From Deltaproteobacteria bacterium HGW-Deltaproteobacteria-18 (lineage in GTDB: Bacteria > Desulfobacterota > Desulfovibrionia > Desulfovibrionales > Desulfomicrobiaceae): a stretch of 64,000 bases of DNA. A program made the translations under genes and the position numbers. Below the pieces are notes generated by a model that did no database searches, was not told the DNA's origin, and saw only the letters and a list, made by a program, of their open reading frames with translations. The stretch is from NCBI GenBank assembly GCA_002841885.1, contig PHBE01000001.1, forward strand, positions 62,001-126,000, in the 5' to 3' direction. Positions 1 to 64,000 of this stretch are shown here, piece by piece. How positions within the stretch are numbered: the first letter of the stretch is position 1; every line of letters starts with the position of its first letter.

Positions 1-52
1 GGGAGACCAGGACCAGGGGCTGCCTGCGCTGCGCTGTTTCGTTGACAATCAT
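1..52 (-). CDS. RND efflux pump inner-membrane subunit (N-terminal fragment)
   Basis: Only the first 17 codons are in the window, starting at the ATG at 52-50 and reading MIVNETAQRRQPLVLVS. The start overlaps the stop of the upstream membrane fusion protein gene in an ATGA arrangement, so the two are translationally coupled. The assignment as the RND transporter subunit is inference from position: periplasmic adaptor genes of this type are normally followed directly by their inner-membrane pump gene. The visible peptide itself is too short to prove a family. Confidence 0.5.
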   Translation of the reverse strand, partial: MIVNETAQRRQPLVLVS

Positions 53-1149
53 CGCACGTTCACCTTTGTCCCGTCCTCGACCTCGGTGTGTCCGGCCACG
101 ATGAGCCTGTCACCCGCGATGAGCCCGCTGAGCACCTGCACATGATCACCCTCGATAACGCCCAGCTCAACGGTGCGGGCCTGGGCCACTCCGTCCTGCT
201 CCACGAAAACAACCCGCTCTCCCCCCTTGTCCTGCACGGTGAAGAGAGGCACGGTCACGGCGTCCTCGATCAGGCGTCGCAAAAACGCCGCCCGCGCGAT
301 CATGCCGGGCCGGATCTTGCCGTCGGCATTGTCCACTACCACCCGGACCTGAAAAGTGCGGGTCGCGGGGTCGGCCTTCCAGGCCACGAAATCGATCTCG
401 CCTGTCCACTGCCGCTCGGGATAGGTGTCCACGAGCACCGATACCTTTTGTCCTTCGGCCAGAAAGCGCACGTCGCCTTCAGGCACGTTGAAGTTGATGC
501 GCATGGTGCCCACGTTGACGATATCCGCCACGGGTCCTCCCTCGGCCACGAATTCGCCGGGGTCGACGTGAACCTTGTTGACCACACCGTCGAGAGTCGA
601 CGAAACCGTGCCGTGGTCATACTCGACCTCGGCCTCGCGCAGCCGCGTCCTGGCCGAGGTCAGCTCGTTCTGGGCCTGCTCCAGCTCCTCCCGGGCAAGA
701 ACGCCCTGCTTGTGAAGCTCGGTTCTGCGCCGCAACTGATCTTCGGCCAGCCGCACGTTTGCCCGCGTGCGATCGCGGGCGGCGCCAAGAGCCGAGAGGT
801 CTATGCGGGCGACATGATCTCCGGTGCGCACGAGGCTCCCCTCGGTCACACCGACCCATTCCACGACACCGCCGCGCTGGGCGGCCAACCGCACATCATG
901 CAGAGCCTCGGTCTCCCCGGGCAGAACCAGGATGTCACGCATGGTGACGGTCCTTATCTGCTCGATCATGACATTGACCACGTGCACAGGCCTTTCAGGC
1001 CCAGAAGCCTCTGAGGCAGGGACAGCCTTGCCGTCTCCGACAGCGCCGGAAGTGTCCGCAGGCGCATCCGAGCAACCGGCCAGAAGGCCGAAAAGGCAAA
1101 GGACAAGTGCGATGCGATTCAACATATTCTTTTCCCGAATCATTTTCAT
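49..1149 (-). CDS. RND efflux periplasmic adaptor (membrane fusion protein)
   Basis: This 366-residue lipoprotein is a membrane fusion protein of the AcrA/MdtA type, which bridges an inner-membrane RND pump and an outer-membrane channel. The N-terminus holds a signal peptide ending in a lipobox (LLAGC, Cys about residue 26). A biotinyl-lipoyl-like half at about 85-110 (QRGGVVEWVGVTEGSLV), an alpha-helical hairpin at about 120-175 and a second lipoyl half with DGVVNKVHVDPGEFV follow, then beta-barrel and membrane-proximal domains. The ATG at 1149-1147 overlaps the TetR stop (ATGA) and has GGAG eight bases upstream. The order regulator-adaptor-pump indicates a self-regulated efflux operon; the substrate cannot be read from sequence. 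Confidence 0.9.
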   Translation of the reverse strand: MKMIREKNMLNRIALVLCLFGLLAGCSDAPADTSGAVGDGKAVPASEASGPERPVHVVNVMIEQIRTVTMRDILVLPGETEALHDVRLAAQRGGVVEWVGVTEGSLVRTGDHVARIDLSALGAARDRTRANVRLAEDQLRRRTELHKQGVLAREELEQAQNELTSARTRLREAEVEYDHGTVSSTLDGVVNKVHVDPGEFVAEGGPVADIVNVGTMRINFNVPEGDVRFLAEGQKVSVLVDTYPERQWTGEIDFVAWKADPATRTFQVRVVVDNADGKIRPGMIARAAFLRRLIEDAVTVPLFTVQDKGGERVVFVEQDGVAQARTVELGVIEGDHVQVLSGLIAGDRLIVAGHTEVEDGTKVNVR

Positions 1150-1895
1150 TTCATGTGCTCCGAAATATGTGTGATCCCGCCCAGCGAAAAACGGGTGATG
1201 TGCAGGGCCGCCTCCGAAACCTCGTCGGGAGTGAAAGGCAGGCCGTCGCGCTGGGCCATGAGCGCATCCCTGTTCGTGTTGTAAAAAAGAATCTGGGCCA
1301 CGATGGAGCGCCCCATCATCTGGATGCGCATGTCGTCACGGCCGTCCGCAACCATGCCCCCTTCCAGGGCAAGATCAAGCAGCAGAGGAGCCAGATAATT
1401 CCGGACATCGGCCCTGTGCCTGCGGGCGTGGACCTCGAAAGGTGGCATAGGCCGGACAAAAGCCTCGGACAGCATCTGCCCGAGCATGCACTCGTCCTCG
1501 CGGCCCGCGGGGAGCAAAATGCGGCACAGGAACGCAAACACGAATCCATGCAGGCGCTCGGCCGCAGGGGCGTCGTCCGCCACTCCTCCGTTCATGGGAT
1601 ATATTGCCAGCAGTTCGTCCAAAAGGATGCGCAGGACCTCCGCCAGGAGTTCCTCCTTGCCGCCGAAATGATAGTTCACGGCAGCACCATTGGCCCTGGC
1701 GGCGAGGCATATCTCCCGGACCGTGACCGCACGCCCCTTGCGCCCGAACACCTCCCGCGCGGCCAGCAAGAGCCGGTGCCGCGTCTGGACGTCCGCTGCC
1801 GAATCCCTGCCGTCCTGTCCGCAGCACGGACCACAGCCTTCAATAACTCCCCGCGCGGCCGTCAACAACCGCTCCGCAACCCTTTGCAATGTCAT
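1146..1895 (-). CDS. TetR/AcrR-family repressor of the efflux operon (CecR-like)
   Basis: The 249-residue product has a TetR helix-turn-helix at about residues 37-85 (VREICLAARANGAAVNYHFGG) followed by a long C-terminal ligand domain resembling the CecR/YbiH group. I place the start at the ATG at 1895, which has AAGGGG five bases upstream; a longer frame to 1946 would run through the operator palindrome. About 35 residues precede the DNA-binding domain, more than usual, and include a Cys-rich stretch (GCGPCCGQDG) that could bind metal or sense thiols; that is speculation. The gene overlaps the adaptor gene by four bases and sits directly behind a 13-base inverted repeat, so autoregulation is likely. 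Confidence 0.85.
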   Translation of the reverse strand: MTLQRVAERLLTAARGVIEGCGPCCGQDGRDSAADVQTRHRLLLAAREVFGRKGRAVTVREICLAARANGAAVNYHFGGKEELLAEVLRILLDELLAIYPMNGGVADDAPAAERLHGFVFAFLCRILLPAGREDECMLGQMLSEAFVRPMPPFEVHARRHRADVRNYLAPLLLDLALEGGMVADGRDDMRIQMMGRSIVAQILFYNTNRDALMAQRDGLPFTPDEVSEAALHITRFSLGGITHISEHMK

Positions 1896-1902
1896 GGGCA
1901 CC

Positions 1903-1931
1903 CCTTGTTTCAAACGGCGTTTGAAACAAGG
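1903..1931. promoter_or_regulatory. Candidate TetR operator palindrome
   Basis: Two perfect 13-base arms, CCTTGTTTCAAAC at 1903-1915 and GTTTGAAACAAGG at 1919-1931, flank a three-base GGC spacer. The site lies immediately upstream of the TetR start codon and overlaps its ribosome binding site. Its size and perfect symmetry fit a TetR dimer site controlling the efflux operon. Confidence 0.75.
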
Positions 1932-1981
1932 TTTTGTTTTCGTCAAGCATAAAAATGCTCAACCTTCGCGCCCTGGCGCCC

Positions 1982-2014
1982 AAAAAAACCCGTCTGGGCA
2001 CGCGCACAGACGGG
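1982..2014 (-). terminator. Rho-independent terminator after manC
   Basis: An 8-bp stem (CCCGTCTG with CAGACGGG, 1989-1996 and 2007-2014) is followed on the minus strand by seven T. It lies downstream of manC and of the manC-like tail remnant and would stop leftward transcription before the efflux operon. Confidence 0.8.
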
Positions 2015-2050
2015 AAAGCAGAATTGCGGAAATAAAGCCTCAAGGCGCTT

Positions 2051-2080
2051 TCAGCGCCCGTAGACGTCCTCGAAGCGCCT
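2051..2080 (-). pseudogene. 3'-end remnant of a second manC-like gene
   Basis: Read leftward, this stretch encodes RRFEDVYGR followed by TGA. The last eight residues and the stop match the C-terminus of the intact manC 70 bases upstream (RFEDVYGR, TGA at 2149-2147). All nucleotide differences across those eight codons are synonymous (CGT/CGC, GAA/GAG, GGC/GGG, CGG/CGC). In this frame a stop codon lies three codons before the matching part, so only the tail survives. It looks like the scar of a paralogous gene removed or replaced by recombination. Confidence 0.6.
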
Positions 2081-2146
2081 ACTACATTAAGCTCAGCTTT
2101 TGCCCGCAGCAACGCGGCGACGCAGCAATCGGGCCTTTATCGCCCC

Positions 2147-3556
2147 TCACCGGCCGTAGACGTCTTCGAAACGGACGATATCGTCCTCGCCAAGATAGCT
2201 CCCGACCTGCACCTCGATCAGCTCAAGCGGAATCTTGCCCGGATTGGCCAGGCGGTGCACCGCGCCAAGAGGCAGGTACACGGATTCGTTTTCGCGCAGC
2301 ATGATCTCCTCGCCGTCCCGGGTCACCACCGCCGTGCCATGGACCACCACCCAATGCTCGGCGCGATGAAAATGCTTCTGCAGGGACAGGACCTGCCCCG
2401 GGAGGACCGCAATGCGCTTGACCTGATAGCGCGCGCCGTCGCCGATGGACTCGTAATGTCCCCAGGGCCTGAAGACCTTCTTGTGCGAGACGGCCTCGAT
2501 GCGATTCTCGGCCTTGAGCTTGTCCACGATCTTCTTGACTTCCTGCACCCGGTCGCGCGGCGTGATGAGCACGGCGTCGGAGGTCTCGACCACGATGTGG
2601 TTCTCAAGTCCAACGGCAGCCAGGAGGCGCGTCTCGGCGTGCAAATAGGAATTGTGCACGTCGCAGAGCACCACATCTCCCCTGGTCACGTTGCCGCTAT
2701 CGTCCTTGCCCCCGGCCTGCCACAGGGCGTCCCAGGAGCCAAGATCGTTCCAGCCGCAGGACAGCGGGACCATGACACCCCGGTCCGTCTGCTCCATGAC
2801 CGCGTAATCAACGGAATCCTCGGGGCAGGCGGCAAAGGTTTCCCGGTCCAATCGCAGAAAATCGAGATCCTGTCCGGCAAGCTCAAGAGCCTTGCGGCAG
2901 GACACGACGATGGCCGGTGCAAAGCGGTCCAGTTCGGTCAAAACGGCTTTTGCCCGGAACACGAACATGCCGGAGTTCCAGAAATATTGTCCCGAGGCGA
3001 CATAGCCCTCGGCCGTAGGCAGATCGGGTTTCTCCACGAAACGCTCGATGGCGCGGGCCGTTGAGTCCGGAAGCGCCGGTCCCTGCAGGATATAGCCGTA
3101 CCCGGTCTCGGGGGCCGAAGGGACGATGCCGAAAGTGACCAGATGATCCGCAGCGGCATGCACGGCGGCCTGACGCACGGCATCGTGGAACCGCTCCGGA
3201 TCGCCGATGAGGTGATCCGCCGGAAGCACGAGAAGTACGGCCTCGGAATCGGTCTCAAGAGCCTTGAGGGCCGCGATGGCCACGGCCGGTGCAGTGTTTC
3301 TGCCGACGGGCTCGAGGATGATCGCTGCCGGGGACACGCCAAGGGCACGCATCTGCTCGGCGATGATGAAACGGTGATCTTCGTTGCAGATGATGATGGG
3401 CTGCGCGACTTCGTCCAGGCCGTGCAAGCGCAGCAGCGTGTTCTGGACCAGGGTCCGGTCGTCGACGAGCGGCAGCAGCTGCTTGGGATACAGTTTTCGC
3501 GAGAGGGGCCAAAGCCTTGTGCCGGACCCTCCGGCAAGAATGACTGGTATGATCAT
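2147..3556 (-). CDS. manC: Mannose-1-phosphate guanylyltransferase / mannose-6-phosphate isomerase
   Basis: This 469-residue bifunctional enzyme makes GDP-mannose for surface polysaccharides, interconverting fructose-6-P and mannose-6-P and then joining mannose-1-P to GTP. The N-terminal nucleotidyltransferase carries the GGSGTRLWPLSR signature at about residues 9-20 and FVEKPD around 180. The C-terminal cupin-type isomerase domain (from about 345) contains QKHFHRAEHW. Length is typical for AlgA/ManC/CpsB. The ATG at 3556 has GGAG seven bases upstream; a longer frame to 3634 adds only unrelated residues. It stands alone, divergent from the rhodanese gene. Confidence 0.95.
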   Translation of the reverse strand: MIIPVILAGGSGTRLWPLSRKLYPKQLLPLVDDRTLVQNTLLRLHGLDEVAQPIIICNEDHRFIIAEQMRALGVSPAAIILEPVGRNTAPAVAIAALKALETDSEAVLLVLPADHLIGDPERFHDAVRQAAVHAAADHLVTFGIVPSAPETGYGYILQGPALPDSTARAIERFVEKPDLPTAEGYVASGQYFWNSGMFVFRAKAVLTELDRFAPAIVVSCRKALELAGQDLDFLRLDRETFAACPEDSVDYAVMEQTDRGVMVPLSCGWNDLGSWDALWQAGGKDDSGNVTRGDVVLCDVHNSYLHAETRLLAAVGLENHIVVETSDAVLITPRDRVQEVKKIVDKLKAENRIEAVSHKKVFRPWGHYESIGDGARYQVKRIAVLPGQVLSLQKHFHRAEHWVVVHGTAVVTRDGEEIMLRENESVYLPLGAVHRLANPGKIPLELIEVQVGSYLGEDDIVRFEDVYGR

Positions 3557-3787
3557 GTTCTGCTCCAAAAAAAAGAAATGGGGGACATGCGCGCCAAAAC
3601 CTGGCCTATGTACCTTGGATGATGACAAAATCAAATGGCAATTTCATGGCCCCTTGCCATGCGGGGCGGGGCATGCGCCAACCGCCGACCCCTGCCCGGT
3701 TCTGCCCGGCAAGGGGTCTGGATTTATGAAAGTCTTTGCCGTACAGGGAGGGCTAACGCCAACCGCGGCACACAAAGAGGCAGGGTG

Positions 3788-4621
3788 ATGAGCAGACAAG
3801 TGATAGATATCTTTCCCGATGAGCTTGAAGAACTCAAAAGCAAGACCAGAGAGCGCGACTATCTGCTGATCGACGTCCGTCAGCCTGGAGAATTCGCCCA
3901 GGGCCACATCCCTGGCGCCCAGCTCATCCCGCTGCCGGAAATCGAAAGCCGCATGACGGAGCTGGACGGAGAAAAAAACCTCATCCTGTATTGCCGCACC
4001 GGCGGCAGGTCATCCGTCGCGGCCGCCCTGATCAAGGACGCAGGACCCAGGCAGGGGGCGCTCTACAACCTGGTCGGGGGGATCGCCGGGTGGGAAGGCA
4101 AGGGCCTCAAGGACATCCCGCACCTGGAACTTTTTCCCCGGGACATGGCCCTGAACCAGACCCTTTACCGGGCCATGAACATGGAAAAGGGTGCATGGCT
4201 GTTCTACAATGAGCTGGCCCAAGAATACAAGGGCGCGGAACTCGGCGACATGATCAAGGACCTTGGCGGCATGGAAGAGGTTCATGCCCGCGCCATCTTC
4301 ACCTACTGGAAGAAAAACAGCCCCACGCCCATCACCGACGGTTTCGAGGAAACGTTCGAGCGCCTGGACGGACGGATCATGGAAGGCGGCAAGCCCATCT
4401 CGGCCTGGATGGCCCGCCTGGGCAAGGACCCGCAGGATCGCATGCTGCGGCTTCTGGAACTGGCCTGCGAGATCGAGTACTACGCCTACGATCTCTACCG
4501 GGGCCTGGCCAAGCGTGACCGCGACACCGAGGCGGTCAAGACCTACCTGCTGCTGGCCGAGCAGGAAAAAGCCCATGTCCGTGTCGTCACCAAAGCTCTG
4601 GACCGGTTTTTTGGTGATTGA
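3788..4621 (+). CDS. Rhodanese - ferritin-like (rubrerythrin) fusion protein
   Basis: The 277-residue cytoplasmic protein has an N-terminal rhodanese domain (about 1-112) with the active-site loop YCRTGGRSS, Cys69, and a C-terminal four-helix ferritin-like domain (about 120-277). The second half keeps paired carboxylate/histidine motifs, EEVHAR and AEQEKAHVRV, plus ACEIEYYAYD, as in rubrerythrin di-iron sites; no rubredoxin CxxC module is present. Rhodaneses carry persulfide sulfur; rubrerythrin-like domains reduce peroxide or act as iron oxidases. A link between sulfur transfer and oxidative stress is inference. The start at 3788 follows GAGGCAGGG. The 3' end overlaps the next gene by eight bases. 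Confidence 0.85.
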   Translation: MSRQVIDIFPDELEELKSKTRERDYLLIDVRQPGEFAQGHIPGAQLIPLPEIESRMTELDGEKNLILYCRTGGRSSVAAALIKDAGPRQGALYNLVGGIAGWEGKGLKDIPHLELFPRDMALNQTLYRAMNMEKGAWLFYNELAQEYKGAELGDMIKDLGGMEEVHARAIFTYWKKNSPTPITDGFEETFERLDGRIMEGGKPISAWMARLGKDPQDRMLRLLELACEIEYYAYDLYRGLAKRDRDTEAVKTYLLLAEQEKAHVRVVTKALDRFFGD

Positions 4622-5525
4622 GGTCTTCCTGAGGCAGACGCCGGACTACACCCATGCCGCTGGCATGATCCCGGAACTGCTCGACAACGTGCTCCCGGAC
4701 ATCGCCGGTTCCCGACTGCTCATCAAACCCAACTTCGTGGCGCTGCGCGGCTCGCACCTGTGCTGCACCCATCCCGCCGTCATCGCCGCCGCCGCAGGAC
4801 ACTGCGTTGCACGCGGGGCGCAGGTCACCGTCGGGGATTCGCCCGCCTTCGGCACGGCCCAGACCATAGCCAAGGGCATCGGACTGACCGAACTGCTGCG
4901 CCCCCTTGGCGTGGAGGTGGTCACCCTGAACAACGGGGTTTGCGTCAAGAGCGGACCCGTGCAGGTCCAGGTCTCGTCCGTCGCTCTGGGCGCCGACCTG
5001 ATCGTAAATCTCCCCAAGTTCAAGGCCCACTCGCAGATGCGCTTCAGCGGCGCGGTGAAAAACCTGTTCGGATGCGTGACCGGCGTGCGCAAGGCCTGGC
5101 TGCACGCCCGGCACGGCGACAAAAAGAACCGCTTCGTCGACATGATCTGCGGACTCATGCAGGTATTGCCACCCACGGTCAGCCTCATGGACGGCGTGCA
5201 GGCCATGCACCGCACCGGGCCCATTGCAGGCGATGCATATGCGCTGGGTTTCATGGGGGCGAGCTCCAGCCCCGTGGCCCTGGATACCGCAGCGGCAATG
5301 GTTTTGGGCACGGGGCCCGAATTCATCCCCATCTGGGCCCACTGCCTGCGCGAGAAGCTGCCCGGAGCCGAAACGGCAACCCTGGACTTTCCCCTGCAAA
5401 GACCCGAGGATTTCGACGCTGCGGACTTCATCCTCCCTGCGTCCCTCAAACCGGAATCGTTCCGGCCGGACATCCTGATCAGGAGTCTCATCAAACGCAT
5501 GTGGCTGGCACGATTCAAGCCCTGA
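4614..5525 (+). CDS. DUF362 domain protein
   Basis: This 303-residue protein matches the DUF362 family through KPNFV near the N-terminus, GDSPAFG and the core NLPKFKAHSQM...GAVKNLFG. The function of the family is unknown; some members carry ferredoxin domains, but no CxxCxxC cluster is visible here. I use the GTG at 4614 as start; TTG at 4611 is an alternative. It overlaps the rhodanese-ferritin stop by eight bases, so the two genes are probably coupled. hypF follows after 58 bases in the same direction. Confidence 0.75.
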   Translation: MIEVFLRQTPDYTHAAGMIPELLDNVLPDIAGSRLLIKPNFVALRGSHLCCTHPAVIAAAAGHCVARGAQVTVGDSPAFGTAQTIAKGIGLTELLRPLGVEVVTLNNGVCVKSGPVQVQVSSVALGADLIVNLPKFKAHSQMRFSGAVKNLFGCVTGVRKAWLHARHGDKKNRFVDMICGLMQVLPPTVSLMDGVQAMHRTGPIAGDAYALGFMGASSSPVALDTAAAMVLGTGPEFIPIWAHCLREKLPGAETATLDFPLQRPEDFDAADFILPASLKPESFRPDILIRSLIKRMWLARFKP

Positions 5526-5583
5526 AACAGACGGCGCAGGATTCAATCCAACAATACGGACGTTACAACACCGGATTCTTCAA

Positions 5584-7884
5584 ATGCTCATGCAACGCTG
5601 GAAATGGATCATCACCGGAGGGGTGCAAGGGGTAGGCTTTCGGCCCTTCGTCTACAAGGCGGCCCTGCACGCAAAGGTCACGGGGCGGGTGCTGAACACC
5701 CCCGAAGGAGTGCTCATCGAGGTACAGGGCACCCTGGACCAACTTGCCACCTTCGAAGACACCTTCTCCGCCACCATCCCGCCCTTGGCACGCATCGTGA
5801 CCTTGGACCGGGAGGTGATCCCGCCGCTGTCCGGCGAGGACGCCTTCCGGATCCTCAAGAGCACGGGCGGACACGGACATCAGGTGCTCATCAGTCCCGA
5901 CGTGGCCACCTGCGACGACTGCATCGCGGACATGCGCGACCCGTCGGACCGCAGATACCGCTATGCCTTCACCAACTGCACCAATTGCGGACCGCGCTAC
6001 ACCATCACCCGCGCCATCCCCTACGACCGCGCCTGCACCTCCATGAGCTGTTTTCCGCTCTGTCCGGACTGCCTCGAAGAATATGAAAATCCACTGGACA
6101 GGCGCTTCCATGCCCAGCCCAACGCCTGCCCCGCGTGCGGCCCGAAACTGTGGCTGACGGACAGGACGGGCCGGACACTGTGCGAGAACGACGAAGCCGT
6201 GCGCCGCACCTCCGCCCTGCTGCTCAAGGGCGGACTTTTGGCCATGAAGGGTCTGGGCGGATTCCATCTCGTCTGCGACGCCCGCAACCAGGTGGCGGTG
6301 CAGGAACTCAGGACCCGCAAGAACCGCAAGGACAAACCCCTGGCGATCATGGTTGCGGACCTCGATGCGGCCCGGGCCTTCTGCGTCCTCAGCGAGGCCG
6401 AAGAGGAGCTGCTAATCGGCAGGCAGCGGCCCATCGTCCTGGCCAAGGCCCGCAAAGGCTCGGGACTCGCGCCGGGCCTGTCCCCGGACACCGCCTTTTT
6501 GGGAGTGATGCTGCCTTATACGCCCCTGCACCACGTGCTCTTCGACTATCTCGGACGCTCCGAAATTCTGCCCGCGGCCCTGGTCATGACCTCGGGAAAC
6601 CTGAGCTCTGATCCAATTTGTCTCGGCAATCGCGAGGCCCTCAGGCGCCTTGGAAGCATTGCCGACAATTTCCTGCTGCACGACCGCGACATCCTGATCC
6701 GCTGCGACGATTCGGTGCTGCGGGTGGTAGACGAAAAACCCCAGTTCATCCGCAGGGCGCGCGGCTACACCCCCGCCCCCATCGACCTGGCCAAGGACGG
6801 CCCCGTGGTGCTTGGCGTCGGCCCCCTGCTGAAGAACACTCTCTGCCTGACCAAAGGGCGACAAGCCTTTGTTTCGCAGCATATCGGCGATCTGGAACAC
6901 CTCGAGGCCTACGGCTTTTTCCGGGAGATCTGCGCCCATCTGCAAGACATCCTGCAAGTGGAACCAAAGGCCGTGGTCCATGACCTGCATCCGGATTTTC
7001 TGAGCACCGGCTTTGCCCGCGAGTCCGGGCTGCCCTGCCTGCCCCTGCAGCATCATTTTGCGCACATCCATGCTGTCCTGGCCGAAAACAGATACATCGG
7101 GGCGGCCATCGGGCTGGCCCTGGACGGAGTTGGGCTGGGCGACGACGGAACCATGTGGGGCGGCGAGGCCCTGCTGGTCGATACGTCAAAGCTCGAACAC
7201 AGGCGGCTGGCGCGCTTTTCACAAATCATGCTGCCCGGCGCGGACGTGGCCACACGCGAACCCTGGCGGCTGGCGCGGGCCCATCTGCATGCCCTGAACA
7301 TCCACGTCCCGGACGAAAAACCCTGGCCATGGCTAGAGAAACATGCCGCCGCCGACAAGGTCGTCGGGCAGGTGCTTGAGCGCCGCATCAATTCGCCGCT
7401 CTCCTCCAGCTGCGGACGACTTTTCGATGCAGTGTCGGCCATGCTCGGCCTTTGCGAATGCATCTCCTACGAGGGTCAGGCGGCGATCCGGCTGGAGGCG
7501 GTGCAGGACAAAGATGAAAAAGGTGTTTATTCGTGTTCCGTAATCGAATATGACCAAATCGTGGAACTTGATACCTTGGAACTTTTTGCGCAGGTTCACG
7601 CACAGTGGCGCGAAGGTGAATGCCCGGCAAAAATAAGCAGGCGCTTTCACCTTGGTCTCATTGACGGTCTGAGCAGGCTTTACTCCCATCTGGCCGCACG
7701 GTGCTCATGCAACACCGTGGCCCTGAGCGGCGGGGTCATGCAGAATCTGACCCTGGCCACTGAGCTTCCCAAGGCTCTGGCCGCACAGGGAGCAACCGTG
7801 CTGACCCACTGCGAACTGCCGCCCAACGACGCCTGCATTTCTCTTGGCCAGGCCGCCTACGGCCAACTGGTCCTGCAACCCTAA
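5584..7884 (+). CDS. hypF: Carbamoyltransferase HypF, NiFe-hydrogenase maturation
   Basis: HypF (766 residues) uses carbamoyl phosphate and ATP to carbamoylate HypE, supplying the cyanide ligands of the NiFe site. The domains appear in the normal order: acylphosphatase (GVQGVGFRP at about 13-21), two zinc-finger motifs with CDDC, CTNC, CPDC and CPAC at about 110-185, a YrdC-like adenylation domain (about 205-390), and a Kae1-like C-terminal domain with HHFAHIHAVLAE near 490. The length is as expected. No other hyp gene or hydrogenase structural gene is in the window, so the maturation set is split in this genome. sppA follows after 14 bases. Confidence 0.96.
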   Translation: MLMQRWKWIITGGVQGVGFRPFVYKAALHAKVTGRVLNTPEGVLIEVQGTLDQLATFEDTFSATIPPLARIVTLDREVIPPLSGEDAFRILKSTGGHGHQVLISPDVATCDDCIADMRDPSDRRYRYAFTNCTNCGPRYTITRAIPYDRACTSMSCFPLCPDCLEEYENPLDRRFHAQPNACPACGPKLWLTDRTGRTLCENDEAVRRTSALLLKGGLLAMKGLGGFHLVCDARNQVAVQELRTRKNRKDKPLAIMVADLDAARAFCVLSEAEEELLIGRQRPIVLAKARKGSGLAPGLSPDTAFLGVMLPYTPLHHVLFDYLGRSEILPAALVMTSGNLSSDPICLGNREALRRLGSIADNFLLHDRDILIRCDDSVLRVVDEKPQFIRRARGYTPAPIDLAKDGPVVLGVGPLLKNTLCLTKGRQAFVSQHIGDLEHLEAYGFFREICAHLQDILQVEPKAVVHDLHPDFLSTGFARESGLPCLPLQHHFAHIHAVLAENRYIGAAIGLALDGVGLGDDGTMWGGEALLVDTSKLEHRRLARFSQIMLPGADVATREPWRLARAHLHALNIHVPDEKPWPWLEKHAAADKVVGQVLERRINSPLSSSCGRLFDAVSAMLGLCECISYEGQAAIRLEAVQDKDEKGVYSCSVIEYDQIVELDTLELFAQVHAQWREGECPAKISRRFHLGLIDGLSRLYSHLAARCSCNTVALSGGVMQNLTLATELPKALAAQGATVLTHCELPPNDACISLGQAAYGQLVLQP

Positions 7885-7898
7885 CAGGAGCGCATCCC

Positions 7899-9734
7899 GT
7901 GGAAATATTCGCCCGCCTGAAAACAATCCTGAGCTTCCTGTGGAAGGTCCTTGGCACCACCAGAGTCGTGATGGCCAACATCTTCTTCCTGCTGGTGGTC
8001 ATCATCATCTTAGGAGCCTTTTTCTTCGACTCCGAGGAATCGTTGCCCCAGAACTCCGTGCTGGTAATCAACCCGGCCGGCTCCCTGGTCGAACAGCGCA
8101 GCACGCCGGAAGCGGCCGAGGCTCTGCTCAAAAAACTGGGCCGGGAGACAGCCAGGGCCGATGAGACCAAAACCCAGGACGTCATCGACGCAATCCGCAG
8201 GGCCGCCACTGATCCGAAAATCCTGGCCATGGTCATCGATCCCCGGGACCTTCAGGGCTGCGACACGACCAAGCTCCTCGACATCGGCAAGGCCATCCTC
8301 GATTTCAAGGAGACGGGAAAACCCGTGCTCGCGCACTCAATGGTCTACACCCAGGGCCAGTATCTGTTGTCGTCCTATGCCGACACGATCTCCGTCAATC
8401 CGCTGGGAGGAGTGCTGATCACCGGATTCGGCATGTACCAGACCTATTTCAAGGGCCTGCTGGACAAGACCCGTATCAATTTTCACGTCTTCCGCGTGGG
8501 CGACTACAAGACTGCCGTGGAGCCCTTCGTACGCGAATCCATGTCCGAGGAAGCCCGGGAGGCCGGCCGGGACTGGCTGAACGGTCTCTGGCAGGCCTAT
8601 CTTGACGAAGCTTCCAAGAATCGCGGCGTCTCCCCTTCCGACATCATATCTTATGTGGAGAATATCGACACCAGACTCGCCGCCACGGGCGGAGATGCCG
8701 CGCGCCTGGCCGTGAATGCGCAACTGGTAGACGAAATCAAGACCTCCACCCAGTTCGACCAGCTGCTGGCCGGCAAGACCGGAAAGAAACTCGAAAGCCT
8801 GCACCGGATCGACTTTCAGGACTACCTCGCCATGTCGCCCCCGGTTCAGCCCAGCGGCAAGGAACTCATCGGCATCATCAGGGCCCGGGGAGCCATCCTG
8901 CCCGGCAAGCAACCGGAGAACATGACCGGCAGCGAATCCATCGCCGAACTCTTTCAGAAGGCGCGTCAGGATCCCGCCATTCTGGCCGTGGTGCTGCGCC
9001 TGGACAGCCCCGGCGGAAGCGCCGCCGCTTCCGAGGAAATCCACCACGAGATCGCCCGCACCCAGGAGGCCGGCAAGCCCGTCGTGGTTTCCATGGGCAG
9101 CGTGGCCGCATCGGGAGCATACTGGATCGCTGCCGGCGCCAACCGCATCGTGGCGGCCCCGACCACATTGACCGGCTCCATCGGCATTTTCGCGGCCTTC
9201 CCCACTTTTGAAGATACGGCCATGAATCTGGGCATCACCACCGATGGTATCGGAACGACCCCTCTTGCCGATCTCGGCAACCCGCTGCGTCCCCTGTCCG
9301 CCCAAAGCGAGAGGGCCATCGGGCAGTTGCTGCGTTTCGGCTACGACCTCTTCATAAACCGCGTGGCCAACGGCCGCAGACTACCCGCCGCCGAAGTCGA
9401 AAATTCGGCTCAGGGACGGGTCTTTCTGGGTCAGGAAGCCCATGGCCGCAAGCTGGTCGACCAGCTCGGCAATCTGGACGACGCTCTGAAAACCGCCGCA
9501 AGCCTGGCCGGACTGACCGTGGTCAACAGCAAGGAACTGCGCCGCGAGCCTTCATCCCACGAAAAAATCTTGCAGGCCTTCACGTCTTCGGCAGAGGCCA
9601 TCTTCCCGCAGCAGTCCCCGGCCGTCTCAAGATTGCTGAACATGGTCGAGACCCAGGCCCGGGTTTTTGAAAGCTTTGCCGATCCGAACCATATCTATGC
9701 CCGCAGCCTGGAATGCGAAGGGTCCCTCTTCTGA
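7899..9734 (+). CDS. sppA: Signal peptide peptidase SppA, 67K type
   Basis: This long SppA (611 residues) has an N-terminal membrane anchor at about 24-43 and two tandem peptidase S49 domains. The catalytic dyad is visible: Lys204 in GDYKTAVEPF of the N-terminal domain and Ser405 in SVAASGAYW of the C-terminal domain, close to the positions in the E. coli enzyme. It faces the periplasm and degrades cleaved signal peptides. The start follows an AACAGGAG-type ribosome site downstream of hypF; a strong terminator lies ten bases past the stop. Confidence 0.95.
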   Translation: MEIFARLKTILSFLWKVLGTTRVVMANIFFLLVVIIILGAFFFDSEESLPQNSVLVINPAGSLVEQRSTPEAAEALLKKLGRETARADETKTQDVIDAIRRAATDPKILAMVIDPRDLQGCDTTKLLDIGKAILDFKETGKPVLAHSMVYTQGQYLLSSYADTISVNPLGGVLITGFGMYQTYFKGLLDKTRINFHVFRVGDYKTAVEPFVRESMSEEAREAGRDWLNGLWQAYLDEASKNRGVSPSDIISYVENIDTRLAATGGDAARLAVNAQLVDEIKTSTQFDQLLAGKTGKKLESLHRIDFQDYLAMSPPVQPSGKELIGIIRARGAILPGKQPENMTGSESIAELFQKARQDPAILAVVLRLDSPGGSAAASEEIHHEIARTQEAGKPVVVSMGSVAASGAYWIAAGANRIVAAPTTLTGSIGIFAAFPTFEDTAMNLGITTDGIGTTPLADLGNPLRPLSAQSERAIGQLLRFGYDLFINRVANGRRLPAAEVENSAQGRVFLGQEAHGRKLVDQLGNLDDALKTAASLAGLTVVNSKELRREPSSHEKILQAFTSSAEAIFPQQSPAVSRLLNMVETQARVFESFADPNHIYARSLECEGSLF

Positions 9735-9743
9735 TTAAACTCC

Positions 9744-9781
9744 CCGCCCGGCGCTGGTCGCCGGGCGGCCTCCCTCTTTTT
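9744..9781 (+). terminator. Rho-independent terminator after sppA
   Basis: A perfect 10-bp stem (CCGCCCGGCG at 9744-9753, CGCCGGGCGG at 9759-9768) with a CTGGT loop is followed by CCTCCCTCTTTTT. It ends the hypF-sppA transcript. Confidence 0.85.
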
Positions 9782-9902
9782 GCGCCTTGCCAACCCATCG
9801 CCTTATGTTTAAAAATTTAGTTTTGCCTGACCGCGAACCTTTTTTTCGCGTCCCGTCCAAAAACCGCAGCGGCCGCCTGCCGGCCTTTCATATGGAACCG
9901 AC

Positions 9903-12900
9903 ATGCCTCAAAAAGGACCACATATCTCCCTTGCTCCCGAACGCCTGGTCAAACGCGTTCTGGGACTCCCCCTTGAAGAATTCCAGACCTGGCCGGAATA
10001 TCTGCAACAGTTGGCGCTGGATTTGGCCGAAGAACTGTTCATCATCCGCTATAACCCCTTCATTCCGGCCAAGGATGTACGCCAGAGCGTAAACGCCCGC
10101 CTGCAGGCCGAACGCGCGGCCCTGTCCCCCGAATACTACCGCGAGCTGTCCGGTTGCCTGGAGCGTTTCTGGCAAAGCTATGAAGCCGACCAGAAGTTCA
10201 AGGCCACGCTGATCTCGCGCCTGTCCTCGATCATGAACAAGGAACAGGTCGTCTCGACCTCGAACAACCTCATCGAGTGCTCTACCGACGCCACCGACCT
10301 GCGCATGGAACTGCCTGCCCTGGTAGTCTTTCCGGAAAACACCTCCCAGATTCAGGGCATTATCCGTCTTGCCAACGAGATGGGCTTCCCCCTCGTGCCC
10401 CGCGGCGGCGGTTCCGGCCTGACCGGCGGAGCCGTGCCCGCCAAGCCGCGCAGCGTGATCCTGAGTCTGAGCCGCTTCAAGGATATCCTCGACATCGACG
10501 TGCAGGCCCGGACCATCACCGTGCAGTCCGGGGTCATCACCCTGACCGCCATCCAGGCGGCTGCGGCCAAGGGGCTGCTCCTGACCGTGGACCCGGCCTC
10601 CAAGGCGGCCTCGTCCATTGGCGGCAACGTCTCGGAGAACGCAGGTGGCCCTTTCGCTTTCGAATACGGCACCACCCTCGACAACCTGCTGTCGTACAAG
10701 ATGGTCCTGCCCACGGGCGACGTGATCCAGATCAACCGCGTCGATCACCCCCGGCACAAGATCATGCCGGAGGACACTGCGGTATTCGAGGTCCTGGACG
10801 AATTCGGCAACAGCCGAGACGTCATCACCCTGCAGGGCGACGAGATCCGTGGCACGGCGCTGGGCAAGGACGTGACCAACAAATTTCTGGGCGGTTTGCC
10901 TGGCGTGCAGAAGGAGGGCGTTGACGGCATCATCACCGAAGCGACCTTCACCCTCTACCCCATCCTGCCTCACTCGCGGGTCATGTGCCTGGAATTCTAC
11001 GGGAATTCCATGCGCAACGCCATGTTCGTCATAAAAGACATCGTGGCCCTGCGCGACGAGATCCGCAATCAGGGAGACCTGGTCAAGCTCTCGGCCCTGG
11101 AGGAGTTCGGGATCAAGTATGTCCAGGCCATCGAATATTCCAAGAAATCCCAGAAGTTCGACGGCATCCCCATCTCGGTTCTCATCGTGCAGCTCGACTC
11201 CATGGATGAATCCGCGGTCTTCGATGCGGTGCGCCGCATCACCCAGATCTGCGAACGCTACGACAACGTGGACAGCTTCATCGCGGCCGACGCCCACGAA
11301 GCCGAGGTTTTCTGGCACGACCGTCACCAGCTTTCGGCCATCTCCAAGCGCACCAGCGGATTCAAGCTCAACGAGGACATCGTCATCCCCCTCGAGGTCA
11401 TCCCGGATTTCGCGGATTTCTTGGAAGAGCAAAATCTTTATTACCTGGCCATCGCCTACCGCGACGCCCTGCACCAGGTGCAACTGCTGCCTGGCATCGA
11501 GGTCGACGACGAGTTCATCCGCATGGAAATGGACGTGGCCTCGTCCATCATCAAGGGCAAGACCACCAAGGAGAGTCTGCCCGAACAGGAACTGGAGCTG
11601 CAGACCTCCTTCTTCTTCCAGCATTTGAAATCCAAGTACACAAAGCTGCATGAAGAACTGACCAAAATCTTCGACAACATGCAGAGCACTCGCGTGGTCA
11701 TCGCCAACCACATGCATGCCGGCGACGGCAACTGCCACGTCAACCTGCCGGTCAACTCCAATGACCCGCGCATGCTGGGGCTGGCCGAAGAGGCTGTGGA
11801 AAAGATCTTCCACAAGGTACTCGAATTCAAGGGACAGGTTTCGGGCGAACATGGCATCGGCATCACCAAGATCGGCTTTCTGGCCGAGGAAAAAATCGCG
11901 GCCCTGCGCACCTACAAAAAAAAGGTCGATCCCAACAACATCTTCAACCCCGGCAAGCTGACCCAGCGCGACCTGGTCGTGGTGCCCTACACGTTCTCCT
12001 TCAACCGGCTGATAAAAGACATCAACAAGACCGCGCTGCCGGGCAAGGAGAGCCTGATCAATCTGCTCCTTAACGTCCAGACCTGCACCCGCTGCGGCAA
12101 GTGCAAGCAGGTCTGTCCCATGTATCTGCCCCAGAAGGGACTGCTCTTCCACCCGCGCAACAAGAACATCACCCTCGGCGCGCTGGTGGAGGCCATCTAC
12201 TACTCGCAGCTGCAGAACGGCGAACCCGAGACGCGGCTGCTGGGCGAGCTGCGCAAGATCCTGGAACATTGCACGGCCTGCGGCAAATGCTACGCCATCT
12301 GTCCGGTCAAGATCCGCACCCAGGACGTGACCCTGCAGATGCGCGCCTACCTCGAGGAAAAGGGCGCAGGGGGCCATCCGTTCAAGAACAGGGTTCTGAA
12401 TCTTTTAAGCCAGGACCCCCAGACCACCCTGCCCAGGATGGCCAAGATCGCGGGCATCGGTCAGGAGATGGGCAACCGCGCAGTAAACCTGTTGCCCGCC
12501 AAATGGAGGGAGCGCCTGGACAGCCCGCTGCTGCGCGGCAAGGGACCAAGCACCCAGTTCAGAAATCTGAAGGAAGGCCTCGGTCTGGCCAGGGGCAACA
12601 TCATCACCGCCGAGAACCTCGGAAGCAAGCGCGCGGTGATCTATTTTCCGGGTTGCGGCGCGGGGCTCTTCTACCGCTCAATCGGCATGGCTGCGGTGCG
12701 GCTGCTCCTCGACGCCGGCGTGAGCGTGATCCTGCCGCCGGATCACCTGTGCTGCGGCTATCCGCTCCTGGCTTCGGGCTGCAAGGATCAGTTCGAGCGC
12801 ATCGGCATGGAGAACCAGAAGGTCATGGAAAGGCTGGTCCGCCAGGCCGAAGCGGCGGGATTCGTCATCAAGTCGGTGCTGACATCGTGCGGCACCTGCC

Positions 12901-13454
12901 GTGAAGGCATCCGCAACTACCGGCTCAAATCCCTGGAGACACGGCAGGTCGAATTCCAAGACGTGGTCCAGTTCGTCATTCAGCAGGGCAAGGGCGGTTT
13001 CGGGCAAGGCCCCGAGCAGCTGCTCTACCATGCGGCATGTCATCACGAATGGACGGGAGTTGCGCCCCTCAAGGCCGGAGAAATCTACGCTTCGGAGCTG
13101 GGCAAAATGGTCGGCTCGCAGGTCGCCATTTCGCCTCATTGCTGCGGAGAATCAGGCCTGGGCGCGCTGACCTCGCCCAAGATCTACAACCGTCTGCGAC
13201 TGCGCAAGAAGGAGCAGCTCTCCTCCGACCTTTCCGGCTACCCCTCAGACAGTCCCGTGATCGTCGGCTGCCCTTCCTGCAAGATCGGCATCAGCCGCAC
13301 GCTGCTTGAGATGGGCGTCAAACGCGAGGTCGTACACACGCTCGAATTCCTGGCCCGTCTCAGACATGGCGACACCTGGCGCAAGGATTTCCACAAGCAG
13401 CTGGCCAAAGCTGCCGTGCAGAACGAAGTGCAGACGCTCACGCGGATTCCATGA
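9903..13454 (+). CDS. Fused FAD-linked oxidase / FeS / CCG-domain oxidoreductase (glycolate or D-lactate dehydrogenase type)
   Basis: This 1,183-residue protein joins what are often separate GlcD- and GlcF-like subunits. An FAD-binding PCMH domain occupies about 130-320 (PRGGGSGLTGGAV), followed by an FAD-oxidase C-terminal domain to about 690. Two ferredoxin-type clusters follow, CTRCGKCKQVCP near 727 and CTACGKCYAICP near 790, then two cysteine-rich CCG domains (CCGYPL near 955, CCGES near 1080). Such enzymes oxidise 2-hydroxy acids such as lactate or glycolate at the membrane; lactate is a main electron donor of sulfate reducers, so a D-lactate role is plausible but unproven. The 3' end overlaps ruvX by four bases. 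Confidence 0.88.
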   Translation: MPQKGPHISLAPERLVKRVLGLPLEEFQTWPEYLQQLALDLAEELFIIRYNPFIPAKDVRQSVNARLQAERAALSPEYYRELSGCLERFWQSYEADQKFKATLISRLSSIMNKEQVVSTSNNLIECSTDATDLRMELPALVVFPENTSQIQGIIRLANEMGFPLVPRGGGSGLTGGAVPAKPRSVILSLSRFKDILDIDVQARTITVQSGVITLTAIQAAAAKGLLLTVDPASKAASSIGGNVSENAGGPFAFEYGTTLDNLLSYKMVLPTGDVIQINRVDHPRHKIMPEDTAVFEVLDEFGNSRDVITLQGDEIRGTALGKDVTNKFLGGLPGVQKEGVDGIITEATFTLYPILPHSRVMCLEFYGNSMRNAMFVIKDIVALRDEIRNQGDLVKLSALEEFGIKYVQAIEYSKKSQKFDGIPISVLIVQLDSMDESAVFDAVRRITQICERYDNVDSFIAADAHEAEVFWHDRHQLSAISKRTSGFKLNEDIVIPLEVIPDFADFLEEQNLYYLAIAYRDALHQVQLLPGIEVDDEFIRMEMDVASSIIKGKTTKESLPEQELELQTSFFFQHLKSKYTKLHEELTKIFDNMQSTRVVIANHMHAGDGNCHVNLPVNSNDPRMLGLAEEAVEKIFHKVLEFKGQVSGEHGIGITKIGFLAEEKIAALRTYKKKVDPNNIFNPGKLTQRDLVVVPYTFSFNRLIKDINKTALPGKESLINLLLNVQTCTRCGKCKQVCPMYLPQKGLLFHPRNKNITLGALVEAIYYSQLQNGEPETRLLGELRKILEHCTACGKCYAICPVKIRTQDVTLQMRAYLEEKGAGGHPFKNRVLNLLSQDPQTTLPRMAKIAGIGQEMGNRAVNLLPAKWRERLDSPLLRGKGPSTQFRNLKEGLGLARGNIITAENLGSKRAVIYFPGCGAGLFYRSIGMAAVRLLLDAGVSVILPPDHLCCGYPLLASGCKDQFERIGMENQKVMERLVRQAEAAGFVIKSVLTSCGTCREGIRNYRLKSLETRQVEFQDVVQFVIQQGKGGFGQGPEQLLYHAACHHEWTGVAPLKAGEIYASELGKMVGSQVAISPHCCGESGLGALTSPKIYNRLRLRKKEQLSSDLSGYPSDSPVIVGCPSCKIGISRTLLEMGVKREVVHTLEFLARLRHGDTWRKDFHKQLAKAAVQNEVQTLTRIP

Positions 13455-13852
13455 AGATACTCGGCATCGATTACGGACAAAAGAGAATCGGACTGGCCAT
13501 GGCCCGGCACGGCATGGCCTTTCCGTACAAGACCGTGGAAAAAAGCACCCGCGACAAGCTCTTCGCCGACCTCATGGGCATCATCGAGGTCGAAGGCGTG
13601 GAGACCATCGTGCTGGGCCTGCCCCTGGACATGAATGGAGAAGAAACCCTCACCACACGGCAGGTCCTGAACTTTCGCGACAGTCTGGCCAGACGGACAA
13701 CGCTTCCGATCCATCTCGTCAACGAGGCCCTGACCTCTTTTGACGCCCGGCAACGGCTGCGGGAAGCCGGCGTGCCGGAGCGGAAGCACAGGGAAATGCT
13801 CGACCAGATGGCTGCCGTCTGCATTCTTGAAACATATCTGGGGAATTCATGA
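13451..13852 (+). CDS. ruvX: RuvX/YqgF-type Holliday-junction resolvase-like nuclease
   Basis: The 133-residue protein begins with the RNase H-fold signature LGIDYGQKRIGLA, carries GLPLDMNGEE in the middle and ends with the conserved DQMAAVCIL. The length matches YqgF. Family members act on 16S rRNA 5' processing or as resolvases. It overlaps the dehydrogenase stop and the mltG start by four bases each (ATGA both times), giving a tightly coupled three-gene unit. Confidence 0.93.
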   Translation: MKILGIDYGQKRIGLAMARHGMAFPYKTVEKSTRDKLFADLMGIIEVEGVETIVLGLPLDMNGEETLTTRQVLNFRDSLARRTTLPIHLVNEALTSFDARQRLREAGVPERKHREMLDQMAAVCILETYLGNS

Positions 13853-14889
13853 AACTTTGGCTGAAGCTCTTCCTGGCAGGACTTGCGCTCATGCTGCTCG
13901 CGGCGGGAGCCACGTTCTTCGCGGCCCGGCAGTTCATCGAAACTCCTCTGGACCTGGCCTCAAACGGAACGGTGATTTTCAATGTGGAACCGGGTGAAAA
14001 CCTGTTCACGGTCTCAACGCGACTTGAGCGGGAGGGGCTGGTCCGCTGGGGTGAGGCTTTCCGGACCTACGGCCGCTTCAGGAAGGCCACCCTTCAGGCC
14101 GGAGAATTCGAGCTCTCCGCGAGCATGTCGCCAAGAGAAATTCTTGAAGTCCTGGCCTCCGGCAGACCAATCCTCTACCGCCTGCACTTCCCCGAAGGCC
14201 TGACCATGCGTGAAGTGGCCCTGGCCGTGAACGCCACAGGGCTGAGCACTGCGGAAAAATTCCTCGCGGCCTGCCGCGACCGTGACTTTCTTTTGAGCCA
14301 GGGGATAAACGCCACCGACGCCGAAGGCTATCTCTTCCCGGAAACCTATTTTTTCCCGCGCATTCCGGGTCAGAATCCGTACCCCATCCTGAAAACCCTG
14401 CTGGACCACTTCAAGTCCACCGTCGCGAACCTGCCCCAGTCACGGGACCCGGAAGAACTGCACCGCATGGTCATTCTGGCCTCGCTGGTGGAAAAAGAGA
14501 CGGCCGTTCCCTCCGAACGCGGCACCGTGGCCGGTGTTTATGCCAACCGTCTTCGTGTCGGCATGCTCCTGCAATGCGACCCGACCATCATCTACGGTCT
14601 GGGTGAAAATTTTGACGGCAACCTGCGCCGCTCCCATCTGCAGGACCCCAAAAACCTCTACAACACCTACGTCCACCCGGGCCTGCCCCCCGGCCCCATC
14701 TGCTCTCCCGGCGCTGCTGCCCTGCAGGCCGCGTCCAGCCCTGAACAACACGACCTGTTCTATTTCGTGGCCAGACAGGACGGATCCCACCACTTCAGCC
14801 GGTCCCTGCGCGAACATACCAACGCGGTCATCAAATACCAGCGCCGGGGCAAGCCGTTCCCGAGCAACCAGAGCGGGCAAGGCAATTGA
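13849..14889 (+). CDS. mltG: Endolytic murein transglycosylase MltG
   Basis: MltG (346 residues) cuts nascent glycan strands in the inner-membrane-facing periplasm and helps set glycan chain length. One membrane anchor is at about 7-27, a LysM-like region follows at about 40-105, and the catalytic YceG domain carries the ASLVEKETAV motif with Glu217 or Glu215 as the active acid. DPTIIYGLG and NTYVHPGLPPGPICSPG are also typical. The gene is last in the operon with ruvX. The length is normal. Confidence 0.95.
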   Translation: MKLWLKLFLAGLALMLLAAGATFFAARQFIETPLDLASNGTVIFNVEPGENLFTVSTRLEREGLVRWGEAFRTYGRFRKATLQAGEFELSASMSPREILEVLASGRPILYRLHFPEGLTMREVALAVNATGLSTAEKFLAACRDRDFLLSQGINATDAEGYLFPETYFFPRIPGQNPYPILKTLLDHFKSTVANLPQSRDPEELHRMVILASLVEKETAVPSERGTVAGVYANRLRVGMLLQCDPTIIYGLGENFDGNLRRSHLQDPKNLYNTYVHPGLPPGPICSPGAAALQAASSPEQHDLFYFVARQDGSHHFSRSLREHTNAVIKYQRRGKPFPSNQSGQGN

Positions 14890-15186
14890 CGGCGCGGCGG
14901 GCAGCCATTTCCAATCCCTGATCTGACAGTTCGTCCTGAATTCCTGCGACCATTCATGGTCCGCCCTTTCGACCAAACAAAACCGATTATATATCCGTAA
15001 GGAAAATTTTTCGCTTCAGTTATTTTTCATAATCAGCTATATGTATCGCCGCCTCGCCATCTACGGCCAGGTACTGATCAGATCGTTTTGCCAAATACTT
15101 ACCAACCAACCCAAGCTCATGTGAACCCCCCGTCGGGATGTTCCCGGCAGGACGTTATACCGCTTCATCATTCAAGGAGGTTGTTT
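14890..15186. other. Intergenic region ahead of the peptide importer
   Basis: About 300 bases separate mltG from the importer. The centre (14990-15050) is AT-rich and is the likely promoter area, though I find no convincing -35/-10 pair. A short hairpin (GTCGGGA 15132-15138 with TCCCGGC 15142-15148) and a strong Shine-Dalgarno (GGAGG, 15176-15180) precede the GTG start. No terminator with a T-run is visible after mltG. Confidence 0.5.
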
Positions 15187-16731
15187 GTGAAAAAACTGCT
15201 CTTTTTCGCACTGGCATTCATTTTTCTGGCCACGGCTGCCCAGGGCAAAACCCTGAAGATGGCCCTCGACGCCGACCCGGAGTCCATGGACCCCCATGTT
15301 CAGCTCTCCGGCGGCATGCTGCAGTACACCCATCTGTGTTTTGATCCGCTCATCCGCTGGACCAAGGACATGAAATTCGAGGCGCGTCTGGCCACCAAGT
15401 GGGAGCGCATCGACGACCTGACAGTGCGTTTTCATCTGCGCGAAGGCGTCAAGTTCCACTCCGGCAACACCTTCACCGCCGCCGACGTGGCGTGGACCCT
15501 GGACCGCCTGAAGAAGAGCGAAGACTTCAAGGGCCTCTTCACCTCTTTCGCCACGCCCAAGATCATCGACGACTACACCATCGACATCATCACCACCGAG
15601 CCCTATCCGCTGGTGGAAAACATGGCTACCTACATCTTTCCCCTTGATTCCAAGTTCTACACTGGCACCGACGAAAAAGGCCTGGCCAAGGACGCCATCG
15701 TCAAGACCGAGTACTCTTTTGCCAACCAGAACCAGTCCGGCACCGGCCCCTTCTACGTGGAATCCCGCGAGCAGGGCGTAAAGTTGGTCTACAAGCGCTT
15801 TGCCGACTACTGGGACAAGGACAGCAAGGGCAACGTGAGCGAGCTCATCCTCACCCCCATCAAGGAAAACGCGACCCGCACGGCGGCTCTTTTGTCCGGC
15901 GGCGTTGACTTCATCGCCCCTGTTCCGCCCCAGGATTTCGATCGCCTGAGCACCAACAAGGACATCAATCTGGTCAGCATGGCTGGCAGCCGCATCATCA
16001 CCTTCCAGCTCAACCAGAAGAGAAAGCCCGAATTCGCCAACCTCAAAGTCCGTCAGGCCGTCATCGCGGCCATCGACAACGCCGGCATCGTGGCCAAGCT
16101 CATGAAGGGCACCGCCACCGCCGCCCAGCAGCAGGGCCCCGAAGGCTTCGACGGCTATGTGGAAGGCCTGGCTCCCCGCTTCGATCTGGCCAAAGCCAAG
16201 CAGCTCATGAAGGAAGCCGGTTTCGAAAACGGCTTCGAGGCGACCATGATCGCCCCCAACAACCGTTATGTGAACGATGAAAAGATCGCCGAAGCCGTTG
16301 TTTCCATGCTCTCCAAGATCGGCATCAAGGTCAGCCTCAAGACCATGCCCAAGGCCCAGTACTGGGATGAATTCGACGCCCAGGTGGCCGACATCCAGAT
16401 GATCGGCTGGCATTCGGACACCGAAGACTCCGCCAACTACTCCGAATACCTGCTCATGTGCCCCAACAAGGACACCGGCAAGGGCCAGTACAACAGCGGC
16501 AACTACTGCAACCCCAAGCTTGACGAACTGGTCAACCAGGCCAACGTCGAGAACGACCGCGCAAAGCGCAAGGCGCTGCTGCAGGAAGTTGAAAAGCTCG
16601 CCTACGAAGATGCCGCCTATGTGCCCCTGCACTGGCAGAATCTGTCCTGGGCGGCCAAGAAGGGCGTGAACATCGAGCCCGTGGTCAACATCATGGACTT
16701 CCCCTACCTTGGCGACCTGGTCGTGGAATAG
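15187..16731 (+). CDS. Peptide ABC transporter, periplasmic binding protein (DppA/OppA family)
   Basis: The 514-residue protein is an SBP family 5 solute-binding protein. It starts at GTG 15187, six bases after a GGAGG ribosome site, which gives a clean signal peptide of about 20 residues ending in AAQG; upstream in-frame sequence does not look coding. Family hallmarks are DADPESMDPHVQ at the mature start, FHLREGVKFHSGNTFTAADVAWT around 90-115 and the late YNSGNYCNPKLDELV. It would deliver di- or oligopeptides, or a related solute, to the DppBC-like permeases that follow after a hairpin. Confidence 0.93.
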   Translation: MKKLLFFALAFIFLATAAQGKTLKMALDADPESMDPHVQLSGGMLQYTHLCFDPLIRWTKDMKFEARLATKWERIDDLTVRFHLREGVKFHSGNTFTAADVAWTLDRLKKSEDFKGLFTSFATPKIIDDYTIDIITTEPYPLVENMATYIFPLDSKFYTGTDEKGLAKDAIVKTEYSFANQNQSGTGPFYVESREQGVKLVYKRFADYWDKDSKGNVSELILTPIKENATRTAALLSGGVDFIAPVPPQDFDRLSTNKDINLVSMAGSRIITFQLNQKRKPEFANLKVRQAVIAAIDNAGIVAKLMKGTATAAQQQGPEGFDGYVEGLAPRFDLAKAKQLMKEAGFENGFEATMIAPNNRYVNDEKIAEAVVSMLSKIGIKVSLKTMPKAQYWDEFDAQVADIQMIGWHSDTEDSANYSEYLLMCPNKDTGKGQYNSGNYCNPKLDELVNQANVENDRAKRKALLQEVEKLAYEDAAYVPLHWQNLSWAAKKGVNIEPVVNIMDFPYLGDLVVE

Positions 16732-16774
16732 TCCTCTTTGAAGACTTGATCCATTTGCCAAGACTGTGTACGCG

Positions 16775-16805
16775 GGGCAGGCTTTTCACGAGGCCTGCCC
16801 TTTTT
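16775..16805 (+). terminator. Hairpin terminator between binding protein and permease genes
   Basis: GGGCAGGC (16775-16782) pairs with GCCTGCCC (16793-16800), followed by five T. Such intra-operon hairpins let the binding protein be made in excess over the membrane components by partial termination and by protecting the upstream mRNA. Confidence 0.75.
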
Positions 16806-16873
16806 CGAACAAACACCCCCCGTCCGCGCGGCCGCCAGCGCTCCTGACCGTCAGGACGGCAACGGATTCACAC

Positions 16874-17848
16874 ATGTTTGCATTCACTGTACGCCGTATT
16901 CTTCAAGCCATCATCGTCATGCTCATCATCAGCTTCATCGGCTTCGCCCTCAAGCAGAGCGTGGGCGACCCCGTCCGCGAGCTGACCGGCATTTCGGTTT
17001 CAGCCGCAGAGCGAGACGCCATCCGCGAGAAACTCGGGCTCAACGACCCGTTTTTCATTCAGTACGGACGATTTTTGAAAGGCGCCATGCAGGGCAACAT
17101 CGGCCAGTCCTTCTTCTACAAGAAGCCGGCCATGGAGGTCATCCTGAACAAGGCTCCGGCCACCATCGAGCTGGTCATGTGCTGCACGGTGCTCATTGTC
17201 ATCCTGTCCATACCCATGGGCATCTACAGCGCCATCTATCCCAAAAGGCTGCTTTCAAGGCTGATCATGGGCCTGAGCACCATCGGCGTGTCCGTACCCA
17301 TTTTTCTGATCGCGATCCTGCTCATCTATGTCTTCGCCATCGAACTGAACTGGTTGCCGTCCTACGGGCGCGGAGAAACCGTGAACGTCTGGGGCTGGGA
17401 ATCGGGGCTGCTGACCCTGGACGGCCTGCGGCACCTCATCCTGCCGACCACGGCCCTGACCGCGCTGATGCTGCCGCTCTTCGTACGCCTCATCCGCTCG
17501 GAGATGATGGAAGTTCTGGAGAGCGAATACGTCAAGTTCGCTTGGGCCAAGGGCCTGCCGCGCATGCGCATCTGGTTCGTGCATGCCTTCAAGAACACGC
17601 TCCTGCCCGTCATCACCGTCGGCGGCGTGCAGATCGGCACCATGATCGCCTTCACCATCCTGACCGAGACGGTTTTTCAGTGGGGCGGACTCGGTTTTCT
17701 TTTTCTCGAAGCCGTCGAGCGGGCCGACACCTCGCTCCTGGTAGCCTATCTGATTTTTGTCGGCGTCATCTTCGTCGTGGTGAACACCGCCGTTGACATC
17801 ATCTATGGCCTGGTCAATCCCATGGTCCGCATCACAGGAAGGAAATAA
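16874..17848 (+). CDS. Peptide ABC transporter permease (DppB type)
   Basis: This 324-residue inner-membrane protein shows about six membrane segments and the DppB-type N-terminus (FTVRRILQAIIVML, then VGDPVRELTG). The cytoplasmic EAA loop is near EYVKFAWAKGLPRMRIWF. I start at ATG 16874, where homology begins; frames further upstream run through the terminator hairpin. It overlaps the next gene by one base (TAATG). Confidence 0.93.
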   Translation: MFAFTVRRILQAIIVMLIISFIGFALKQSVGDPVRELTGISVSAAERDAIREKLGLNDPFFIQYGRFLKGAMQGNIGQSFFYKKPAMEVILNKAPATIELVMCCTVLIVILSIPMGIYSAIYPKRLLSRLIMGLSTIGVSVPIFLIAILLIYVFAIELNWLPSYGRGETVNVWGWESGLLTLDGLRHLILPTTALTALMLPLFVRLIRSEMMEVLESEYVKFAWAKGLPRMRIWFVHAFKNTLLPVITVGGVQIGTMIAFTILTETVFQWGGLGFLFLEAVERADTSLLVAYLIFVGVIFVVVNTAVDIIYGLVNPMVRITGRK

Positions 17849-18765
17849 TGAGACTTTGGAAGCAATTCCGCGGCTCGTACTTTTTGTACAGTTTTCTGCA
17901 TGACCCCGTGGCCATGAGCAGCTTCGTCGTGCTGGCCGTCCTGGCCCTGTCCGCCTTCGGCGCGCCGGTCATCGCTCCCCACGACCCCTACGACACCACA
18001 ACCATCAACATCATGGATTCGGAAATTCCGCCCGTGTGGATGGACGGTGGCGACAAAAACTTCACCCTCGGCACCGACGCCCAGGGCCGGGACATGCTCA
18101 GCACCATGCTCTACGGCATGCGCATCTCGCTGATCATCGGCATCGGCGCGACCTTCCTGCAGGCCGTCATCGGCATCGTTCTCGGGCTCCTGGCCGGATA
18201 CAAAGGGGGCAGGATCGACAGCTTCCTGATGCGCATGGCCGACGTGCAACTCAGTTTCTCCACCCTCATGGTGGCCATCTTCCTCTCGGCCATCTTCCAG
18301 GCCGTCTTCGGCGTGGCGTCGTTCGAGCGCATGGCGGTGCCGTTTCTGGTGCTGGTCATCGGCATCGCCGAGTGGCCGCAATACGCACGCACCGTGCGCG
18401 CCTCGGTCCTGGCAGAAAAAAAGAAGGAGTACGTGGAGGCGGCGCGGGTCATGGGCCTGCCAGCGAGCCGCATCATGTGGCGGCACATCCTTCCGAACAC
18501 CATGTCGCCCATCCTGGTCCTGTCCACCGTACAGGTGGCCCACGCCATCATGAGCGAAGCCGCCCTGTCCTTCCTGGGGCTGGGCATGCCCATCACCAAG
18601 CCGTCACTGGGGTCGCTCATCAATTCCGGCTTCGACTACATTTTCAGCGGCTCGTGGTGGATCACCATGTTCCCCGGATTTCTGCTGGTGCTCCTCATTC
18701 TGGTCATCAACCTGCTCGGCGACTGGGTGCAGGACGTCCTCAACCCCAAACTGTACAAAGGATGA
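17848..18765 (+). CDS. Peptide ABC transporter permease (DppC type)
   Basis: The second permease (305 residues) has the DppC-type N-terminal membrane segment, a periplasmic stretch with FTLGTDAQGRDMLSTMLYG and the EAA loop EYVEAARVMGLPASRIMW. Five to six membrane segments are visible. It pairs with the upstream permease to form the channel and is followed by two ATPase genes with gaps of three bases. Confidence 0.94.
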   Translation: MRLWKQFRGSYFLYSFLHDPVAMSSFVVLAVLALSAFGAPVIAPHDPYDTTTINIMDSEIPPVWMDGGDKNFTLGTDAQGRDMLSTMLYGMRISLIIGIGATFLQAVIGIVLGLLAGYKGGRIDSFLMRMADVQLSFSTLMVAIFLSAIFQAVFGVASFERMAVPFLVLVIGIAEWPQYARTVRASVLAEKKKEYVEAARVMGLPASRIMWRHILPNTMSPILVLSTVQVAHAIMSEAALSFLGLGMPITKPSLGSLINSGFDYIFSGSWWITMFPGFLLVLLILVINLLGDWVQDVLNPKLYKG

Positions 18766-18768
18766 CCA

Positions 18769-19743
18769 ATGACCCATCTTCTTGAAGTGCAGGATCTGGT
18801 GGTCAAATTCGGGCTGCGTTCCGGAGACCTCACGGCCCTGAACGGCATCAATTTCACTCTGAATCCCGGCGAGCGCATGGGCCTGGTGGGTGAATCGGGC
18901 GCGGGCAAATCCGTGGCCGGATTCTCCATCATCAACCTGATCAGCAAGCCCGGCTTCATCGCCTCCGGCCGCGTCCTCTTTGAAGGCGAGGAGATCAGCT
19001 CCTATCCGCTGGAACAGATGCGCGACATTCGCGGCAACCGCATCAGCATGATCTTTCAGGACCCGATGATGACCCTGAACCCCGTGCTGACCATCGGCAC
19101 CCAGATGGTCGAGACCATCCAGGCCCACAACCAGGTCAGCACCGCCCATGCCCGCGAGATCGCGCTCGAAAAACTCCAGAAGGTCTACATCTCCTCACCC
19201 GGCAAGCGCCTCGGCCAATACCCGCACGAACTCTCGGGCGGCATGCGCCAGCGCGTGGTCATCGCCATTTCGCTCTTGACCAACCCGAGCCTGATCATCG
19301 CCGACGAGCCCACCACGGCCCTGGACGTGACCATCCAGGCCGAGGTCATGGCCCTGCTCCTTGAACTGTGCAAGCACGAGAACATGGGGCTCATCCTCAT
19401 CACCCATGATCTGGGCGTGGTCTCGCAGGTCACGGAGAAAATCGCGGTCATGTACGCCGGACGCATCGTGGAGCAGGGGTCGACGGCAAGCATCGTCACA
19501 AATCCACGGCACCCGTACACCAAGGGCCTGATCCAGGCGCTGCCCCAGGGCGGAAGCGGACGCGGACGATTGCACCAGATTCCGGGCATGATGCCCAACC
19601 TGACCAGCATCCCTCCGGGCTGCGCCTTCCACCCACGCTGCGAACACGCCATGGACATCTGCCGGCGTGAAACACCCCAGCTTTTTGGCGACGCGGAAAA
19701 TTCGGCCCTTGTGGCCTGTCATCTTTACTCGCAAACCAGGTAG
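18769..19743 (+). CDS. Peptide ABC transporter ATPase (DppD type)
   Basis: The 324-residue ATPase carries Walker A GESGAGKSV, the signature LSGGMRQR and Walker B LIIADEPTTALD. The C-terminal oligopeptide-transporter extension includes CAFHPRCEHAMDICRR, the cysteine-containing motif typical of DppD/OppD proteins. It would work as a heterodimer with the next ATPase. Confidence 0.94.
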   Translation: MTHLLEVQDLVVKFGLRSGDLTALNGINFTLNPGERMGLVGESGAGKSVAGFSIINLISKPGFIASGRVLFEGEEISSYPLEQMRDIRGNRISMIFQDPMMTLNPVLTIGTQMVETIQAHNQVSTAHAREIALEKLQKVYISSPGKRLGQYPHELSGGMRQRVVIAISLLTNPSLIIADEPTTALDVTIQAEVMALLLELCKHENMGLILITHDLGVVSQVTEKIAVMYAGRIVEQGSTASIVTNPRHPYTKGLIQALPQGGSGRGRLHQIPGMMPNLTSIPPGCAFHPRCEHAMDICRRETPQLFGDAENSALVACHLYSQTR

Positions 19744-19746
19744 ACC

Positions 19747-20766
19747 ATGACAGATAACAAATCCCTCGTGCGCATCAGCAATGTGGTGAAGCACTTCGAC
19801 ATCTCCGGCGGCTTTCTGGACCGGATCAGCTTCTCCGGCGCCATGCCGACCCTGACCACGACCACGGTCAAGGCCTTGAACGATGTCTCCCTCGATATAG
19901 TGCAGGGCGAGATCCTCTCCGTTGTCGGCGAATCGGGCTGCGGCAAGTCCACCCTCGGACGCACGGTACTGGGCCTTTATCCGCCTACCAGCGGTGAAAT
20001 CGCCTTTCGCGGACAGCGCATCGACAATCTCTCGCCACAGGAGATGCTCCCCTACCGCCGCAAGATGCAAATGGTCTTTCAGGACCCCTACGCGTCGCTG
20101 AACCCGCGCATGACCGTGCGCCAGATTCTCGAAGAGCCGACCCATTTCCACTTCCCCGACCTTTCGAACTCCGAGGTCCAGGACAAGGTGGCCGAGGTCA
20201 TGCGTCAGGTGGGAGTCGACCCGGCCTGGGCCGGACGTTTCCCCCATGAATTTTCCGGGGGCCAGCGCCAGCGCATCAGCATCGCACGCGCGCTGATGGT
20301 CGACCCGGAGTTCATCGTGGCCGACGAGCCCATCTCCGCCCTGGACGTATCCATCCAGGCGCAGATCCTGAACCTGATCATGGACTGTCAGGAACGCTTC
20401 GGCCTGACCTACATGTTCATCACCCACGATCTCTCGGTGGTCGAGCACATCAGCACCCGCGTGGCCGTCATGTATCTTGGCACGCTCTGCGAACTGGCCA
20501 GCAAGGAAAACCTCTACGGAGACCCCAGGCACCCCTATTCCCGCGCGCTGCTTTCGGCCATCCCCAAGCTCGGCGGCAAGGGGTTTTCGCACATCCGCCT
20601 GAAGGGCGAGGTACCCACGCCCATCCTGCTGCCCACGGGCTGCGTGTTCCACACCCGCTGCCCGTTCGCCGACGAACGCTGCCGCCGTGAAATTCCGCCT
20701 CTTCTGCCCCAGCCGGGCGGGAGCCAGGCAGCCTGCCACGCACTGGAAGAAGGGCGACTCACATGA
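19747..20766 (+). CDS. Peptide ABC transporter ATPase (DppF type)
   Basis: This second ATPase (339 residues) has Walker A GESGCGKST, the signature FSGGQRQR and Walker B FIVADEPISALD, with the C-terminal motif CVFHTRCPFADERCRRE. An insert of about 15 residues before the Walker A region (SFSGAMPTLTTTTVKA) is common in DppF proteins. It completes the importer, and its stop overlaps the thioesterase start by four bases. Confidence 0.94.
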   Translation: MTDNKSLVRISNVVKHFDISGGFLDRISFSGAMPTLTTTTVKALNDVSLDIVQGEILSVVGESGCGKSTLGRTVLGLYPPTSGEIAFRGQRIDNLSPQEMLPYRRKMQMVFQDPYASLNPRMTVRQILEEPTHFHFPDLSNSEVQDKVAEVMRQVGVDPAWAGRFPHEFSGGQRQRISIARALMVDPEFIVADEPISALDVSIQAQILNLIMDCQERFGLTYMFITHDLSVVEHISTRVAVMYLGTLCELASKENLYGDPRHPYSRALLSAIPKLGGKGFSHIRLKGEVPTPILLPTGCVFHTRCPFADERCRREIPPLLPQPGGSQAACHALEEGRLT

Positions 20767-21266
20767 CCGCCCCCGCCCGCAAGGTCAGCGAAAGCGAAAC
20801 CCTCATGACCCACCGCGCCCTGCCCGAAGACGCCAACCCCGCCGGCAACGTGCACGGCGGGGTGATATTGAAGCATCTCGATTTGGCCGGAGCGGTCTGC
20901 GCCATGCGCCACGCGCGCATGAGCGTGGTCACGGCCTCCATCGACCGCATGGAGTTCAAGGCCGCCGTGAAGGTGGGCGAGCTCATGTTGCTGCACGCCA
21001 GTGTAAACAGGGTCGGCAAACAGTCCATGGAGATCGGGGTGCGCGTGGTGGTGGAAGAGCTCATGACCGGCGAGCAGCGTCATGCGGCTTCGGCCTACCT
21101 GACCTTCGTGGCCATGGGCCCGGACAAAAAACCGGCATCCGTGCCGGATCTGATCCTCGAAACTCCGACCCACCAGCGCCGCAACCGTGAAGCCATGATG
21201 CGCCGCGAGTTGCGCCTGGAAGAGCGCAAACGCGAACGCCTGGCCCAGGAGTCCGAGCAGATCTGA
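20763..21266 (+). CDS. Acyl-CoA thioesterase, YciA-like hotdog fold
   Basis: The 167-residue protein shows the hexameric acyl-CoA thioesterase signature NPAGNVHGGVILKHLDLAGAV at about 23-43 and a single hotdog domain of about 130 residues followed by a charged tail. It would hydrolyse acyl-CoAs in the cytoplasm. The four-base overlap with the DppF-type gene places it at the end of the importer operon, although no direct functional link is obvious. Confidence 0.88.
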   Translation: MTAPARKVSESETLMTHRALPEDANPAGNVHGGVILKHLDLAGAVCAMRHARMSVVTASIDRMEFKAAVKVGELMLLHASVNRVGKQSMEIGVRVVVEELMTGEQRHAASAYLTFVAMGPDKKPASVPDLILETPTHQRRNREAMMRRELRLEERKRERLAQESEQI

Positions 21267-21380
21267 ACGAAAAAGTCCGAAGAACGCCTTTTCCTGACCA
21301 ACCGCCCGCTCCAATCCGGCATTTACAGTCCAGCCTCTTCAGTCTAGGGAAAAGCCCGAATTCATCTTCCGGAGCATCCC

Positions 21381-22004
21381 ATGAACGCAATCGTCATTCT
21401 CGTGGCGTCCTATATCGCCCTGCAAATTTTTTCCGATGTCGGATCCCTGCGCATCGTCATGCTCGGCGGCATGTCCATTGACGCCGGAACCTTCATCTAT
21501 CCCCTGACCTTCACGCTGCGCGACATGGTCCACAAGACCATGGGCAAGCAGGGGGCGCGACTCATGATCGTCACAGCCGCGGCCTTCAATCTGCTCATGG
21601 CCGCCTATTTCTGGATGGTTTCCGTATTGCCGCCGGACATGGGCGTGGGCACGCAGGCAGAGTTCGGACAGGTGCTGGCCCCACTGTGGAGGCTTGTCTT
21701 CGCGTCCATCATCGCCGAAGTCATCTCCGAACTGACCGACACGGAAATCTACAGTCTGTGGAAGGAAAAGGTCACGGCCCGACACCAGTGGTCCAGGGTG
21801 CTGGTCAGCAACGCGGTCAGCATTCCGCTGGACAGCCTCATCTTCTGCTGGATCGCCTTCGGAGGCCTGTTCGAGGGGGCCGTGGTCTGGTCCATATTCT
21901 TCAGCAACACCCTGATCAAATTCGTCACCACCCTCGTCTCCCTGCCAGCCATCTACCTGGTCAAGGAAAAGGACAGCAACTCCGACGTCGCAAACCACTG
22001 CTGA
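21381..22004 (+). CDS. yhhQ: Queuosine precursor transporter, YhhQ/VUT family
   Basis: This 207-residue inner-membrane protein has about six hydrophobic segments and VUT-family motifs: DAGTFIYPLTFTLRDMV at about 34-50, IIAEVISELTDTEIYSLW at about 113-130 and SNAVSIPLDSLIF around 147. YhhQ-type proteins take up 7-cyano- or 7-aminomethyl-7-deazaguanine for tRNA queuosine modification. The start at 21381 has GGAGC upstream. I see no preQ1-riboswitch-like structure in the 114-base leader. Confidence 0.9.
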   Translation: MNAIVILVASYIALQIFSDVGSLRIVMLGGMSIDAGTFIYPLTFTLRDMVHKTMGKQGARLMIVTAAAFNLLMAAYFWMVSVLPPDMGVGTQAEFGQVLAPLWRLVFASIIAEVISELTDTEIYSLWKEKVTARHQWSRVLVSNAVSIPLDSLIFCWIAFGGLFEGAVVWSIFFSNTLIKFVTTLVSLPAIYLVKEKDSNSDVANHC

Positions 22005-22044
22005 CCGCAGCGGCACACCAAAATCGAGTACTCGAATACTCCTG

Positions 22045-22068
22045 AAAGCCGGGCAACCGGCTTTTTTT
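22045..22068 (+). terminator. Rho-independent terminator after yhhQ
   Basis: AAAGCCGG (22045-22052), loop GCAA, then CCGGCTTT and further T to 22068: a compact GC stem with a tetraloop and a seven-T tail. A separate 12-base palindrome (TCGAGTACTCGA, 22024-22035) lies just upstream. Confidence 0.85.
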
Positions 22069-22245
22069 CATCCTCTTTTCTGTAGCGATCAGGCATTCAT
22101 GCCCGTCAGCAAAATGCGTTTGAGAAGAGTATTTCCTCTTAAAAAACGCTGGATTTATCTTGTTCAATTCGTATATGCATACAGGTGATATCCCCTTGAT
22201 TCCAGCCACCACATCAACCCATTCCCAGCGCGGAAGGAGAACCGA

Positions 22246-24252
22246 ATGAAGCTGTCCATTCGAAAAAAGCTTCTGTTGGCCTTCACCATCACCATCCTGA
22301 CCTCGATCCTGATCATCTGTGTCGTATTGGGACTCCAGATTAGGGATTCGTCCATCACCACGTTTCACGATTCGGCTGGCAAGGAATTGTCCCAGATTGA
22401 CCGGGCCATCGGCATCTTTGTCGACAAGGCGCTGAAGATGACGACCATGATCGCCCGCGACGCTCTGGTGCGCCAAGCCGATGAATCCCTGCACAGCTAT
22501 GTGAACGAGACCGTGAAGAAAGCGCCCAAGGACATCGACCGCAGTCCACTGGAAGATCAAATGGCGCAGTTTTTCAAAAACATTCACGTCTCGCATCCTG
22601 AATACGTCGAAGTATTCATCGGCACCAAATGGGGAGGCTTCGTCTCTTCAGGAGAGAGCGAGATGCCGCCCGGTTACGATCCGCGAAAACGACCTTGGTA
22701 CACCACGGCCATGGCAACACCTGACAAGGCTTCCATTTCTCCCGCCTACCTGTCGACTACCGGCGAGGCGGTCATCAGCAACATGTTCCCCATCACCTCC
22801 GATGGCGGAGAGATCATCGGCTGTACGGGACTGGACGTGGGGCTTGGGGTGCTGACCGAATTGATCGAAAAATCTCCAATGGGCCAGACCGGATACGTGA
22901 TCCTCGTGCAGGACGACGGGACAATCCTGGCAAATCCCAGGCATGAAAATCTCAATTTCAAGAAAATGAACGAAAGCGACGTCCCGGCCCTGGCACAACT
23001 GGACACGATAGACCAGGGAGGAATGGACGTGCGCATGGACGATAAGGACTGGTTTGCCCAGGTGCACACCATCGAGGGCCTGGGCTGGAAGCTCATCGGA
23101 GTCATCGAAAAAGAGGAGGTCATGACCGGATTCAACGCCATGCTGCGCAAGATGGCGATCATGGCAGTGATCCTCGTGGCTATATTCCTGACCTTGGCCG
23201 CATTCTTCGCCAACTCCATGGCCAGACCCGTCATCAACGCCACCGGCATGCTCAAGGATGTGGCCGAGGGAGAAGGAGACCTGACCCGCAAGCTCGAAGT
23301 GACATCAAGCGATGAGATCGGCGAGATGGCCCGCTGGTTCAACACCTTTCTGGACAAGCTGCGTGCCATAATCAGCGAGGTCATTTCAAACGGCGGCAGC
23401 CTGAACAACGCTTCGGACCGTCTGCTGTCCATCTCCCAGGCCCTTACCTCCGGCGCGAACGAGGCGGCCCGCAAGGCCGAATCCGTGGCCTCCGCAACCC
23501 TGGACCTCAACTCCAGGTTCAGCAGCGTGGCCGCCGCCATGGAGCAGACCACCCAGAACACCAACATGGTAGCCACGGCCACCGAAGAAATGGCCGTAAC
23601 CATAACCGAGATCGCTTCCAACACCGAGAAGGCCAGAACGGTTGCCGGAAGGGCAATGACCGAAGCCGACGCCGCCACTGCCGCCATGAGCGCACTGGGT
23701 GATGCGGCCATGGATATCGGCAAGGTTACCGCGATCATCACCGAGATTTCGGATCAGACCAACCTGCTGGCCCTTAATGCCACCATCGAGGCCGCAAGGG
23801 CTGGAGAGGCTGGCCGCGGATTCGCGGTTGTCGCCAACGAAATCAAGGAACTGGCCAAGCAAACCGCCACGGCCACCGAAGAAATCAAGGAGCGTATCGT
23901 CGAGGTACAAGGAACCTCCAAGACGACCGAAGGCCAGATTGTCACCATTTCCAAGATCATCGAGGAAATCAACAGCATCATCGCCAGCGTGGCGGCCGCC
24001 ATTGAAGAGCAGTCCGTGGCCACGCGCGACATCGCCGGCAACGTGGCCCAGGCTTCGCAGGGGTTGCAGGAAATCAACGTGAACGTTGCCCAGAGTTCGG
24101 CGGTCATCAAGGATATTTCGGACGAAATCGCAGACGTGAACAGCGCGGCAGAAAGCACCAACCAGAACACGGCGGAAGTGGCCCGTAACGCTGAAGAACT
24201 TCGCCGGCTGGCCTCCAATCTCTTCAGTCTTCTCGGACGGTTCCGGACTTGA
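22246..24252 (+). CDS. Methyl-accepting chemotaxis protein with Cache-type sensor
   Basis: This 668-residue receptor has membrane segments at about 12-34 and 298-322 flanking a periplasmic Cache-like domain, with the signature [12 protein letters not shown] near 145-156 and a second part around [16 protein letters not shown] domain follows at about 325-380 and a long coiled-coil signalling domain, whose conserved tip contains [21 protein letters not shown]. Cache domains of this kind often bind amino acids or carboxylates; the ligand is unknown. GGAAGGAG precedes the start. It stands alone, without che genes nearby. Confidence 0.95.
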
Positions 24253-24306
24253 AGGCGCCCTGACAAAAAAAAGAAGCCGTCTTCCTTACGCCAAAAAAAA
24301 GCCATG

Positions 24307-24337
24307 AAAAAACGCCCCGCATCGCAGGGCGTTTTTT
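24307..24337. terminator. Bidirectional terminator between MCP and fadL
   Basis: A perfect 11-base inverted repeat, AAAAAACGCCC (24307-24317) and GGGCGTTTTTT (24327-24337), with a nine-base loop, gives T-runs on both strands and separates the convergent genes. Confidence 0.9.
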
Positions 24338-24369
24338 TATGGTCCAAAGAATCGCGAGATCTTGAAAAA

Positions 24370-25629
24370 CTAGAACTTGTAACCAACGGACAGACCGACC
24401 ATGTGTGCGTCGGCATTGTCGATTTCACCTTCAAGCACGCCATCGGCGAGTCTGGCATCAATGTCGCGATCCATGATCATCAGATAGGTGTAGTTCACGT
24501 CCACAACCCAGTTGTCCCAATGAAAACCAAGACCACCGTTGAGCAGATGGCGATCGTTGGCTGGGACAAGGTAGTCGATGGTTTCGTCCTGTACGGGTGA
24601 CTGGTCGTAAACGTAACCAGCACGCAGATCGAGCCAATCCAAAGCGGCGTATTCCACGCCAATGTTGAAACGCCACACATCGTCCCAATTCTTAGGCGAC
24701 GTAGTCTGAGTGGTCACGCCATCTGCAGTGATGACAGGATCACCATAGTCGATGGTCAGTTCATTATATTTGCTCCACATTGTGTATACGGCGCCAACTT
24801 CAACGCTCAATTTTTCTACAGGATATAGAGCAATTCCAAATGCAAATGAATCTGGCAACTGCACAGTACCGCTAACAGAAGTATCTTTGAAAAAACCGCC
24901 ACCAGTGAGAGCGGGATTTATATCTGAAAAATCTGCTTCGCCTGTAACCTTCATTGTCACGGGGCTTCTATAGGAAAGACCAACTTTAGCGTATTGACAA
25001 GGCTTGTAGTGCAAGGCCATGTTGAATCCATATCCCATCCCGTCTGCTTCCAGATGAGCATCACCTTCTGAAAAAGCTGGATTGATCATTGCCAAATTTA
25101 ACTTCTTTTTCAAAGAAAAATTCAAATACGTGGCGTCCACGCCAAAGGCGGCGGAAAATTTGTCCGAAAATTTCAGTGCTACGTTCGGATTGATGGACAT
25201 GGATTCGATGATGGCTTCATAAGAGTTGTAACGCCCAGACCAATCCTCATCGAAGACCGAACCCAAGCCAAACCGGGAAAAAGTGCCCAATCCGATGGTA
25301 TATCGGTCATTGACCTTCCAGGTTGCATAAAAATGCGGAGGAATCCAGAGTGAATCCTCATCTGAAGAGGTCCAATTGTCATTGGTCCTGACATCAAGCA
25401 CCGGATGAATGGCCGTAAACCCACCCAGAACCTGCAGTCCGTCAAGCTGGGTTATACCGGCAGGGTTTGAAGCAAGGGCTGATGGATCATCTGCCCGGCC
25501 TACCGTGGCACCGCCCAGGGCGTTGCCGCGAGCGCTCCATTCATAAATGCCGAATCCCGCCGCAAAGCTGAATTGCGCTGTTAGCAGCACCAGACACCAA
25601 GCCATGACCCACGATTTCAAAGTTTGCAT
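24370..25629 (-). CDS. fadL: Outer-membrane hydrophobic-compound transporter, FadL/OMPP1 family
   Basis: The 419-residue product has a signal peptide of about 23 residues (ending SFA-AGFG) and the FadL-type mature N-terminus SARGNALGGATVGRADDPSA...NPAG, which plugs the barrel. Repeated amphipathic beta strands and a C-terminal aromatic-hydrophobic strand ending in YKF fit an outer-membrane barrel. Start at ATG 25629 with GGGGAGG just upstream. The central part (about 24,780-25,100) is markedly more AT-rich than the ends, suggesting a different history of that segment. It is divergent from a TetR gene, probably its regulator. Substrates may be fatty acids or aromatic hydrocarbons. Confidence 0.9.
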   Translation of the reverse strand: MQTLKSWVMAWCLVLLTAQFSFAAGFGIYEWSARGNALGGATVGRADDPSALASNPAGITQLDGLQVLGGFTAIHPVLDVRTNDNWTSSDEDSLWIPPHFYATWKVNDRYTIGLGTFSRFGLGSVFDEDWSGRYNSYEAIIESMSINPNVALKFSDKFSAAFGVDATYLNFSLKKKLNLAMINPAFSEGDAHLEADGMGYGFNMALHYKPCQYAKVGLSYRSPVTMKVTGEADFSDINPALTGGGFFKDTSVSGTVQLPDSFAFGIALYPVEKLSVEVGAVYTMWSKYNELTIDYGDPVITADGVTTQTTSPKNWDDVWRFNIGVEYAALDWLDLRAGYVYDQSPVQDETIDYLVPANDRHLLNGGLGFHWDNWVVDVNYTYLMIMDRDIDARLADGVLEGEIDNADAHMVGLSVGYKF

Positions 25630-25664
25630 CCATCCTCCCCTTTGTTGCACTGTTTTCGCTACAA

Positions 25665-25687
25665 GCGCAGCACTTTTAAGTGCACGC
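25665..25687. promoter_or_regulatory. Inverted repeat between fadL and its divergent TetR gene
   Basis: GCACTT (25670-25675) and AAGTGC (25678-25683) form a perfect six-base dyad with a TT spacer, and flanking GCG and CGC extend the symmetry with mismatches. It is 40 bases ahead of the fadL start, a suitable place for an operator of the neighbouring TetR protein. Confidence 0.4.
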
Positions 25688-25839
25688 TCAATATATTTTT
25701 GCTAGAGCGCTAAATGAAGAAGGATACTGCGTCAAGAGTTTTGCAACATCCCGCCATTAAAGAGCATTGCCCGTATTCATTCTCATGATTGGCAGACCGG
25801 TAAAATTGAATGGGCGAGCAGGAATGAAGCGGAAAAATA

Positions 25840-26547
25840 GTGGACTGGTCAAAAGTGGCTGGTTACAAGACAGAAAAAAACAGGGGGAAAAGGCAAGTGG
25901 CCATAGGCAACAAAGAACGCATTCTGAAAACGGCCAAACGGCTTTTTGGGGAACTCGGGTACGCGGAAACGACCTACAAGCGCATTGCCCAAGAGGCGAG
26001 CATTGCCGACGGGCTCATCGCCCATCACTACGGGAGCAAGGAGAACCTGTTCCAGTTGGTGGAGATAGACATTCTGACGAACCTGCTGATCAAGATCGAC
26101 GAGAGCCAGTACTATGCGTCCGACGGTCTGAGCGGCGTACTCAATTTTGCCAAATGCATCCTGAAGGCATCCACTGAACCCGAATCAGGATTCCTGACCC
26201 TGCTGCGCTGCTCCCCGTTTCTGGCCAATACCGTCGACGCGGACAATTCAGAAATCCTGGTTGTCTGCTCAAGAGTGGTGGACAAGATGCTTGAGTGTCT
26301 GCGCAAAGGCATCGAAGACGGCTCCATCCGCGCGGACCTGGAGCCCAATCTGGCCGCCAGCGTCATCTTCTCCACGGTCTTCGGCTCGACCCGCGCTCGC
26401 CTGCTGGCCAAGGAAAACATCCTGGGGCTTAATTTTTCAGCCGATTTTTATCCTGAAATCCTTCGGATTATCACCAGATATCTGGAGCCCATCGATAAGA
26501 CCCTGGCACAAGGCTACGAATCATCGTCATCATCCGAGCTACCCTGA
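25840..26547 (+). CDS. TetR-family regulator divergent from fadL
   Basis: The product (235 residues from GTG 25840, or 216 from GTG 25897) has a canonical TetR DNA-binding domain: ILKTAKRLFGELGYAETTYKRIA, then IADGLIAHHYGSKENLF. The later GTG places the domain at the usual distance from the N-terminus and has GGGGG nine bases upstream, so it may be the true start. The C-terminal half is a generic ligand-binding helical domain. It lies 210 bases from fadL in divergent orientation, so control of fadL is a natural inference. Its 3' end overlaps a possible small gene on the other strand. Confidence 0.85.
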   Translation: MDWSKVAGYKTEKNRGKRQVAIGNKERILKTAKRLFGELGYAETTYKRIAQEASIADGLIAHHYGSKENLFQLVEIDILTNLLIKIDESQYYASDGLSGVLNFAKCILKASTEPESGFLTLLRCSPFLANTVDADNSEILVVCSRVVDKMLECLRKGIEDGSIRADLEPNLAASVIFSTVFGSTRARLLAKENILGLNFSADFYPEILRIITRYLEPIDKTLAQGYESSSSSELP

Positions 26548-26609
26548 ACCATGGCATAGGCAACCAGGCATCCGAGCAAAAATCCGCCAATCGTAATCCA
26601 CCAGACCAT
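26514..26609 (-). CDS. Possible 31-residue membrane peptide after lptG
   Basis: Nineteen bases after the lptG stop, an ATG preceded by CAGGGGGCAGGA opens a 31-codon frame. The peptide has one hydrophobic segment (WWITIGGFLLGCLVAYAMV) and a strongly acidic tail (SSDDDDDS), a composition expected of a small inner-membrane protein. It overlaps the 3' end of the convergent TetR gene by 34 bases. No family is recognised. The position at the end of the lptFG operon and the good ribosome site are the only support. Confidence 0.45.
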   Translation of the reverse strand: MVWWITIGGFLLGCLVAYAMVQGSSDDDDDS

Positions 26610-26628
26610 TCCTGCCCCCTGTCGGCAA

Positions 26629-27711
26629 TCAACCCAGATGAAAAGACCGGCCGCGCAACATCCATCCGCCTGCGACGGCCGTAAAAAAAACATTGGCCGC
26701 CCAGGCTGCCAGCATCGGTGGCACAAGGCCTTTTTCCCCGGCTGAGGCGCATAGCACGAACAATCCGTAATAACAGAATGTGGCCACCAGCCCGATGGGG
26801 ATGATGACGAAAAGCGACCCGAAAAGGGACACCACGGCCAGGGCGATGAGCGCCATGACCAGAACCGAGGCGGCATAGGCCAGCTTCATGTGCCAGGCGG
26901 TCTGTAATCGCTCGATATTCGATCCGGAATCCTGCAGCCGTCTTATTTCGGCGCCCAGTTGCCAAAGCGGCAACGACTCGAGCCGGGTCTTGGGGTCGAC
27001 GATCAGAAAGCTGCCCAGGTCGGTGCGCAGATCAAGCTCCATCTGCGCCGTTTTTTGCACCTCAAAGGAGGCGGGAAAAGTACGCGTCACGTCTGTCAGA
27101 AGCCAACCGGCGGCAGTCGATTTGAAGGTCCGGGCCTGCAGTATCTCTTCTATGCTCCCGGCGTCGTCATCTTCCAGGACATGCACCGTCAGCCTTGAAC
27201 CCTGCCCAGCGGCCGGGGTCACCTCACCCATGTGCACGATGCGGTTGCCTTCACGGAACCAGATGTCAGAAAGCTGCCGTTTTTCAATCTGTCGGTTGCG
27301 CACCTCCTCGTTCCAGATCCGATCCGCCGCCCTGTGACCGCTCACGCCAAGCGCTTCGGAAAACAGGAGCTGCACCACGCAAAGGGCAAGGGCGTACCAG
27401 ATCACGGACTTGGCCACCGCCCCCGGCGACACGGAGCAGGCCTCCAGGGCCAGCAACTCGCGGCTGCGCAGCATGAGGCCCATCTGCACCATGAGTGCGA
27501 TCAGGAATACCGCCGGAAAAATCTGGGCCAGGATAAAGGGCGTGCGGTAGAGAAAATAGGCGCCGATGGAAGAAAACCCCACGCCCGCCTCCAGAAAATC
27601 ATCCAGCCGGTCGAACAGATCGATGAAGACATAAATTCCAAGGCCGATGCCGCAGACGAGAAGCAAAAGAAAAAGATTTTGCCGCAGAATATAACGTGTC
27701 AGCAAATTCAT
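26629..27711 (-). CDS. lptG: LPS export permease LptG
   Basis: This 360-residue YjgP/YjgQ-family protein has three N-terminal and three C-terminal membrane segments around a periplasmic beta-jellyroll domain (about 130-260). The N-terminus LTRYILRQNLFLLLLV and IDLFDRLDDFLE are typical of LptG. With LptF and the LptB ATPase it extracts lipopolysaccharide from the inner membrane. It overlaps lptF by four bases. No lptA, lptB or lptC is nearby. Confidence 0.92.
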   Translation of the reverse strand: MNLLTRYILRQNLFLLLLVCGIGLGIYVFIDLFDRLDDFLEAGVGFSSIGAYFLYRTPFILAQIFPAVFLIALMVQMGLMLRSRELLALEACSVSPGAVAKSVIWYALALCVVQLLFSEALGVSGHRAADRIWNEEVRNRQIEKRQLSDIWFREGNRIVHMGEVTPAAGQGSRLTVHVLEDDDAGSIEEILQARTFKSTAAGWLLTDVTRTFPASFEVQKTAQMELDLRTDLGSFLIVDPKTRLESLPLWQLGAEIRRLQDSGSNIERLQTAWHMKLAYAASVLVMALIALAVVSLFGSLFVIIPIGLVATFCYYGLFVLCASAGEKGLVPPMLAAWAANVFFTAVAGGWMLRGRSFHLG

Positions 27712-28886
27712 GCGTCAGCCCCCTTCATGCCCAGGATTCTCAGCAACCAGAACCGGAACGCCCTGAAATTGACCTCCCTCTCCGTCGCGACCAGCCACAT
27801 GCCTACCGCCGCAGCCAGCATGAAAACGATATTGGGCAACCACAAGGCCAGGGCCGGAACCAATACCCCGCTTTCAGCCAGGGACATGCCCCCGGACAAA
27901 AGCACATAATAGAGAAAAAAAGCCCCCAGACAGACGATGAGCCCGTACTGACGTTTCATGCCCTGAAAGAAAAATGCCAGCGGCAGTGCAAAAAATCCGA
28001 GCACGATGCAGGCTGCGGGGAGGGAAAAGCGCTTGTGCAGTTCAATCTCCACCCGACGCTGAAAATTGACACTCGTGTCCTGGAATCCGGCGTCCTTCAA
28101 CGCCTGCAGATCCTTCCAGGACATCTCCTTGGGGGCCTTGTCCTTGAGTTCGAAACCTCCCAAAAGTCGCGTCATGTCCAAGGAAAGGATGTAGCTTTCA
28201 AAGCTGATGACGCTCAGCTCCCCGCCCTCCTCACGGTAGACATGCCCGTCCTCCAGGCGCACGAAGACCTGACCGAGTTCCGGGTCGGAATCGATCTGCC
28301 CCACGGGGGCGACAATCGTCGCGCGGGCCTTTGATCTTGAGCTGTCGAGAACGAAGACGTCAAGCAATGCGCCGCTGCCCGGGTCGGCCTGGCGGGCATA
28401 GACGGTCAGGCCGGGAAAGGAGGTATTGAAGACTCCGGGCTGCACGTTGACGGAAGTCTTGTGCCGGGCCAGTTCCACGACCGTCTGCCGGAAATTGTCC
28501 ATGCCCCAGGATATGCCCGAGAGGGAAATCCACACCGTCAGCGCGGAACACAGCAGGCACAGGAGCATGGGCGCGGGCAAAAGAGGCCAGATGCTGACCC
28601 CTCCGGCGCGCAGTGAAATGAGCTCCCGGTCAGCCCCCATCCGCAGAAAAGTCAAAAAAAGACCGAGCATGCACGAAACCGGAATGAGCATGATCAGAAA
28701 AAAAGGGCTCAGGTAGGTAAAGAGCTTGACCAGATCAAAAAAAGTCACGCCCTGAGCCATGAACAGATCCCGCAGCTGCAGGAGGCGACCAAGCAGGATG
28801 AGACACAAAAAGCCTCCCAGACAGATGGAGGCAATGATCCCCATCTCCTTGAAAAGCTCCCGTTGCAGGAGAGGCACTCGAATCAC
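27708..28886 (-). CDS. lptF: LPS export permease LptF
   Basis: The 392-residue partner permease has the same layout: membrane segments near 15-35, 50-75 and 100-120, a periplasmic domain, and three more segments at about 285-375. ELISLRAGGVS is the conserved coupling-helix region contacting LptB. The start overlaps the stop of the upstream 60-residue gene (ATGA) and the stop overlaps the lptG start. Confidence 0.92.
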   Translation of the reverse strand: MIRVPLLQRELFKEMGIIASICLGGFLCLILLGRLLQLRDLFMAQGVTFFDLVKLFTYLSPFFLIMLIPVSCMLGLFLTFLRMGADRELISLRAGGVSIWPLLPAPMLLCLLCSALTVWISLSGISWGMDNFRQTVVELARHKTSVNVQPGVFNTSFPGLTVYARQADPGSGALLDVFVLDSSRSKARATIVAPVGQIDSDPELGQVFVRLEDGHVYREEGGELSVISFESYILSLDMTRLLGGFELKDKAPKEMSWKDLQALKDAGFQDTSVNFQRRVEIELHKRFSLPAACIVLGFFALPLAFFFQGMKRQYGLIVCLGAFFLYYVLLSGGMSLAESGVLVPALALWLPNIVFMLAAAVGMWLVATEREVNFRAFRFWLLRILGMKGADA

Positions 28887-29065
28887 CGGGACTCGGCCTC
28901 CTCACGGTAGAACCTCGCCAGAGCCAGCTCTTCCGGCGGGGTCAGATCGAACTGCATGCCCGCCTGGGCCGTGAGCTTCTTCAAATCGGGGTATTCGTGG
29001 CGACGCTCCTCGATCCAGGCAATGGCGTTGCGCAGGTTCTTGTCGCCGGGCATGATGGTTGTCAT
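28883..29065 (-). CDS. Conserved-looking 60-residue protein upstream of lptF
   Basis: A 60-residue, charged, soluble protein (MTTIMPGDKNLRNAIAWIEE at the start) with no recognised domain. A GGAG ribosome site lies about ten bases before the ATG, and the stop overlaps the lptF start as ATGA, which strongly supports translation. It lies 69 bases downstream of comEC in the same direction. Its composition suggests two or three helices. Confidence 0.7.
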   Translation of the reverse strand: MTTIMPGDKNLRNAIAWIEERRHEYPDLKKLTAQAGMQFDLTPPEELALARFYREEAESR

Positions 29066-29134
29066 CAGGTTCTCCTTCAGGGGTTGTCCGTACCGACACG
29101 CCCATACAGGAAAGGCCCGCGAGGCACAATCGGA

Positions 29135-31402
29135 TCAATTCCCGCGAAACGCCCCGAAGCGTGCGCTTTCGACACGCACCGCCTCTTCCCCTCGCCAGCG
29201 GAATCTGAGCGCGCCGTGATCGGCAGTGGTCAATACCTCAAGGCCCGCCCGCCTGCAGGCCCGCACTACGGAAGGGTGAGGAAAACCGAAACGGTTGCCC
29301 GGTCCGCAGGCAGCCACGGCCAAATTCGCCCCAACCTCGGCATAAAAACGCGGGTGCAGGCTCGATTTGGAGCCGTGATGGGGAAGCACCAGGACCTCGG
29401 CCGAAAGCGCCCGCCCCTGGCTTGTAAGCTGCTCAAGGGCGCGTTTTTCCAGATCGCCAGGCAGTAGGGCCAGCCCGCGCCCCTTCCAGACCAGACGCAG
29501 CACCAGCGAAGTGTCGTTGTCGGAACTGCCGGTCTCCGTGAAGGCAGGATGCAGCACTTCAAGATGCAGGTCGGGCTCTATGACAACATTGTCTCCGGCA
29601 CGCAGCATTCGCACCGGCCATGGATTCTGATCCAGCCTGGCCACCAGCCGCCCCGAATCATTTGAGCTGTCCACAAGCCCGCTCCATCCGAACCAGCCCA
29701 CATCAAAAGCCTCGAGAATGTAGAAAAGCCCCCGCAGGTGATCAGCATGGACATGGGACAAAAGCACCGCGTCCACCTGTGGAGGATGCATCCAGCTCAG
29801 CGCCGGCCCAACCACCGCACGCCCCGGATCATAGTCGGCGCTCCACCCTCCCCCGCCATCCACGAGGACTGTCCTTCCAGTCCTGCCGCGTACAAGGATC
29901 GCCTGACTCATCCCTGTATCAAGCACCGTCATTTCAACCTCGTCACGCAGTTGCCCACCCTCCTGCCACAATGACGGAACGGCCAGCAACGTCAGCCCAA
30001 CTCCCAGAAACAGAAACGCCTTTGCCCGGGGCCGTGCAGCGTCCAGAAGCACGCTCCCCGCCACCAGCGCGACTCCGTACCCGACCACCTGCATTCCCGA
30101 AGGGCGCAGCACCGGCGTTACCGCAAGGTTGCCAGCCCCATCGAGAAACACCAGGCAGCGATCCAGAACGTCCACTCCCCAGGCCGCCGCGAAAAAGAAT
30201 TTTTCGGCCAGAAACGAACACCATGGTGCCGCCGCAACCCCCAGAAAAGACAGGGGCAGCACTGCCAGACTGAGCACCGGCAGCCACAGGAGATTGAGCC
30301 ACAGATGCGCCGTGACTTCGGAGAAATACAGAACCTGCGCAGGCAGGATGAAAAGATTGGCGCAGCATGTCACCGCCAAGGGTGTCAACAGCCAATGAAA
30401 GCTTCGCCAGAAGGCGCTTCGCTCACGTAAGGGAGCAAGCAGGGCCGCCGCCGCGGGCATGAAAAGGACGAGACCGGCGACGGCCAGCACGGAGAGCTGC
30501 AAGCTCAGATCGTGGACCGCTGCGGGATCGGCAATGGCCAGCACGGCCATGGCGGCAAAGAGTGCGTCCTGTGGATGCGACCTGGCTCCGATGAAGAGAT
30601 GCAGGACCACGGCGGCAAGCATGACGAAAGCACGCAAAAGTGAGGGGGGAAAATCGCCGAGCCACAGATAGGCGACAACCGGCGGCAAAGCCAGAAGCGC
30701 GGCCAGTTTTCGGCGCGGGAGGAACAGGAGCAGCGTGGGGCAGACCCGACTCAAAACCCTGGCCGCGCCCAGGCCAAAGCTTGCGACCAGAGCCAGATGC
30801 AGCCCTGACAGAGCCAGGCTGTGGGACAGCCCGGCCCGACGGATGCGGTCCATGAAGGCGGTCCCAAGCAGCAGTCTGTCCCCGAAGAGAAGCGCCCTGA
30901 CCGCCGCGCCGCCCTGCGTGTCCGGCACCAGCGTGCAGGCCAGATCCAGCAAGCGGCTTCTAAGACTGGTCCGCCCTTCACCCCAGATTACAGGAGCAGC
31001 GCCACGCGAATACGCCCGGTAACGAACATCCATGCGCATCCAGTATTCCTCGCTGGAGGAAAGGCCGAAATTGACCCTTGAGCGCAATTCACGAATGCGC
31101 AGATCGGCCGTGAATTCCCGGCCGATCTGCGGCACGAGGGGAGGATCCGTCCAGGTCCAGAGCAGTCGACCCGGCAGGGTCGCATTCATGTCCACCGCCG
31201 CCACATCGCGGACGAAAACACTGACCCTGCGCCCCGGATGCGTGCGCACCTCATCCACGACACCATGTATCCGCACCGGGGCGTTCCATACCACCGCCGT
31301 ATCATGCTCTGCAGCGGGCGCACCCGCAAGCAACCCCAGGCAGAAGAATGTCGCCATGAGCACAAGGGTTCGACCGCGACGGGCAAATGCCAGCGCGGTC
31401 AA
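29135..31402 (-). CDS. comEC: ComEC/Rec2 DNA-internalisation channel protein
   Basis: From the first usual start codon (TTG, 31402) this encodes 755 residues: an OB-like domain (about 45-140), the multi-span ComEC competence domain (about 185-450, with HSLALSGLHLAL and LPPVVAYLWLGDFPPSLLRAF) and a metallo-beta-lactamase-like domain (about 500-740) with SHVHADHLRG and LPHHGSKSS. The protein forms the inner-membrane channel for single-stranded DNA uptake. The reading frame stays open for 57 codons upstream, to a stop at 31576-31574, and encodes a hydrophobic stretch (WQLWVLGYLGGILAW) expected of the ComEC N-terminus, so the real start probably lies upstream at a non-standard codon. Confidence 0.88.
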   Translation of the reverse strand: MTALAFARRGRTLVLMATFFCLGLLAGAPAAEHDTAVVWNAPVRIHGVVDEVRTHPGRRVSVFVRDVAAVDMNATLPGRLLWTWTDPPLVPQIGREFTADLRIRELRSRVNFGLSSSEEYWMRMDVRYRAYSRGAAPVIWGEGRTSLRSRLLDLACTLVPDTQGGAAVRALLFGDRLLLGTAFMDRIRRAGLSHSLALSGLHLALVASFGLGAARVLSRVCPTLLLFLPRRKLAALLALPPVVAYLWLGDFPPSLLRAFVMLAAVVLHLFIGARSHPQDALFAAMAVLAIADPAAVHDLSLQLSVLAVAGLVLFMPAAAALLAPLRERSAFWRSFHWLLTPLAVTCCANLFILPAQVLYFSEVTAHLWLNLLWLPVLSLAVLPLSFLGVAAAPWCSFLAEKFFFAAAWGVDVLDRCLVFLDGAGNLAVTPVLRPSGMQVVGYGVALVAGSVLLDAARPRAKAFLFLGVGLTLLAVPSLWQEGGQLRDEVEMTVLDTGMSQAILVRGRTGRTVLVDGGGGWSADYDPGRAVVGPALSWMHPPQVDAVLLSHVHADHLRGLFYILEAFDVGWFGWSGLVDSSNDSGRLVARLDQNPWPVRMLRAGDNVVIEPDLHLEVLHPAFTETGSSDNDTSLVLRLVWKGRGLALLPGDLEKRALEQLTSQGRALSAEVLVLPHHGSKSSLHPRFYAEVGANLAVAACGPGNRFGFPHPSVVRACRRAGLEVLTTADHGALRFRWRGEEAVRVESARFGAFRGN

Positions 31403-31521
31403 TGCGCTGGCGATCGCGACTGGCAGGACATGGGCCCAGGCAAGAATTCCGCCGAGATAGCCCAGTACCCAGAGCTGCCAGGGAAGAGGGGGGATGGGTT
31501 TTTGAATGCGCGTTTGCTGAA

Positions 31522-31527
31522 CCTCCT
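31522..31527 (-). promoter_or_regulatory. Consensus Shine-Dalgarno without a normal start codon (comEC leader)
   Basis: AGGAGG read leftward at 31527-31522 is a perfect ribosome binding sequence. At normal spacing there is no ATG, GTG or TTG; an ACG (31513-31511) sits eight bases away in the comEC frame and an ATT (31507-31505) fourteen bases away. This suggests comEC initiates here at a rare codon. Confidence 0.4.
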
Positions 31528-31696
31528 GACCAGCAAGGCTAGCAAATCGCGTTTCATGTGTCGTACGCAGAAGTCAGTATTATCGGCGACAAAGGACCAA
31601 GAAGGGCGTTGCCTCCCGGCCGCATCTCGGGCTATGCATACTCATGGGCCGACCCGATGTGTCCAAAGCCCATTCCAAAGACTTCAAGGAGCCCAA

Positions 31697-32116
31697 ATGG
31701 AAGAGTTTTCAGTACTGCTTGTGGACGATGAGGAAGACTTCCTGCGCACGATCATCAAAAGACTGGCCAAGCGCGGCCTGAAGGTCCAGGGGGCGTCCCG
31801 GGGCGAGCAGGCGCTGGCCATGCTCGCCGAGGAACCACGCGACGTGGTTGTGCTCGATGTGAAGATGCCGGGCATGGACGGGCTGGAAGTGCTGAGAAGA
31901 ATCAAGGCAGACTGGCCCAGCACCGAGGTCATCATGCTCACCGGTCACGCCAGCATCGACGCGGCCATGGAAGGGATGAACCGTGGAGCCTTCGACTATC
32001 TGATGAAGCCTGCCGATCTGGAAGACCTGCTCTACAAGCTTGAAGACGCGTATCGCAAAAAGAGCATCAACGACAGCCGTCAGGCCGCATCCACCACAAA
32101 CAGCGATCCGGCCTAG
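31697..32116 (+). CDS. Single-domain response regulator (CheY-like receiver)
   Basis: The 139-residue protein is a bare receiver domain: acidic pocket VDDEED (Asp10, Asp11), phosphoacceptor Asp54 in VVLDVKMPG, the switch Thr in VIMLTGHA and Lys in LMKPAD. About 15 residues follow the domain and no output domain is present. The ATG at 31697 has AAGGAG six bases upstream. The next gene starts 28 bases after its stop, so the two probably form an operon. No partner kinase is adjacent. Confidence 0.93.
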   Translation: MEEFSVLLVDDEEDFLRTIIKRLAKRGLKVQGASRGEQALAMLAEEPRDVVVLDVKMPGMDGLEVLRRIKADWPSTEVIMLTGHASIDAAMEGMNRGAFDYLMKPADLEDLLYKLEDAYRKKSINDSRQAASTTNSDPA

Positions 32117-32144
32117 GCCGGGCTCTTTTACAACAGGACTTGAC

Positions 32145-35100
32145 GTGGCGCATTCCCGTCTCTTCTTCGATTCCAACGACTATACGCTGCTGCGCATCGT
32201 CAATGATGTTCTGGACCGCACGGCGCAGAACACCAATATCCGTTCCCTGCTCGATTCGTGCATGCATCCGCACGGCATCAAGGAAATGGCCGCGCCGCGC
32301 GTGCTCCGCATCGCCTATGCCATCGCGAGCCTCCTCGGTTCCCTGGAAGTGGGCATGTCCTCCGACCGGCTCAACGCATTGCGCGCACTCAAGGACGAGG
32401 TGCTGCTCGCGGGCAACGCCTATCTGCAGAAGAACACCTCACGGGTGCTCCTGCAGATCATGAAGGAGCTCATACGCCATCGGGAGGACGAGCACACCCA
32501 GCTGCGCCTCGCGCATGACTTTCGCATGGCCTCCTCCGGCAAGCCCCGCGTGGTCCGGGCCGAGCTCGACAAATACCACCTCCTGGAAATGCCCGAGGAG
32601 TGGAACCAGCTCGCCTTCGACCACCATGTCCACGACGCCAACACCAAGGGCCGCAAATCCCCGACCCACCTGGTCATGGACGCCTGGATCAAGGGCGTGC
32701 GTTTTCTGACCGTGGTCTACTACAACTATGTAGACGCCGAAGTGGCCGAGGAACTCCTGGAAGCGGGCTGCATACTGGGCATGCACATCCGCATCGGCAT
32801 CGATGTTTCCTCCCGCTTTCGAGGCAAGTATGTACGCGTGATCTGGGAGCCCCAGAGCTACACCGATCCCAAATCCTTCCGCGCCTTTCTCGGAGAGCAG
32901 CCGGTCAAGGCCTTCATGAAGGAAGGGCGGATGGTTTCCGCCTATCAGCAGAAATACGTCTTCGAAGCCTTGCAGGCATACAACCGCATCCACCGTATCG
33001 AACTGGCCAAGGAGTATGGCCTTGAACTCGACATGCTCGACGAAAAGGCCTTCGCCACTTTCGTGGGCACGGGGCAGCCGTCCCTCCTGCATCTGGCCAA
33101 ATACATTCAGAGCGGGATGCATCCCAAGCTCAAGCAGGCCGCGCAGGGCATGGCCCAGGAGTACGAAACCGCCACACCTAAGCGGCGCCAGGAGCTGGAG
33201 GAACATCTCAAGGCCCTGAACGCCATCGATTCGGAACTGCTCATCAACCGCTACCTGCAACCATGCCGCAACCCGGAGTTGCACGACCCGACCATTCCCC
33301 AGGATACTCCCGAAGTCCCGCCCCTGCTGCGCCTCAACATCGGAGAACTGCTGCCAAGGCTGGCCAAATTTCACTCCACGTCTCATTTCACGCTGAACCT
33401 GAGCAACCTCTCCACGGCCGATGCCCTGGAAATTCTGTACGACTGCCAGGGACACATCAGCAACATCGAGCTCTACAACCTCAAGGACGCGGCCAGAGGC
33501 AAATGGTCAATGCCCGTGTCGTCGCATCTGGTCTGTCCGGGCGACGTCGTGGATGCCATCAGCCCGGAACGTACGTGCGCCCAGATTGCGGAACTGCAAA
33601 AGGCTCTGAACGAAGACAACGTCATCGCCTTGAAACGCGCCATCCGTGCCGTGATATGGTCCTTCGAGGAAGATCGGCTGTCACTGGAAAACACTCTGGC
33701 CCATGCGCGAAACAAGAACGTGCTCTCGCATGCGACCGGGCTTGAACGAGAACGTCTGCTCATGGAGGCGCGCAAGAACAAGCTTCTCGACATTCTTTTC
33801 AACATCGAAACGTTCCACAAATACTACAAGAAGCGCCCCCTGGGCTCACGCATTGGAAGTGGTTCCACGGGCCAGTCGCGGCATCAGTTCGGAATGGGTG
33901 TGGTGGTGCTTGAAACTCTCCCCAAACGAGCCCAGAGAATCGCGCTGAATCAGTCTCAAAGGCAGCGCAAACAGCTCCCGGTCACCGCCAGGATGACGGT
34001 TCATTTCCGCACCCGCTGTCACACAAAAAAGGAAGATCCTTTTCTTTTGAGGCTGGCCCGGAGGATACCCGGAATGGAACTGGCCGGGTGCTGCCGGGAG
34101 CAGGAATGGTTTCTCGACAGCATCGACATCCATCCCAAGCGCCTGGGCAACATCGTCACCCTGGGCGGCGTGCAGCTAGAGCACGACAACGGACTACGCA
34201 TCACCAAGAAAGATGGTTCCGACGACGAAAACCACATGTCCCTGAAGTACCTGAACACGGGGCTGAAGAACGTCCTCAAGATCCTGATCGGGTTCATTCC
34301 GGCCTTCCTGACCTTTGCCCTGACCAAGGACTGGTGGGTGCTGGCCTATTTCGGGGGGCTGATCTGGTTCGCCATCACCGGCGTGCGCAACATTCTGCAG
34401 GCAGTGCTCGGCGGGGGCGGCTTGACGCGCTCACCTCTTTTACAGTGGAACTCCCTGATCAGTTGGAGCCGCGTTGCCGACGATCTGCTCTACACAGGCT
34501 TCTCCGTCCCCCTGCTGGATCTTTTGGTCAAGACCATTATCCTGGATCGTGGTCTCGGCATCACCACGGCCACGGACCCGGTTTTGCTTTTTGCGTCCAT
34601 GGCCCTGGCCAACGGCATCTACATCTCCAGCCACAATACCTTCCGCGGCCTGCCGCGTGCAGTGGTCCTGGCCAATTTCTTCCGCAGCATCCTGTCCATT
34701 CCGCTGGCCGTCCTCTTCAACAGCGGCATAGCCGGAAGCATGCACATGGCAGGACTGACCGGGGTGGAGCAGACGCTTCAGAAATGGGCCGCTATTATCT
34801 CAAAATTCGCCTCGGACTGCGTGGCCGCGGTCATCGAGGGCCTCGGCGACCGTCACAACAATGTGCGGGTGCGCCTGGCCGACTACCGTGCCAAACTCAT
34901 CGCCATGTTCGACGCCTTTGCCCGTCTGGATGTCCTTTTCCCGGAAGAAGACGTGCTAGACATGCTCCAGTCCCCCAAAATGTTCATGGAGACCATTTCC
35001 TACGAAGCGCGCGACCTGGAAAAGGTGCTCATCGTCAACGCCCTCGACCTCATGTACTTCTGGCTCTACCAGCCCCGGGCCGCGAAGGCCCTCGAATTCA

Positions 35101-35303
35101 TATCCCAGGACTTGAGCAAGGAGGAGTGGCTCATCTTTCTACGCTCCCAGTACGTGCTCAAGCGCTACCGCGAGATCAGCCAGATGTTCGTGGACGGACT
35201 GGTAGGCAAGAACTTTTCCCGGGCGCTGGCCTTCTATCTGGACAGGTCGGATGAATACCTGCTGGATATGGAAAAAATGGGGCGCAGCCGCAGGCTGCGT
35301 TGA
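32145..35303 (+). CDS. Large PHP-like membrane protein of unknown function
   Basis: This 1,052-residue protein starts at GTG 32145 with AGGA upstream. The first 700 residues are soluble. Around 155-240 they contain DHHVHD, VYYNYVD and GMHIRIGIDVSSRFRG, which resemble the metal-ligand pattern of PHP/TIM-barrel hydrolases. At about 705-760 and 780-890 there are four to six membrane segments with RGLPRAVVLANFFRS, and about 160 cytoplasmic residues close the protein. A weak resemblance of the membrane part to 'Gcr-type' membrane proteins is only an impression. I cannot name a function. It is downstream of a lone response regulator, which may control or bind it. Confidence 0.6.
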   Translation: MAHSRLFFDSNDYTLLRIVNDVLDRTAQNTNIRSLLDSCMHPHGIKEMAAPRVLRIAYAIASLLGSLEVGMSSDRLNALRALKDEVLLAGNAYLQKNTSRVLLQIMKELIRHREDEHTQLRLAHDFRMASSGKPRVVRAELDKYHLLEMPEEWNQLAFDHHVHDANTKGRKSPTHLVMDAWIKGVRFLTVVYYNYVDAEVAEELLEAGCILGMHIRIGIDVSSRFRGKYVRVIWEPQSYTDPKSFRAFLGEQPVKAFMKEGRMVSAYQQKYVFEALQAYNRIHRIELAKEYGLELDMLDEKAFATFVGTGQPSLLHLAKYIQSGMHPKLKQAAQGMAQEYETATPKRRQELEEHLKALNAIDSELLINRYLQPCRNPELHDPTIPQDTPEVPPLLRLNIGELLPRLAKFHSTSHFTLNLSNLSTADALEILYDCQGHISNIELYNLKDAARGKWSMPVSSHLVCPGDVVDAISPERTCAQIAELQKALNEDNVIALKRAIRAVIWSFEEDRLSLENTLAHARNKNVLSHATGLERERLLMEARKNKLLDILFNIETFHKYYKKRPLGSRIGSGSTGQSRHQFGMGVVVLETLPKRAQRIALNQSQRQRKQLPVTARMTVHFRTRCHTKKEDPFLLRLARRIPGMELAGCCREQEWFLDSIDIHPKRLGNIVTLGGVQLEHDNGLRITKKDGSDDENHMSLKYLNTGLKNVLKILIGFIPAFLTFALTKDWWVLAYFGGLIWFAITGVRNILQAVLGGGGLTRSPLLQWNSLISWSRVADDLLYTGFSVPLLDLLVKTIILDRGLGITTATDPVLLFASMALANGIYISSHNTFRGLPRAVVLANFFRSILSIPLAVLFNSGIAGSMHMAGLTGVEQTLQKWAAIISKFASDCVAAVIEGLGDRHNNVRVRLADYRAKLIAMFDAFARLDVLFPEEDVLDMLQSPKMFMETISYEARDLEKVLIVNALDLMYFWLYQPRAAKALEFISQDLSKEEWLIFLRSQYVLKRYREISQMFVDGLVGKNFSRALAFYLDRSDEYLLDMEKMGRSRRLR

Positions 35304-35354
35304 GAGGGCCGGGCCCGAAGGCTTTAGCGGGCATGACGTGCCGGAGAAGCATGG

Positions 35355-35374
35355 ATTCCCACTTTCGCGGGAAT
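35355..35374. repeat. REP-like hairpin
   Basis: ATTCCC and GGGAAT bracket a short stem-loop; read leftward it is an 8-bp stem (one G-T pair) closed by a GAAA tetraloop. The sequence type, with flanking GTCATTCCCGCG, resembles dispersed extragenic palindromes common in proteobacterial genomes. Only this one copy is in the window. Confidence 0.5.
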
Positions 35375-35492
35375 GACATCGAAGCGGGTTCCGCGGCTCA
35401 TTCCTCGAACGTTTTCCCGGCATTGCCAGGAAAGGCTTTCAGTCGCCCGGATGAAGAAATTGTTCACCCGCAGGGTACAGGCACCCCACTTT

Positions 35493-35945
35493 TCAAGTCC
35501 ATTTCCTGTCGATCATCAGGTGCGAGAAGTAACCCAGCACGGCAGCTCCGTAGAATGGGGCCATGGATTTCGGCGTTGCGCCATAAAGCCAGACCGGAAG
35601 CAGTACCAGAGGCAGGGGAACTGCAAGCATGGCCCACCAGGTATGGGTCCAGCCGCGGTGCGGACCGATGGCCGGAAACATGGCCGCCAGTCCCAGAACC
35701 GCCGCCCACTTGTAATAGCCCTGCACGATGAGGGCAAAATCGAGTACGGCCAGGGTCAGGTAAAAGATGTGCTGGCCCTTGGAATCCGTATCGACATCCG
35801 GAAAAAGGCTCCCAAGCAGCACCAGAGCACCGAGCACGGCCAGTTGCGGCAGCTCCGGAACATACGTCCCGCTCCAGAACAATCCCCCCAACACCGCGCC
35901 TCCGGTCAGCACCCCACCGACCAGATGTCCCTTGTATCCTGGCAT
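35493..35945 (-). CDS. YdjM-like inner-membrane metal-dependent hydrolase family protein
   Basis: The 150-residue protein has four hydrophobic segments and conserved polar residues between them: GHLVGG at the N-terminus, SLFPDVDTDSKGQH around 45-60, HRGWTHTWW around 95-103 and FSHLMID near the end. This pattern of His and Asp residues at membrane boundaries defines the YdjM/DUF457 group of putative hydrolases, one member of which is LexA-regulated in E. coli. Its substrate is unknown. It appears monocistronic. Confidence 0.8.
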   Translation of the reverse strand: MPGYKGHLVGGVLTGGAVLGGLFWSGTYVPELPQLAVLGALVLLGSLFPDVDTDSKGQHIFYLTLAVLDFALIVQGYYKWAAVLGLAAMFPAIGPHRGWTHTWWAMLAVPLPLVLLPVWLYGATPKSMAPFYGAAVLGYFSHLMIDRKWT

Positions 35946-35963
35946 GACAACCTCCAGAAATGC

Positions 35964-35984
35964 AAAAGCCCGGTCAAGCCGGGC
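35964..35984 (-). terminator. Rho-independent terminator after sufB
   Basis: GCCCGG (35968-35973) and CCGGGC (35979-35984) with a five-base loop, followed leftward by TTTTGC. It closes the sufCB operon. Confidence 0.7.
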
Positions 35985-36006
35985 CTTTGCTCATAAGTAA
36001 AGACGA

Positions 36007-37188
36007 TTACATGGCGTCGCTGGCGTCCAGTTCGGCGATGGTCTTGTCAATGGACTCGCGCAATTCCTGGGGCAGGCCCATGATCTCAACGTTCAGAAAG
36101 CCGCGCACGATGGTCGAGGTGGCTTCATCCTCGTCCAGGCCGCGCGCCATGAGGTACTCGATCTCCTCCTGGGCTATCTTGCCCACGGCCGCCTCATGGG
36201 ACAGCTCAACCCCGGTCACGCAGCCCTGCAGTTCGGGGATGGCATGGATCAGCCCGCCGCCAAGGATCAGCCCCTTGCATTCCAGATGTCCGCGCGCCGG
36301 AACCGCGTTGCCGATGATCTCGCCGCGCGCGATGATGGTCCCGCCGGTGGTGATGGTGCGGGAGATGATTTCACCGCGCGTGTTCGGGGCATTGAGGACG
36401 ATGCGGTTGCCCGTGTCGACGTGGGACCCGGTGGGGGTCACGATGACTGAGTTGAAGCGGGCCACGGCCCCGTCTCCATTCAGATATATGGTCGGATAGG
36501 ACTGCACGGACTTGACCTTTTTCAGCAGCACATAGTTGTTCTGCAGGACTCCGTTCTCCTCCACTATGCCCACCGTGCGAGGCCGGACCATGACGTCCTC
36601 GCCCCAGTTGTGGACCATGGTGAAGGTCAGCTTGCCGCCTTTCTTGATGTAGAATTCGGAGATGCCAAGATGCAGGGCCGAAGTCACGTCGTGGGAGGTG
36701 GCGCAACCAGTGATGATGTGGACTTCGGAGTCTTCTTCGACAACCACGATGTTGTGCACGTTCTGGCCCACGTTCTGGCCCTTGATGAACAGGCAGGTCT
36801 GGACCGGTTCGGCCACCTTGACCCCTTTTTCGGTGCGGATGAAGTAGCCGCCGTGCAACTCTTCCTTGGCCGCTGCGCGGGTGAAGTCGTCCTTTTCCGG
36901 GTCCATGGCATTCCAGAAATATTCGGGCAAGCCGTCGTATTTCTTGAGCGCCTGACGAATGCCCAGCACCTCCACACCCTTGCCCGAACTCTTGCAGTGC
37001 ACGGTTGAGTGGTCAAATTGCAAAAACGTGCCCGAGCGTTCGTCGGTGGCGTCAACATCCACCCCAACCATGCGCAGTTCGCGCTTGCTCTCTTCGGACA
37101 GGGTGGAAAAATCGGGCAACTCGGCGCTCTGCCGACCGGTAAAGGAATAGGAGTTCAGATCGACCAGGGTTTGGCTTAGTTCAGACAT
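36007..37188 (-). CDS. sufB: SufB/SufD-family Fe-S cluster scaffold
   Basis: This 393-residue UPF0051 protein forms the beta-helical scaffold of the SUF system on which Fe-S clusters are built. Conserved parts include LFIKGQNVGQNVHNI at about 140-155, GGTIIARGEIIGN and RGHLECKGLILGG at about 290-320 and the C-terminal ALD-like helix region with LSHEAAVGKIAQEEIEYLMARG. ATG 37188 has AAGGAG nine bases upstream. It overlaps sufC by 13 bases. Only one scaffold gene is present, so a homodimer probably replaces SufBD. Confidence 0.92.
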   Translation of the reverse strand: MSELSQTLVDLNSYSFTGRQSAELPDFSTLSEESKRELRMVGVDVDATDERSGTFLQFDHSTVHCKSSGKGVEVLGIRQALKKYDGLPEYFWNAMDPEKDDFTRAAAKEELHGGYFIRTEKGVKVAEPVQTCLFIKGQNVGQNVHNIVVVEEDSEVHIITGCATSHDVTSALHLGISEFYIKKGGKLTFTMVHNWGEDVMVRPRTVGIVEENGVLQNNYVLLKKVKSVQSYPTIYLNGDGAVARFNSVIVTPTGSHVDTGNRIVLNAPNTRGEIISRTITTGGTIIARGEIIGNAVPARGHLECKGLILGGGLIHAIPELQGCVTGVELSHEAAVGKIAQEEIEYLMARGLDEDEATSTIVRGFLNVEIMGLPQELRESIDKTIAELDASDAM

Positions 37189-37943
37189 CTGATGCACTCC
37201 TTGTAGCCGTACTTGCTGATGTGATCCAGAATATCGCGAGGTCTGGTCGGACGCGTATCGCAGCACAGCACCCCGTTGTACATGACCTGGCCACGGTCGG
37301 CATTGACGTAGTCGAGGATGTAGCCGGTGTGGGTAATGATGAGGCCGGAAGTCCTGTTGCGGCGACGCAGGTCGCGCATGCACGTCTCGGGCGACGGAGC
37401 AGCCGCGCCGTCGAGCAGGGCTCGGGCCGTGTTGCCGATAAGGACCATGTTTTCCAGATCCACGCCGGATTCCGGTTCGTCGAAAAGGATGAGATCCGGA
37501 TTCTGGGCCATGAGCTGCAGGAGTTCGGAGCGTTTGATTTCGCCGCCGGAAAAGCCCGAGTTGATATCGCGGTCCAGAAAGTCTTCGAAATTGACGGTCT
37601 TGGCCATGCCGTCCACATCCATCTCACGTCCGCGGGCGCACATGGAGACCAGATGGCGGGTTTTGAGGCCGTGAATGGTCGGCGGTCGCTGAAAGGACAT
37701 GCCGATACCGAGCCGGGCCCGTTCGTAGGTTGGCATATTGGTGATATCGACACCCTTGAAGACAATCTTTCCCGCGGTCACGGTGTAGCCGCCAAAGCCC
37801 ATGAGCGTCATGAGCAGGGTGGTTTTTCCGGAACCGTTGGGACCGAAGAGAATGAACGTCTCTCCGTCGTCGATGTTCAGGTTGATCCCTTTCAAGACTT
37901 CCCTGTCACCGATACTGACATGCAGGTTTTCAATCTGAAGCAT
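37176..37943 (-). CDS. sufC: SufC, Fe-S assembly ATPase
   Basis: The 255-residue ATPase has Walker A GPNGSGKTT at about 34-42, signature SGGEIKR and Walker B LILFDEPESGVD, with the SUF-specific ESGVD after the acid. SufC is a soluble ABC-type ATPase that drives the scaffold. Start at ATG 37943 with AAGGA upstream. The C-terminus ends KECIRC-LN, and its coding sequence runs 13 bases into sufB. SufS, SufU and SufE genes are not in the window. Confidence 0.94.
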   Translation of the reverse strand: MLQIENLHVSIGDREVLKGINLNIDDGETFILFGPNGSGKTTLLMTLMGFGGYTVTAGKIVFKGVDITNMPTYERARLGIGMSFQRPPTIHGLKTRHLVSMCARGREMDVDGMAKTVNFEDFLDRDINSGFSGGEIKRSELLQLMAQNPDLILFDEPESGVDLENMVLIGNTARALLDGAAAPSPETCMRDLRRRNRTSGLIITHTGYILDYVNADRGQVMYNGVLCCDTRPTRPRDILDHISKYGYKECIRCLN

Positions 37944-38030
37944 ATGGTATCCTTGTGGTATGAAAGGCAGGACGGCGCGACAAAACAAGACCCTGCGCTT
38001 AATTGAGGCAGGGCCAAATGTCCAGTCGCC

Positions 38031-38744
38031 CTACTTCCACTCCTTCCAGGTTTCGGAACGGTAGCAATAATAGCAGCGCGAATCGTCACGGAAGAAACGC
38101 AGCAGCAGCATGCCGACCACGAACCCTCCAATGTGGGCCCACCAGGCCACTCCCCCGCCGCCCGCCGGGGCCAGCATCCCGGAAAGGACCTGGGTCATGA
38201 ACCAGGCTCCCAGATAGAAAACAGCCGGAAGCTCGAAGATGAAGGGGATGATCAGGATGGGCAAAAAGGTGACCACCTTGGCATGGGGGTACAAAAAGAA
38301 ATAGGCGCCCATTACCCCGGCGATGGCCCCGGAGGCCCCGACCACGGGAATGGTGGAAGAAGAGTTGGTGAGCATGTGCACCGCGAGCGCTCCAAGGCCG
38401 CAGAGCAGGTAGAAAACGAGAAACTTGAAGGGGCCCATCACGTCTTCCACGTTGTCACCGAAAATCCAGAGGGTCCACATGTTGACGATGAGATGCAGCC
38501 ATCCCGAATGCAGGAACATGTGTGTGCCAAGAGGCAGCAGCAACCCCTCGGGATAGCCCTGAAACATGGCCCACTGGGCGTCGAAATAGCGAGCCGGAAC
38601 CACGCCGAAAAGATGAAAGAGCTTGAATTCCTGGACGTCGCTGAGGCCCAGCCCGCCCAGAAAAAAAGCGATGTTCAGGGCCACAAGAGTCCACATCATG
38701 TAGGATCGATGCCTGGAAGGGATGTTGTCGCGCAGGGGAAACAT
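38031..38744 (-). CDS. Rhomboid-family intramembrane serine protease
   Basis: The 237-residue protein has six membrane segments and the rhomboid catalytic dyad: Ser138 in GASGA and His204 in AHIGGFVVG, with HMFLHSGWLHLIVNMW around 75-90. It would cut membrane proteins within the bilayer. After the last segment a short tail carries CYYC, a possible metal or redox pair not usual for the family. The gene is spaced three bases from the upstream RluA-CoaE gene, so they are likely cotranscribed. Confidence 0.92.
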   Translation of the reverse strand: MFPLRDNIPSRHRSYMMWTLVALNIAFFLGGLGLSDVQEFKLFHLFGVVPARYFDAQWAMFQGYPEGLLLPLGTHMFLHSGWLHLIVNMWTLWIFGDNVEDVMGPFKFLVFYLLCGLGALAVHMLTNSSSTIPVVGASGAIAGVMGAYFFLYPHAKVVTFLPILIIPFIFELPAVFYLGAWFMTQVLSGMLAPAGGGGVAWWAHIGGFVVGMLLLRFFRDDSRCYYCYRSETWKEWK

Positions 38745-38747
38745 GGG

Positions 38748-40328
38748 TCAACCAGCCTCTTCCATGGTGTCCGGATTTTCAAAAATGGCCTGCAGCTCGT
38801 CCATGCACTGCTCGGCATGGCCGTGCAGCATCTCGCGCACGACCCGGATCAGGGCCTGCGCACGAGTCTGAAGCTCCTCCAGGGAACCGGAATTGTCGAC
38901 CACCAGCTGCGCCAACCCCACCTTTCTTTGCTGGGGCCATTGCCAGGCATCGACCATGGCTATCCGTTCCGGACTCCAGCCCCGGCCCCGGAGCCTGTCA
39001 TGCCGCAGGCTGTCAGGACAATACACCACCGCCAGCAGGTCGATCTCTCCGGCAAGGCCGGCTTCGCAAAGCAGGGGGATCTCGGCCAGGATCACGTCCT
39101 CGTCATGCGCGGCCCGAAAGGCGTGCAGGGCATGTCGCACCAGAGGATGGACCAGTCGTTCAACCTCGCGGCGCAGGCTGTCGGATTCGGCCAGGGCGCC
39201 CAGCAGCAGGTCCTTGTCCACCCCGCCTCCGGGATGCGTGAAACGGGTTCCGAAATGATGCTCCAGAATGGCGCAGCCCTCGCCTCCCTTGGCGTAGGAC
39301 CCGGCCACCACCCGGTCCGCACAGAAAACCGGCACGCCCATCTCTTCGGCCACCGCCCGCACGGTGGACTTGCCGCTGCCCACGGCGCCGGTCAGGCCGA
39401 TGCAGGCCCGCTCCCGGCAAAGCCCGCGCAGAACCTGCAGAAAATCCTCCGGCGGAGGAGCGCAAAATTCAAGAGGCTCAAGACCTCGGGGATGTTCGAA
39501 ACGCAGTTGCCAGGCATGCAGCATCTGCCGGGGAGCGCGTGCGGCGGTCATCTTGTCGGCATAGACCGCGTCCCCCAGCAGGGGGTGACCCAGCGCGGCC
39601 AAATGCACACGGATCTGGTGAGTGCGCCCGGTCATGATGCGCACCCGTAGCAATGAAACACTTCTGTCCGATGCACTCCAGAGCACTTCATACCGGGTTT
39701 CCGCCACGCGGCCGCCGCGTTCGACCACGGCCATGCGCGTCTTGATGCTCGGATGACGTCCCAGGGAAAGATTCACGATTCCGGTGGGCTCGGGCACTCC
39801 GGCGACAAGGGCCAGATATTCCTTGTAGACCTCACGGGAGGCGAAGGCCTGAGTCAGATTCAGGCGCGCCGATTCGGACAACGCCAGCACGATGAGCCCG
39901 GAGGTGTCCTTGTCCAGTCGGTGCACGATCCCGGGACGTTCCCCGGACTGTGACAGCAGGACTGGAAAATGATGCGCAACGCGATGCACAAGGGTCGGTT
40001 CAGCCACCGAAGGCGCCGGATGAACGGTCATGGCCGGGTTCTTGTTGACCACAACCAGATCGTCATCGGCGAAAAAGACATCCAGCGGACCTTCATCGGG
40101 AACGATGGTCGAATCAGCATACTCGGGAGCCAAGGTCAGGGTCTGACCGGGCATGAGCCGGGTCGCCGCCTTGCTGCAGACCTGCCCGTTGATGCGCGCC
40201 CGCCCGTCCTTGATCCAGGCCTGGACGCGGCTTCTGGCCACGCCCTCCTCCTCGAGGCAAGCCTGCCAGAAAACATCCAGACGCTGCCCGACGTCCGCGA
40301 CGCCAACCTTTTCCACGTATTCCTGCAT
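38748..40328 (-). CDS. Fusion of RluA-family pseudouridine synthase and dephospho-CoA kinase
   Basis: One 526-residue frame encodes two enzymes. Residues 1-65 are an S4 RNA-binding domain and about 80-300 an RluD-type pseudouridine synthase with catalytic Asp139 in HRLDKDTSG and GRTHQIRVHL. From about 310 a CoaE-type kinase follows, with P-loop GAVGSGKS (314-321), FCADRV and LAEIPLLCEAGL. CoaE phosphorylates dephospho-CoA in the last step of CoA synthesis. The junction is short (LRGLCRERACI) and in frame, with no stop or internal start of note, so this is a genuine fusion. Downstream is the rhomboid gene. Confidence 0.92.
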   Translation of the reverse strand: MQEYVEKVGVADVGQRLDVFWQACLEEEGVARSRVQAWIKDGRARINGQVCSKAATRLMPGQTLTLAPEYADSTIVPDEGPLDVFFADDDLVVVNKNPAMTVHPAPSVAEPTLVHRVAHHFPVLLSQSGERPGIVHRLDKDTSGLIVLALSESARLNLTQAFASREVYKEYLALVAGVPEPTGIVNLSLGRHPSIKTRMAVVERGGRVAETRYEVLWSASDRSVSLLRVRIMTGRTHQIRVHLAALGHPLLGDAVYADKMTAARAPRQMLHAWQLRFEHPRGLEPLEFCAPPPEDFLQVLRGLCRERACIGLTGAVGSGKSTVRAVAEEMGVPVFCADRVVAGSYAKGGEGCAILEHHFGTRFTHPGGGVDKDLLLGALAESDSLRREVERLVHPLVRHALHAFRAAHDEDVILAEIPLLCEAGLAGEIDLLAVVYCPDSLRHDRLRGRGWSPERIAMVDAWQWPQQRKVGLAQLVVDNSGSLEELQTRAQALIRVVREMLHGHAEQCMDELQAIFENPDTMEEAG

Positions 40329-40442
40329 GCAACCTTCCCGATTAAACCGTCACCAGCCGCGCTGAAATCTTCAGAACAGCCGAAAAACCACGATGTCATG
40401 ACAACATGCCTTGCGTAGTCACCTTTCGCGCCGCTGACAAAT

Positions 40443-40471
40443 AAAAAGGCGGCCCCATAAGGGGCCGCCTT
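40443..40471 (-). terminator. Rho-independent terminator after the VWA-OmpA gene
   Basis: AAGGCGGCCCC (40446-40456) and GGGGCCGCCTT (40461-40471) with an ATAA loop; read leftward the stem is followed by TTTTTAT. Confidence 0.88.
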
Positions 40472-40495
40472 CGGCAATTCCAACGTCAGGGAAGA

Positions 40496-41620
40496 CTATT
40501 TCTTCTTGAAGACGCCTTTCAGCTCGGCGAGGATGCGACGGTTTTCGGCGCGACCTGCTTCGGTGTCGTTGCCGGCAATGGGCTTGCTCTCGCCGTAACC
40601 AACAGCGGAGAACAGCTTGTCGTCCATGCCGAGTTCGTTGACCATGTAGTCGCGAACGGCCTTGGCGCGACGCTCGGACAGCTTCTGGTTGTATGCATCG
40701 CTACCGACGGAGTCAGTGTGACCGGCAATCTCAACAACAGTGAAGGACTGCTGCTGTCTCATGTAGGAAGCGAAATCGGCCAGTTCCTGATAGTACTCGG
40801 GCTTGATGTCGGACTTGTCGAAGTCAAAGTTGATCTTGAGGGTCACGATATCGGCAATGGGGCAACCTTCGGCGTCAACGGCCAGACCCTTGATGGTGTC
40901 GGGGCACTTGTCGATGCAGTTGTTTACGCCGTCGTTATCGTCGTCCAGTGCACAAGGATCAGCAGCGGACTTTTCATAGAACACGTCCTGTACGAACTGC
41001 TTCAAAGCGGCGTCATCGGCCAACTGGGCAGCGGAAGCTCCAACACCGCAAGGCTTCAGAGCGGTGATGGCGTCAAGCAGGGCCTGGTTGCCGTTGACGG
41101 TGTCGGCAAAGCTGATGGTGTGGAAACACACGCCGTATTTTTCAGCCAGGGCGGCGGCAACCTTCAAGGAGCCTTCACCGAGGTTTTCCTGGCCGTCGGA
41201 CACGATGATGACTGCATTGCGGCCCACTGCGCTCTGCAGGGCGGGCTCAAGAGCGGCCAAGCCGGTTCCAAGCGGGGTGGGATTGGCGCCAATCAGCGTC
41301 GGAACCTTGGCGAGGGAAGCACCGTAGCCGGCATTGGAATATGCTTCCAGCGCCTGGAGTTCACCCGCCGGAGCGGCAGTGTTCAGGCCGCCCATGTACC
41401 CAAGTTCGGGAATCATGCCGTTCATGCGCTCGAGCAGGGCCTTGGCCAAAACGATTTTCTTGTCCTTTGTGCCAACATACTTTTCATCCATGGAACCGGA
41501 GCGGTCCACCAGAATGATGAAGTTGTCGACCTTACGTACGTAACTCTCTGCGGCTACCGCCACGGAGGCGGAAAACATGGCCACGAGCAAGGCCAGAAGA
41601 ACCAATTTTTTAACTTTCAT
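40496..41620 (-). CDS. Envelope protein with VWA, TSP3 and OmpA domains
   Basis: The 374-residue protein has a signal peptide of about 23 residues, then a von Willebrand A domain (about 32-220) with the metal-ion site DRSGS, followed by a calcium-binding type-3 repeat (DDDNDGVNNCIDKCPDT) and a C-terminal OmpA domain (about 260-374) with NFDFDKSDI and GHTDSVGSDAYNQKLSERRA. The OmpA part binds peptidoglycan; the VWA part binds partners through Mg or Ca. There is no N-terminal barrel, so it is a periplasmic or surface protein tethered to the wall. The leader has a good TTGACA box. It is flanked by its own promoter and terminator, so monocistronic. Confidence 0.9.
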   Translation of the reverse strand: MKVKKLVLLALLVAMFSASVAVAAESYVRKVDNFIILVDRSGSMDEKYVGTKDKKIVLAKALLERMNGMIPELGYMGGLNTAAPAGELQALEAYSNAGYGASLAKVPTLIGANPTPLGTGLAALEPALQSAVGRNAVIIVSDGQENLGEGSLKVAAALAEKYGVCFHTISFADTVNGNQALLDAITALKPCGVGASAAQLADDAALKQFVQDVFYEKSAADPCALDDDNDGVNNCIDKCPDTIKGLAVDAEGCPIADIVTLKINFDFDKSDIKPEYYQELADFASYMRQQQSFTVVEIAGHTDSVGSDAYNQKLSERRAKAVRDYMVNELGMDDKLFSAVGYGESKPIAGNDTEAGRAENRRILAELKGVFKKK

Positions 41621-41692
41621 ACGTCCTACTCCTCAGGTTGATATTGCTACTCAGATGAAAAAGGGACAATTCTCTAAAAACGTGTCTCATTA

Positions 41693-41721
41693 TCTTTAGC
41701 TCTATCGCATTTTATTGTCAA
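41693..41721 (-). promoter_or_regulatory. Candidate sigma-70-type promoter of the VWA-OmpA gene
   Basis: A perfect TTGACA (41721-41716, leftward) is followed after 17 bases by TAAAGA and then TAAT, about 75 bases ahead of the start codon. The -35 is exact but the -10 is weak. Confidence 0.4.
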
Positions 41722-41822
41722 AGGCAGAAAAATGAAAGAAATAAAAAAAAGCCATCGGCAAAGGGCGACGCTGTCGCAAATATGACTTGACCCACGACTG
41801 GCCTGCATCGACAATAACAAAC

Positions 41823-43061
41823 ATGGAAAAACTTTTCAAGGATGCCCCGGACTTCAGGCGAGTCATTTTGCACCTGGACATGGACGCTTTCTTTACCTCC
41901 GTGGAACAGGCCGACGATCCCCGGTTGCAAGGAAAGCCTGTTGTGATCGGACAATCCCTGCGTGGAGTGGCGTCGGCTGCGTCATACGAAGCAAGGAAAT
42001 ACGGCATCAAATCCGCCATGCCCATCGTACAGGCAAAAAAACTCTGTCCCCACGCAGTGTTTCTGCCCGGACGCATGTCCCGCTACCGAGAAGTCTCGGG
42101 ACAGATCATGGGCATAATGCGTGCACTGTGTCCCGTGGTCGAGCAGGCTTCCGTCGACGAGGCGTATGCGGACATAAGCGGTACGCTGCGAATCTTCGGT
42201 CTTCCCGAAAACATCGCCCGGCGACTGAAGGCCGAGATTCTGTCAGTCACCAATCTGACCTGTTCCGTGGGCATCGCCCCCAACAAGTTTCTCGCCAAGA
42301 TCGCTTCGGACTGGAACAAGCCGGACGGCCTGACCAGCATTCGCCCCGCCGACGTTCCCGCATTCCTGCACGACCTCTCGCTGGGCAAGATTCCCGGAGT
42401 TGGCAAGCATTTTCAGGAGGAGCTGCACCGAATCGGTGTGACTACGATCCCTCACGTGCTGGCGCAGCCCCGGGCATACTGGAGCGAGACCATGGGCAAG
42501 CGCGGAGCGTTCCTGCACGACAGGGCCCTTGGACTCGATGATTCGCCAGTTGTTCCAGGGAACGATCCCAAGTCCTGCAGCGCGGAAAACACGCTGGACC
42601 GCGACACGCTGGACCGGACCCTGCTTGAGCGGTGGTTGCTGATCCAGGCCGAACGCATCGGGCGGGAGCTTCGCGGCCTCGGCAAGAAAGGGCTGACAGT
42701 GACTCTCAAGATCAAGTTCCAGGATTTCTCTTCCATCACGCGCAGCAGGACCCTGCCCAGACCCACGGACATCACCACGGAAATCCTCCAGGCCGCGCGC
42801 CAACTCCTCGCAGCCGAAAAACTCACCCAACCCGTACGTCTCATCGGCACCGGGGTTTCCAATTTCCGCTTCGTGCAGGCCGAACTCCCGCTGATGCCCA
42901 ACGAGGGCCGCAAACGCAGTCAAAAGCTGGACCAGGCCATGGATCGCATCCGGGACAAATTCGGAAACACGAGCATCCTGCGCGCCGAGGCCGCCGTCAG
43001 GGAAGTCGAAGCCATCGATGACCTTTTGTCCCAAAAAAACCGCACTTTGAACGGACAATAA
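41823..43061 (+). CDS. dinB: DNA polymerase IV (DinB)
   Basis: This 412-residue Y-family polymerase copies damaged DNA. Catalytic acids are in HLDMDAFF at about 17-24 and SVDEAYAD near 115; the IPGVGKHF helix-hairpin-helix is near 190, and the little-finger domain follows with DFSSITRSRTLPRPT. I start at ATG 41823; there is no good ribosome site, and a TTG at 41787 could extend it. I see no clear LexA box in the 200-base space shared with the divergent VWA-OmpA gene. Confidence 0.93.
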   Translation: MEKLFKDAPDFRRVILHLDMDAFFTSVEQADDPRLQGKPVVIGQSLRGVASAASYEARKYGIKSAMPIVQAKKLCPHAVFLPGRMSRYREVSGQIMGIMRALCPVVEQASVDEAYADISGTLRIFGLPENIARRLKAEILSVTNLTCSVGIAPNKFLAKIASDWNKPDGLTSIRPADVPAFLHDLSLGKIPGVGKHFQEELHRIGVTTIPHVLAQPRAYWSETMGKRGAFLHDRALGLDDSPVVPGNDPKSCSAENTLDRDTLDRTLLERWLLIQAERIGRELRGLGKKGLTVTLKIKFQDFSSITRSRTLPRPTDITTEILQAARQLLAAEKLTQPVRLIGTGVSNFRFVQAELPLMPNEGRKRSQKLDQAMDRIRDKFGNTSILRAEAAVREVEAIDDLLSQKNRTLNGQ

Positions 43062-43129
43062 TACTTGCCAAAGAAGATTTTTCTTGCTTGGGATTTCCGC
43101 TTCGAACTTCAAGCATACAAGGATATCCC

Positions 43130-43903
43130 ATGTTCTCTCATGCCATCACCCGCATTCCCGGCTCTGATTACCCCAAAGGCCTGACCACCTCCGCGCTGGC
43201 CGCCCCCGACCTTGAACTGGCGCTCCAGCAGCACGGCGCATACGTGCGCTGCCTTGAATCGCTGGGACTGACCGCTCAAGTCCTGCCCGCCGCCCCCGGC
43301 TTTCCCGACGCCTGCTTTGTCGAGGACACCGCCGTGGTCACGCGCGAGATCGCAGTCATATCGCGGCCAGGGGCGCCTTCACGCCAAGGCGAGACCGAGT
43401 CCATGACCGGGCCCCTGTCCACTCACCGCCCCCTGGCTCACATCGAAGCCCCGGGCACCCTCGACGGCGGAGACATCCTGCAGGTCGCAAAGCGCTTCTT
43501 CATCGGCGTCTCCGACCGCACCAACGAAGAAGGCGCGCGCCAGCTGGCCGCCATACTGGCCGCCTACGGCTACCAGAGCAGCATCATCAAGGTCGCGGCA
43601 GGCCTGCACCTCAAGTCCAGTCTCAACTTCGTGGGCGAGAACACCATGCTCGTCACCCGGGACTTCGCCGGACATACGGCCATATCGGACTTCAGGCAGA
43701 TCATCTGCCCCGAAGGCGAGGAATACGCTGCCAACACGCTGCTCGTGAACGGCACCCTGATCATGCCCACGGGCTATCCCCGGACCAGAGGCCTGCTCGA
43801 ACCCCTGGGTCTGCCTATCGTGGAACTGGACACCAGTGAATACCGCAAGATGGACGGCGGGCTGACCTGCCTGTCGTTGCGTCTCCAAAGCCCTGTTTCT
43901 TGA
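43130..43903 (+). CDS. DDAH-type dimethylargininase / amidinotransferase-fold hydrolase
   Basis: The 257-residue protein has the catalytic set of dimethylarginine dimethylaminohydrolase: Glu65/Asp66 in CFVEDTAVV, His160 in GLHLKSSLN and nucleophile Cys247 in GGLTCLSLRL, at nearly the same positions as in the Pseudomonas enzyme. It would hydrolyse methylarginine or a related guanidino compound to citrulline and an amine. ATG 43130 has AAGGA upstream. It lies ahead of a zinc-ribbon gene and an amino-acid importer, suggesting uptake and use of an arginine-like compound, which is inference. Confidence 0.88.
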   Translation: MFSHAITRIPGSDYPKGLTTSALAAPDLELALQQHGAYVRCLESLGLTAQVLPAAPGFPDACFVEDTAVVTREIAVISRPGAPSRQGETESMTGPLSTHRPLAHIEAPGTLDGGDILQVAKRFFIGVSDRTNEEGARQLAAILAAYGYQSSIIKVAAGLHLKSSLNFVGENTMLVTRDFAGHTAISDFRQIICPEGEEYAANTLLVNGTLIMPTGYPRTRGLLEPLGLPIVELDTSEYRKMDGGLTCLSLRLQSPVS

Positions 43904-43952
43904 GTTTTCGGCCATCACGGCGTACGGGAAGCAACGCGAGGGGGAATATATA

Positions 43953-44117
43953 ATGGAACTGTTCAAAAATCGGTACAAGCGTGAATTCATCGAAGTTGCC
44001 TGCCCCAAATGCAAGCAGACCAAAATCATCTGCCTGCCCGAGGAGGAGATACCCACCTGTGAATACTGCAAAGTGAAGATGAACATCAAAGAGGTTCTGA
44101 CCGAGGGAAAATATTGA
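43953..44117 (+). CDS. Small zinc-ribbon protein (54 residues)
   Basis: An ATG preceded by GAGGGGG opens a 54-codon frame with two CxxC knuckles, CPKC and CEYC, spaced 19 residues apart in a Lys/Glu-rich protein, a typical small zinc ribbon. It lies 49 bases after the DDAH-type gene and 35 bases before the amino-acid binding protein gene, all in one direction. No function can be assigned; a regulatory or RNA/protein-binding role is possible. Confidence 0.75.
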   Translation: MELFKNRYKREFIEVACPKCKQTKIICLPEEEIPTCEYCKVKMNIKEVLTEGKY

Positions 44118-44152
44118 CCCCGGGCAAGCCTTGTAACCAAAGAGGAGGCTCT

Positions 44153-44974
44153 ATGCGTTTTATGACGAAGATTGTTTTGGCCCTGCTCCTGGTCGCGTTT
44201 GCGGCCATGCCTGTCATGGCCGCGGATCACGAACTCGCCCAGAAATCCACCCTGAACGAAATCCTGAAGCGCGGCGAGCTGCGTGTCGGCCTCGACGCCG
44301 GCTACATGCCCTTCGAGATGACGGACAAAAAGGGCGAGATCGTCGGCTTCGACGTGGACATGGCCAAGGAAATGGCCAAGGCCATGGGCGTCAAGCTGAC
44401 CATCGTCAACACCGACTATGACGGCATCATCCCCGCGCTGATGGCCGACAAGTTCGACATCATCATCAGCGGCATGACCGTGAACCAGGAACGCAACCTG
44501 CAGATCAATTTCGCCGATCCGTACATCGTTGTCGGCCAGGCCATCCTGCTGAACAAGAAGCATGAAGGCACGGTCGCCTCCTACAAGGACCTGAACGATC
44601 CCAAGTACACCGTGGTCTCCCGCATCGGCACCACCGGGGAACAGGCCGCCAAGCGCATGATTCCCAAAGCCCAGTACAAGAGCTTCGAAAAGGAATCCGA
44701 CGGCGCCATGGAAGTGGTCAACGGCCAGGCCGACGCCTTCGTCTACGACCTGCCCTTCAACGTGGTATTCATGGCCCAGCAGGGCGGCAGCAACCTGGTC
44801 CTGCTGGACAAGCCCTTCACCTATGAGCCCCTGGGCTTCGGCGTGAAGAAGGGCGACCCCGACTTTTTGAACTGGCTGGACAACTTCCTGACCCAGATCA
44901 AGAACGACGGCCGCTTCGACCGTATCTACGACAAATGGATCAAGGGCACCGAGTGGCTCAAGGACATCCAGTAA
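44153..44974 (+). CDS. Amino-acid ABC transporter, periplasmic binding protein
   Basis: This 273-residue SBP family 3 protein has a signal peptide of about 23 residues (ending VMA-ADHE) and family motifs LRVGLDAGYMPFEM, GFDVDMAKEMA and DGIIPALMADKFDIIISGMT. Such proteins bind polar amino acids such as arginine, histidine or glutamine. AGAGGAGG precedes the ATG. A hairpin separates it from the permease gene. Confidence 0.94.
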   Translation: MRFMTKIVLALLLVAFAAMPVMAADHELAQKSTLNEILKRGELRVGLDAGYMPFEMTDKKGEIVGFDVDMAKEMAKAMGVKLTIVNTDYDGIIPALMADKFDIIISGMTVNQERNLQINFADPYIVVGQAILLNKKHEGTVASYKDLNDPKYTVVSRIGTTGEQAAKRMIPKAQYKSFEKESDGAMEVVNGQADAFVYDLPFNVVFMAQQGGSNLVLLDKPFTYEPLGFGVKKGDPDFLNWLDNFLTQIKNDGRFDRIYDKWIKGTEWLKDIQ

Positions 44975-44986
44975 TCAAGCAAAGTT

Positions 44987-45021
44987 GAGGGATCCGGCTT
45001 CCGCGCCGGATTCCTCGTTTT
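44987..45021 (+). terminator. Hairpin between binding protein and permease genes
   Basis: TCCGGC (44993-44998) pairs with GCCGGA (45005-45010), and GAGG with CCTC extends the stem, followed by GTTTT. It probably gives higher expression of the binding protein than of the membrane parts. Confidence 0.6.
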
Positions 45022-45049
45022 CATGACTTAAGCATCACCAGGACGGATA

Positions 45050-46054
45050 ATGGCCACCTACACCGGACTCGATCGGCCCAAAAGCAAGTTTTATTACCAA
45101 TTCTGGAGTTTCGCCTTCGTGATCGGGCTCTGCAGCGCCATGGCCCTGCTCTATTACTCCACGAAAAAAGTGGAGTACACGTGGAGATGGAACCGCGTGC
45201 CCCAATATTTCATCTACGATGACAAGGTGAACATCCGCGCGGAGATGGAAGGAACCATAACCTCCATAACGGAGTCCGGCGAGAACGTGCTCGTGACGGT
45301 ACAGGGCGATGATGGGGAGGAGAGCCACACCCTGCCCAAGACCTCGCTGCTGCTGGCTCAGGGCGACTATGTCTACGCGGGCGACAACATCGGTTTCTAC
45401 ACCCAGACCAAGCCCGGCATCCTTATCGAAGGGTTGCTGCTGACTCTCGAGGTCAGCGCCCTGGCAATTGTCTTCGGCATCCTGCTCGGCCTGTTCACGG
45501 GCCTGGCCCGCATATCCGACAACCCGGCCCTGCGCTGGAGCGCCATCGCCTACATCGAACTCATCCGCGGCTCACCGCTGCTGGTGCAGATATTTCTCTG
45601 GTACTTCGTGGTCGGCACGGTCATCAACAGCATGATGTCCCAATACGGGATCGGACAAATCCCGCCGCTCTGGTTCGGCGTCATGGCACTGGCCATCTTC
45701 ACCGGCGCCTACACCGCCGAGATCGTGCGCGCGGGCATCCAGTCCGTGCACCGCGGCCAGATGGAGGCCGCGCGCTCGCTCGGGATGACCTACAACAAGG
45801 CCATGCGCAAGGTCATCCTGCCGCAGGCCTTCCGCCGCATACTGCCGCCCCTGGCCGGACAGTTCATCAGTCTGGTCAAGGACTCCTCGCTGCTTGGCGT
45901 CATCTCCATCCGCGAACTGACCAAGGCCTCCCGCGAGGTGGTCTCCTCGTCCCTGCAGCCCTTCGAAATCTGGATCGTGTGCGCCATCCTGTACCTGGTC
46001 CTGACCTTTACCCTGTCCATGTTCGTGCAGTATCTCGAACGCAAGGCCATCTAG
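45050..46054 (+). CDS. Amino-acid ABC permease with an extra extracytoplasmic domain
   Basis: The 334-residue protein is longer than common HisM/GlnP-type permeases (roughly 220-260). After a first membrane segment (about 14-33) comes an inserted, beta-rich hydrophilic domain of about 90 residues containing EGTITSITESGENVLVTVQG and GDYVYAGDNIG. The usual permease core follows from about 125: five segments and the EAA loop RSLGMTYNKAMRKVILPQAFRR. The insert would sit in the periplasm next to the binding protein. AGGACGG precedes the start, and the ATPase gene follows after nine bases. Confidence 0.9.
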   Translation: MATYTGLDRPKSKFYYQFWSFAFVIGLCSAMALLYYSTKKVEYTWRWNRVPQYFIYDDKVNIRAEMEGTITSITESGENVLVTVQGDDGEESHTLPKTSLLLAQGDYVYAGDNIGFYTQTKPGILIEGLLLTLEVSALAIVFGILLGLFTGLARISDNPALRWSAIAYIELIRGSPLLVQIFLWYFVVGTVINSMMSQYGIGQIPPLWFGVMALAIFTGAYTAEIVRAGIQSVHRGQMEAARSLGMTYNKAMRKVILPQAFRRILPPLAGQFISLVKDSSLLGVISIRELTKASREVVSSSLQPFEIWIVCAILYLVLTFTLSMFVQYLERKAI

Positions 46055-46063
46055 AGGATATTC

Positions 46064-46810
46064 ATGCACAAGCCGCCCATCATCGACGTTCAAAGCATCG
46101 ACAAGTTCTTCTATACCCCGGAACGCCTGCAGGCGCTGAACCGGGTATCCTGCACCGTGGCGCACGGCGAGGTCGTGGTCATCATCGGACCGTCCGGTTC
46201 CGGAAAATCGACCTTCCTGCGCTGCCTGAATCGGCTGGAATACGCAGACACCGGCCACATCATCATCGACGGCGTGGACATTCTCGATCCCAAATGCGAT
46301 ATCAACGCAATTCGCGCCGAGGTTGGCATGGTCTTCCAGTCCTTCAACCTCTTCCCGCACAAGACGGTGCTGGAAAACCTGACCATGGCCCAGATGACGG
46401 TCCGCGGACGTTCCAAAAAGGAGGCCGAGGCCAAGGGCATGGCGCTTCTCGAAAAGGTCGGCATCGCCGAGAAATTCGCGGCCCGGCCCGAACAGCTTTC
46501 TGGCGGCCAGCAGCAGCGCGTGGCCATCGCGCGTTCCCTGGCCATGGACCCAAAGATCATGCTCTTCGACGAACCCACTTCCGCGCTCGATCCGGAAATG
46601 GTCGGCGAGGTTCTTGACGTCATGAAGAACCTGGCCCGCGAAGGCATGACCATGGTCGTGGTCACCCACGAAATGGGCTTTGCGCGCGAGGTGGCGGATA
46701 GGGTCCTCTTCATGGACAAAGGCGAAATTCTGGAACAGGGCGCGCCCGAACATTTCTTCACCGCGCCCACCCTGGAACGAACCAAGGAGTTTTTGGGGCA
46801 AATTCTCTGA
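46064..46810 (+). CDS. Amino-acid ABC transporter ATPase (GlnQ/HisP type)
   Basis: This 248-residue ATPase carries Walker [10 protein letters not shown] at about 43-51, signature LSGGQQQR and Walker [17 protein letters not shown], as in polar amino-acid importers. It is the third gene of the binding protein-permease-ATPase set and completes a working importer. Confidence 0.95.
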
Positions 46811-46841
46811 TCTGACAACGACAAACCGAGGAAGGAGCGAG

Positions 46842-47327
46842 ATGAGCAAGGCGCTACAGAATCAATTGGCCAAGACCATCAAGGAACAGGGGGACATGGC
46901 CCGGGACATGGCCATCGCGGAACTCAAGGATCTGAAAAAAGACCTCTTGGAACTGGAAAAGGCCCTCGGCACCAAGAAGACTCCGGATCAGGGTCTGCTG
47001 ATGGACATCTCCCACGGCGCCTTCGAGCTCTTCCGCACCGCCTCCATCGTCCTGGAAACGGACAACCTGCAGGAACAGCTTCAGCACGCTGCCGAAGCCG
47101 GGAAAGACCTGGAATACCTCGAAAAGAAAGGGGCCATCCTGCTCACCAAACCCGAAGGCTGGCACTGGTTCACGCCCAAGGGCGAGATGCTCTTCCTGGC
47201 CGCACCCAGCGAGACCCGACTGGCCGCCCAGAAACTGCAGGAACGCATCAGCCGCAAGACACCCGCCAAGACGCCCCCAAAGCCCCAGGCAGCACCCAAA
47301 GCCCCGCCCATTTCATCTGAAGATTGA
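46842..47327 (+). CDS. Uncharacterised coiled-coil protein downstream of the amino-acid importer
   Basis: The 161-residue soluble protein starts at ATG 46842 after GAGGAAGGAG. Residues 1-45 are helical and Lys/Glu/Leu-rich, the middle is globular (WHWFTPKGEM near 118) and the tail is Pro/Lys/Ala-rich and likely disordered. I recognise no family. It is read through from the importer operon with 31 bases between them and is closed by a terminator. Confidence 0.7.
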   Translation: MSKALQNQLAKTIKEQGDMARDMAIAELKDLKKDLLELEKALGTKKTPDQGLLMDISHGAFELFRTASIVLETDNLQEQLQHAAEAGKDLEYLEKKGAILLTKPEGWHWFTPKGEMLFLAAPSETRLAAQKLQERISRKTPAKTPPKPQAAPKAPPISSED

Positions 47328-47348
47328 TGGTGGCTTAAAAGCTAGCAG

Positions 47349-47383
47349 GCCCGCCGGACCGGAAAGTTCGAGCGGGCTTTTTT
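47349..47383 (+). terminator. Rho-independent terminator of the amino-acid importer operon
   Basis: GCCCGC (47349-47354) with GCGGGC (47372-47377), a 17-base loop that may fold further (CCGGACCGG), and six T. Confidence 0.75.
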
Positions 47384-47722
47384 AATATTTCATTTTAATT
47401 CAAGATATTATCGACCTGCTCTACCCAAAACATAAAAAACTTGTTTTCTGGTCTGCAGAAGTTGTTCCTCTTGCCCTCGGTACTTTTGACGGATGCCCCT
47501 ATTGTTGCAAAAAATGCCCGTTTACAGAACCTCGGCTGATCCGTATGTGAACTTCGCTCTGCATAGAGCAGTTCCTCCTATCCATGCAGGAGCGATCCTT
47601 CCTGCGCGTCCCCGTAGCCGCTTCGGGGCCTTGGATTGCTTCGATTTTTTCCTCTCACTGCTATCGGAAATCTGGCGTCTTCCAGCCATGGGTTTTGCGG
47701 TTGGCGCGATGGAGCCGTGTTC
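47384..47722. other. Intergenic region ahead of mprF
   Basis: About 340 bases without a convincing gene. The first 60 bases are AT-rich and probably hold the mprF promoter. GCTCTGCATAGAGC (47559-47572) is a small hairpin. Open frames run into the region from mprF, but they lack codon character and a ribosome site; the supported mprF start is at 47723. Confidence 0.4.
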
Positions 47723-50257
47723 ATGCGTTTTCGTTCAGTCTCGTTTTGGGGCCCCCTTGTTTCCTTAATTCTCATTGCTGCTGCGCTTCAGTTCCTGAGT
47801 CAGGAATTGCGCCAGGTCAGCATTAATCAGATCTGGTCGGCCCTGACCGACATGCCCGGTCGAATCCTGATTCCCGCTTTCGCCCTGGCCGTGCTCAATT
47901 ATCTGGTGCTGGCCGGATACGAGCACTTCGCATGTCGTTACGCCGGCGTGCCCCAGCCCATGAAGCGTATCGCCATCTCGTCCTTCATCGGCAACGCATT
48001 CGCCAACACCCTGGGTTTTTCCTTTCTGTCCGGGAGTTCCATCAAGTTCAGGCTGTATTCCGCATGGGGGCTGACCGCAGCCGACGTGGGACGGGTCACC
48101 ATCTTCACCACTGTGAGCCTCTGGCTCGGGCTGGTGGGACTGGGCGGACTGGCCCTGGTCCTGAGTCCCGAAGCCGGGCGTCTTCTAGCTCTGGGCAGCG
48201 ACATCCTCGGAGCCGGACTGGCGGCCCTCCCCGTGCTGTATCTTCTGGCCTCCCTGCGCTGGCGCAAACCGCTATCGCTGTTTGGCTTCCAGATTCCTGC
48301 TCCCGGTCCCGGCACCGCCGCGGTGCAGGTGCTTTTTTCCGTGCTGGACTGGGCTCTTTCAGGCCTGATCCTGTACGTCCTCCTGCCTGGGGAGGTTGGT
48401 CTGTCGGTCTTCTTCACCCGGTTCATGCTGGCCCAGCTGGCCGGGGTCATGAGCCAGGCCCCGGGCGGAGTGGGCGTCTTCGAAACGGCGTTCATGCTGC
48501 TGACTCCCGATGCGGGAGACAACGGCCAGCTTTTTGCCGCGCTTCTGGCCTTCCGGGTCATCTACTATATTCTGCCTTTGCTGCTGGCCGCGCTCACCCT
48601 GGCCGTGCGCGAACTTTTCGAGACTGTCCCCGTGCTTCGCCTCCTGGCTCACGCGGGCATGCGCGGGAGCGCAACGCTGCTGCCGCAGGTTCTGGCCGTC
48701 GCCACCTTCACAGCCGGGGCCATCCTGCTGCTCTCCGGCGCCGCACCGGCCCTGGAATGGCGGCTGCTCTGGCTGAAGACCCACCTGCCCGAATCCGTGG
48801 TCGGCGGTTCGCACCTGCTCGGGAGCATCATCGGGATGTGCCTGCTGTTTCTGGCCCGGGGCATTCAGCGTCGCCTGGACGTGGCCTACCATCTGACCAT
48901 TGTCATGCTCGCCCTGGGCATGCTTGCCGTCCTGTTGCGCGGCGGCGACTATGAAGAGGCCATCCTGCTGGGATGCACGTTGCTTGTGGTGCTGCCGAAC
49001 CGGCGGCGATTCTCCCGTCATTCGAGCCTGTTTTCCGACCGTTTCACGCCGGGCTGGCTGGTGGCCATGGGGCTGGTGGTGGCGGCCACGACGGGGTTGG
49101 CCGCATATTCTTACGGACACTCCAAAGAGGTCGCGGAGTTCTGGGTGACGTTCACCATGGACGGCTCCATTCCCAACGTGGTCCGTGCCTGGGTCGGCGC
49201 GGCAACCGCAGGGCTGTGCCTGGCAGTCATGCGTCTCCTGGCTCCGGCCCCGTACAGGCCCGCGCCGGTTACGCGGGAAGATCTGGGCCTGGTGCGGGAC
49301 ATCATCGCAACGAGCACGCATACACGTGCGAACCTGGCCTTGCTGGGCGACAAGATGTTCATGATCAGCCAGAGCCGAAAATCCTTCCTCATGTTCGGCG
49401 TCACGGGCAGGACCTGGGTCACCATGGGGCCGCCCGTGGGCCGGGAGGACGAGGCCCAGGAACTGATCTGGCAGTTCCGTGAAGCCTGCGACCGCCATTG
49501 CGGGCGTACGGTGTTTTATGGCGTGCCGCAGGACCGCCTGCACCTCTTCTGGGACACGGGCCTGAATCTCCTCAAGATCGGAGAGGAGGCCATCGTCGAT
49601 CTCCCGTCCTTTCATCTCAACGGCGCGTCCCGACAGGGGCTTCGCTACAAGAAAAACAATCTGGAAAAGAACGGCTGCGTGTTCGAGGTCATTCCCCCGG
49701 CCGGATTCTCGGATATCGCATCGGAGATCCGGAAAATTTCCGAGGCATGGCTCTCGTTCAAGAATGCGCGTGAAAAGCGATTTTCCCTGGGATGTTTCGA
49801 TCCCGAATACCTGACCCGCTTCCATACGGCGGTGGTGCGCCAGAACGGCAGAATCCTGGCGTTCGGCAATGTCTGGATGGGCGGCCGAACCGAACTGGCC
49901 ATCGACCTGATGCGCTTCGACCGCCATGCTCCACGCGGGGTCATGGACTATCTTCTCTTCATGCTCATGTTCTGGGGACAACAGCACGGCTTTGCCAGGT
50001 TCAATCTTGGCGTCGCGCCCTTTTCGGGGCTGGAAACCCATGCCCTGGCCCCCGTCTGGAACAAGGTCGGCAATTTTCTGTATTCTCACGCTGAGGATTT
50101 CTATAATTTTCGAGGACTGCGTAGCTATAAGGAAAAATTCGGTCCCACCTGGGAACCCAGCTATCTGCTGGCTCCTGGAGGCCTGGCGCTACCAGGGATT
50201 CTGACCGAGGTCGCCGCGTTGGTGGCTGGAGGAGTTCGAGGGATGGTGGGAAAATGA
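47723..50257 (+). CDS. mprF: MprF-type phosphatidylglycerol lysyltransferase/flippase
   Basis: This 844-residue membrane protein has an N-terminal flippase region of about eight segments (UPF0104 type), further segments to about residue 520 and a C-terminal GNAT-like DUF2156 synthase domain (about 540-840) with SRKSFLMFGVTGRTWVTMG, RQGLRYKKNN and YNFRGLRSYKEKFGP. MprF moves an aminoacyl group from tRNA to phosphatidylglycerol and flips the cationic lipid outward, giving resistance to cationic peptides and acid. ATG 47723 has GGAG eight bases upstream. It overlaps the next gene by four bases, forming an mprF-acvB pair. Confidence 0.93.
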   Translation: MRFRSVSFWGPLVSLILIAAALQFLSQELRQVSINQIWSALTDMPGRILIPAFALAVLNYLVLAGYEHFACRYAGVPQPMKRIAISSFIGNAFANTLGFSFLSGSSIKFRLYSAWGLTAADVGRVTIFTTVSLWLGLVGLGGLALVLSPEAGRLLALGSDILGAGLAALPVLYLLASLRWRKPLSLFGFQIPAPGPGTAAVQVLFSVLDWALSGLILYVLLPGEVGLSVFFTRFMLAQLAGVMSQAPGGVGVFETAFMLLTPDAGDNGQLFAALLAFRVIYYILPLLLAALTLAVRELFETVPVLRLLAHAGMRGSATLLPQVLAVATFTAGAILLLSGAAPALEWRLLWLKTHLPESVVGGSHLLGSIIGMCLLFLARGIQRRLDVAYHLTIVMLALGMLAVLLRGGDYEEAILLGCTLLVVLPNRRRFSRHSSLFSDRFTPGWLVAMGLVVAATTGLAAYSYGHSKEVAEFWVTFTMDGSIPNVVRAWVGAATAGLCLAVMRLLAPAPYRPAPVTREDLGLVRDIIATSTHTRANLALLGDKMFMISQSRKSFLMFGVTGRTWVTMGPPVGREDEAQELIWQFREACDRHCGRTVFYGVPQDRLHLFWDTGLNLLKIGEEAIVDLPSFHLNGASRQGLRYKKNNLEKNGCVFEVIPPAGFSDIASEIRKISEAWLSFKNAREKRFSLGCFDPEYLTRFHTAVVRQNGRILAFGNVWMGGRTELAIDLMRFDRHAPRGVMDYLLFMLMFWGQQHGFARFNLGVAPFSGLETHALAPVWNKVGNFLYSHAEDFYNFRGLRSYKEKFGPTWEPSYLLAPGGLALPGILTEVAALVAGGVRGMVGK

Positions 50258-51633
50258 AAATTCTGATGTACCTTCTGCTTTTCGTTGCTGGCATGCCCCT
50301 TGCCGCTTCCGGCGAGCCTCTTTCCTTCGGCCCTTTCGGAGAACTGATCCTGCGCGGGCAGACTGCGAACCCGCAATTGGTCGCCATTGTCCTGTCGGAC
50401 GCCGGGGGCTGGGGAGTCGTGGAGGAGGAGATGGCCCGGGTCGCCGGGGACGCGGGAGCCCTGGTCATCGGGGTGGACGTGCGTCGTTACTTCGCCCATG
50501 TCGAAGAAAAGAAATACGAGCCCAATGTCTCCCACGAATTGTCTTCGGCAAGCAAGTATGTCCAGAAAACCCTGGGCCTCCCCCAGCTTTCTCCTGCGTT
50601 CCTGCTCGGACATGGAGTCGGAGCGGGGATAGTCTACGCAAGCCTCGTCCAGGCTCCGGAAAATGTCTTTCTGGGCGGTTTCAGTCTGGGTTTTCGACCC
50701 GTGATGCCCGTATCGCAACCTTTCGGATGGGGCCGCGGGCTGGTCTGGAAGCGGGCAGGGGAATACATAGCCTACGATGCGGTCACGAAGTACGAGCTGT
50801 CATGGACCGTGGTTCAGGCCGAAAGGGATCCGTTACTCTCCGAATCCGGGGCCAGGGATTTCGTCCGGGGCATGCGCGGAGTGACGCTGCATGGTCTCCC
50901 CGGAATACGCGGCTACGCTGACGCGACGGCATGGCGAGAATTTCTGGGAGAGTCGCTTGAAACGATGGTCACGGCCCGGACCTCCATGGAACCGGAACAT
51001 CCCCTGGATCTGGGGGATCTGCCCCTGATCGAAGTGCCGCCCATTGGCCCGGCTACCGACAGCCTGGCAGTGTTCGTCACCGGCGACGGCGGTTGGGCCG
51101 GAATCGACAAGGACATCGCAGCCATTCTGGCCGACAGCGGACTGGGTGTGGTGGGTCTTGATTCCCTGCGCTATTTCTGGACCAGACGCACTCCCGAAGG
51201 GGGCGGCGCGGACCTGGCCCGGATCATGCGCCACTATCTTTCCGCCTGGGGCAAAAGCAAAGTTGTCTTCATCGGCTATTCCCTGGGCGCGGACGCTCTT
51301 CCCCCCATGATCGCCAACCTTCCGGAGGACTTGCGAAAGAAGGTCCGGCAGGTCACGCTGCTGGCGCCGAGCAAATCCGTGGAACTTGAATTTCACGTAA
51401 CCAATTGGCTTCATGATGACGAGGTCACTCAGGACATTGCCCTGCTACCCGAAATCCGCAAACTGGAACCGATACCCATGCTCTGCGTGTACGGGCAGAA
51501 GGAGAAGTCATCCCTGTGCACAGACCTGCGCCCAGACCAAGCCACGATCATCCCCCTTCCCGGCGGCCATCACTTTGACGGTGATTACGCCAGGGTGGCG
51601 GCCCTTATTCTGGCACATCTGCAGCGGCACTGA
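50254..51633 (+). CDS. acvB: AcvB/VirJ-family periplasmic hydrolase
   Basis: The 459-residue protein has a signal peptide of about 19 residues and two alpha/beta-hydrolase-like halves: the first with LLGHGVGAG near 110, the second (VirJ domain, about 265-459) with FVTGDGGWAG, the nucleophile elbow GYSLGAD and the late GGHHFDGD. In Agrobacterium AcvB acts with the LpiA/MprF protein and hydrolyses lysyl-phosphatidylglycerol. The ATGA overlap with mprF here gives the same pairing. The first half has Gly-His-Gly where the second keeps Gly-Tyr-Ser, so only the second is likely catalytic. Confidence 0.88.
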   Translation: MKILMYLLLFVAGMPLAASGEPLSFGPFGELILRGQTANPQLVAIVLSDAGGWGVVEEEMARVAGDAGALVIGVDVRRYFAHVEEKKYEPNVSHELSSASKYVQKTLGLPQLSPAFLLGHGVGAGIVYASLVQAPENVFLGGFSLGFRPVMPVSQPFGWGRGLVWKRAGEYIAYDAVTKYELSWTVVQAERDPLLSESGARDFVRGMRGVTLHGLPGIRGYADATAWREFLGESLETMVTARTSMEPEHPLDLGDLPLIEVPPIGPATDSLAVFVTGDGGWAGIDKDIAAILADSGLGVVGLDSLRYFWTRRTPEGGGADLARIMRHYLSAWGKSKVVFIGYSLGADALPPMIANLPEDLRKKVRQVTLLAPSKSVELEFHVTNWLHDDEVTQDIALLPEIRKLEPIPMLCVYGQKEKSSLCTDLRPDQATIIPLPGGHHFDGDYARVAALILAHLQRH

Positions 51634-52020
51634 AGCGATAGCTTGATGGTTGATGCAACCCCTGTACATGCCCCGCACGCAGCATCCCCGCCCATTGAAG
51701 CTGCAAACCTCATGGCAATTTACTGCAATCTGAGCATATAAATATAAAAAATAATTATTTTTATACATATTTTATATAAAAAATACCGTGCTCACGTACC
51801 ATCTCTCCTGAATAAAACTGCTCAAAATACTGTACAGTCCTTACTGACAAACATGTAATATATGTGCTTTCATTCTATATCATGCATAAACGATCACGCC
51901 CTACGGATTGAATGGTCATTACCAGACCGGAGCTGAACAAGACCGCAAATGACTCGATAACATTCCGCGGCATCGAGCATCCAGGATTACCTTCGGAACC
52001 CTCACCCCGGAGCACCTACC
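51634..52020. other. AT-rich intergenic region after acvB
   Basis: Nearly 390 bases with no supported gene. The stretch 51735-51785 is almost pure A/T and includes a 16-base palindrome (AAAATAATTATTTT core, 51747-51762). No terminator with a T-run follows acvB. The region may hold the promoter of the following small gene or bind a nucleoid protein. Confidence 0.4.
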
Positions 52021-52263
52021 ATGACAGCTGACCACGAAGTCATGCAGCAACGCATTCGAGGCGCCCTTGTCCGCAAATTCATGGAACAGATCGAACTCCA
52101 GCCAGTCGAGTCCCTGCCTTGCGACGCCTACACAACCGAGCCAGATGGATGGGAATTTTACTACATTCGTTGGGTCGGCCGTTGCGCGGTCGGCGGAGGG
52201 GAGTATCTGGCTTACCATCCGGGACTGGACGACGTGATCTTGCTGGGCGTGCTTGGCAAATAG
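52021..52263 (+). CDS. Small hypothetical protein (80 residues)
   Basis: The 80-residue soluble protein has no recognised family. GGAG lies eight bases before the ATG. It is acidic to neutral, with an aromatic core (GWEFYYIRWVGRCAVGGGEY). It stands alone between the AT-rich region and the ferredoxin-like gene. Confidence 0.55.
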   Translation: MTADHEVMQQRIRGALVRKFMEQIELQPVESLPCDAYTTEPDGWEFYYIRWVGRCAVGGGEYLAYHPGLDDVILLGVLGK

Positions 52264-52418
52264 GCATAAGGGCCATCAATCAACAACCCAACGCTTCCTT
52301 CCACTTCTCCTCCTTTTTGAGCCGCTCAGGCATGTCCCTGTAAGCTTGATGGACGCCAGTCGACCGCATGCGCGGGACAAGCGGGTACACTCCCGATCTA
52401 GCCCCGATATCTCCTTTT

Positions 52419-52434
52419 TTTGACATGGCTCAAA
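52419..52434. promoter_or_regulatory. CRP/FNR-type dyad upstream of the ferredoxin-like gene
   Basis: TTTGA (52419-52423) and TCAAA (52430-52434) flank six bases, the geometry bound by CRP/FNR-superfamily dimers. It lies 57 bases ahead of the start codon of the FeS protein. In sulfate reducers HcpR, a family member, controls nitrosative-stress FeS genes; assignment to HcpR is inference. Confidence 0.35.
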
Positions 52435-52491
52435 GCGGCCATATATCAAAGCCCATAGACAGGACTCACGCAACAAACAGCGGAGGAACGC

Positions 52492-53301
52492 ATGAAAAGA
52501 AAAATCATCGAGATAGACGAAGAAAAGTGCACGGGCTGCGGCCAGTGCGTGACTGGATGCGCCGAGGGCGCTTTGGCCATCATCGACGGCAAGGCCAGAA
52601 TTGTACGAGACATGTTTTGTGACGGGCTTGGAGCCTGCATCGGGCATTGCCCGGAGGACGCCCTGCACATCATCGAGCGCGAAGCAGTGGAATTCGACGA
52701 GGAGGCCGCCATGGAACATGTACGCAAGATGGGCGGCATCGGACATGACCAGCATTCGCCTGCAGGCGCCGGATGCCCTTCAGCCCAGATTTCGACCCGC
52801 GCTCCCGGTCACGGGGGATGCCCGTCGGCCGGCATGATGCAGATGAACCCCTGCGAGCAGGCCAACGTGCCCGCCGGTCAGGTCGGTTCCGCCCTGTCCC
52901 ACTGGCCGGTCCAGATTCGGCTCATTCCGCCCCACGCGCCGTTCCTGCAGGACGCGGAGCTCTTGATCGCGGGCGACTGCTGCCCTGTGGCTGCACCGGA
53001 TTTCCACGCCCGTTTCCTTGCCGGTCGGACCATCATGCTCGGCTGCCCGAAATTCGACAATGCCGGGGAATATGTGGAGCGGTTGACGCAGGTCTTCGCC
53101 CAGAACAGGATCAAGTCCGTGACCATCCTGGAGATGGAGGTGCCCTGCTGCTCAGGGCTGTCGCGCATCGTCGCCCAGGCCCTGGCCGGAAGCGGCAAAG
53201 ACATACCCTGCGTGCGGGCCATCGTGGGCCGCGACGGCAAGACCATTGAAGAAAAGTTCACCCCTGCAGTCGCGACTCCCGCAGGACTGACCCGGCTCTA
53301 A
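52492..53301 (+). CDS. Two-[4Fe-4S] ferredoxin-like protein with a C-terminal domain
   Basis: The 269-residue cytoplasmic protein starts with a bacterial-type two-cluster ferredoxin module: CTGCGQCVTGCAEG at about 13-26 and CDGLGACIGHCPED at about 44-57, the second with an altered spacing. A linker with two GCPSA repeats (about 94-112) and further cysteines (CCPVA, GCPKF, CCSG) follows. It resembles the FeS proteins that accompany hybrid-cluster protein genes in sulfate reducers, but hcp is not here. GGAGGAA precedes the ATG, and a CRP/FNR-type dyad lies upstream. Confidence 0.82.
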   Translation: MKRKIIEIDEEKCTGCGQCVTGCAEGALAIIDGKARIVRDMFCDGLGACIGHCPEDALHIIEREAVEFDEEAAMEHVRKMGGIGHDQHSPAGAGCPSAQISTRAPGHGGCPSAGMMQMNPCEQANVPAGQVGSALSHWPVQIRLIPPHAPFLQDAELLIAGDCCPVAAPDFHARFLAGRTIMLGCPKFDNAGEYVERLTQVFAQNRIKSVTILEMEVPCCSGLSRIVAQALAGSGKDIPCVRAIVGRDGKTIEEKFTPAVATPAGLTRL

Positions 53302-53311
53302 ACTCCCCCGT

Positions 53312-53340
53312 CCGGTTCAGGGCAGTGCGCCTTGAACCGG
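53312..53340. terminator. Hairpin between convergent ferredoxin-like and EamA genes
   Basis: CCGGTTCA (53312-53319) and TGAACCGG (53333-53340) form a perfect 8-bp stem between two convergent stops. There is no T-run on either side, so termination is uncertain. Confidence 0.45.
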
Positions 53341-53356
53341 TCGTACGCACGCACCA

Positions 53357-54358
53357 TCATTCCTTTACTCGCACGGGTACGAGGACACTTTCAAGAGCCG
53401 TCCCGTCAAGGGACATCGGCACAGGTTCAGCCAGGGCACCCTCTTCCGTCAGATCGCGGATGAGGGTGTTCCTGCTTCCACTCGCCGGCCACTGCTGACA
53501 CAGCAGCACGCCGGCAAAAACCACTCCCACACCCGCAAGCTGCGAAAAATTGAGCCGCTCATCAAGGCAAAGCCAGCCCAAAAGCATGGAAAAGACAGGA
53601 ATGAGATTGACGAAAGCCGAGGCCTGCCAGGCCGGGAGCTTGCTAATCCCGTAGTTGTAGAGACCGTACGCGCCGATGCTGATGCACACGCACAGGTAAA
53701 GCACTGCCAGGCTTGGACCGGCCGGGAAGACCACCGGTATCGTCGTCGATGGCAGAAAAAGAAGCGGCAGAAAGAAAACCGTTCCCACCATGGACTGCAC
53801 GGCGGTCAAAAACCATGGGGAATAGCGGGCGCAGAGCTTTTTCATGCTCACGGTGTAGCCCGCCGCGCAGAACATGGCCAAAAGTTCGAGAAAATTACCC
53901 ATAAGCGGACGCGGAGCGGCCTCCGTGGCAACTCCCGAGATGCTGACCCAAACCACCCCGGCCAGGGCCAGAATCAGCCCGGTCCATGAGCGAAAATTCA
54001 GTTGCTCGCCAAGGAAAAAGCCCGCGCAGACCGCCACCAGAATCGGCAATGTGGCCGCGACCATGCCCGCCTGGGAAGCCGAGGTCATGGTCAGGGCCTG
54101 ACCCTCGAAGACGAAATAGAAGCACGGCTCGCACAGGGCCATGAAAACCATGAAGCCCATATCCTCCCTGCGCAGATTCCGGGGACGCCAGCGCGGCAGC
54201 ACGAGCAGAAACAGGAAAGCCGAAAGGGCCATGCGCATGAATACGACGACAATGGGATCAAAGAACATCACGGCATACTTGAAGGCCACAAAGGAACTGC
54301 CCCACAGCAGCATGCCGACAAACAGGGAAATAAAGGGAAGAGCTGGAAAATATGCCAT
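53357..54358 (-). CDS. EamA/DMT-superfamily transporter
   Basis: The 333-residue inner-membrane protein has ten hydrophobic segments as two EamA repeats (about 7-140 and 155-290), with conserved GSSFVAFKYA in the first and NLIPVFSMLLGWLCLDERL in the second. Such proteins export amino acids or other small metabolites. I start at the second Met (54358), which has GGTGG upstream; a start at 54376 adds six residues. A hydrophilic tail of about 40 residues follows the last segment. Confidence 0.88.
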   Translation of the reverse strand: MAYFPALPFISLFVGMLLWGSSFVAFKYAVMFFDPIVVVFMRMALSAFLFLLVLPRWRPRNLRREDMGFMVFMALCEPCFYFVFEGQALTMTSASQAGMVAATLPILVAVCAGFFLGEQLNFRSWTGLILALAGVVWVSISGVATEAAPRPLMGNFLELLAMFCAAGYTVSMKKLCARYSPWFLTAVQSMVGTVFFLPLLFLPSTTIPVVFPAGPSLAVLYLCVCISIGAYGLYNYGISKLPAWQASAFVNLIPVFSMLLGWLCLDERLNFSQLAGVGVVFAGVLLCQQWPASGSRNTLIRDLTEEGALAEPVPMSLDGTALESVLVPVRVKE

Positions 54359-54459
54359 CGTGATCCACCAAAGCATGCATAATAGCAGTATATTTTAAAA
54401 AAAAGCTTGCATAGAATTAAGGGTGCACCTACGTATTAAGCGAAGACTCATAAATACGC

Positions 54460-55977
54460 ATGAGTATCCGGAGCCACCCAGAAAACTTTTTGAAAAGCAG
54501 ACATTCCATGCACGACTCACCTTTTGAAAACATGTCCGAAACTGCACAGCACTTCAGTACGCCGCAGCTTGAAGACATTTTTCAATCTGTCTTGAGCGAC
54601 ATACAAAACCATCGTCTGCTGAGCTGTGTGATCGGATTTCCAAAGTCAGGCAAGACATTTTTCCTGAACCGTCTAAAATCAACCCAAAAGTCCCATACAT
54701 TAAGCATCAACGCATCATCCGGGCGAACACTTTCTCAAATGATAAATGAAAATTTATCCCCCGAGAAGGAAAATAAAGCGGCGTTGACCCAACTGCTTCG
54801 CGAAAAAAAGCACGTCATTCTCTTCGTCGACAATGCCCATCTGCTCACGGATGCGGATTTTGCCTTTCTTGGAGGCCTCTTCAGCCTGACAAAGCATCTC
54901 TCGGCAGTCCTCCAGGTTGTCCTGGTCGGAAACGGCGAGATCGTGCACCGGCTGGCCCGGCCCGAAAACAGACCCATCTACAACATGCTCGGAGCCATTT
55001 GGACTCTCCCCAAGCTGACCCGCGAGCAGTCCCTGGCCTATATCCGCTTTCTTCTCGACGGCGCCGGAATGGCGACAGACCTCATCGGCACTCCTGACGC
55101 GGTGGCCAAGCGCGCGGCAGGAGTGATCGGAATCCTGCGCATGCTGACCATTACGCTCGCGCTCAAGGCCCTGCATTCGGATCAATCCTGCGACGCGGAA
55201 GAAGCCCTGAATTTCAAAAGCAACTGCCCCGGAGCGCAGGAACAGATGCCCGAGGAGACCATGCCGACCCAGAAGATGGGCTCCGGCAACTCCCTGATGG
55301 CCGGTTTGGCCCTGGTCCTGAGCATGGGGGCAATCATCGGGGCATTCCTGTTCTTTTTTTCCTGGCTCATGCCGGAGGTGCGCCTGGGCGATCTTTTCCA
55401 TGCACTGACCGGCACGCCACGGGAGACAAGCGTAGAACCCGCGCCAAGCCCCCCCGCCGCCCCGCAAAACATCCACACGGCGTCCGGCCCCGTACACTGG
55501 CAGAGCGTGGCCAAAACCGTATTTCGCAAGCGCACCACGGACGGCCCCTATTCGCTTCAACTCGGTGCCTATCCGACCATGGAATCCCTTCTGCTGCACC
55601 TGCCGCGCTTCATGGACCAGAAACAGCCCCTGTTCTGGAACCGGGACCAGAGTGGCGAGGTTCCTTTTTCCCTGTTCGTGGGCCGCTTCGAAAGTTTCGA
55701 GGCGGCCGGGGAATTCGCGTCGCAGAACAGCCTCGCAGGTTCACCGGTGGTCTTCAGACCCTTTGTGGCCACGGTGGGTCCGCTCACGGATCAGCAGCAG
55801 ATCGACCGCGCCAGCATGAGCCTGGGCCTGCCCGAGCAGCTGAACATTTTCGAACGCGAACTGGTCAGCGGCATCGAGATCCAATTCGCCCTCGAACGAT
55901 CCCGCGACGATGCCCTGGCGCATTGCGCACGCGCCGAGCAGAAAGGGCTGTCCTGCGCCGTAACCCAATACGAATGA
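54460..55977 (+). CDS. DamX-like AAA ATPase with SPOR domain
   Basis: The 505-residue protein has an ExeA/GspA-like ATPase (about 35-255) with P-loop GFPKSGKT at 59-66 and Walker B VILFVDNAHLL. A single membrane segment follows (about 285-312), then a Pro-rich linker and a periplasmic SPOR-type domain (about 365-440) starting YSLQLGAY. E. coli DamX, which binds denuded glycan at the septum, has the same layout. The start is uncertain: 54460, 54508 and 54532 are all possible and none has a strong ribosome site. The 5' part is more AT-rich than the 3' part. Confidence 0.82.
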   Translation: MSIRSHPENFLKSRHSMHDSPFENMSETAQHFSTPQLEDIFQSVLSDIQNHRLLSCVIGFPKSGKTFFLNRLKSTQKSHTLSINASSGRTLSQMINENLSPEKENKAALTQLLREKKHVILFVDNAHLLTDADFAFLGGLFSLTKHLSAVLQVVLVGNGEIVHRLARPENRPIYNMLGAIWTLPKLTREQSLAYIRFLLDGAGMATDLIGTPDAVAKRAAGVIGILRMLTITLALKALHSDQSCDAEEALNFKSNCPGAQEQMPEETMPTQKMGSGNSLMAGLALVLSMGAIIGAFLFFFSWLMPEVRLGDLFHALTGTPRETSVEPAPSPPAAPQNIHTASGPVHWQSVAKTVFRKRTTDGPYSLQLGAYPTMESLLLHLPRFMDQKQPLFWNRDQSGEVPFSLFVGRFESFEAAGEFASQNSLAGSPVVFRPFVATVGPLTDQQQIDRASMSLGLPEQLNIFERELVSGIEIQFALERSRDDALAHCARAEQKGLSCAVTQYE

Positions 55978-56017
55978 AAAAGGGACGGCCCTGGCCTTTT
56001 GCGGCCGGGGTCGTCCC
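55977..56017 (-). terminator. Rho-independent terminator after paaK
   Basis: A long imperfect GC-rich stem (GGGACG at 55982 pairing through to CGTCCC ending at 56017) is followed leftward by TTTTTC. It serves the leftward paaK gene and lies at the stop of the convergent ATPase-SPOR gene. Confidence 0.8.
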
Positions 56018-56051
56018 GAGCTTCTGATCTGAATCAGTCGGCGAAGGCTCT

Positions 56052-57344
56052 TTATCCGCGAAGGTCCTGAACCCGTTGCGCCTTACCTTCCGACTTGGGC
56101 AAGGAGTTCTGCTCCACCAGGTCGATGCGCGCGGTAATGAGGATCTCATCGCGCAGCCTTGAGCTGATGCGGCTTTGCAGGCTCTTCAGCTCGCGCATGT
56201 CTTCCACGAAATACTCTTCCTTGACCTCCACCTTGACCCGCATCTGATCCAGATAGCCGTCCCGCTCCAGTACGATCAGATAATTCTGACCCACTTCCGG
56301 AATGCTCATCAGCACCTGCTCGACCTGCATGGGATAGATGTTGACCCCCTTGAGGATGATCATGTCGTCGGAACGGCCCATGATGCGATCCAGGCGGCGA
56401 TGCGTGCGGCCGCAGGCGCAGTCGCCGGGAATGAAGCGGGTCAGGTCCTTGGTGCGGTAACGGATGAGCGGCATGCCCTCGCGGCACAGTGTGGTGATGA
56501 CCAACTCGCCGACTTCGCCGTCTGGCAGCGGTTCGCCGGTTTCCGGATTGACAATCTCGGGAAGGTAGGCGTCTTCCCAGATGTGCATGCCGTCCTGCTC
56601 AAGACACTCGAAAGCCACTCCCGGCCCGTTCATCTCGGACAGCCCGTAGGAGTTGTAGGCCTTGATCCCGTAGACTTCCTCGATGCGCTGGCGGATGGCC
56701 GCAGTGTGCGGCTCCGCGCCGATGAGGGCCACGCGCAGGTTCAGGCGATCAGGTGTGTAGCCCAGTTCGTCTTTGACCGTGCCCAGATGCAGTGCATAGG
56801 ACGGGATGATGTGGATGACGGAGACATTGAAATCTTCCAGGAGCTTGAGCTGGCGTTTGGAATTGCCGGCTCCGGCCGGGATGGTCAGGCAGCCCAGACG
56901 CTCGGCCCCGTAATGGATGCCAAGCCCGCCGGTGAAGAGGCCGTAGCCGGACATGTTCTGAAAGGTGTCCTCGGCCCTGATTCCGACCATGTGCATGCAC
57001 CGGGCCATGAGATCGGCCCAGGAATCGATGTCGTTTCTGGTGTAGTAGATGACCGTGGCCGAGCCAGTGGTTCCCGAAGATGCATGCAGGCGGACCATGT
57101 CGGTCACGGGCCGGGTCAGCATGCGCGCGGGATAGGCGCTGCGCAGGTCGTCCTTGGTGGTGAAGGGAAGGCGCGTGATGTCGGCGGCGGAAGTGATCGC
57201 CTCGGGGCGTATCCCCATTTCGGCAAAGCGGCGACCATAAAATTCGGATCTGGCGGCACGCTCGAGAGTGGTTGCAAGACGCGTTTTCTGAACCTTGTCC
57301 AATTCGCTGCGCGAAAAAAATTCTTCCGGGCAATAGGCTTTCAT
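56052..57344 (-). CDS. paaK: Phenylacetate-CoA ligase family protein
   Basis: This 430-residue AMP-forming ligase has the phosphate-binding HASSGTTGSATVIYYT around 92-107, the AMP site motif YGLSEMNGPG near 228 and the late RSDDMIILKGVNIYP. It activates phenylacetate or a related aryl acid to its CoA ester in the cytoplasm. Sulfate reducers often carry several such genes, some probably for indole- or aryl-acetate. The length is typical. It is 38 bases downstream of dnaB and could be read from the ribosomal protein operon. Confidence 0.92.
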   Translation of the reverse strand: MKAYCPEEFFSRSELDKVQKTRLATTLERAARSEFYGRRFAEMGIRPEAITSAADITRLPFTTKDDLRSAYPARMLTRPVTDMVRLHASSGTTGSATVIYYTRNDIDSWADLMARCMHMVGIRAEDTFQNMSGYGLFTGGLGIHYGAERLGCLTIPAGAGNSKRQLKLLEDFNVSVIHIIPSYALHLGTVKDELGYTPDRLNLRVALIGAEPHTAAIRQRIEEVYGIKAYNSYGLSEMNGPGVAFECLEQDGMHIWEDAYLPEIVNPETGEPLPDGEVGELVITTLCREGMPLIRYRTKDLTRFIPGDCACGRTHRRLDRIMGRSDDMIILKGVNIYPMQVEQVLMSIPEVGQNYLIVLERDGYLDQMRVKVEVKEEYFVEDMRELKSLQSRISSRLRDEILITARIDLVEQNSLPKSEGKAQRVQDLRG

Positions 57345-57382
57345 GGATTCGTCCGCTTTGTGTTGAAGGTGCGCGGGATTGA

Positions 57383-58831
57383 TCAGTACACGCCGCCGCT
57401 CTCGGACGGCAAACCTACCTCGGTGAGATTCTCGAACACGGTGTACTGACCGAAATAGCCCAGACGGATGGCCCCGACAGGACCGTTACGCTGCTTGCCG
57501 ATGATGATCTCGGCAATATTCTTGTTCGGGTTGTCCTCGGCCTTGTTGTAGGCCGCGTCACGGTAGATGAAGACAATGACGTCGGCGTCCTGCTCGATGG
57601 CGCCCGATTCGCGCAAATCCGAGATCATGGGCCGCTTGTCGGAACGTTCCTCGACCTTGCGGTTGAGCTGCGACAGGGCGATGACCGGGACCTCAAGCTC
57701 CTTGGCCAGGGCCTTGAGGTTACGCGAAATATCGGAAATTTCCTGTTCGCGCGAGTCGCTCTTGTGGGAGGAGCGCATGAGCTGCAGATAGTCGACGATA
57801 ATGAGCCCCACGCCCTTCTCGGCCTTGAGCCGCCTGCTGCGGGCCCGTATTTCCATGGTCGAGAGTGCCGGAGTGTCGTCGATGTAGATGGGTGCCCGGG
57901 AAAGATCTTCGGCGGCCTGATAGAGCCTGCTCCAGTCCTCGTCGTTCAGGTAACCGCTACGCAGACGGCTCAGGTCCACACGCCCGTGACAGCCCAGAAG
58001 ACGCATCATGAGCTGGTCCATGGACATTTCAAGCGAAAAGACCGCCACGGGCACATCGTGCTGGATGGCCGCCCGCATACCCATGTTCAGGGCCAGAGCG
58101 GTCTTGCCCATGGAAGGCCGGGCCGCGAGAATGATCAGGTCGGACTTTTGCAGCCCGGCGGTCATCTGGTCGAAATCGGTGTAGCCCGTGGGCACGCCCG
58201 TGACCAGTTCGCCCTGGCCGGCCCGCGTCTCAAGCTGCTCGAAGACCCGCTGGACCAGATCCTTGCTGCTCATGAAGACGGGCTTGCCCTTGGACTCGGC
58301 GATGGAAAAAATCTGCTGTTCGGCCTGGTCCAGCAGAGATTCGGTCTGCTCGCCGGCCTCGAAGCAACTGGTCAGGATTTCGGAGGAGGTCTGAATGAGC
58401 CTGCGACGCACGGACTTGTCACGCACGATCTGGGCGTGAAAGACGGAGTTGGACGCCGAGGCCACGGACTCGGCCAGGGAGGCGAGATAGACCGTGCCGC
58501 CGACCTCGTCGAGTTGCCCCCTGGTCTGCAGATATTCGGCCACGGTGACCAGATCAACAGGTTCGCGACGACGGTAGAGTTCCTGGAAGGCCTGATAGAT
58601 GGTGCGATGCACCGGCGAGTAGAAGTCCTCGTCGTTTATCGTGTCGACCAAGGTATGAAAAATGTCGTTACGCAGAAAAACCCCGCCCAGCACCGCCTGT
58701 TCGGCTTCGGTGTTGTGCGGGGGGACTCGGCGCAACAAATCAGAAGAGGCCTTTTGCAAGGCCTCCTCTGGTTGGATTCGAGTTCCGAGGCGCTGCCCGA
58801 ACTTATTCTGCGACTGCTTCTTCGGTTGCAT
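57383..58831 (-). CDS. dnaB: Replicative DNA helicase DnaB
   Basis: The 482-residue hexameric helicase has the N-terminal DnaB domain (about 33-135; NTEAEQAVLGGVFL) and the RecA-like C-terminal domain with Walker A ARPSMGKTA near 240 and Walker B VGLIIVDYLQLM. It unwinds DNA at the fork. The ATG at 58831 lies inside the 3' end of rplI, an overlap of 29 bases in a different frame. rpsF-rpsR-rplI-dnaB is a common bacterial gene order. Confidence 0.96.
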   Translation of the reverse strand: MQPKKQSQNKFGQRLGTRIQPEEALQKASSDLLRRVPPHNTEAEQAVLGGVFLRNDIFHTLVDTINDEDFYSPVHRTIYQAFQELYRRREPVDLVTVAEYLQTRGQLDEVGGTVYLASLAESVASASNSVFHAQIVRDKSVRRRLIQTSSEILTSCFEAGEQTESLLDQAEQQIFSIAESKGKPVFMSSKDLVQRVFEQLETRAGQGELVTGVPTGYTDFDQMTAGLQKSDLIILAARPSMGKTALALNMGMRAAIQHDVPVAVFSLEMSMDQLMMRLLGCHGRVDLSRLRSGYLNDEDWSRLYQAAEDLSRAPIYIDDTPALSTMEIRARSRRLKAEKGVGLIIVDYLQLMRSSHKSDSREQEISDISRNLKALAKELEVPVIALSQLNRKVEERSDKRPMISDLRESGAIEQDADVIVFIYRDAAYNKAEDNPNKNIAEIIIGKQRNGPVGAIRLGYFGQYTVFENLTEVGLPSESGGVY

Positions 58832-59318
58832 CGGCCTGCGGTTCGGGTTCGGTCACTTGTTCAACACGACCATACTTGACCACGTTCACGGTCAGCTTGG
58901 CCACGACCTCGGGGTGCAGCTTCACATCGATGACGTATTCGCCCAGGGAGCGGATGCCGTCTTCGAGCTGGATCTTGCGACGATCCACTTCCACGCCCTG
59001 CTCTTCCAGGATCGCGCCGATCTGGGAAGAAGTGACGGAGCCGTAAAGCTTGTCACCGTCGCCCACGCGCACTTCAATGACGACCTTGGCGGCCGCGATC
59101 CTGGCGGCCAAAGCGGCGGCCTCGGCCTTGACGGCGTCGTTCATGGCCTGCAGCTTGCGGCGTTCCTGTTCAAAGACCTTCAGGTTGCCGGGACTTGCCA
59201 TGGAAGCAAGACCCTGAGGCAACAGATAATTTCTGCCATAACCGGGACGGACCGCGACGATGTCGCCCAGTCGGCCCAGATTATCCACGTCTGCTCTCAA
59301 AATGACCTTCATGATCAA
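58803..59318 (-). CDS. rplI: 50S ribosomal protein L9
   Basis: L9 (171 residues) starts with the strongly conserved VILRADVDNLGRLGDIVAV and YGRNYLLPQGLA, a long central helix (about 40-75) and a C-terminal rRNA-binding domain. Compared with the common 148-150 residues it has a C-terminal extension rich in Glu and Ala (TEPEPQADATEEAVAE), which overlaps the dnaB start. Confidence 0.97.
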   Translation of the reverse strand: MIMKVILRADVDNLGRLGDIVAVRPGYGRNYLLPQGLASMASPGNLKVFEQERRKLQAMNDAVKAEAAALAARIAAAKVVIEVRVGDGDKLYGSVTSSQIGAILEEQGVEVDRRKIQLEDGIRSLGEYVIDVKLHPEVVAKLTVNVVKYGRVEQVTEPEPQADATEEAVAE

Positions 59319-59323
59319 ATCTC

Positions 59324-59587
59324 CTAGACTCTAGATTTTTTGAGCACGTCGGTGCTGTGGGTAGCCGTGTAGAACATCAGAGCCATCTGGCGGGCGCGCT
59401 TCACTTCGCGGGTGAGAGCCCGCTGGTGCTTGGCGCAGGTGCCGGTGATGCGGCTGGCAATGATCTTGCCGCGATCCGTCACGAAATCGTTCAGGATTTC
59501 GGGATGCTTGTAGTTAAGCAGGATCTCGGGATTCTCGCAGAAACGGCAGTACTTTCTCCGGGGTGCGAATTTCTTCTTAAAGGACAT
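59324..59587 (-). CDS. rpsR: 30S ribosomal protein S18
   Basis: S18 (87 residues) shows [11 protein letters not shown] at the N-terminus and [10 protein letters not shown] in the middle. The Cys and His pattern is that of the zinc-binding (C+) form. The ATG at 59587 has GAGGAGG upstream and directly follows rpsF. rplI follows after five bases. Confidence 0.97.
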
Positions 59588-59588
59588 G

Positions 59589-59906
59589 TTATGCCTCCTC
59601 GGTTGCCGCAGCGGGGGTCTCGGCGAGTCTGACGGTGATGAACTTGAACACACCGTCGGTGATGCGGACATTGCGTTCCAATTCCGCGACAGCCTGGCCA
59701 GGCATGTTCACTTCCATGCGCACGTAGCGACCACGATTGAACTTGCGCACCGGATATGCCGTATCCTTGACGCCCCAGTCATCGACCTTGAGGACGGTGC
59801 CGCCCTCGCGCTCGACAATGGCGCTGAAGTTGTTCACGATTTCGCGGCATTCTTCCACACCCAGCTCAGGGCTGAGCAGGATCAATTCCTCGTACCTTGT
59901 CATCAT
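59589..59906 (-). CDS. rpsF: 30S ribosomal protein S6
   Basis: S6 (105 residues) begins [12 protein letters not shown] and includes the S18-contacting [17 protein letters not shown]. It is the first gene of the S6-S18-L9-DnaB operon, with AAGGAGG upstream of the start. Confidence 0.97.
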
Positions 59907-59969
59907 TATAAATCCTCCTTACGGGTAAAAGCCCACCCCATTCCATTCGGGGGAGCAAGGAAACAAGGA

Positions 59970-59998
59970 TCGTTATTCCCATCCGCAACCCCTGTCAA
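59970..59998 (-). promoter_or_regulatory. Candidate promoter of the rpsF operon
   Basis: TTGACA (59998-59993, leftward) is followed after 17 bases by TAACGA, about 64 bases before the S6 start. The -35 is perfect, the -10 poor. Confidence 0.35.
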
Positions 59999-60051
59999 GG
60001 ACAGCGCTCCCCAGACTTGAAGGTCGCACGGTTTGCGCTTACACCGAGCCC

Positions 60052-62436
60052 ATGACGCGCATCATTCTTTTCCTCCTGCTGCTCCTGCCGCCCCTGCCGC
60101 TCCTGGCCGCGCCTCCCAGCGTGCTCGTCCTGCACTCCTATCATCCGGGGCTATCCTGGACCGACACGCTCAACACGGGCATCAGCGAAACTTTTCGCGC
60201 CGAGATGCCAGGCGCCCTGCTGTGGGTTGAATATCTGGACACCAAACGCAACACCGACACGTCCTATCTCTCTCTGCAGGCCGCGCTCCTGCGGCACAAG
60301 CTCGCCGAAAGCACCTTCAACCTGATCGTCACCACCGACAACGACGCCCTGGACTTCGTGCTTGAATACCGGGACAGCATTTTTCGCGGCGCACCCGTTG
60401 TCTTTTGCGGCGTCAACGACTTCACGCCCGGGCAATTGCGCGGCCAAAAGGGCATTACCGGCCTGGCCGAAAATCCGGCCTTTGCCGAGACCATGCTCTC
60501 GGCCCTCTCCCTGCACCCGGGCACGAGGGAGTTTGTGGTCATCGGAGCCGACCAGTCCATCACCGACCTGCTCACGGACCGCTCCCTGCACGCACTGGAG
60601 CAGCAGTTCCCGGCCATCCGCTTCACCTACTGGAACAACCTCGACGCACTGGAACTGCGCTCCCGGCTCAAGGAACTGGGCCCCGGCCAGGTCATCCTCA
60701 TCCATGGGGTCATGCGCAACGAGGAAGGGGTGCTGGTCGATTACCGCGGCAAGAACCTCTTTCTCTCCACCCACACCGGGGTGCCCATTTACGGGTTCTG
60801 GGATTTCGAGATGGGCACGGGCTGCGTAGGCGGCAAGATGGTGCAGGGAAGGACCGAGGGCGAACGCGCGGCCAGGCTGGCCATGGAAGTCCTGGGCGGG
60901 GCCGATCCCGACGATATTCCCGTGCACACGAAGACTCCTTCACGCTACATCTTCGACTACATTCAACTGCAACGCTTTGGGCTCAGCGAAAAGGCCCTGC
61001 CCCCGGACAGTCTGGTTCTCAACCAGCCCGTCCGCTTCTACCAGATCGACAAGCGCTACATCTGGACGGCCACCGTGGGCGTGGCCGTGCTGCTGGCCGC
61101 CCTGGCCATGCTCCTGAGCTCCATCCGCCGTCGTCAGGAGGCCCAGGAAGTGCTGCGTCGCCACAAGGAGCAGCTCGAAGAGGCCGTCCGCGCCCGCACC
61201 GAACATCTGCGCACGGCCAATGACGAACTCGAACGCGAGGTCCACGAACGCAACCGTGCCGAGGGCGACCTGCGCAAGGCGCGGGCGAGCCTGGAGATCG
61301 AGGTGGATCGCCGCACCACCGACCTGCGCTTCGAGATCGAACAGCGTCGCCTGGCCGAAGCCCATATCCGCGACCGCGAGGCCAAGGCCCGGGCCCTCAT
61401 CAACGCCCCCACCGAAACCCTGCTGCTCATGGATCAGGCCGGAATCATCCTCGACATCAATGAAACCGGGGCTTCGCGTCTGGGCAGAAACCGGGAATCC
61501 CTCTACGGACTGTCCATCTTCGCCCTGCTCCCCGAAACGCGCGCGGAGCGGTTCCGCCAGGCCGCGGACACAGTCTTCACCACCGGCGAAGTCCGTTCCA
61601 TCAACGAATACGGGGAAGAGCGCGATCTGGACCTGCGCTTCTATCCCGTTTTTGACGACCTGGGGCAGGTCACGCGCGTGGCCGTGTTCATGGCCGATGT
61701 CACGGGGGCCCGGCGCATGGCGCGGCAGATCATGCTCCTCGACAAGATAAACTCCCTGGGCCGCATGGCCGCAGGCATCGCCCACGAGATCCGCAACCCC
61801 CTGACCGGCATCCACGGGTATCTCTACGCCATGGACGAAATCTGCGACGACCTTCCGGACACGGAACCCGCCTCCGTCCTGCGCGCGACCATCGCCAAGA
61901 TTCGCAAGGCCGCAGGCAAGATGGAGTCCGTCATCCGCAGGGTGCTGGATTTTTCCAAACCCGGCACGCCGCGCCTCGAACTTCTTGACCTTTCGATTCC
62001 GGTACAGGAGGGCCTGAGCCTCATGCTCCCGACCCTGCGCAAGGCCGGGATCACCGTGGACACGGAGTTTACCGCCGCGCCGGCAATCCTCGGAGACCGC
62101 ATGCAGCTTGAACAGGCGGTCATCAACATCGTGGACAACGCGGCCCGGGCACTGCGCCACAACGAGGGGGCCAAGAACATTGCCCTGCGCATCCTGTCCG
62201 GACAGGACCGCCTGAGCCTCTGCATAGCGGACAACGGGCCGGGCATAGCCCCGGCCGATCGGGAACGGATTTTCGACCCATTCTATACAACGGCGAGCGA
62301 CGGCACGGGCATCGGCCTGTCCATCGTGCAACGCATCGTCGCCGACCACAGCGGCACCATCCATGTGGGCGAAAGCCTCGCCGGCGGAGCGGAGTTCAGG
62401 CTCGAATTCCCCCTGCCGGTCCCGGAGCACTCATGA
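60052..62436 (+). CDS. Sensor histidine kinase with ABC-type periplasmic sensor domain
   Basis: The 794-residue kinase has a signal peptide-like N-terminus, a periplasmic domain (about 22-330) of the ABC substrate-binding type (VLVLHSYHPGLSWTD, then VVFCGVNDF), a membrane segment at about 340-361, a coiled coil, a PAS domain (about 445-560) and a HisKA domain with phosphoacceptor His578 in AGIAHEIRNPLTG, followed by HATPase motifs (INIVDNAARAL, ADNGPGIAP, GTGIGLSIVQ). The periplasmic domain suggests sensing of a small solute. The stop overlaps the next gene by four bases, so the partner regulator is certain. Confidence 0.93.
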   Translation: MTRIILFLLLLLPPLPLLAAPPSVLVLHSYHPGLSWTDTLNTGISETFRAEMPGALLWVEYLDTKRNTDTSYLSLQAALLRHKLAESTFNLIVTTDNDALDFVLEYRDSIFRGAPVVFCGVNDFTPGQLRGQKGITGLAENPAFAETMLSALSLHPGTREFVVIGADQSITDLLTDRSLHALEQQFPAIRFTYWNNLDALELRSRLKELGPGQVILIHGVMRNEEGVLVDYRGKNLFLSTHTGVPIYGFWDFEMGTGCVGGKMVQGRTEGERAARLAMEVLGGADPDDIPVHTKTPSRYIFDYIQLQRFGLSEKALPPDSLVLNQPVRFYQIDKRYIWTATVGVAVLLAALAMLLSSIRRRQEAQEVLRRHKEQLEEAVRARTEHLRTANDELEREVHERNRAEGDLRKARASLEIEVDRRTTDLRFEIEQRRLAEAHIRDREAKARALINAPTETLLLMDQAGIILDINETGASRLGRNRESLYGLSIFALLPETRAERFRQAADTVFTTGEVRSINEYGEERDLDLRFYPVFDDLGQVTRVAVFMADVTGARRMARQIMLLDKINSLGRMAAGIAHEIRNPLTGIHGYLYAMDEICDDLPDTEPASVLRATIAKIRKAAGKMESVIRRVLDFSKPGTPRLELLDLSIPVQEGLSLMLPTLRKAGITVDTEFTAAPAILGDRMQLEQAVINIVDNAARALRHNEGAKNIALRILSGQDRLSLCIADNGPGIAPADRERIFDPFYTTASDGTGIGLSIVQRIVADHSGTIHVGESLAGGAEFRLEFPLPVPEHS

Positions 62437-63794
62437 ACTACTCCCTGCTCATCATCGACGACGAAGAATCCATCCGCGACAGCCTGTCCATGGCCCTCGG
62501 CCGCCACTACAAGGTCAGCGCCCTGGCCAGCGGCAAGGAAGCCCTAGAGGCGCTGCCCTCCCTGGCCCCGGATCTTGTACTCCTGGACATCGGGCTGCCC
62601 GACATCAGCGGCCTTGAGGTGCTGGATCACATTCGCAGACAGTCGCCTCATGCCGCCGTGATCATGATCACGGCCTTCGAGGATTTGGACACTGTCATCT
62701 CGGCCATGAAGCGCGGCGCCTTCGACTACCTCCTGAAACCGCTGCGCATGGACGCTCTCAAGCTCTGTCTGGAACGGGCGGGGAGTTCCATCCGGCTCGG
62801 CAAGGAGATCCGCCTTCTGCAGGACAAGGCCCTGCGCGAGCAGATTCCCTTTTTCGTGGCCGAGAGCGAGGCCCTGACCGATGTGGTTCAGACAGTGGCC
62901 AAGGTCGCGGTCAGCCCGGACACGCCGGTGCTGGTCGAAGGCGACACGGGCACGGGCAAGGAACTCATCGCCAGCGCCATCCATTACCGCAGTCCAAATT
63001 TTCGCGGCCCTCTGGTCACGGTCAACTGCGCGGCCATCCCGGCGGAACTCATCGAGAGCGAACTCTTTGGCTATGCGCCGGGGGCCTTCAGCGGTGCAGG
63101 GAAGAAAGGCAAGTCGGGGCTGGTGGAGGAAGCGGCGGGAGGCACGCTCTTTCTGGATGAGATCGGAGAGCTGCCGGGCAGCGCCCAGGCCAAGCTGCTG
63201 CGCTTTCTGCAGGAAGGGGAATTCTACGCCCTGGGCTCCACGGCCAAGCGCACGGTACGCACCCGGGTCGTGGCCGCGACCAACCGCGACCTCGAAGACA
63301 TGGTCCGCACCGGCGCTTTCCGGCAGGATCTCTTCTACCGGCTGGCCGTGGTCCGCATCCGGGTGCCGTCGCTGGCGCGGCGCAAGGAGGACATCCTGCC
63401 GCTGGCGCGGCTTTTCCTGCATCAATACGGGGAGAAATTCGGCAAGAAATTCAACGACCTCACCCAAAGCGCCCGCGACGCCCTGCTCGGCCATTCATGG
63501 ACAGGCAACGTGCGCGAGCTGCGCAACATCATGGAGCGGGCCACTCTGATGGCTTGCGGACCGGATCTGGACGCCGAAAATCTGGGACTTGCGGCGGAAT
63601 GCCCACCGGGCGCCGAAAACCGGGAACCGCTCACCATGGAGGGAGTGGATCTGCCGGCCCTGCTGCACGCTTTTGAGCGCGAATATTACGAAGAGGCCCT
63701 GACCCTGGCGGAAGGCAACGAATCCCAGGCCGCCAGGCTGCTTGGCGTCTCCAGGGACACCTTCAGATACAGGCGCGGCAAATTGGGCCTCTAA
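62433..63794 (+). CDS. Sigma-54-dependent response regulator (NtrC family)
   Basis: The 453-residue regulator has a receiver domain (Asp52 in LLDIGLPD), an AAA+ domain (about 135-375) with Walker A GDTGTGKE, the sigma-54 contact loop GAFSGAG (a variant of GAFTGA) and Walker [12 protein letters not shown], and a C-terminal Fis-type helix-turn-helix ([20 protein letters not shown]). Phosphorylated by the coupled kinase, it would activate sigma-54 promoters. Its target genes are not visible here. Confidence 0.95.
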
Positions 63795-63822
63795 AGCATG
63801 TGCCCTCTACCTGCCTGCCCAG

Positions 63823-64000
63823 CTAACGCCCCTCTTCCGAGCCGATACCGTAGATCTTGAGCTTGCGGTACAGATACGTCCGCTCCAGGCCGATGTTTTC
63901 CGACAGACGCGCGACGTTTCCGTCCGCGCGGGCCAGCTCCCGGCGCAGGAAGGCCTCCTCGAACCGGGCCCGGGCCTCCTTGAAATCAGTGATCCCGTCC
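63823..64000 (-). CDS. C-terminal part of a Fis-domain (NtrC/NtrX-type) regulator, cut by the window edge
   Basis: The last 59 codons of a leftward gene are present, ending TAG at 63825-63823. They encode FLRRELARADGN, then LSENIGLERTYLYRKLKIYGI, the Fis-type DNA-binding helix-turn-helix of sigma-54 activators such as NtrX. It is convergent with the upstream NtrC-type gene, with 28 bases between stops. The rest lies outside the window, so the upstream domains cannot be read. Confidence 0.75.
   Translation of the reverse strand, partial: DGITDFKEARARFEEAFLRRELARADGNVARLSENIGLERTYLYRKLKIYGIGSEEGR

Follow-up and report, generated by a model that had tools for sequence, protein, structure and literature searches.

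The large protein encoded near the middle of the window, by which we mean the whole stretch of 64,000 nucleotides that was analysed, is a member of a big, apparently undescribed protein family that occurs mostly in Desulfobacterota. The predicted fold of the protein's residues 155-660 is a PHP barrel akin to that of RNase AM or nucleoside-bisphosphate phosphatases. Judged from the alignments, the canonical three-metal site of this fold is mostly lost, and Lys, Tyr and Thr take the place of three ligands. A tentative reading, held with less than even confidence, is that the rebuilt pocket acts on a phosphate group at the membrane and that the protein is the output behind signalling genes that differ between lineages.

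The first-pass annotation had described a lone receiver gene and a large gene separated by 28 bases (32117-32144), and the corresponding ORFs of 139 and 1,052 residues are indeed there (Table 1); the two genes are probably co-transcribed. The large ORF can be regarded as a real gene because a genome contig search returned 80 homologous loci, with best segments 46-85% identical and nearly all full-length, and because its motifs are strongly conserved across 81 aligned sequences. In the window the reading frame stays open further upstream of the GTG at 32145; this start is supported by relatives L002 and L007, whose frames are already closed 6 and 3 codons ahead of the aligned start, respectively. 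A hairpin at 32107-32122, between the two genes, resembles a terminator but was rejected as one: it is one of 7 such sites where 4.8 are expected (sd 2.2), and it is missing from most relatives looked at.

Table 1. Features of the receiver gene and the PHP-fold membrane protein gene (positions in the window; residues of the large protein).
Feature	Position	Strand	Basis
Single-domain response-regulator receiver, 139 aa	31697..32116	+	PF00072, E 1.4e-31; upstream pairing in the bacterial family
PHP-fold membrane protein, 1,052 aa, GTG start	32145..35303	+	ORF and homologue alignment
N-terminal helical region, conserved, residues 1-154	32145..32606	+	Predicted helices; conservation in 121 sequences
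Predicted PHP barrel, residues 155-660, helical insertions at about 242-371 and 474-562	32607..34124	+	VIA match; predicted secondary structure
First PHP motif, rebuilt, residues 159-179, DHHVHDANTKGRKSPTHLVMD	32619..32681	+	D159, D164, R170, K171, D179 invariant
Membrane domain, residues 697-900, about 4-5 hydrophobic helices, many invariant polar residues	34233..34844	+	
C-terminal helical tail, residues 901-1052	34845..35300	+	Predicted helices

The family was detected in 164 of the 199 genomes searched of the window's bacterial order and in all 22 searched of its bacterial family. That the layout matches no known family, as suspected at first, was confirmed in Pfam, NCBIfam, PADLOC and PHROGs, none of which places the protein above a cut-off. 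Pfam assigns no family to the window protein at E<=1 or to any of seven scanned relatives at E<=0.1, and a match to PF02811 is therefore absent; PADLOC and PHROGs yield no family at E<=0.1. Every NCBIfam score lies under its cut-off, including NF041577 (3',5'-nucleoside bisphosphate phosphatase; 13.7 bits against an equivalog cut-off of 400, E 0.026, residues 157-233) and NF047791 (11.4 bits against 375). Plasmids gave no match, and searching PDB sequences with the profile of the family turned up two chance matches only (E 1.3 and 2.2). In a literature search of main texts, mostly from journals without subscription, no paper on the family was found by title.

A PHP relationship had been proposed from short His/Asp patterns, and it now stands on structural and profile comparisons. 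The predicted model of residues 155-660 matches 3o0f with a VIA Z of 19.0 (rmsd 2.8, 256 aligned); 9etk and 2yb1, of the RNase AM type, follow at Z 17.8, Pol III PHP domains at about 12, and the first non-PHP match at 8.7. In a single hhalign comparison, the family profile aligned to a profile of 22 ordinary PHP proteins with probability 90.7 and E 1.3e-6, and a sequence search with the distant homologue L112 finds ordinary PHP proteins of about 300 residues (best E 3.1e-7). The C-terminal half of the barrel gave a probability of only 0.7 against PHP proteins in the profile comparison, and 7 columns once the insert was cut out. The helical region that precedes the barrel is itself conserved, with a mean top-residue frequency of 0.68 in 121 sequences.

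PHP domains have nine residues that coordinate metals, according to PMC3666897, and the family does not conserve this nine-ligand, three-metal site. In place of the third, fourth and ninth ligands it has K168 (118 of 121 sequences), Y193 (112) and T575 (107). These correspond to Asp20, His45 and His257 of RNase AM, which PMC9410882 names as gamma-metal ligands; the same paper calls the D20A variant catalytically inactive. Positions 1, 2 and 5 are mostly kept, and positions 5 to 8 vary: position 8 is Asp in 67/121 and Gly in 36/121, and residue 573, equivalent to RNase AM Asp255, is Gly in the window protein. Ligands 6-9 were assigned by strand order and by eye, since the profile comparison of the C-terminal half failed. 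The idea of a canonical PHP metal site is thus not supported, with positions 3, 4 and 9 replaced throughout the family. Of the two motifs behind it, DHHVHD (residues 159-164) contains an HxH that is common without being fixed (H161 in 113/121, Arg in 8; H163 in 114/121, Tyr in 7), and GMHIRIGID (residues 212-220), formerly seen as a second His/Asp cluster, is instead the PHP 'GxE' strand, with Glu at 220 in 110/121.

Other residues of the barrel are more strongly conserved. D159, D164, R170, K171 and D179 are invariant in all 121 sequences and K168, H175 and H316 nearly so; together these residues would form one pocket. Pocket-side loops, which were picked after the motifs had been seen, have a mean top-residue frequency of 0.84, compared with 0.47 in the remainder of residues 155-660.

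Hydrophobicity, together with long helices that are predicted at about 705-868, upholds the proposed C-terminal membrane domain. The mean conservation of this domain is 0.73, and its invariant polar residues include R748, N749, Q752, R776, H830, N831, R834, R847, D891 and D902. Residues 697-1052 have no clear structural match in the PDB (best Foldseek E 1.4, best VIA Z 6.5), and the cytoplasmic side was assigned provisionally.

The receiver looks ordinary and, read by eye, contains D10/D11, D54, T82 and K104, which we take to be the Asp pocket, the phosphoacceptor Asp, the Thr and the Lys site of a PF00072 domain. Its adjacency to the large gene is a rule of restricted validity: within the window's bacterial family, 19 of the 21 informative genomes have the receiver directly in front of the large gene, spanning two genera and large-protein identities down to about 51%, but among the 80 loci of the genome contig search it is found in 7, all of them closest relatives of the window, and loci beyond these are mostly without it. 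A sister receiver in G312, which is of another genus (67% identity), is the third receiver of an HK-RR-RR-RR-TauE cluster that is divergent from comEC; in that genome the PHP gene lies elsewhere. Divergent from the receiver, comEC is also present in the window and in L223, L226 and L227. The suggestion that phosphorylation of the receiver controls the large protein is weakened by these observations, and partly rescued by other signalling genes that adjoin the large gene.

GGDEF-EAL, receiver-GGDEF and kinase genes adjoin it in several lineages. The neighbour is a receiver in the window's bacterial family, a kinase with receivers in one genus and in some members of a second, and a GGDEF-type gene in two other lineages. 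Of 193 loci, 10 have a GGDEF or EAL gene within 400 bases and none has one at 400-3700 bases; among the matches listed, a GGDEF-EAL protein is present in 8 loci and lies within 500 bases in 6 of them, and these six are not independent, since they come from relatives that share 57-59% identity with the window protein. In 20 other loci the gene is flanked by a dCache kinase and receivers; these loci come from two genera and hence are not independent either. In 9 of 29 genera, one or more loci have an HK or RR of some kind no further than 400 bases away. Averaged over genera, the number of two-component genes per locus is 0.23 within 400 bases and 0.06-0.12 at distances above 1.5 kb, an enrichment that stems from g1, g202, g217 and g223, as the value within 400 bases falls to 0.10 without them.

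A gene for GDPD (glycerophosphodiester phosphodiesterase) is directly adjacent on the same strand in G161, G413, G438, G440 and G481, and likewise in L038, L048 and L050. These pairs represent three lineages, L038, L048 and L050 being 76-89% alike. The adjacency was noticed first and tallied afterwards: of the 125 family-positive genomes that were searched, 5 show it and 56 have no GDPD match at all, and three g4 genomes with a GDPD gene about 6-10 kb away were excluded. Among the matches listed, no neighbour gene family is common to all lineages, and the groups that stand out are receivers, GGDEF-EAL proteins and generic ABC ATPases (8 of 55 loci). Because neighbours differ between lineages, they do not identify the function.

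In the reading that we tentatively favour, the barrel would have lost most of its canonical metal ligands and rebuilt its pocket around the invariant and nearly invariant residues; the pocket would most likely bind a phosphate-containing group at the membrane, and probably hydrolyse or transfer it. A phospholipid head group or a glycerophosphodiester would be our first guess at the substrate, a signalling nucleotide the second. The conserved barrel residues could also be structural. The protein would be an output before which lineages put differing signalling genes, a receiver in the case of the window. The fuller version, a new class of membrane effectors that combines a Lys/Arg/Asp pocket with an unrecognised membrane fold, acts on one of these substrates and has repeatedly been placed under signalling systems, is unlikely as a joint claim. 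The earlier reading, in which the receiver switches a metal-dependent PHP phosphoesterase of the canonical type, draws on the predicted fold, on the frequent H161, H163 and Glu220 and on the close, locally well-kept receiver, but it is very improbable given the replaced gamma-metal ligands, the Gly at 573, the inactive RNase AM D20A and the many relatives without an adjoining receiver.

The barrel might alternatively be a non-catalytic, ligand-sensing pseudoenzyme: with a phosphorylated metabolite or a nucleotide as its ligand, it would gate the membrane domain, the working part, as transporter or channel. Lys, Tyr and Thr in place of canonical ligands, the many invariant polar residues of the membrane domain and the adjacent signalling genes are consistent with this, and E. 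coli Pol III, whose variant PHP domain is without metal or detected nuclease activity according to PMC3666897, offers a precedent. Most members nevertheless keep the HxH and Glu220, and no transporter fold was recognised in the membrane domain, which is not proof of absence; we rate the sensor as rather unlikely. The same precedent and the conservation of the membrane region would also suit a barrel that merely holds the protein together as a structural relic, with function in the membrane domain alone; this is quite unlikely, as conservation within the barrel peaks in the pocket-side loops. A different doubt concerns the receiver, which may be a positional neighbour only, derived from a kinase-receiver-TauE cluster by comEC, behind which the PHP gene arrived without any coupling. 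The G312 cluster, the recurrent comEC and the loci that mostly lack a receiver speak for such an origin; the persistence of the pairing in two genera and the kinase, receiver and GGDEF-type genes beside the large gene in other lineages speak against it. We consider it somewhat unlikely, and thought it likelier before the GGDEF count within 400 bases.

The RNase AM and 3',5'-nucleoside bisphosphate phosphatase group (9etk, 7ug9, 2yb1, 3o0f; NF041577, NF047791) shares with the large protein the barrel fold, the D-x-H-x-H motif, the GxE strand and a His in an inserted segment that aligns with the GRPH motif. The large protein differs in its Lys, Tyr and Thr at the third, fourth and ninth ligands and its other variable positions, in its long helical insertions, its N-terminal helical region and its membrane domain, and it falls far under the equivalog cut-offs. 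E. coli DNA polymerase III alpha also combines a PHP fold with the loss of several metal ligands (VIA Z 12.1 to 2hnh; PMC3666897), but the large protein has another invariant polar set and is partnered with a membrane domain instead of a polymerase. The third receiver of the G312 cluster is the sister of the clade to which the window receiver belongs; unlike the receivers of HK-RR-RR-RR-TauE clusters, the window receiver is on its own, with comEC on one side and the PHP membrane gene on the other.

Most sampled genomes of one bacterial order thus carry a protein of about 1,000 residues that lies under the cut-offs of all family libraries used. If its rebuilt pocket is active, it would represent new chemistry for a well-studied fold; if inactive, a hydrolase fold would have been turned into a membrane-coupled sensor. 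With the invariant residues listed, either reading is open to a direct test.

The receiver and the large gene downstream of it lie 28 bases apart in a genome of 3.99 Mb. The large protein belongs to a widespread family, for which no description was found in our searches, that couples a membrane part to a variant PHP domain whose pocket has been rebuilt. The first-pass annotation could not match this layout to a known family and saw PHP character in the sequence, and both observations hold. The protein has no Pfam family at E<=1 and no PADLOC or PHROGs family at E<=0.1; weak matches to two NCBIfam PHP models (E 0.026 and 0.14) fall in residues 157-252. Residues 155-660 of the predicted full-length model (mean pLDDT 83.7, pTM 0.82) match PHP phosphoesterases with Z 19.0 (256 aligned residues, rmsd 2.8, to 3o0f and 3e0f), Z 17.8 to Vibrio RNase AM (9etk) and to 2yb1, and Z about 12 to the PHP domains of DNA polymerase III; the first non-PHP row of the comparison has Z 8.7. 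Comparing the family profile with 22 ordinary PHP proteins (twenty of the phylum and two encoded in the window's genome) gave a probability of 90.7 (E 1.3e-6, for one comparison).

Coordinates of the genes discussed, each counted along its own stretch
Stretch	Feature	Positions	Strand	Remarks
Window	ComEC-like gene	29135-31402	-	divergent from receiver
Window	receiver	31697-32116	+	139 aa; PF00072, E 1.4e-31
Window	large gene	32145-35303	+	GTG start; 1,052 residues
Window	RNA pseudouridine synthase (PF00849) and dephospho-CoA kinase (PF01121)	38748-40328	-	fused in one ORF
L062	family copy	285-3386	+	converges with the next, ~30 bases apart
L062	family copy	3416-6532	-	adjoins the previous
L233	second receiver of bracketing cluster	3848-4741	-	C-terminal CBS-domain match

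A contig scan found relatives encoded in 366 stretches, of which the best 80 loci were analysed; by title, nearly all of these are delta-proteobacterial (Desulfobacterota) or unresolved metagenome-assembled genomes (MAGs), the exceptions being one labelled Myxococcota and one CSSED10-310. The closest (L002-L007, 69-85% identity) include three Desulfomicrobium MAGs. Whole-genome searches with a profile built from 71 family members matched 32 of 297 genomes of the phylum, 164 of 199 genomes and 32 of 43 genera of the order Desulfovibrionales, and all 22 Desulfomicrobiaceae; a plasmid search for the family returned no match. A distant form of 954 residues, L112 in genome G161, is 27.5% identical over its best-matching stretch. 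Several genomes of genus g3, and genome G413, carry two or more family matches, and in G301 the match (L175, L179) is split over two frames, either through an error in sequencing or because the copy has decayed.

RNase AM is reported to hold three manganese ions by His13, Asp20, His45, Glu72, His83, His198, Asp255 and His257 (PMC9410882). The ordinary PHP proteins keep the first-motif His pair, TDH His, GxE Glu, strand His, HP His and SDG Asp in 22/22, and the [S/T]DxH motif in 21/22. His15 of RNase AM is taken as the ninth ligand. Among 121 family sequences, the first two PHP ligands are H161 (113) and H163 (114), and the equivalent of Glu72, position 220, is E in 110 and D in the window. Asp20 corresponds to K168 (K in 118) and His45 to Y193 (Y in 112); placed by strand order, His257 corresponds to T575 (T in 107) and Asp255 to position 573, where 67 sequences have D and 36, the window's among them, have G. 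The site is therefore, as judged by alignment, a non-canonical PHP site. A canonical metal site is contradicted by this alignment, with K168, Y193 and T575 standing at ligand positions. The seven sequences with Y163 have E (six) or D (one) at position 193. D159, D164, R170, K171 and D179 are invariant (121/121), H175 and H316 occur in 120/121, and the GRPH-motif His of ordinary PHP proteins aligns with H316. Mean conservation is 0.84 in the pocket-side loops, which were picked once the motifs had been seen, versus 0.47 in the remaining domain. L112 is closer to ordinary PHP proteins, with Glu at the Asp20 position and an NHP motif, and sequence search alone links it to them (best E 3.1e-7); its intermediate residues fit a stepwise replacement of ligands. 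The rebuilt site may be a new active site, or it may be a mere binding site.

The hydrophobic helices span about residues 705-868. Residues of the membrane part that are at least 99% conserved in the 121 sequences include R748, N749, Q752, R762, R776, N823, H830, N831, R834, R847, K887, D891 and D902. Residues 697-1052, also predicted separately (mean pLDDT 82.4, pTM 0.69), have no clear chain match in the PDB (best E 1.4, best Z 6.5), which is not proof of a new fold.

The pairing with a receiver, from which phosphorylation control had been suggested, stands within the Desulfomicrobiaceae. Sequence upstream of the large gene is visible in 21 of the 22 genomes, and in 19 a same-strand receiver frame stops 6-40 bases short of the aligned start of the large protein; the two without one are G312 and G314. 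Among the best 80 contig loci, three of which show <430 bases upstream, a receiver is found in seven (L002-L007, L011). In the loci covered here, a receiver partner on the same strand is confined to a single bacterial family. The receiver of G312 nearest to that of the window (67% identity) is the third of a dCache kinase-RR-RR-RR-TauE cluster (RR, response regulator) that diverges from comEC. In a tree it is sister to the receivers linked with the large gene; the clade uniting both has support 0.87 and that of the linked receivers 0.93. The window, L223, L226 and L227 likewise have comEC and the receiver in divergent orientation. The receiver therefore seems to come from a comEC-locus signalling cluster; the large gene would either have been added to that cluster or have taken the place of its other genes. 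Two-component genes also border comEC in L220, L223, L226 and L227.

Other signalling genes were surveyed at 90 loci from 29 genera, all within the order except L120. The large gene lies between a kinase and receivers at 17/21 loci of genus g217 and 3/14 of g223, with the kinase 11-155 bases downstream and the receivers upstream; both are on the opposite strand and so do not share a transcript with the large gene. The L233 kinase has a dCache domain, and those of L233, L240 and L250 share 33% identity with the G312 kinase over 554-561 residues. Another kinase lies on the same strand 24 bases upstream in G406, and two of the three loci in g205 have a kinase of a different type. GGDEF or EAL proteins occur within <400 bases of the large gene at 10/193 loci, at none between 400 and 3700 bases and at four between 3700 and 4800 bases, with 261-321 of 386 flank sides reaching into the outer distance bins. 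Six of the ten are same-strand upstream GGDEF-EAL or EAL frames, at loci whose large protein shares 57-59% identity with that of the window and which belong to the 33 loci of the 54-61.5% identity band; three are same-strand upstream receiver-GGDEF proteins in g203, and one is on the opposite strand. For each main kind, one example was confirmed by Pfam (L015, L289). Hybrid kinases on the same strand lie 189 bases upstream (L044) and 212 bases downstream (L039), and L082 has a 342-aa receiver protein 203 bases upstream. Signalling genes of differing kinds thus lie next to the large gene in several lineages; most loci are without any.

A glycerophosphodiester phosphodiesterase (GDPD) gene (PF03009) directly adjoins the large gene on the same strand in G161 and in the g223 genomes G413, G438, G440 and G481, and lies adjacent, downstream and on the same strand at L038, L048 and L050; Pfam confirmed its identity for L112, L239, L048 and L050. 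PF03009 was searched in 125 family-positive genomes (104 of the 164 positives within the order, and 21 from elsewhere in the phylum), matching in 69 and adjoining the large gene in five. From the 80 matches listed, 125 genomes and, by our estimate, roughly 3,500 genes each, well under one adjacency would be expected by chance, for a count made post hoc that represents three lineages at most. G413 holds both forms (L271/L272): one copy sits between kinase and receivers, and a GDPD gene lies upstream of the other. Because signalling genes adjoin the large gene in other lineages, regulation of the large protein by signalling remains plausible, and the reading we prefer is that the protein would carry out phosphate chemistry at the membrane.
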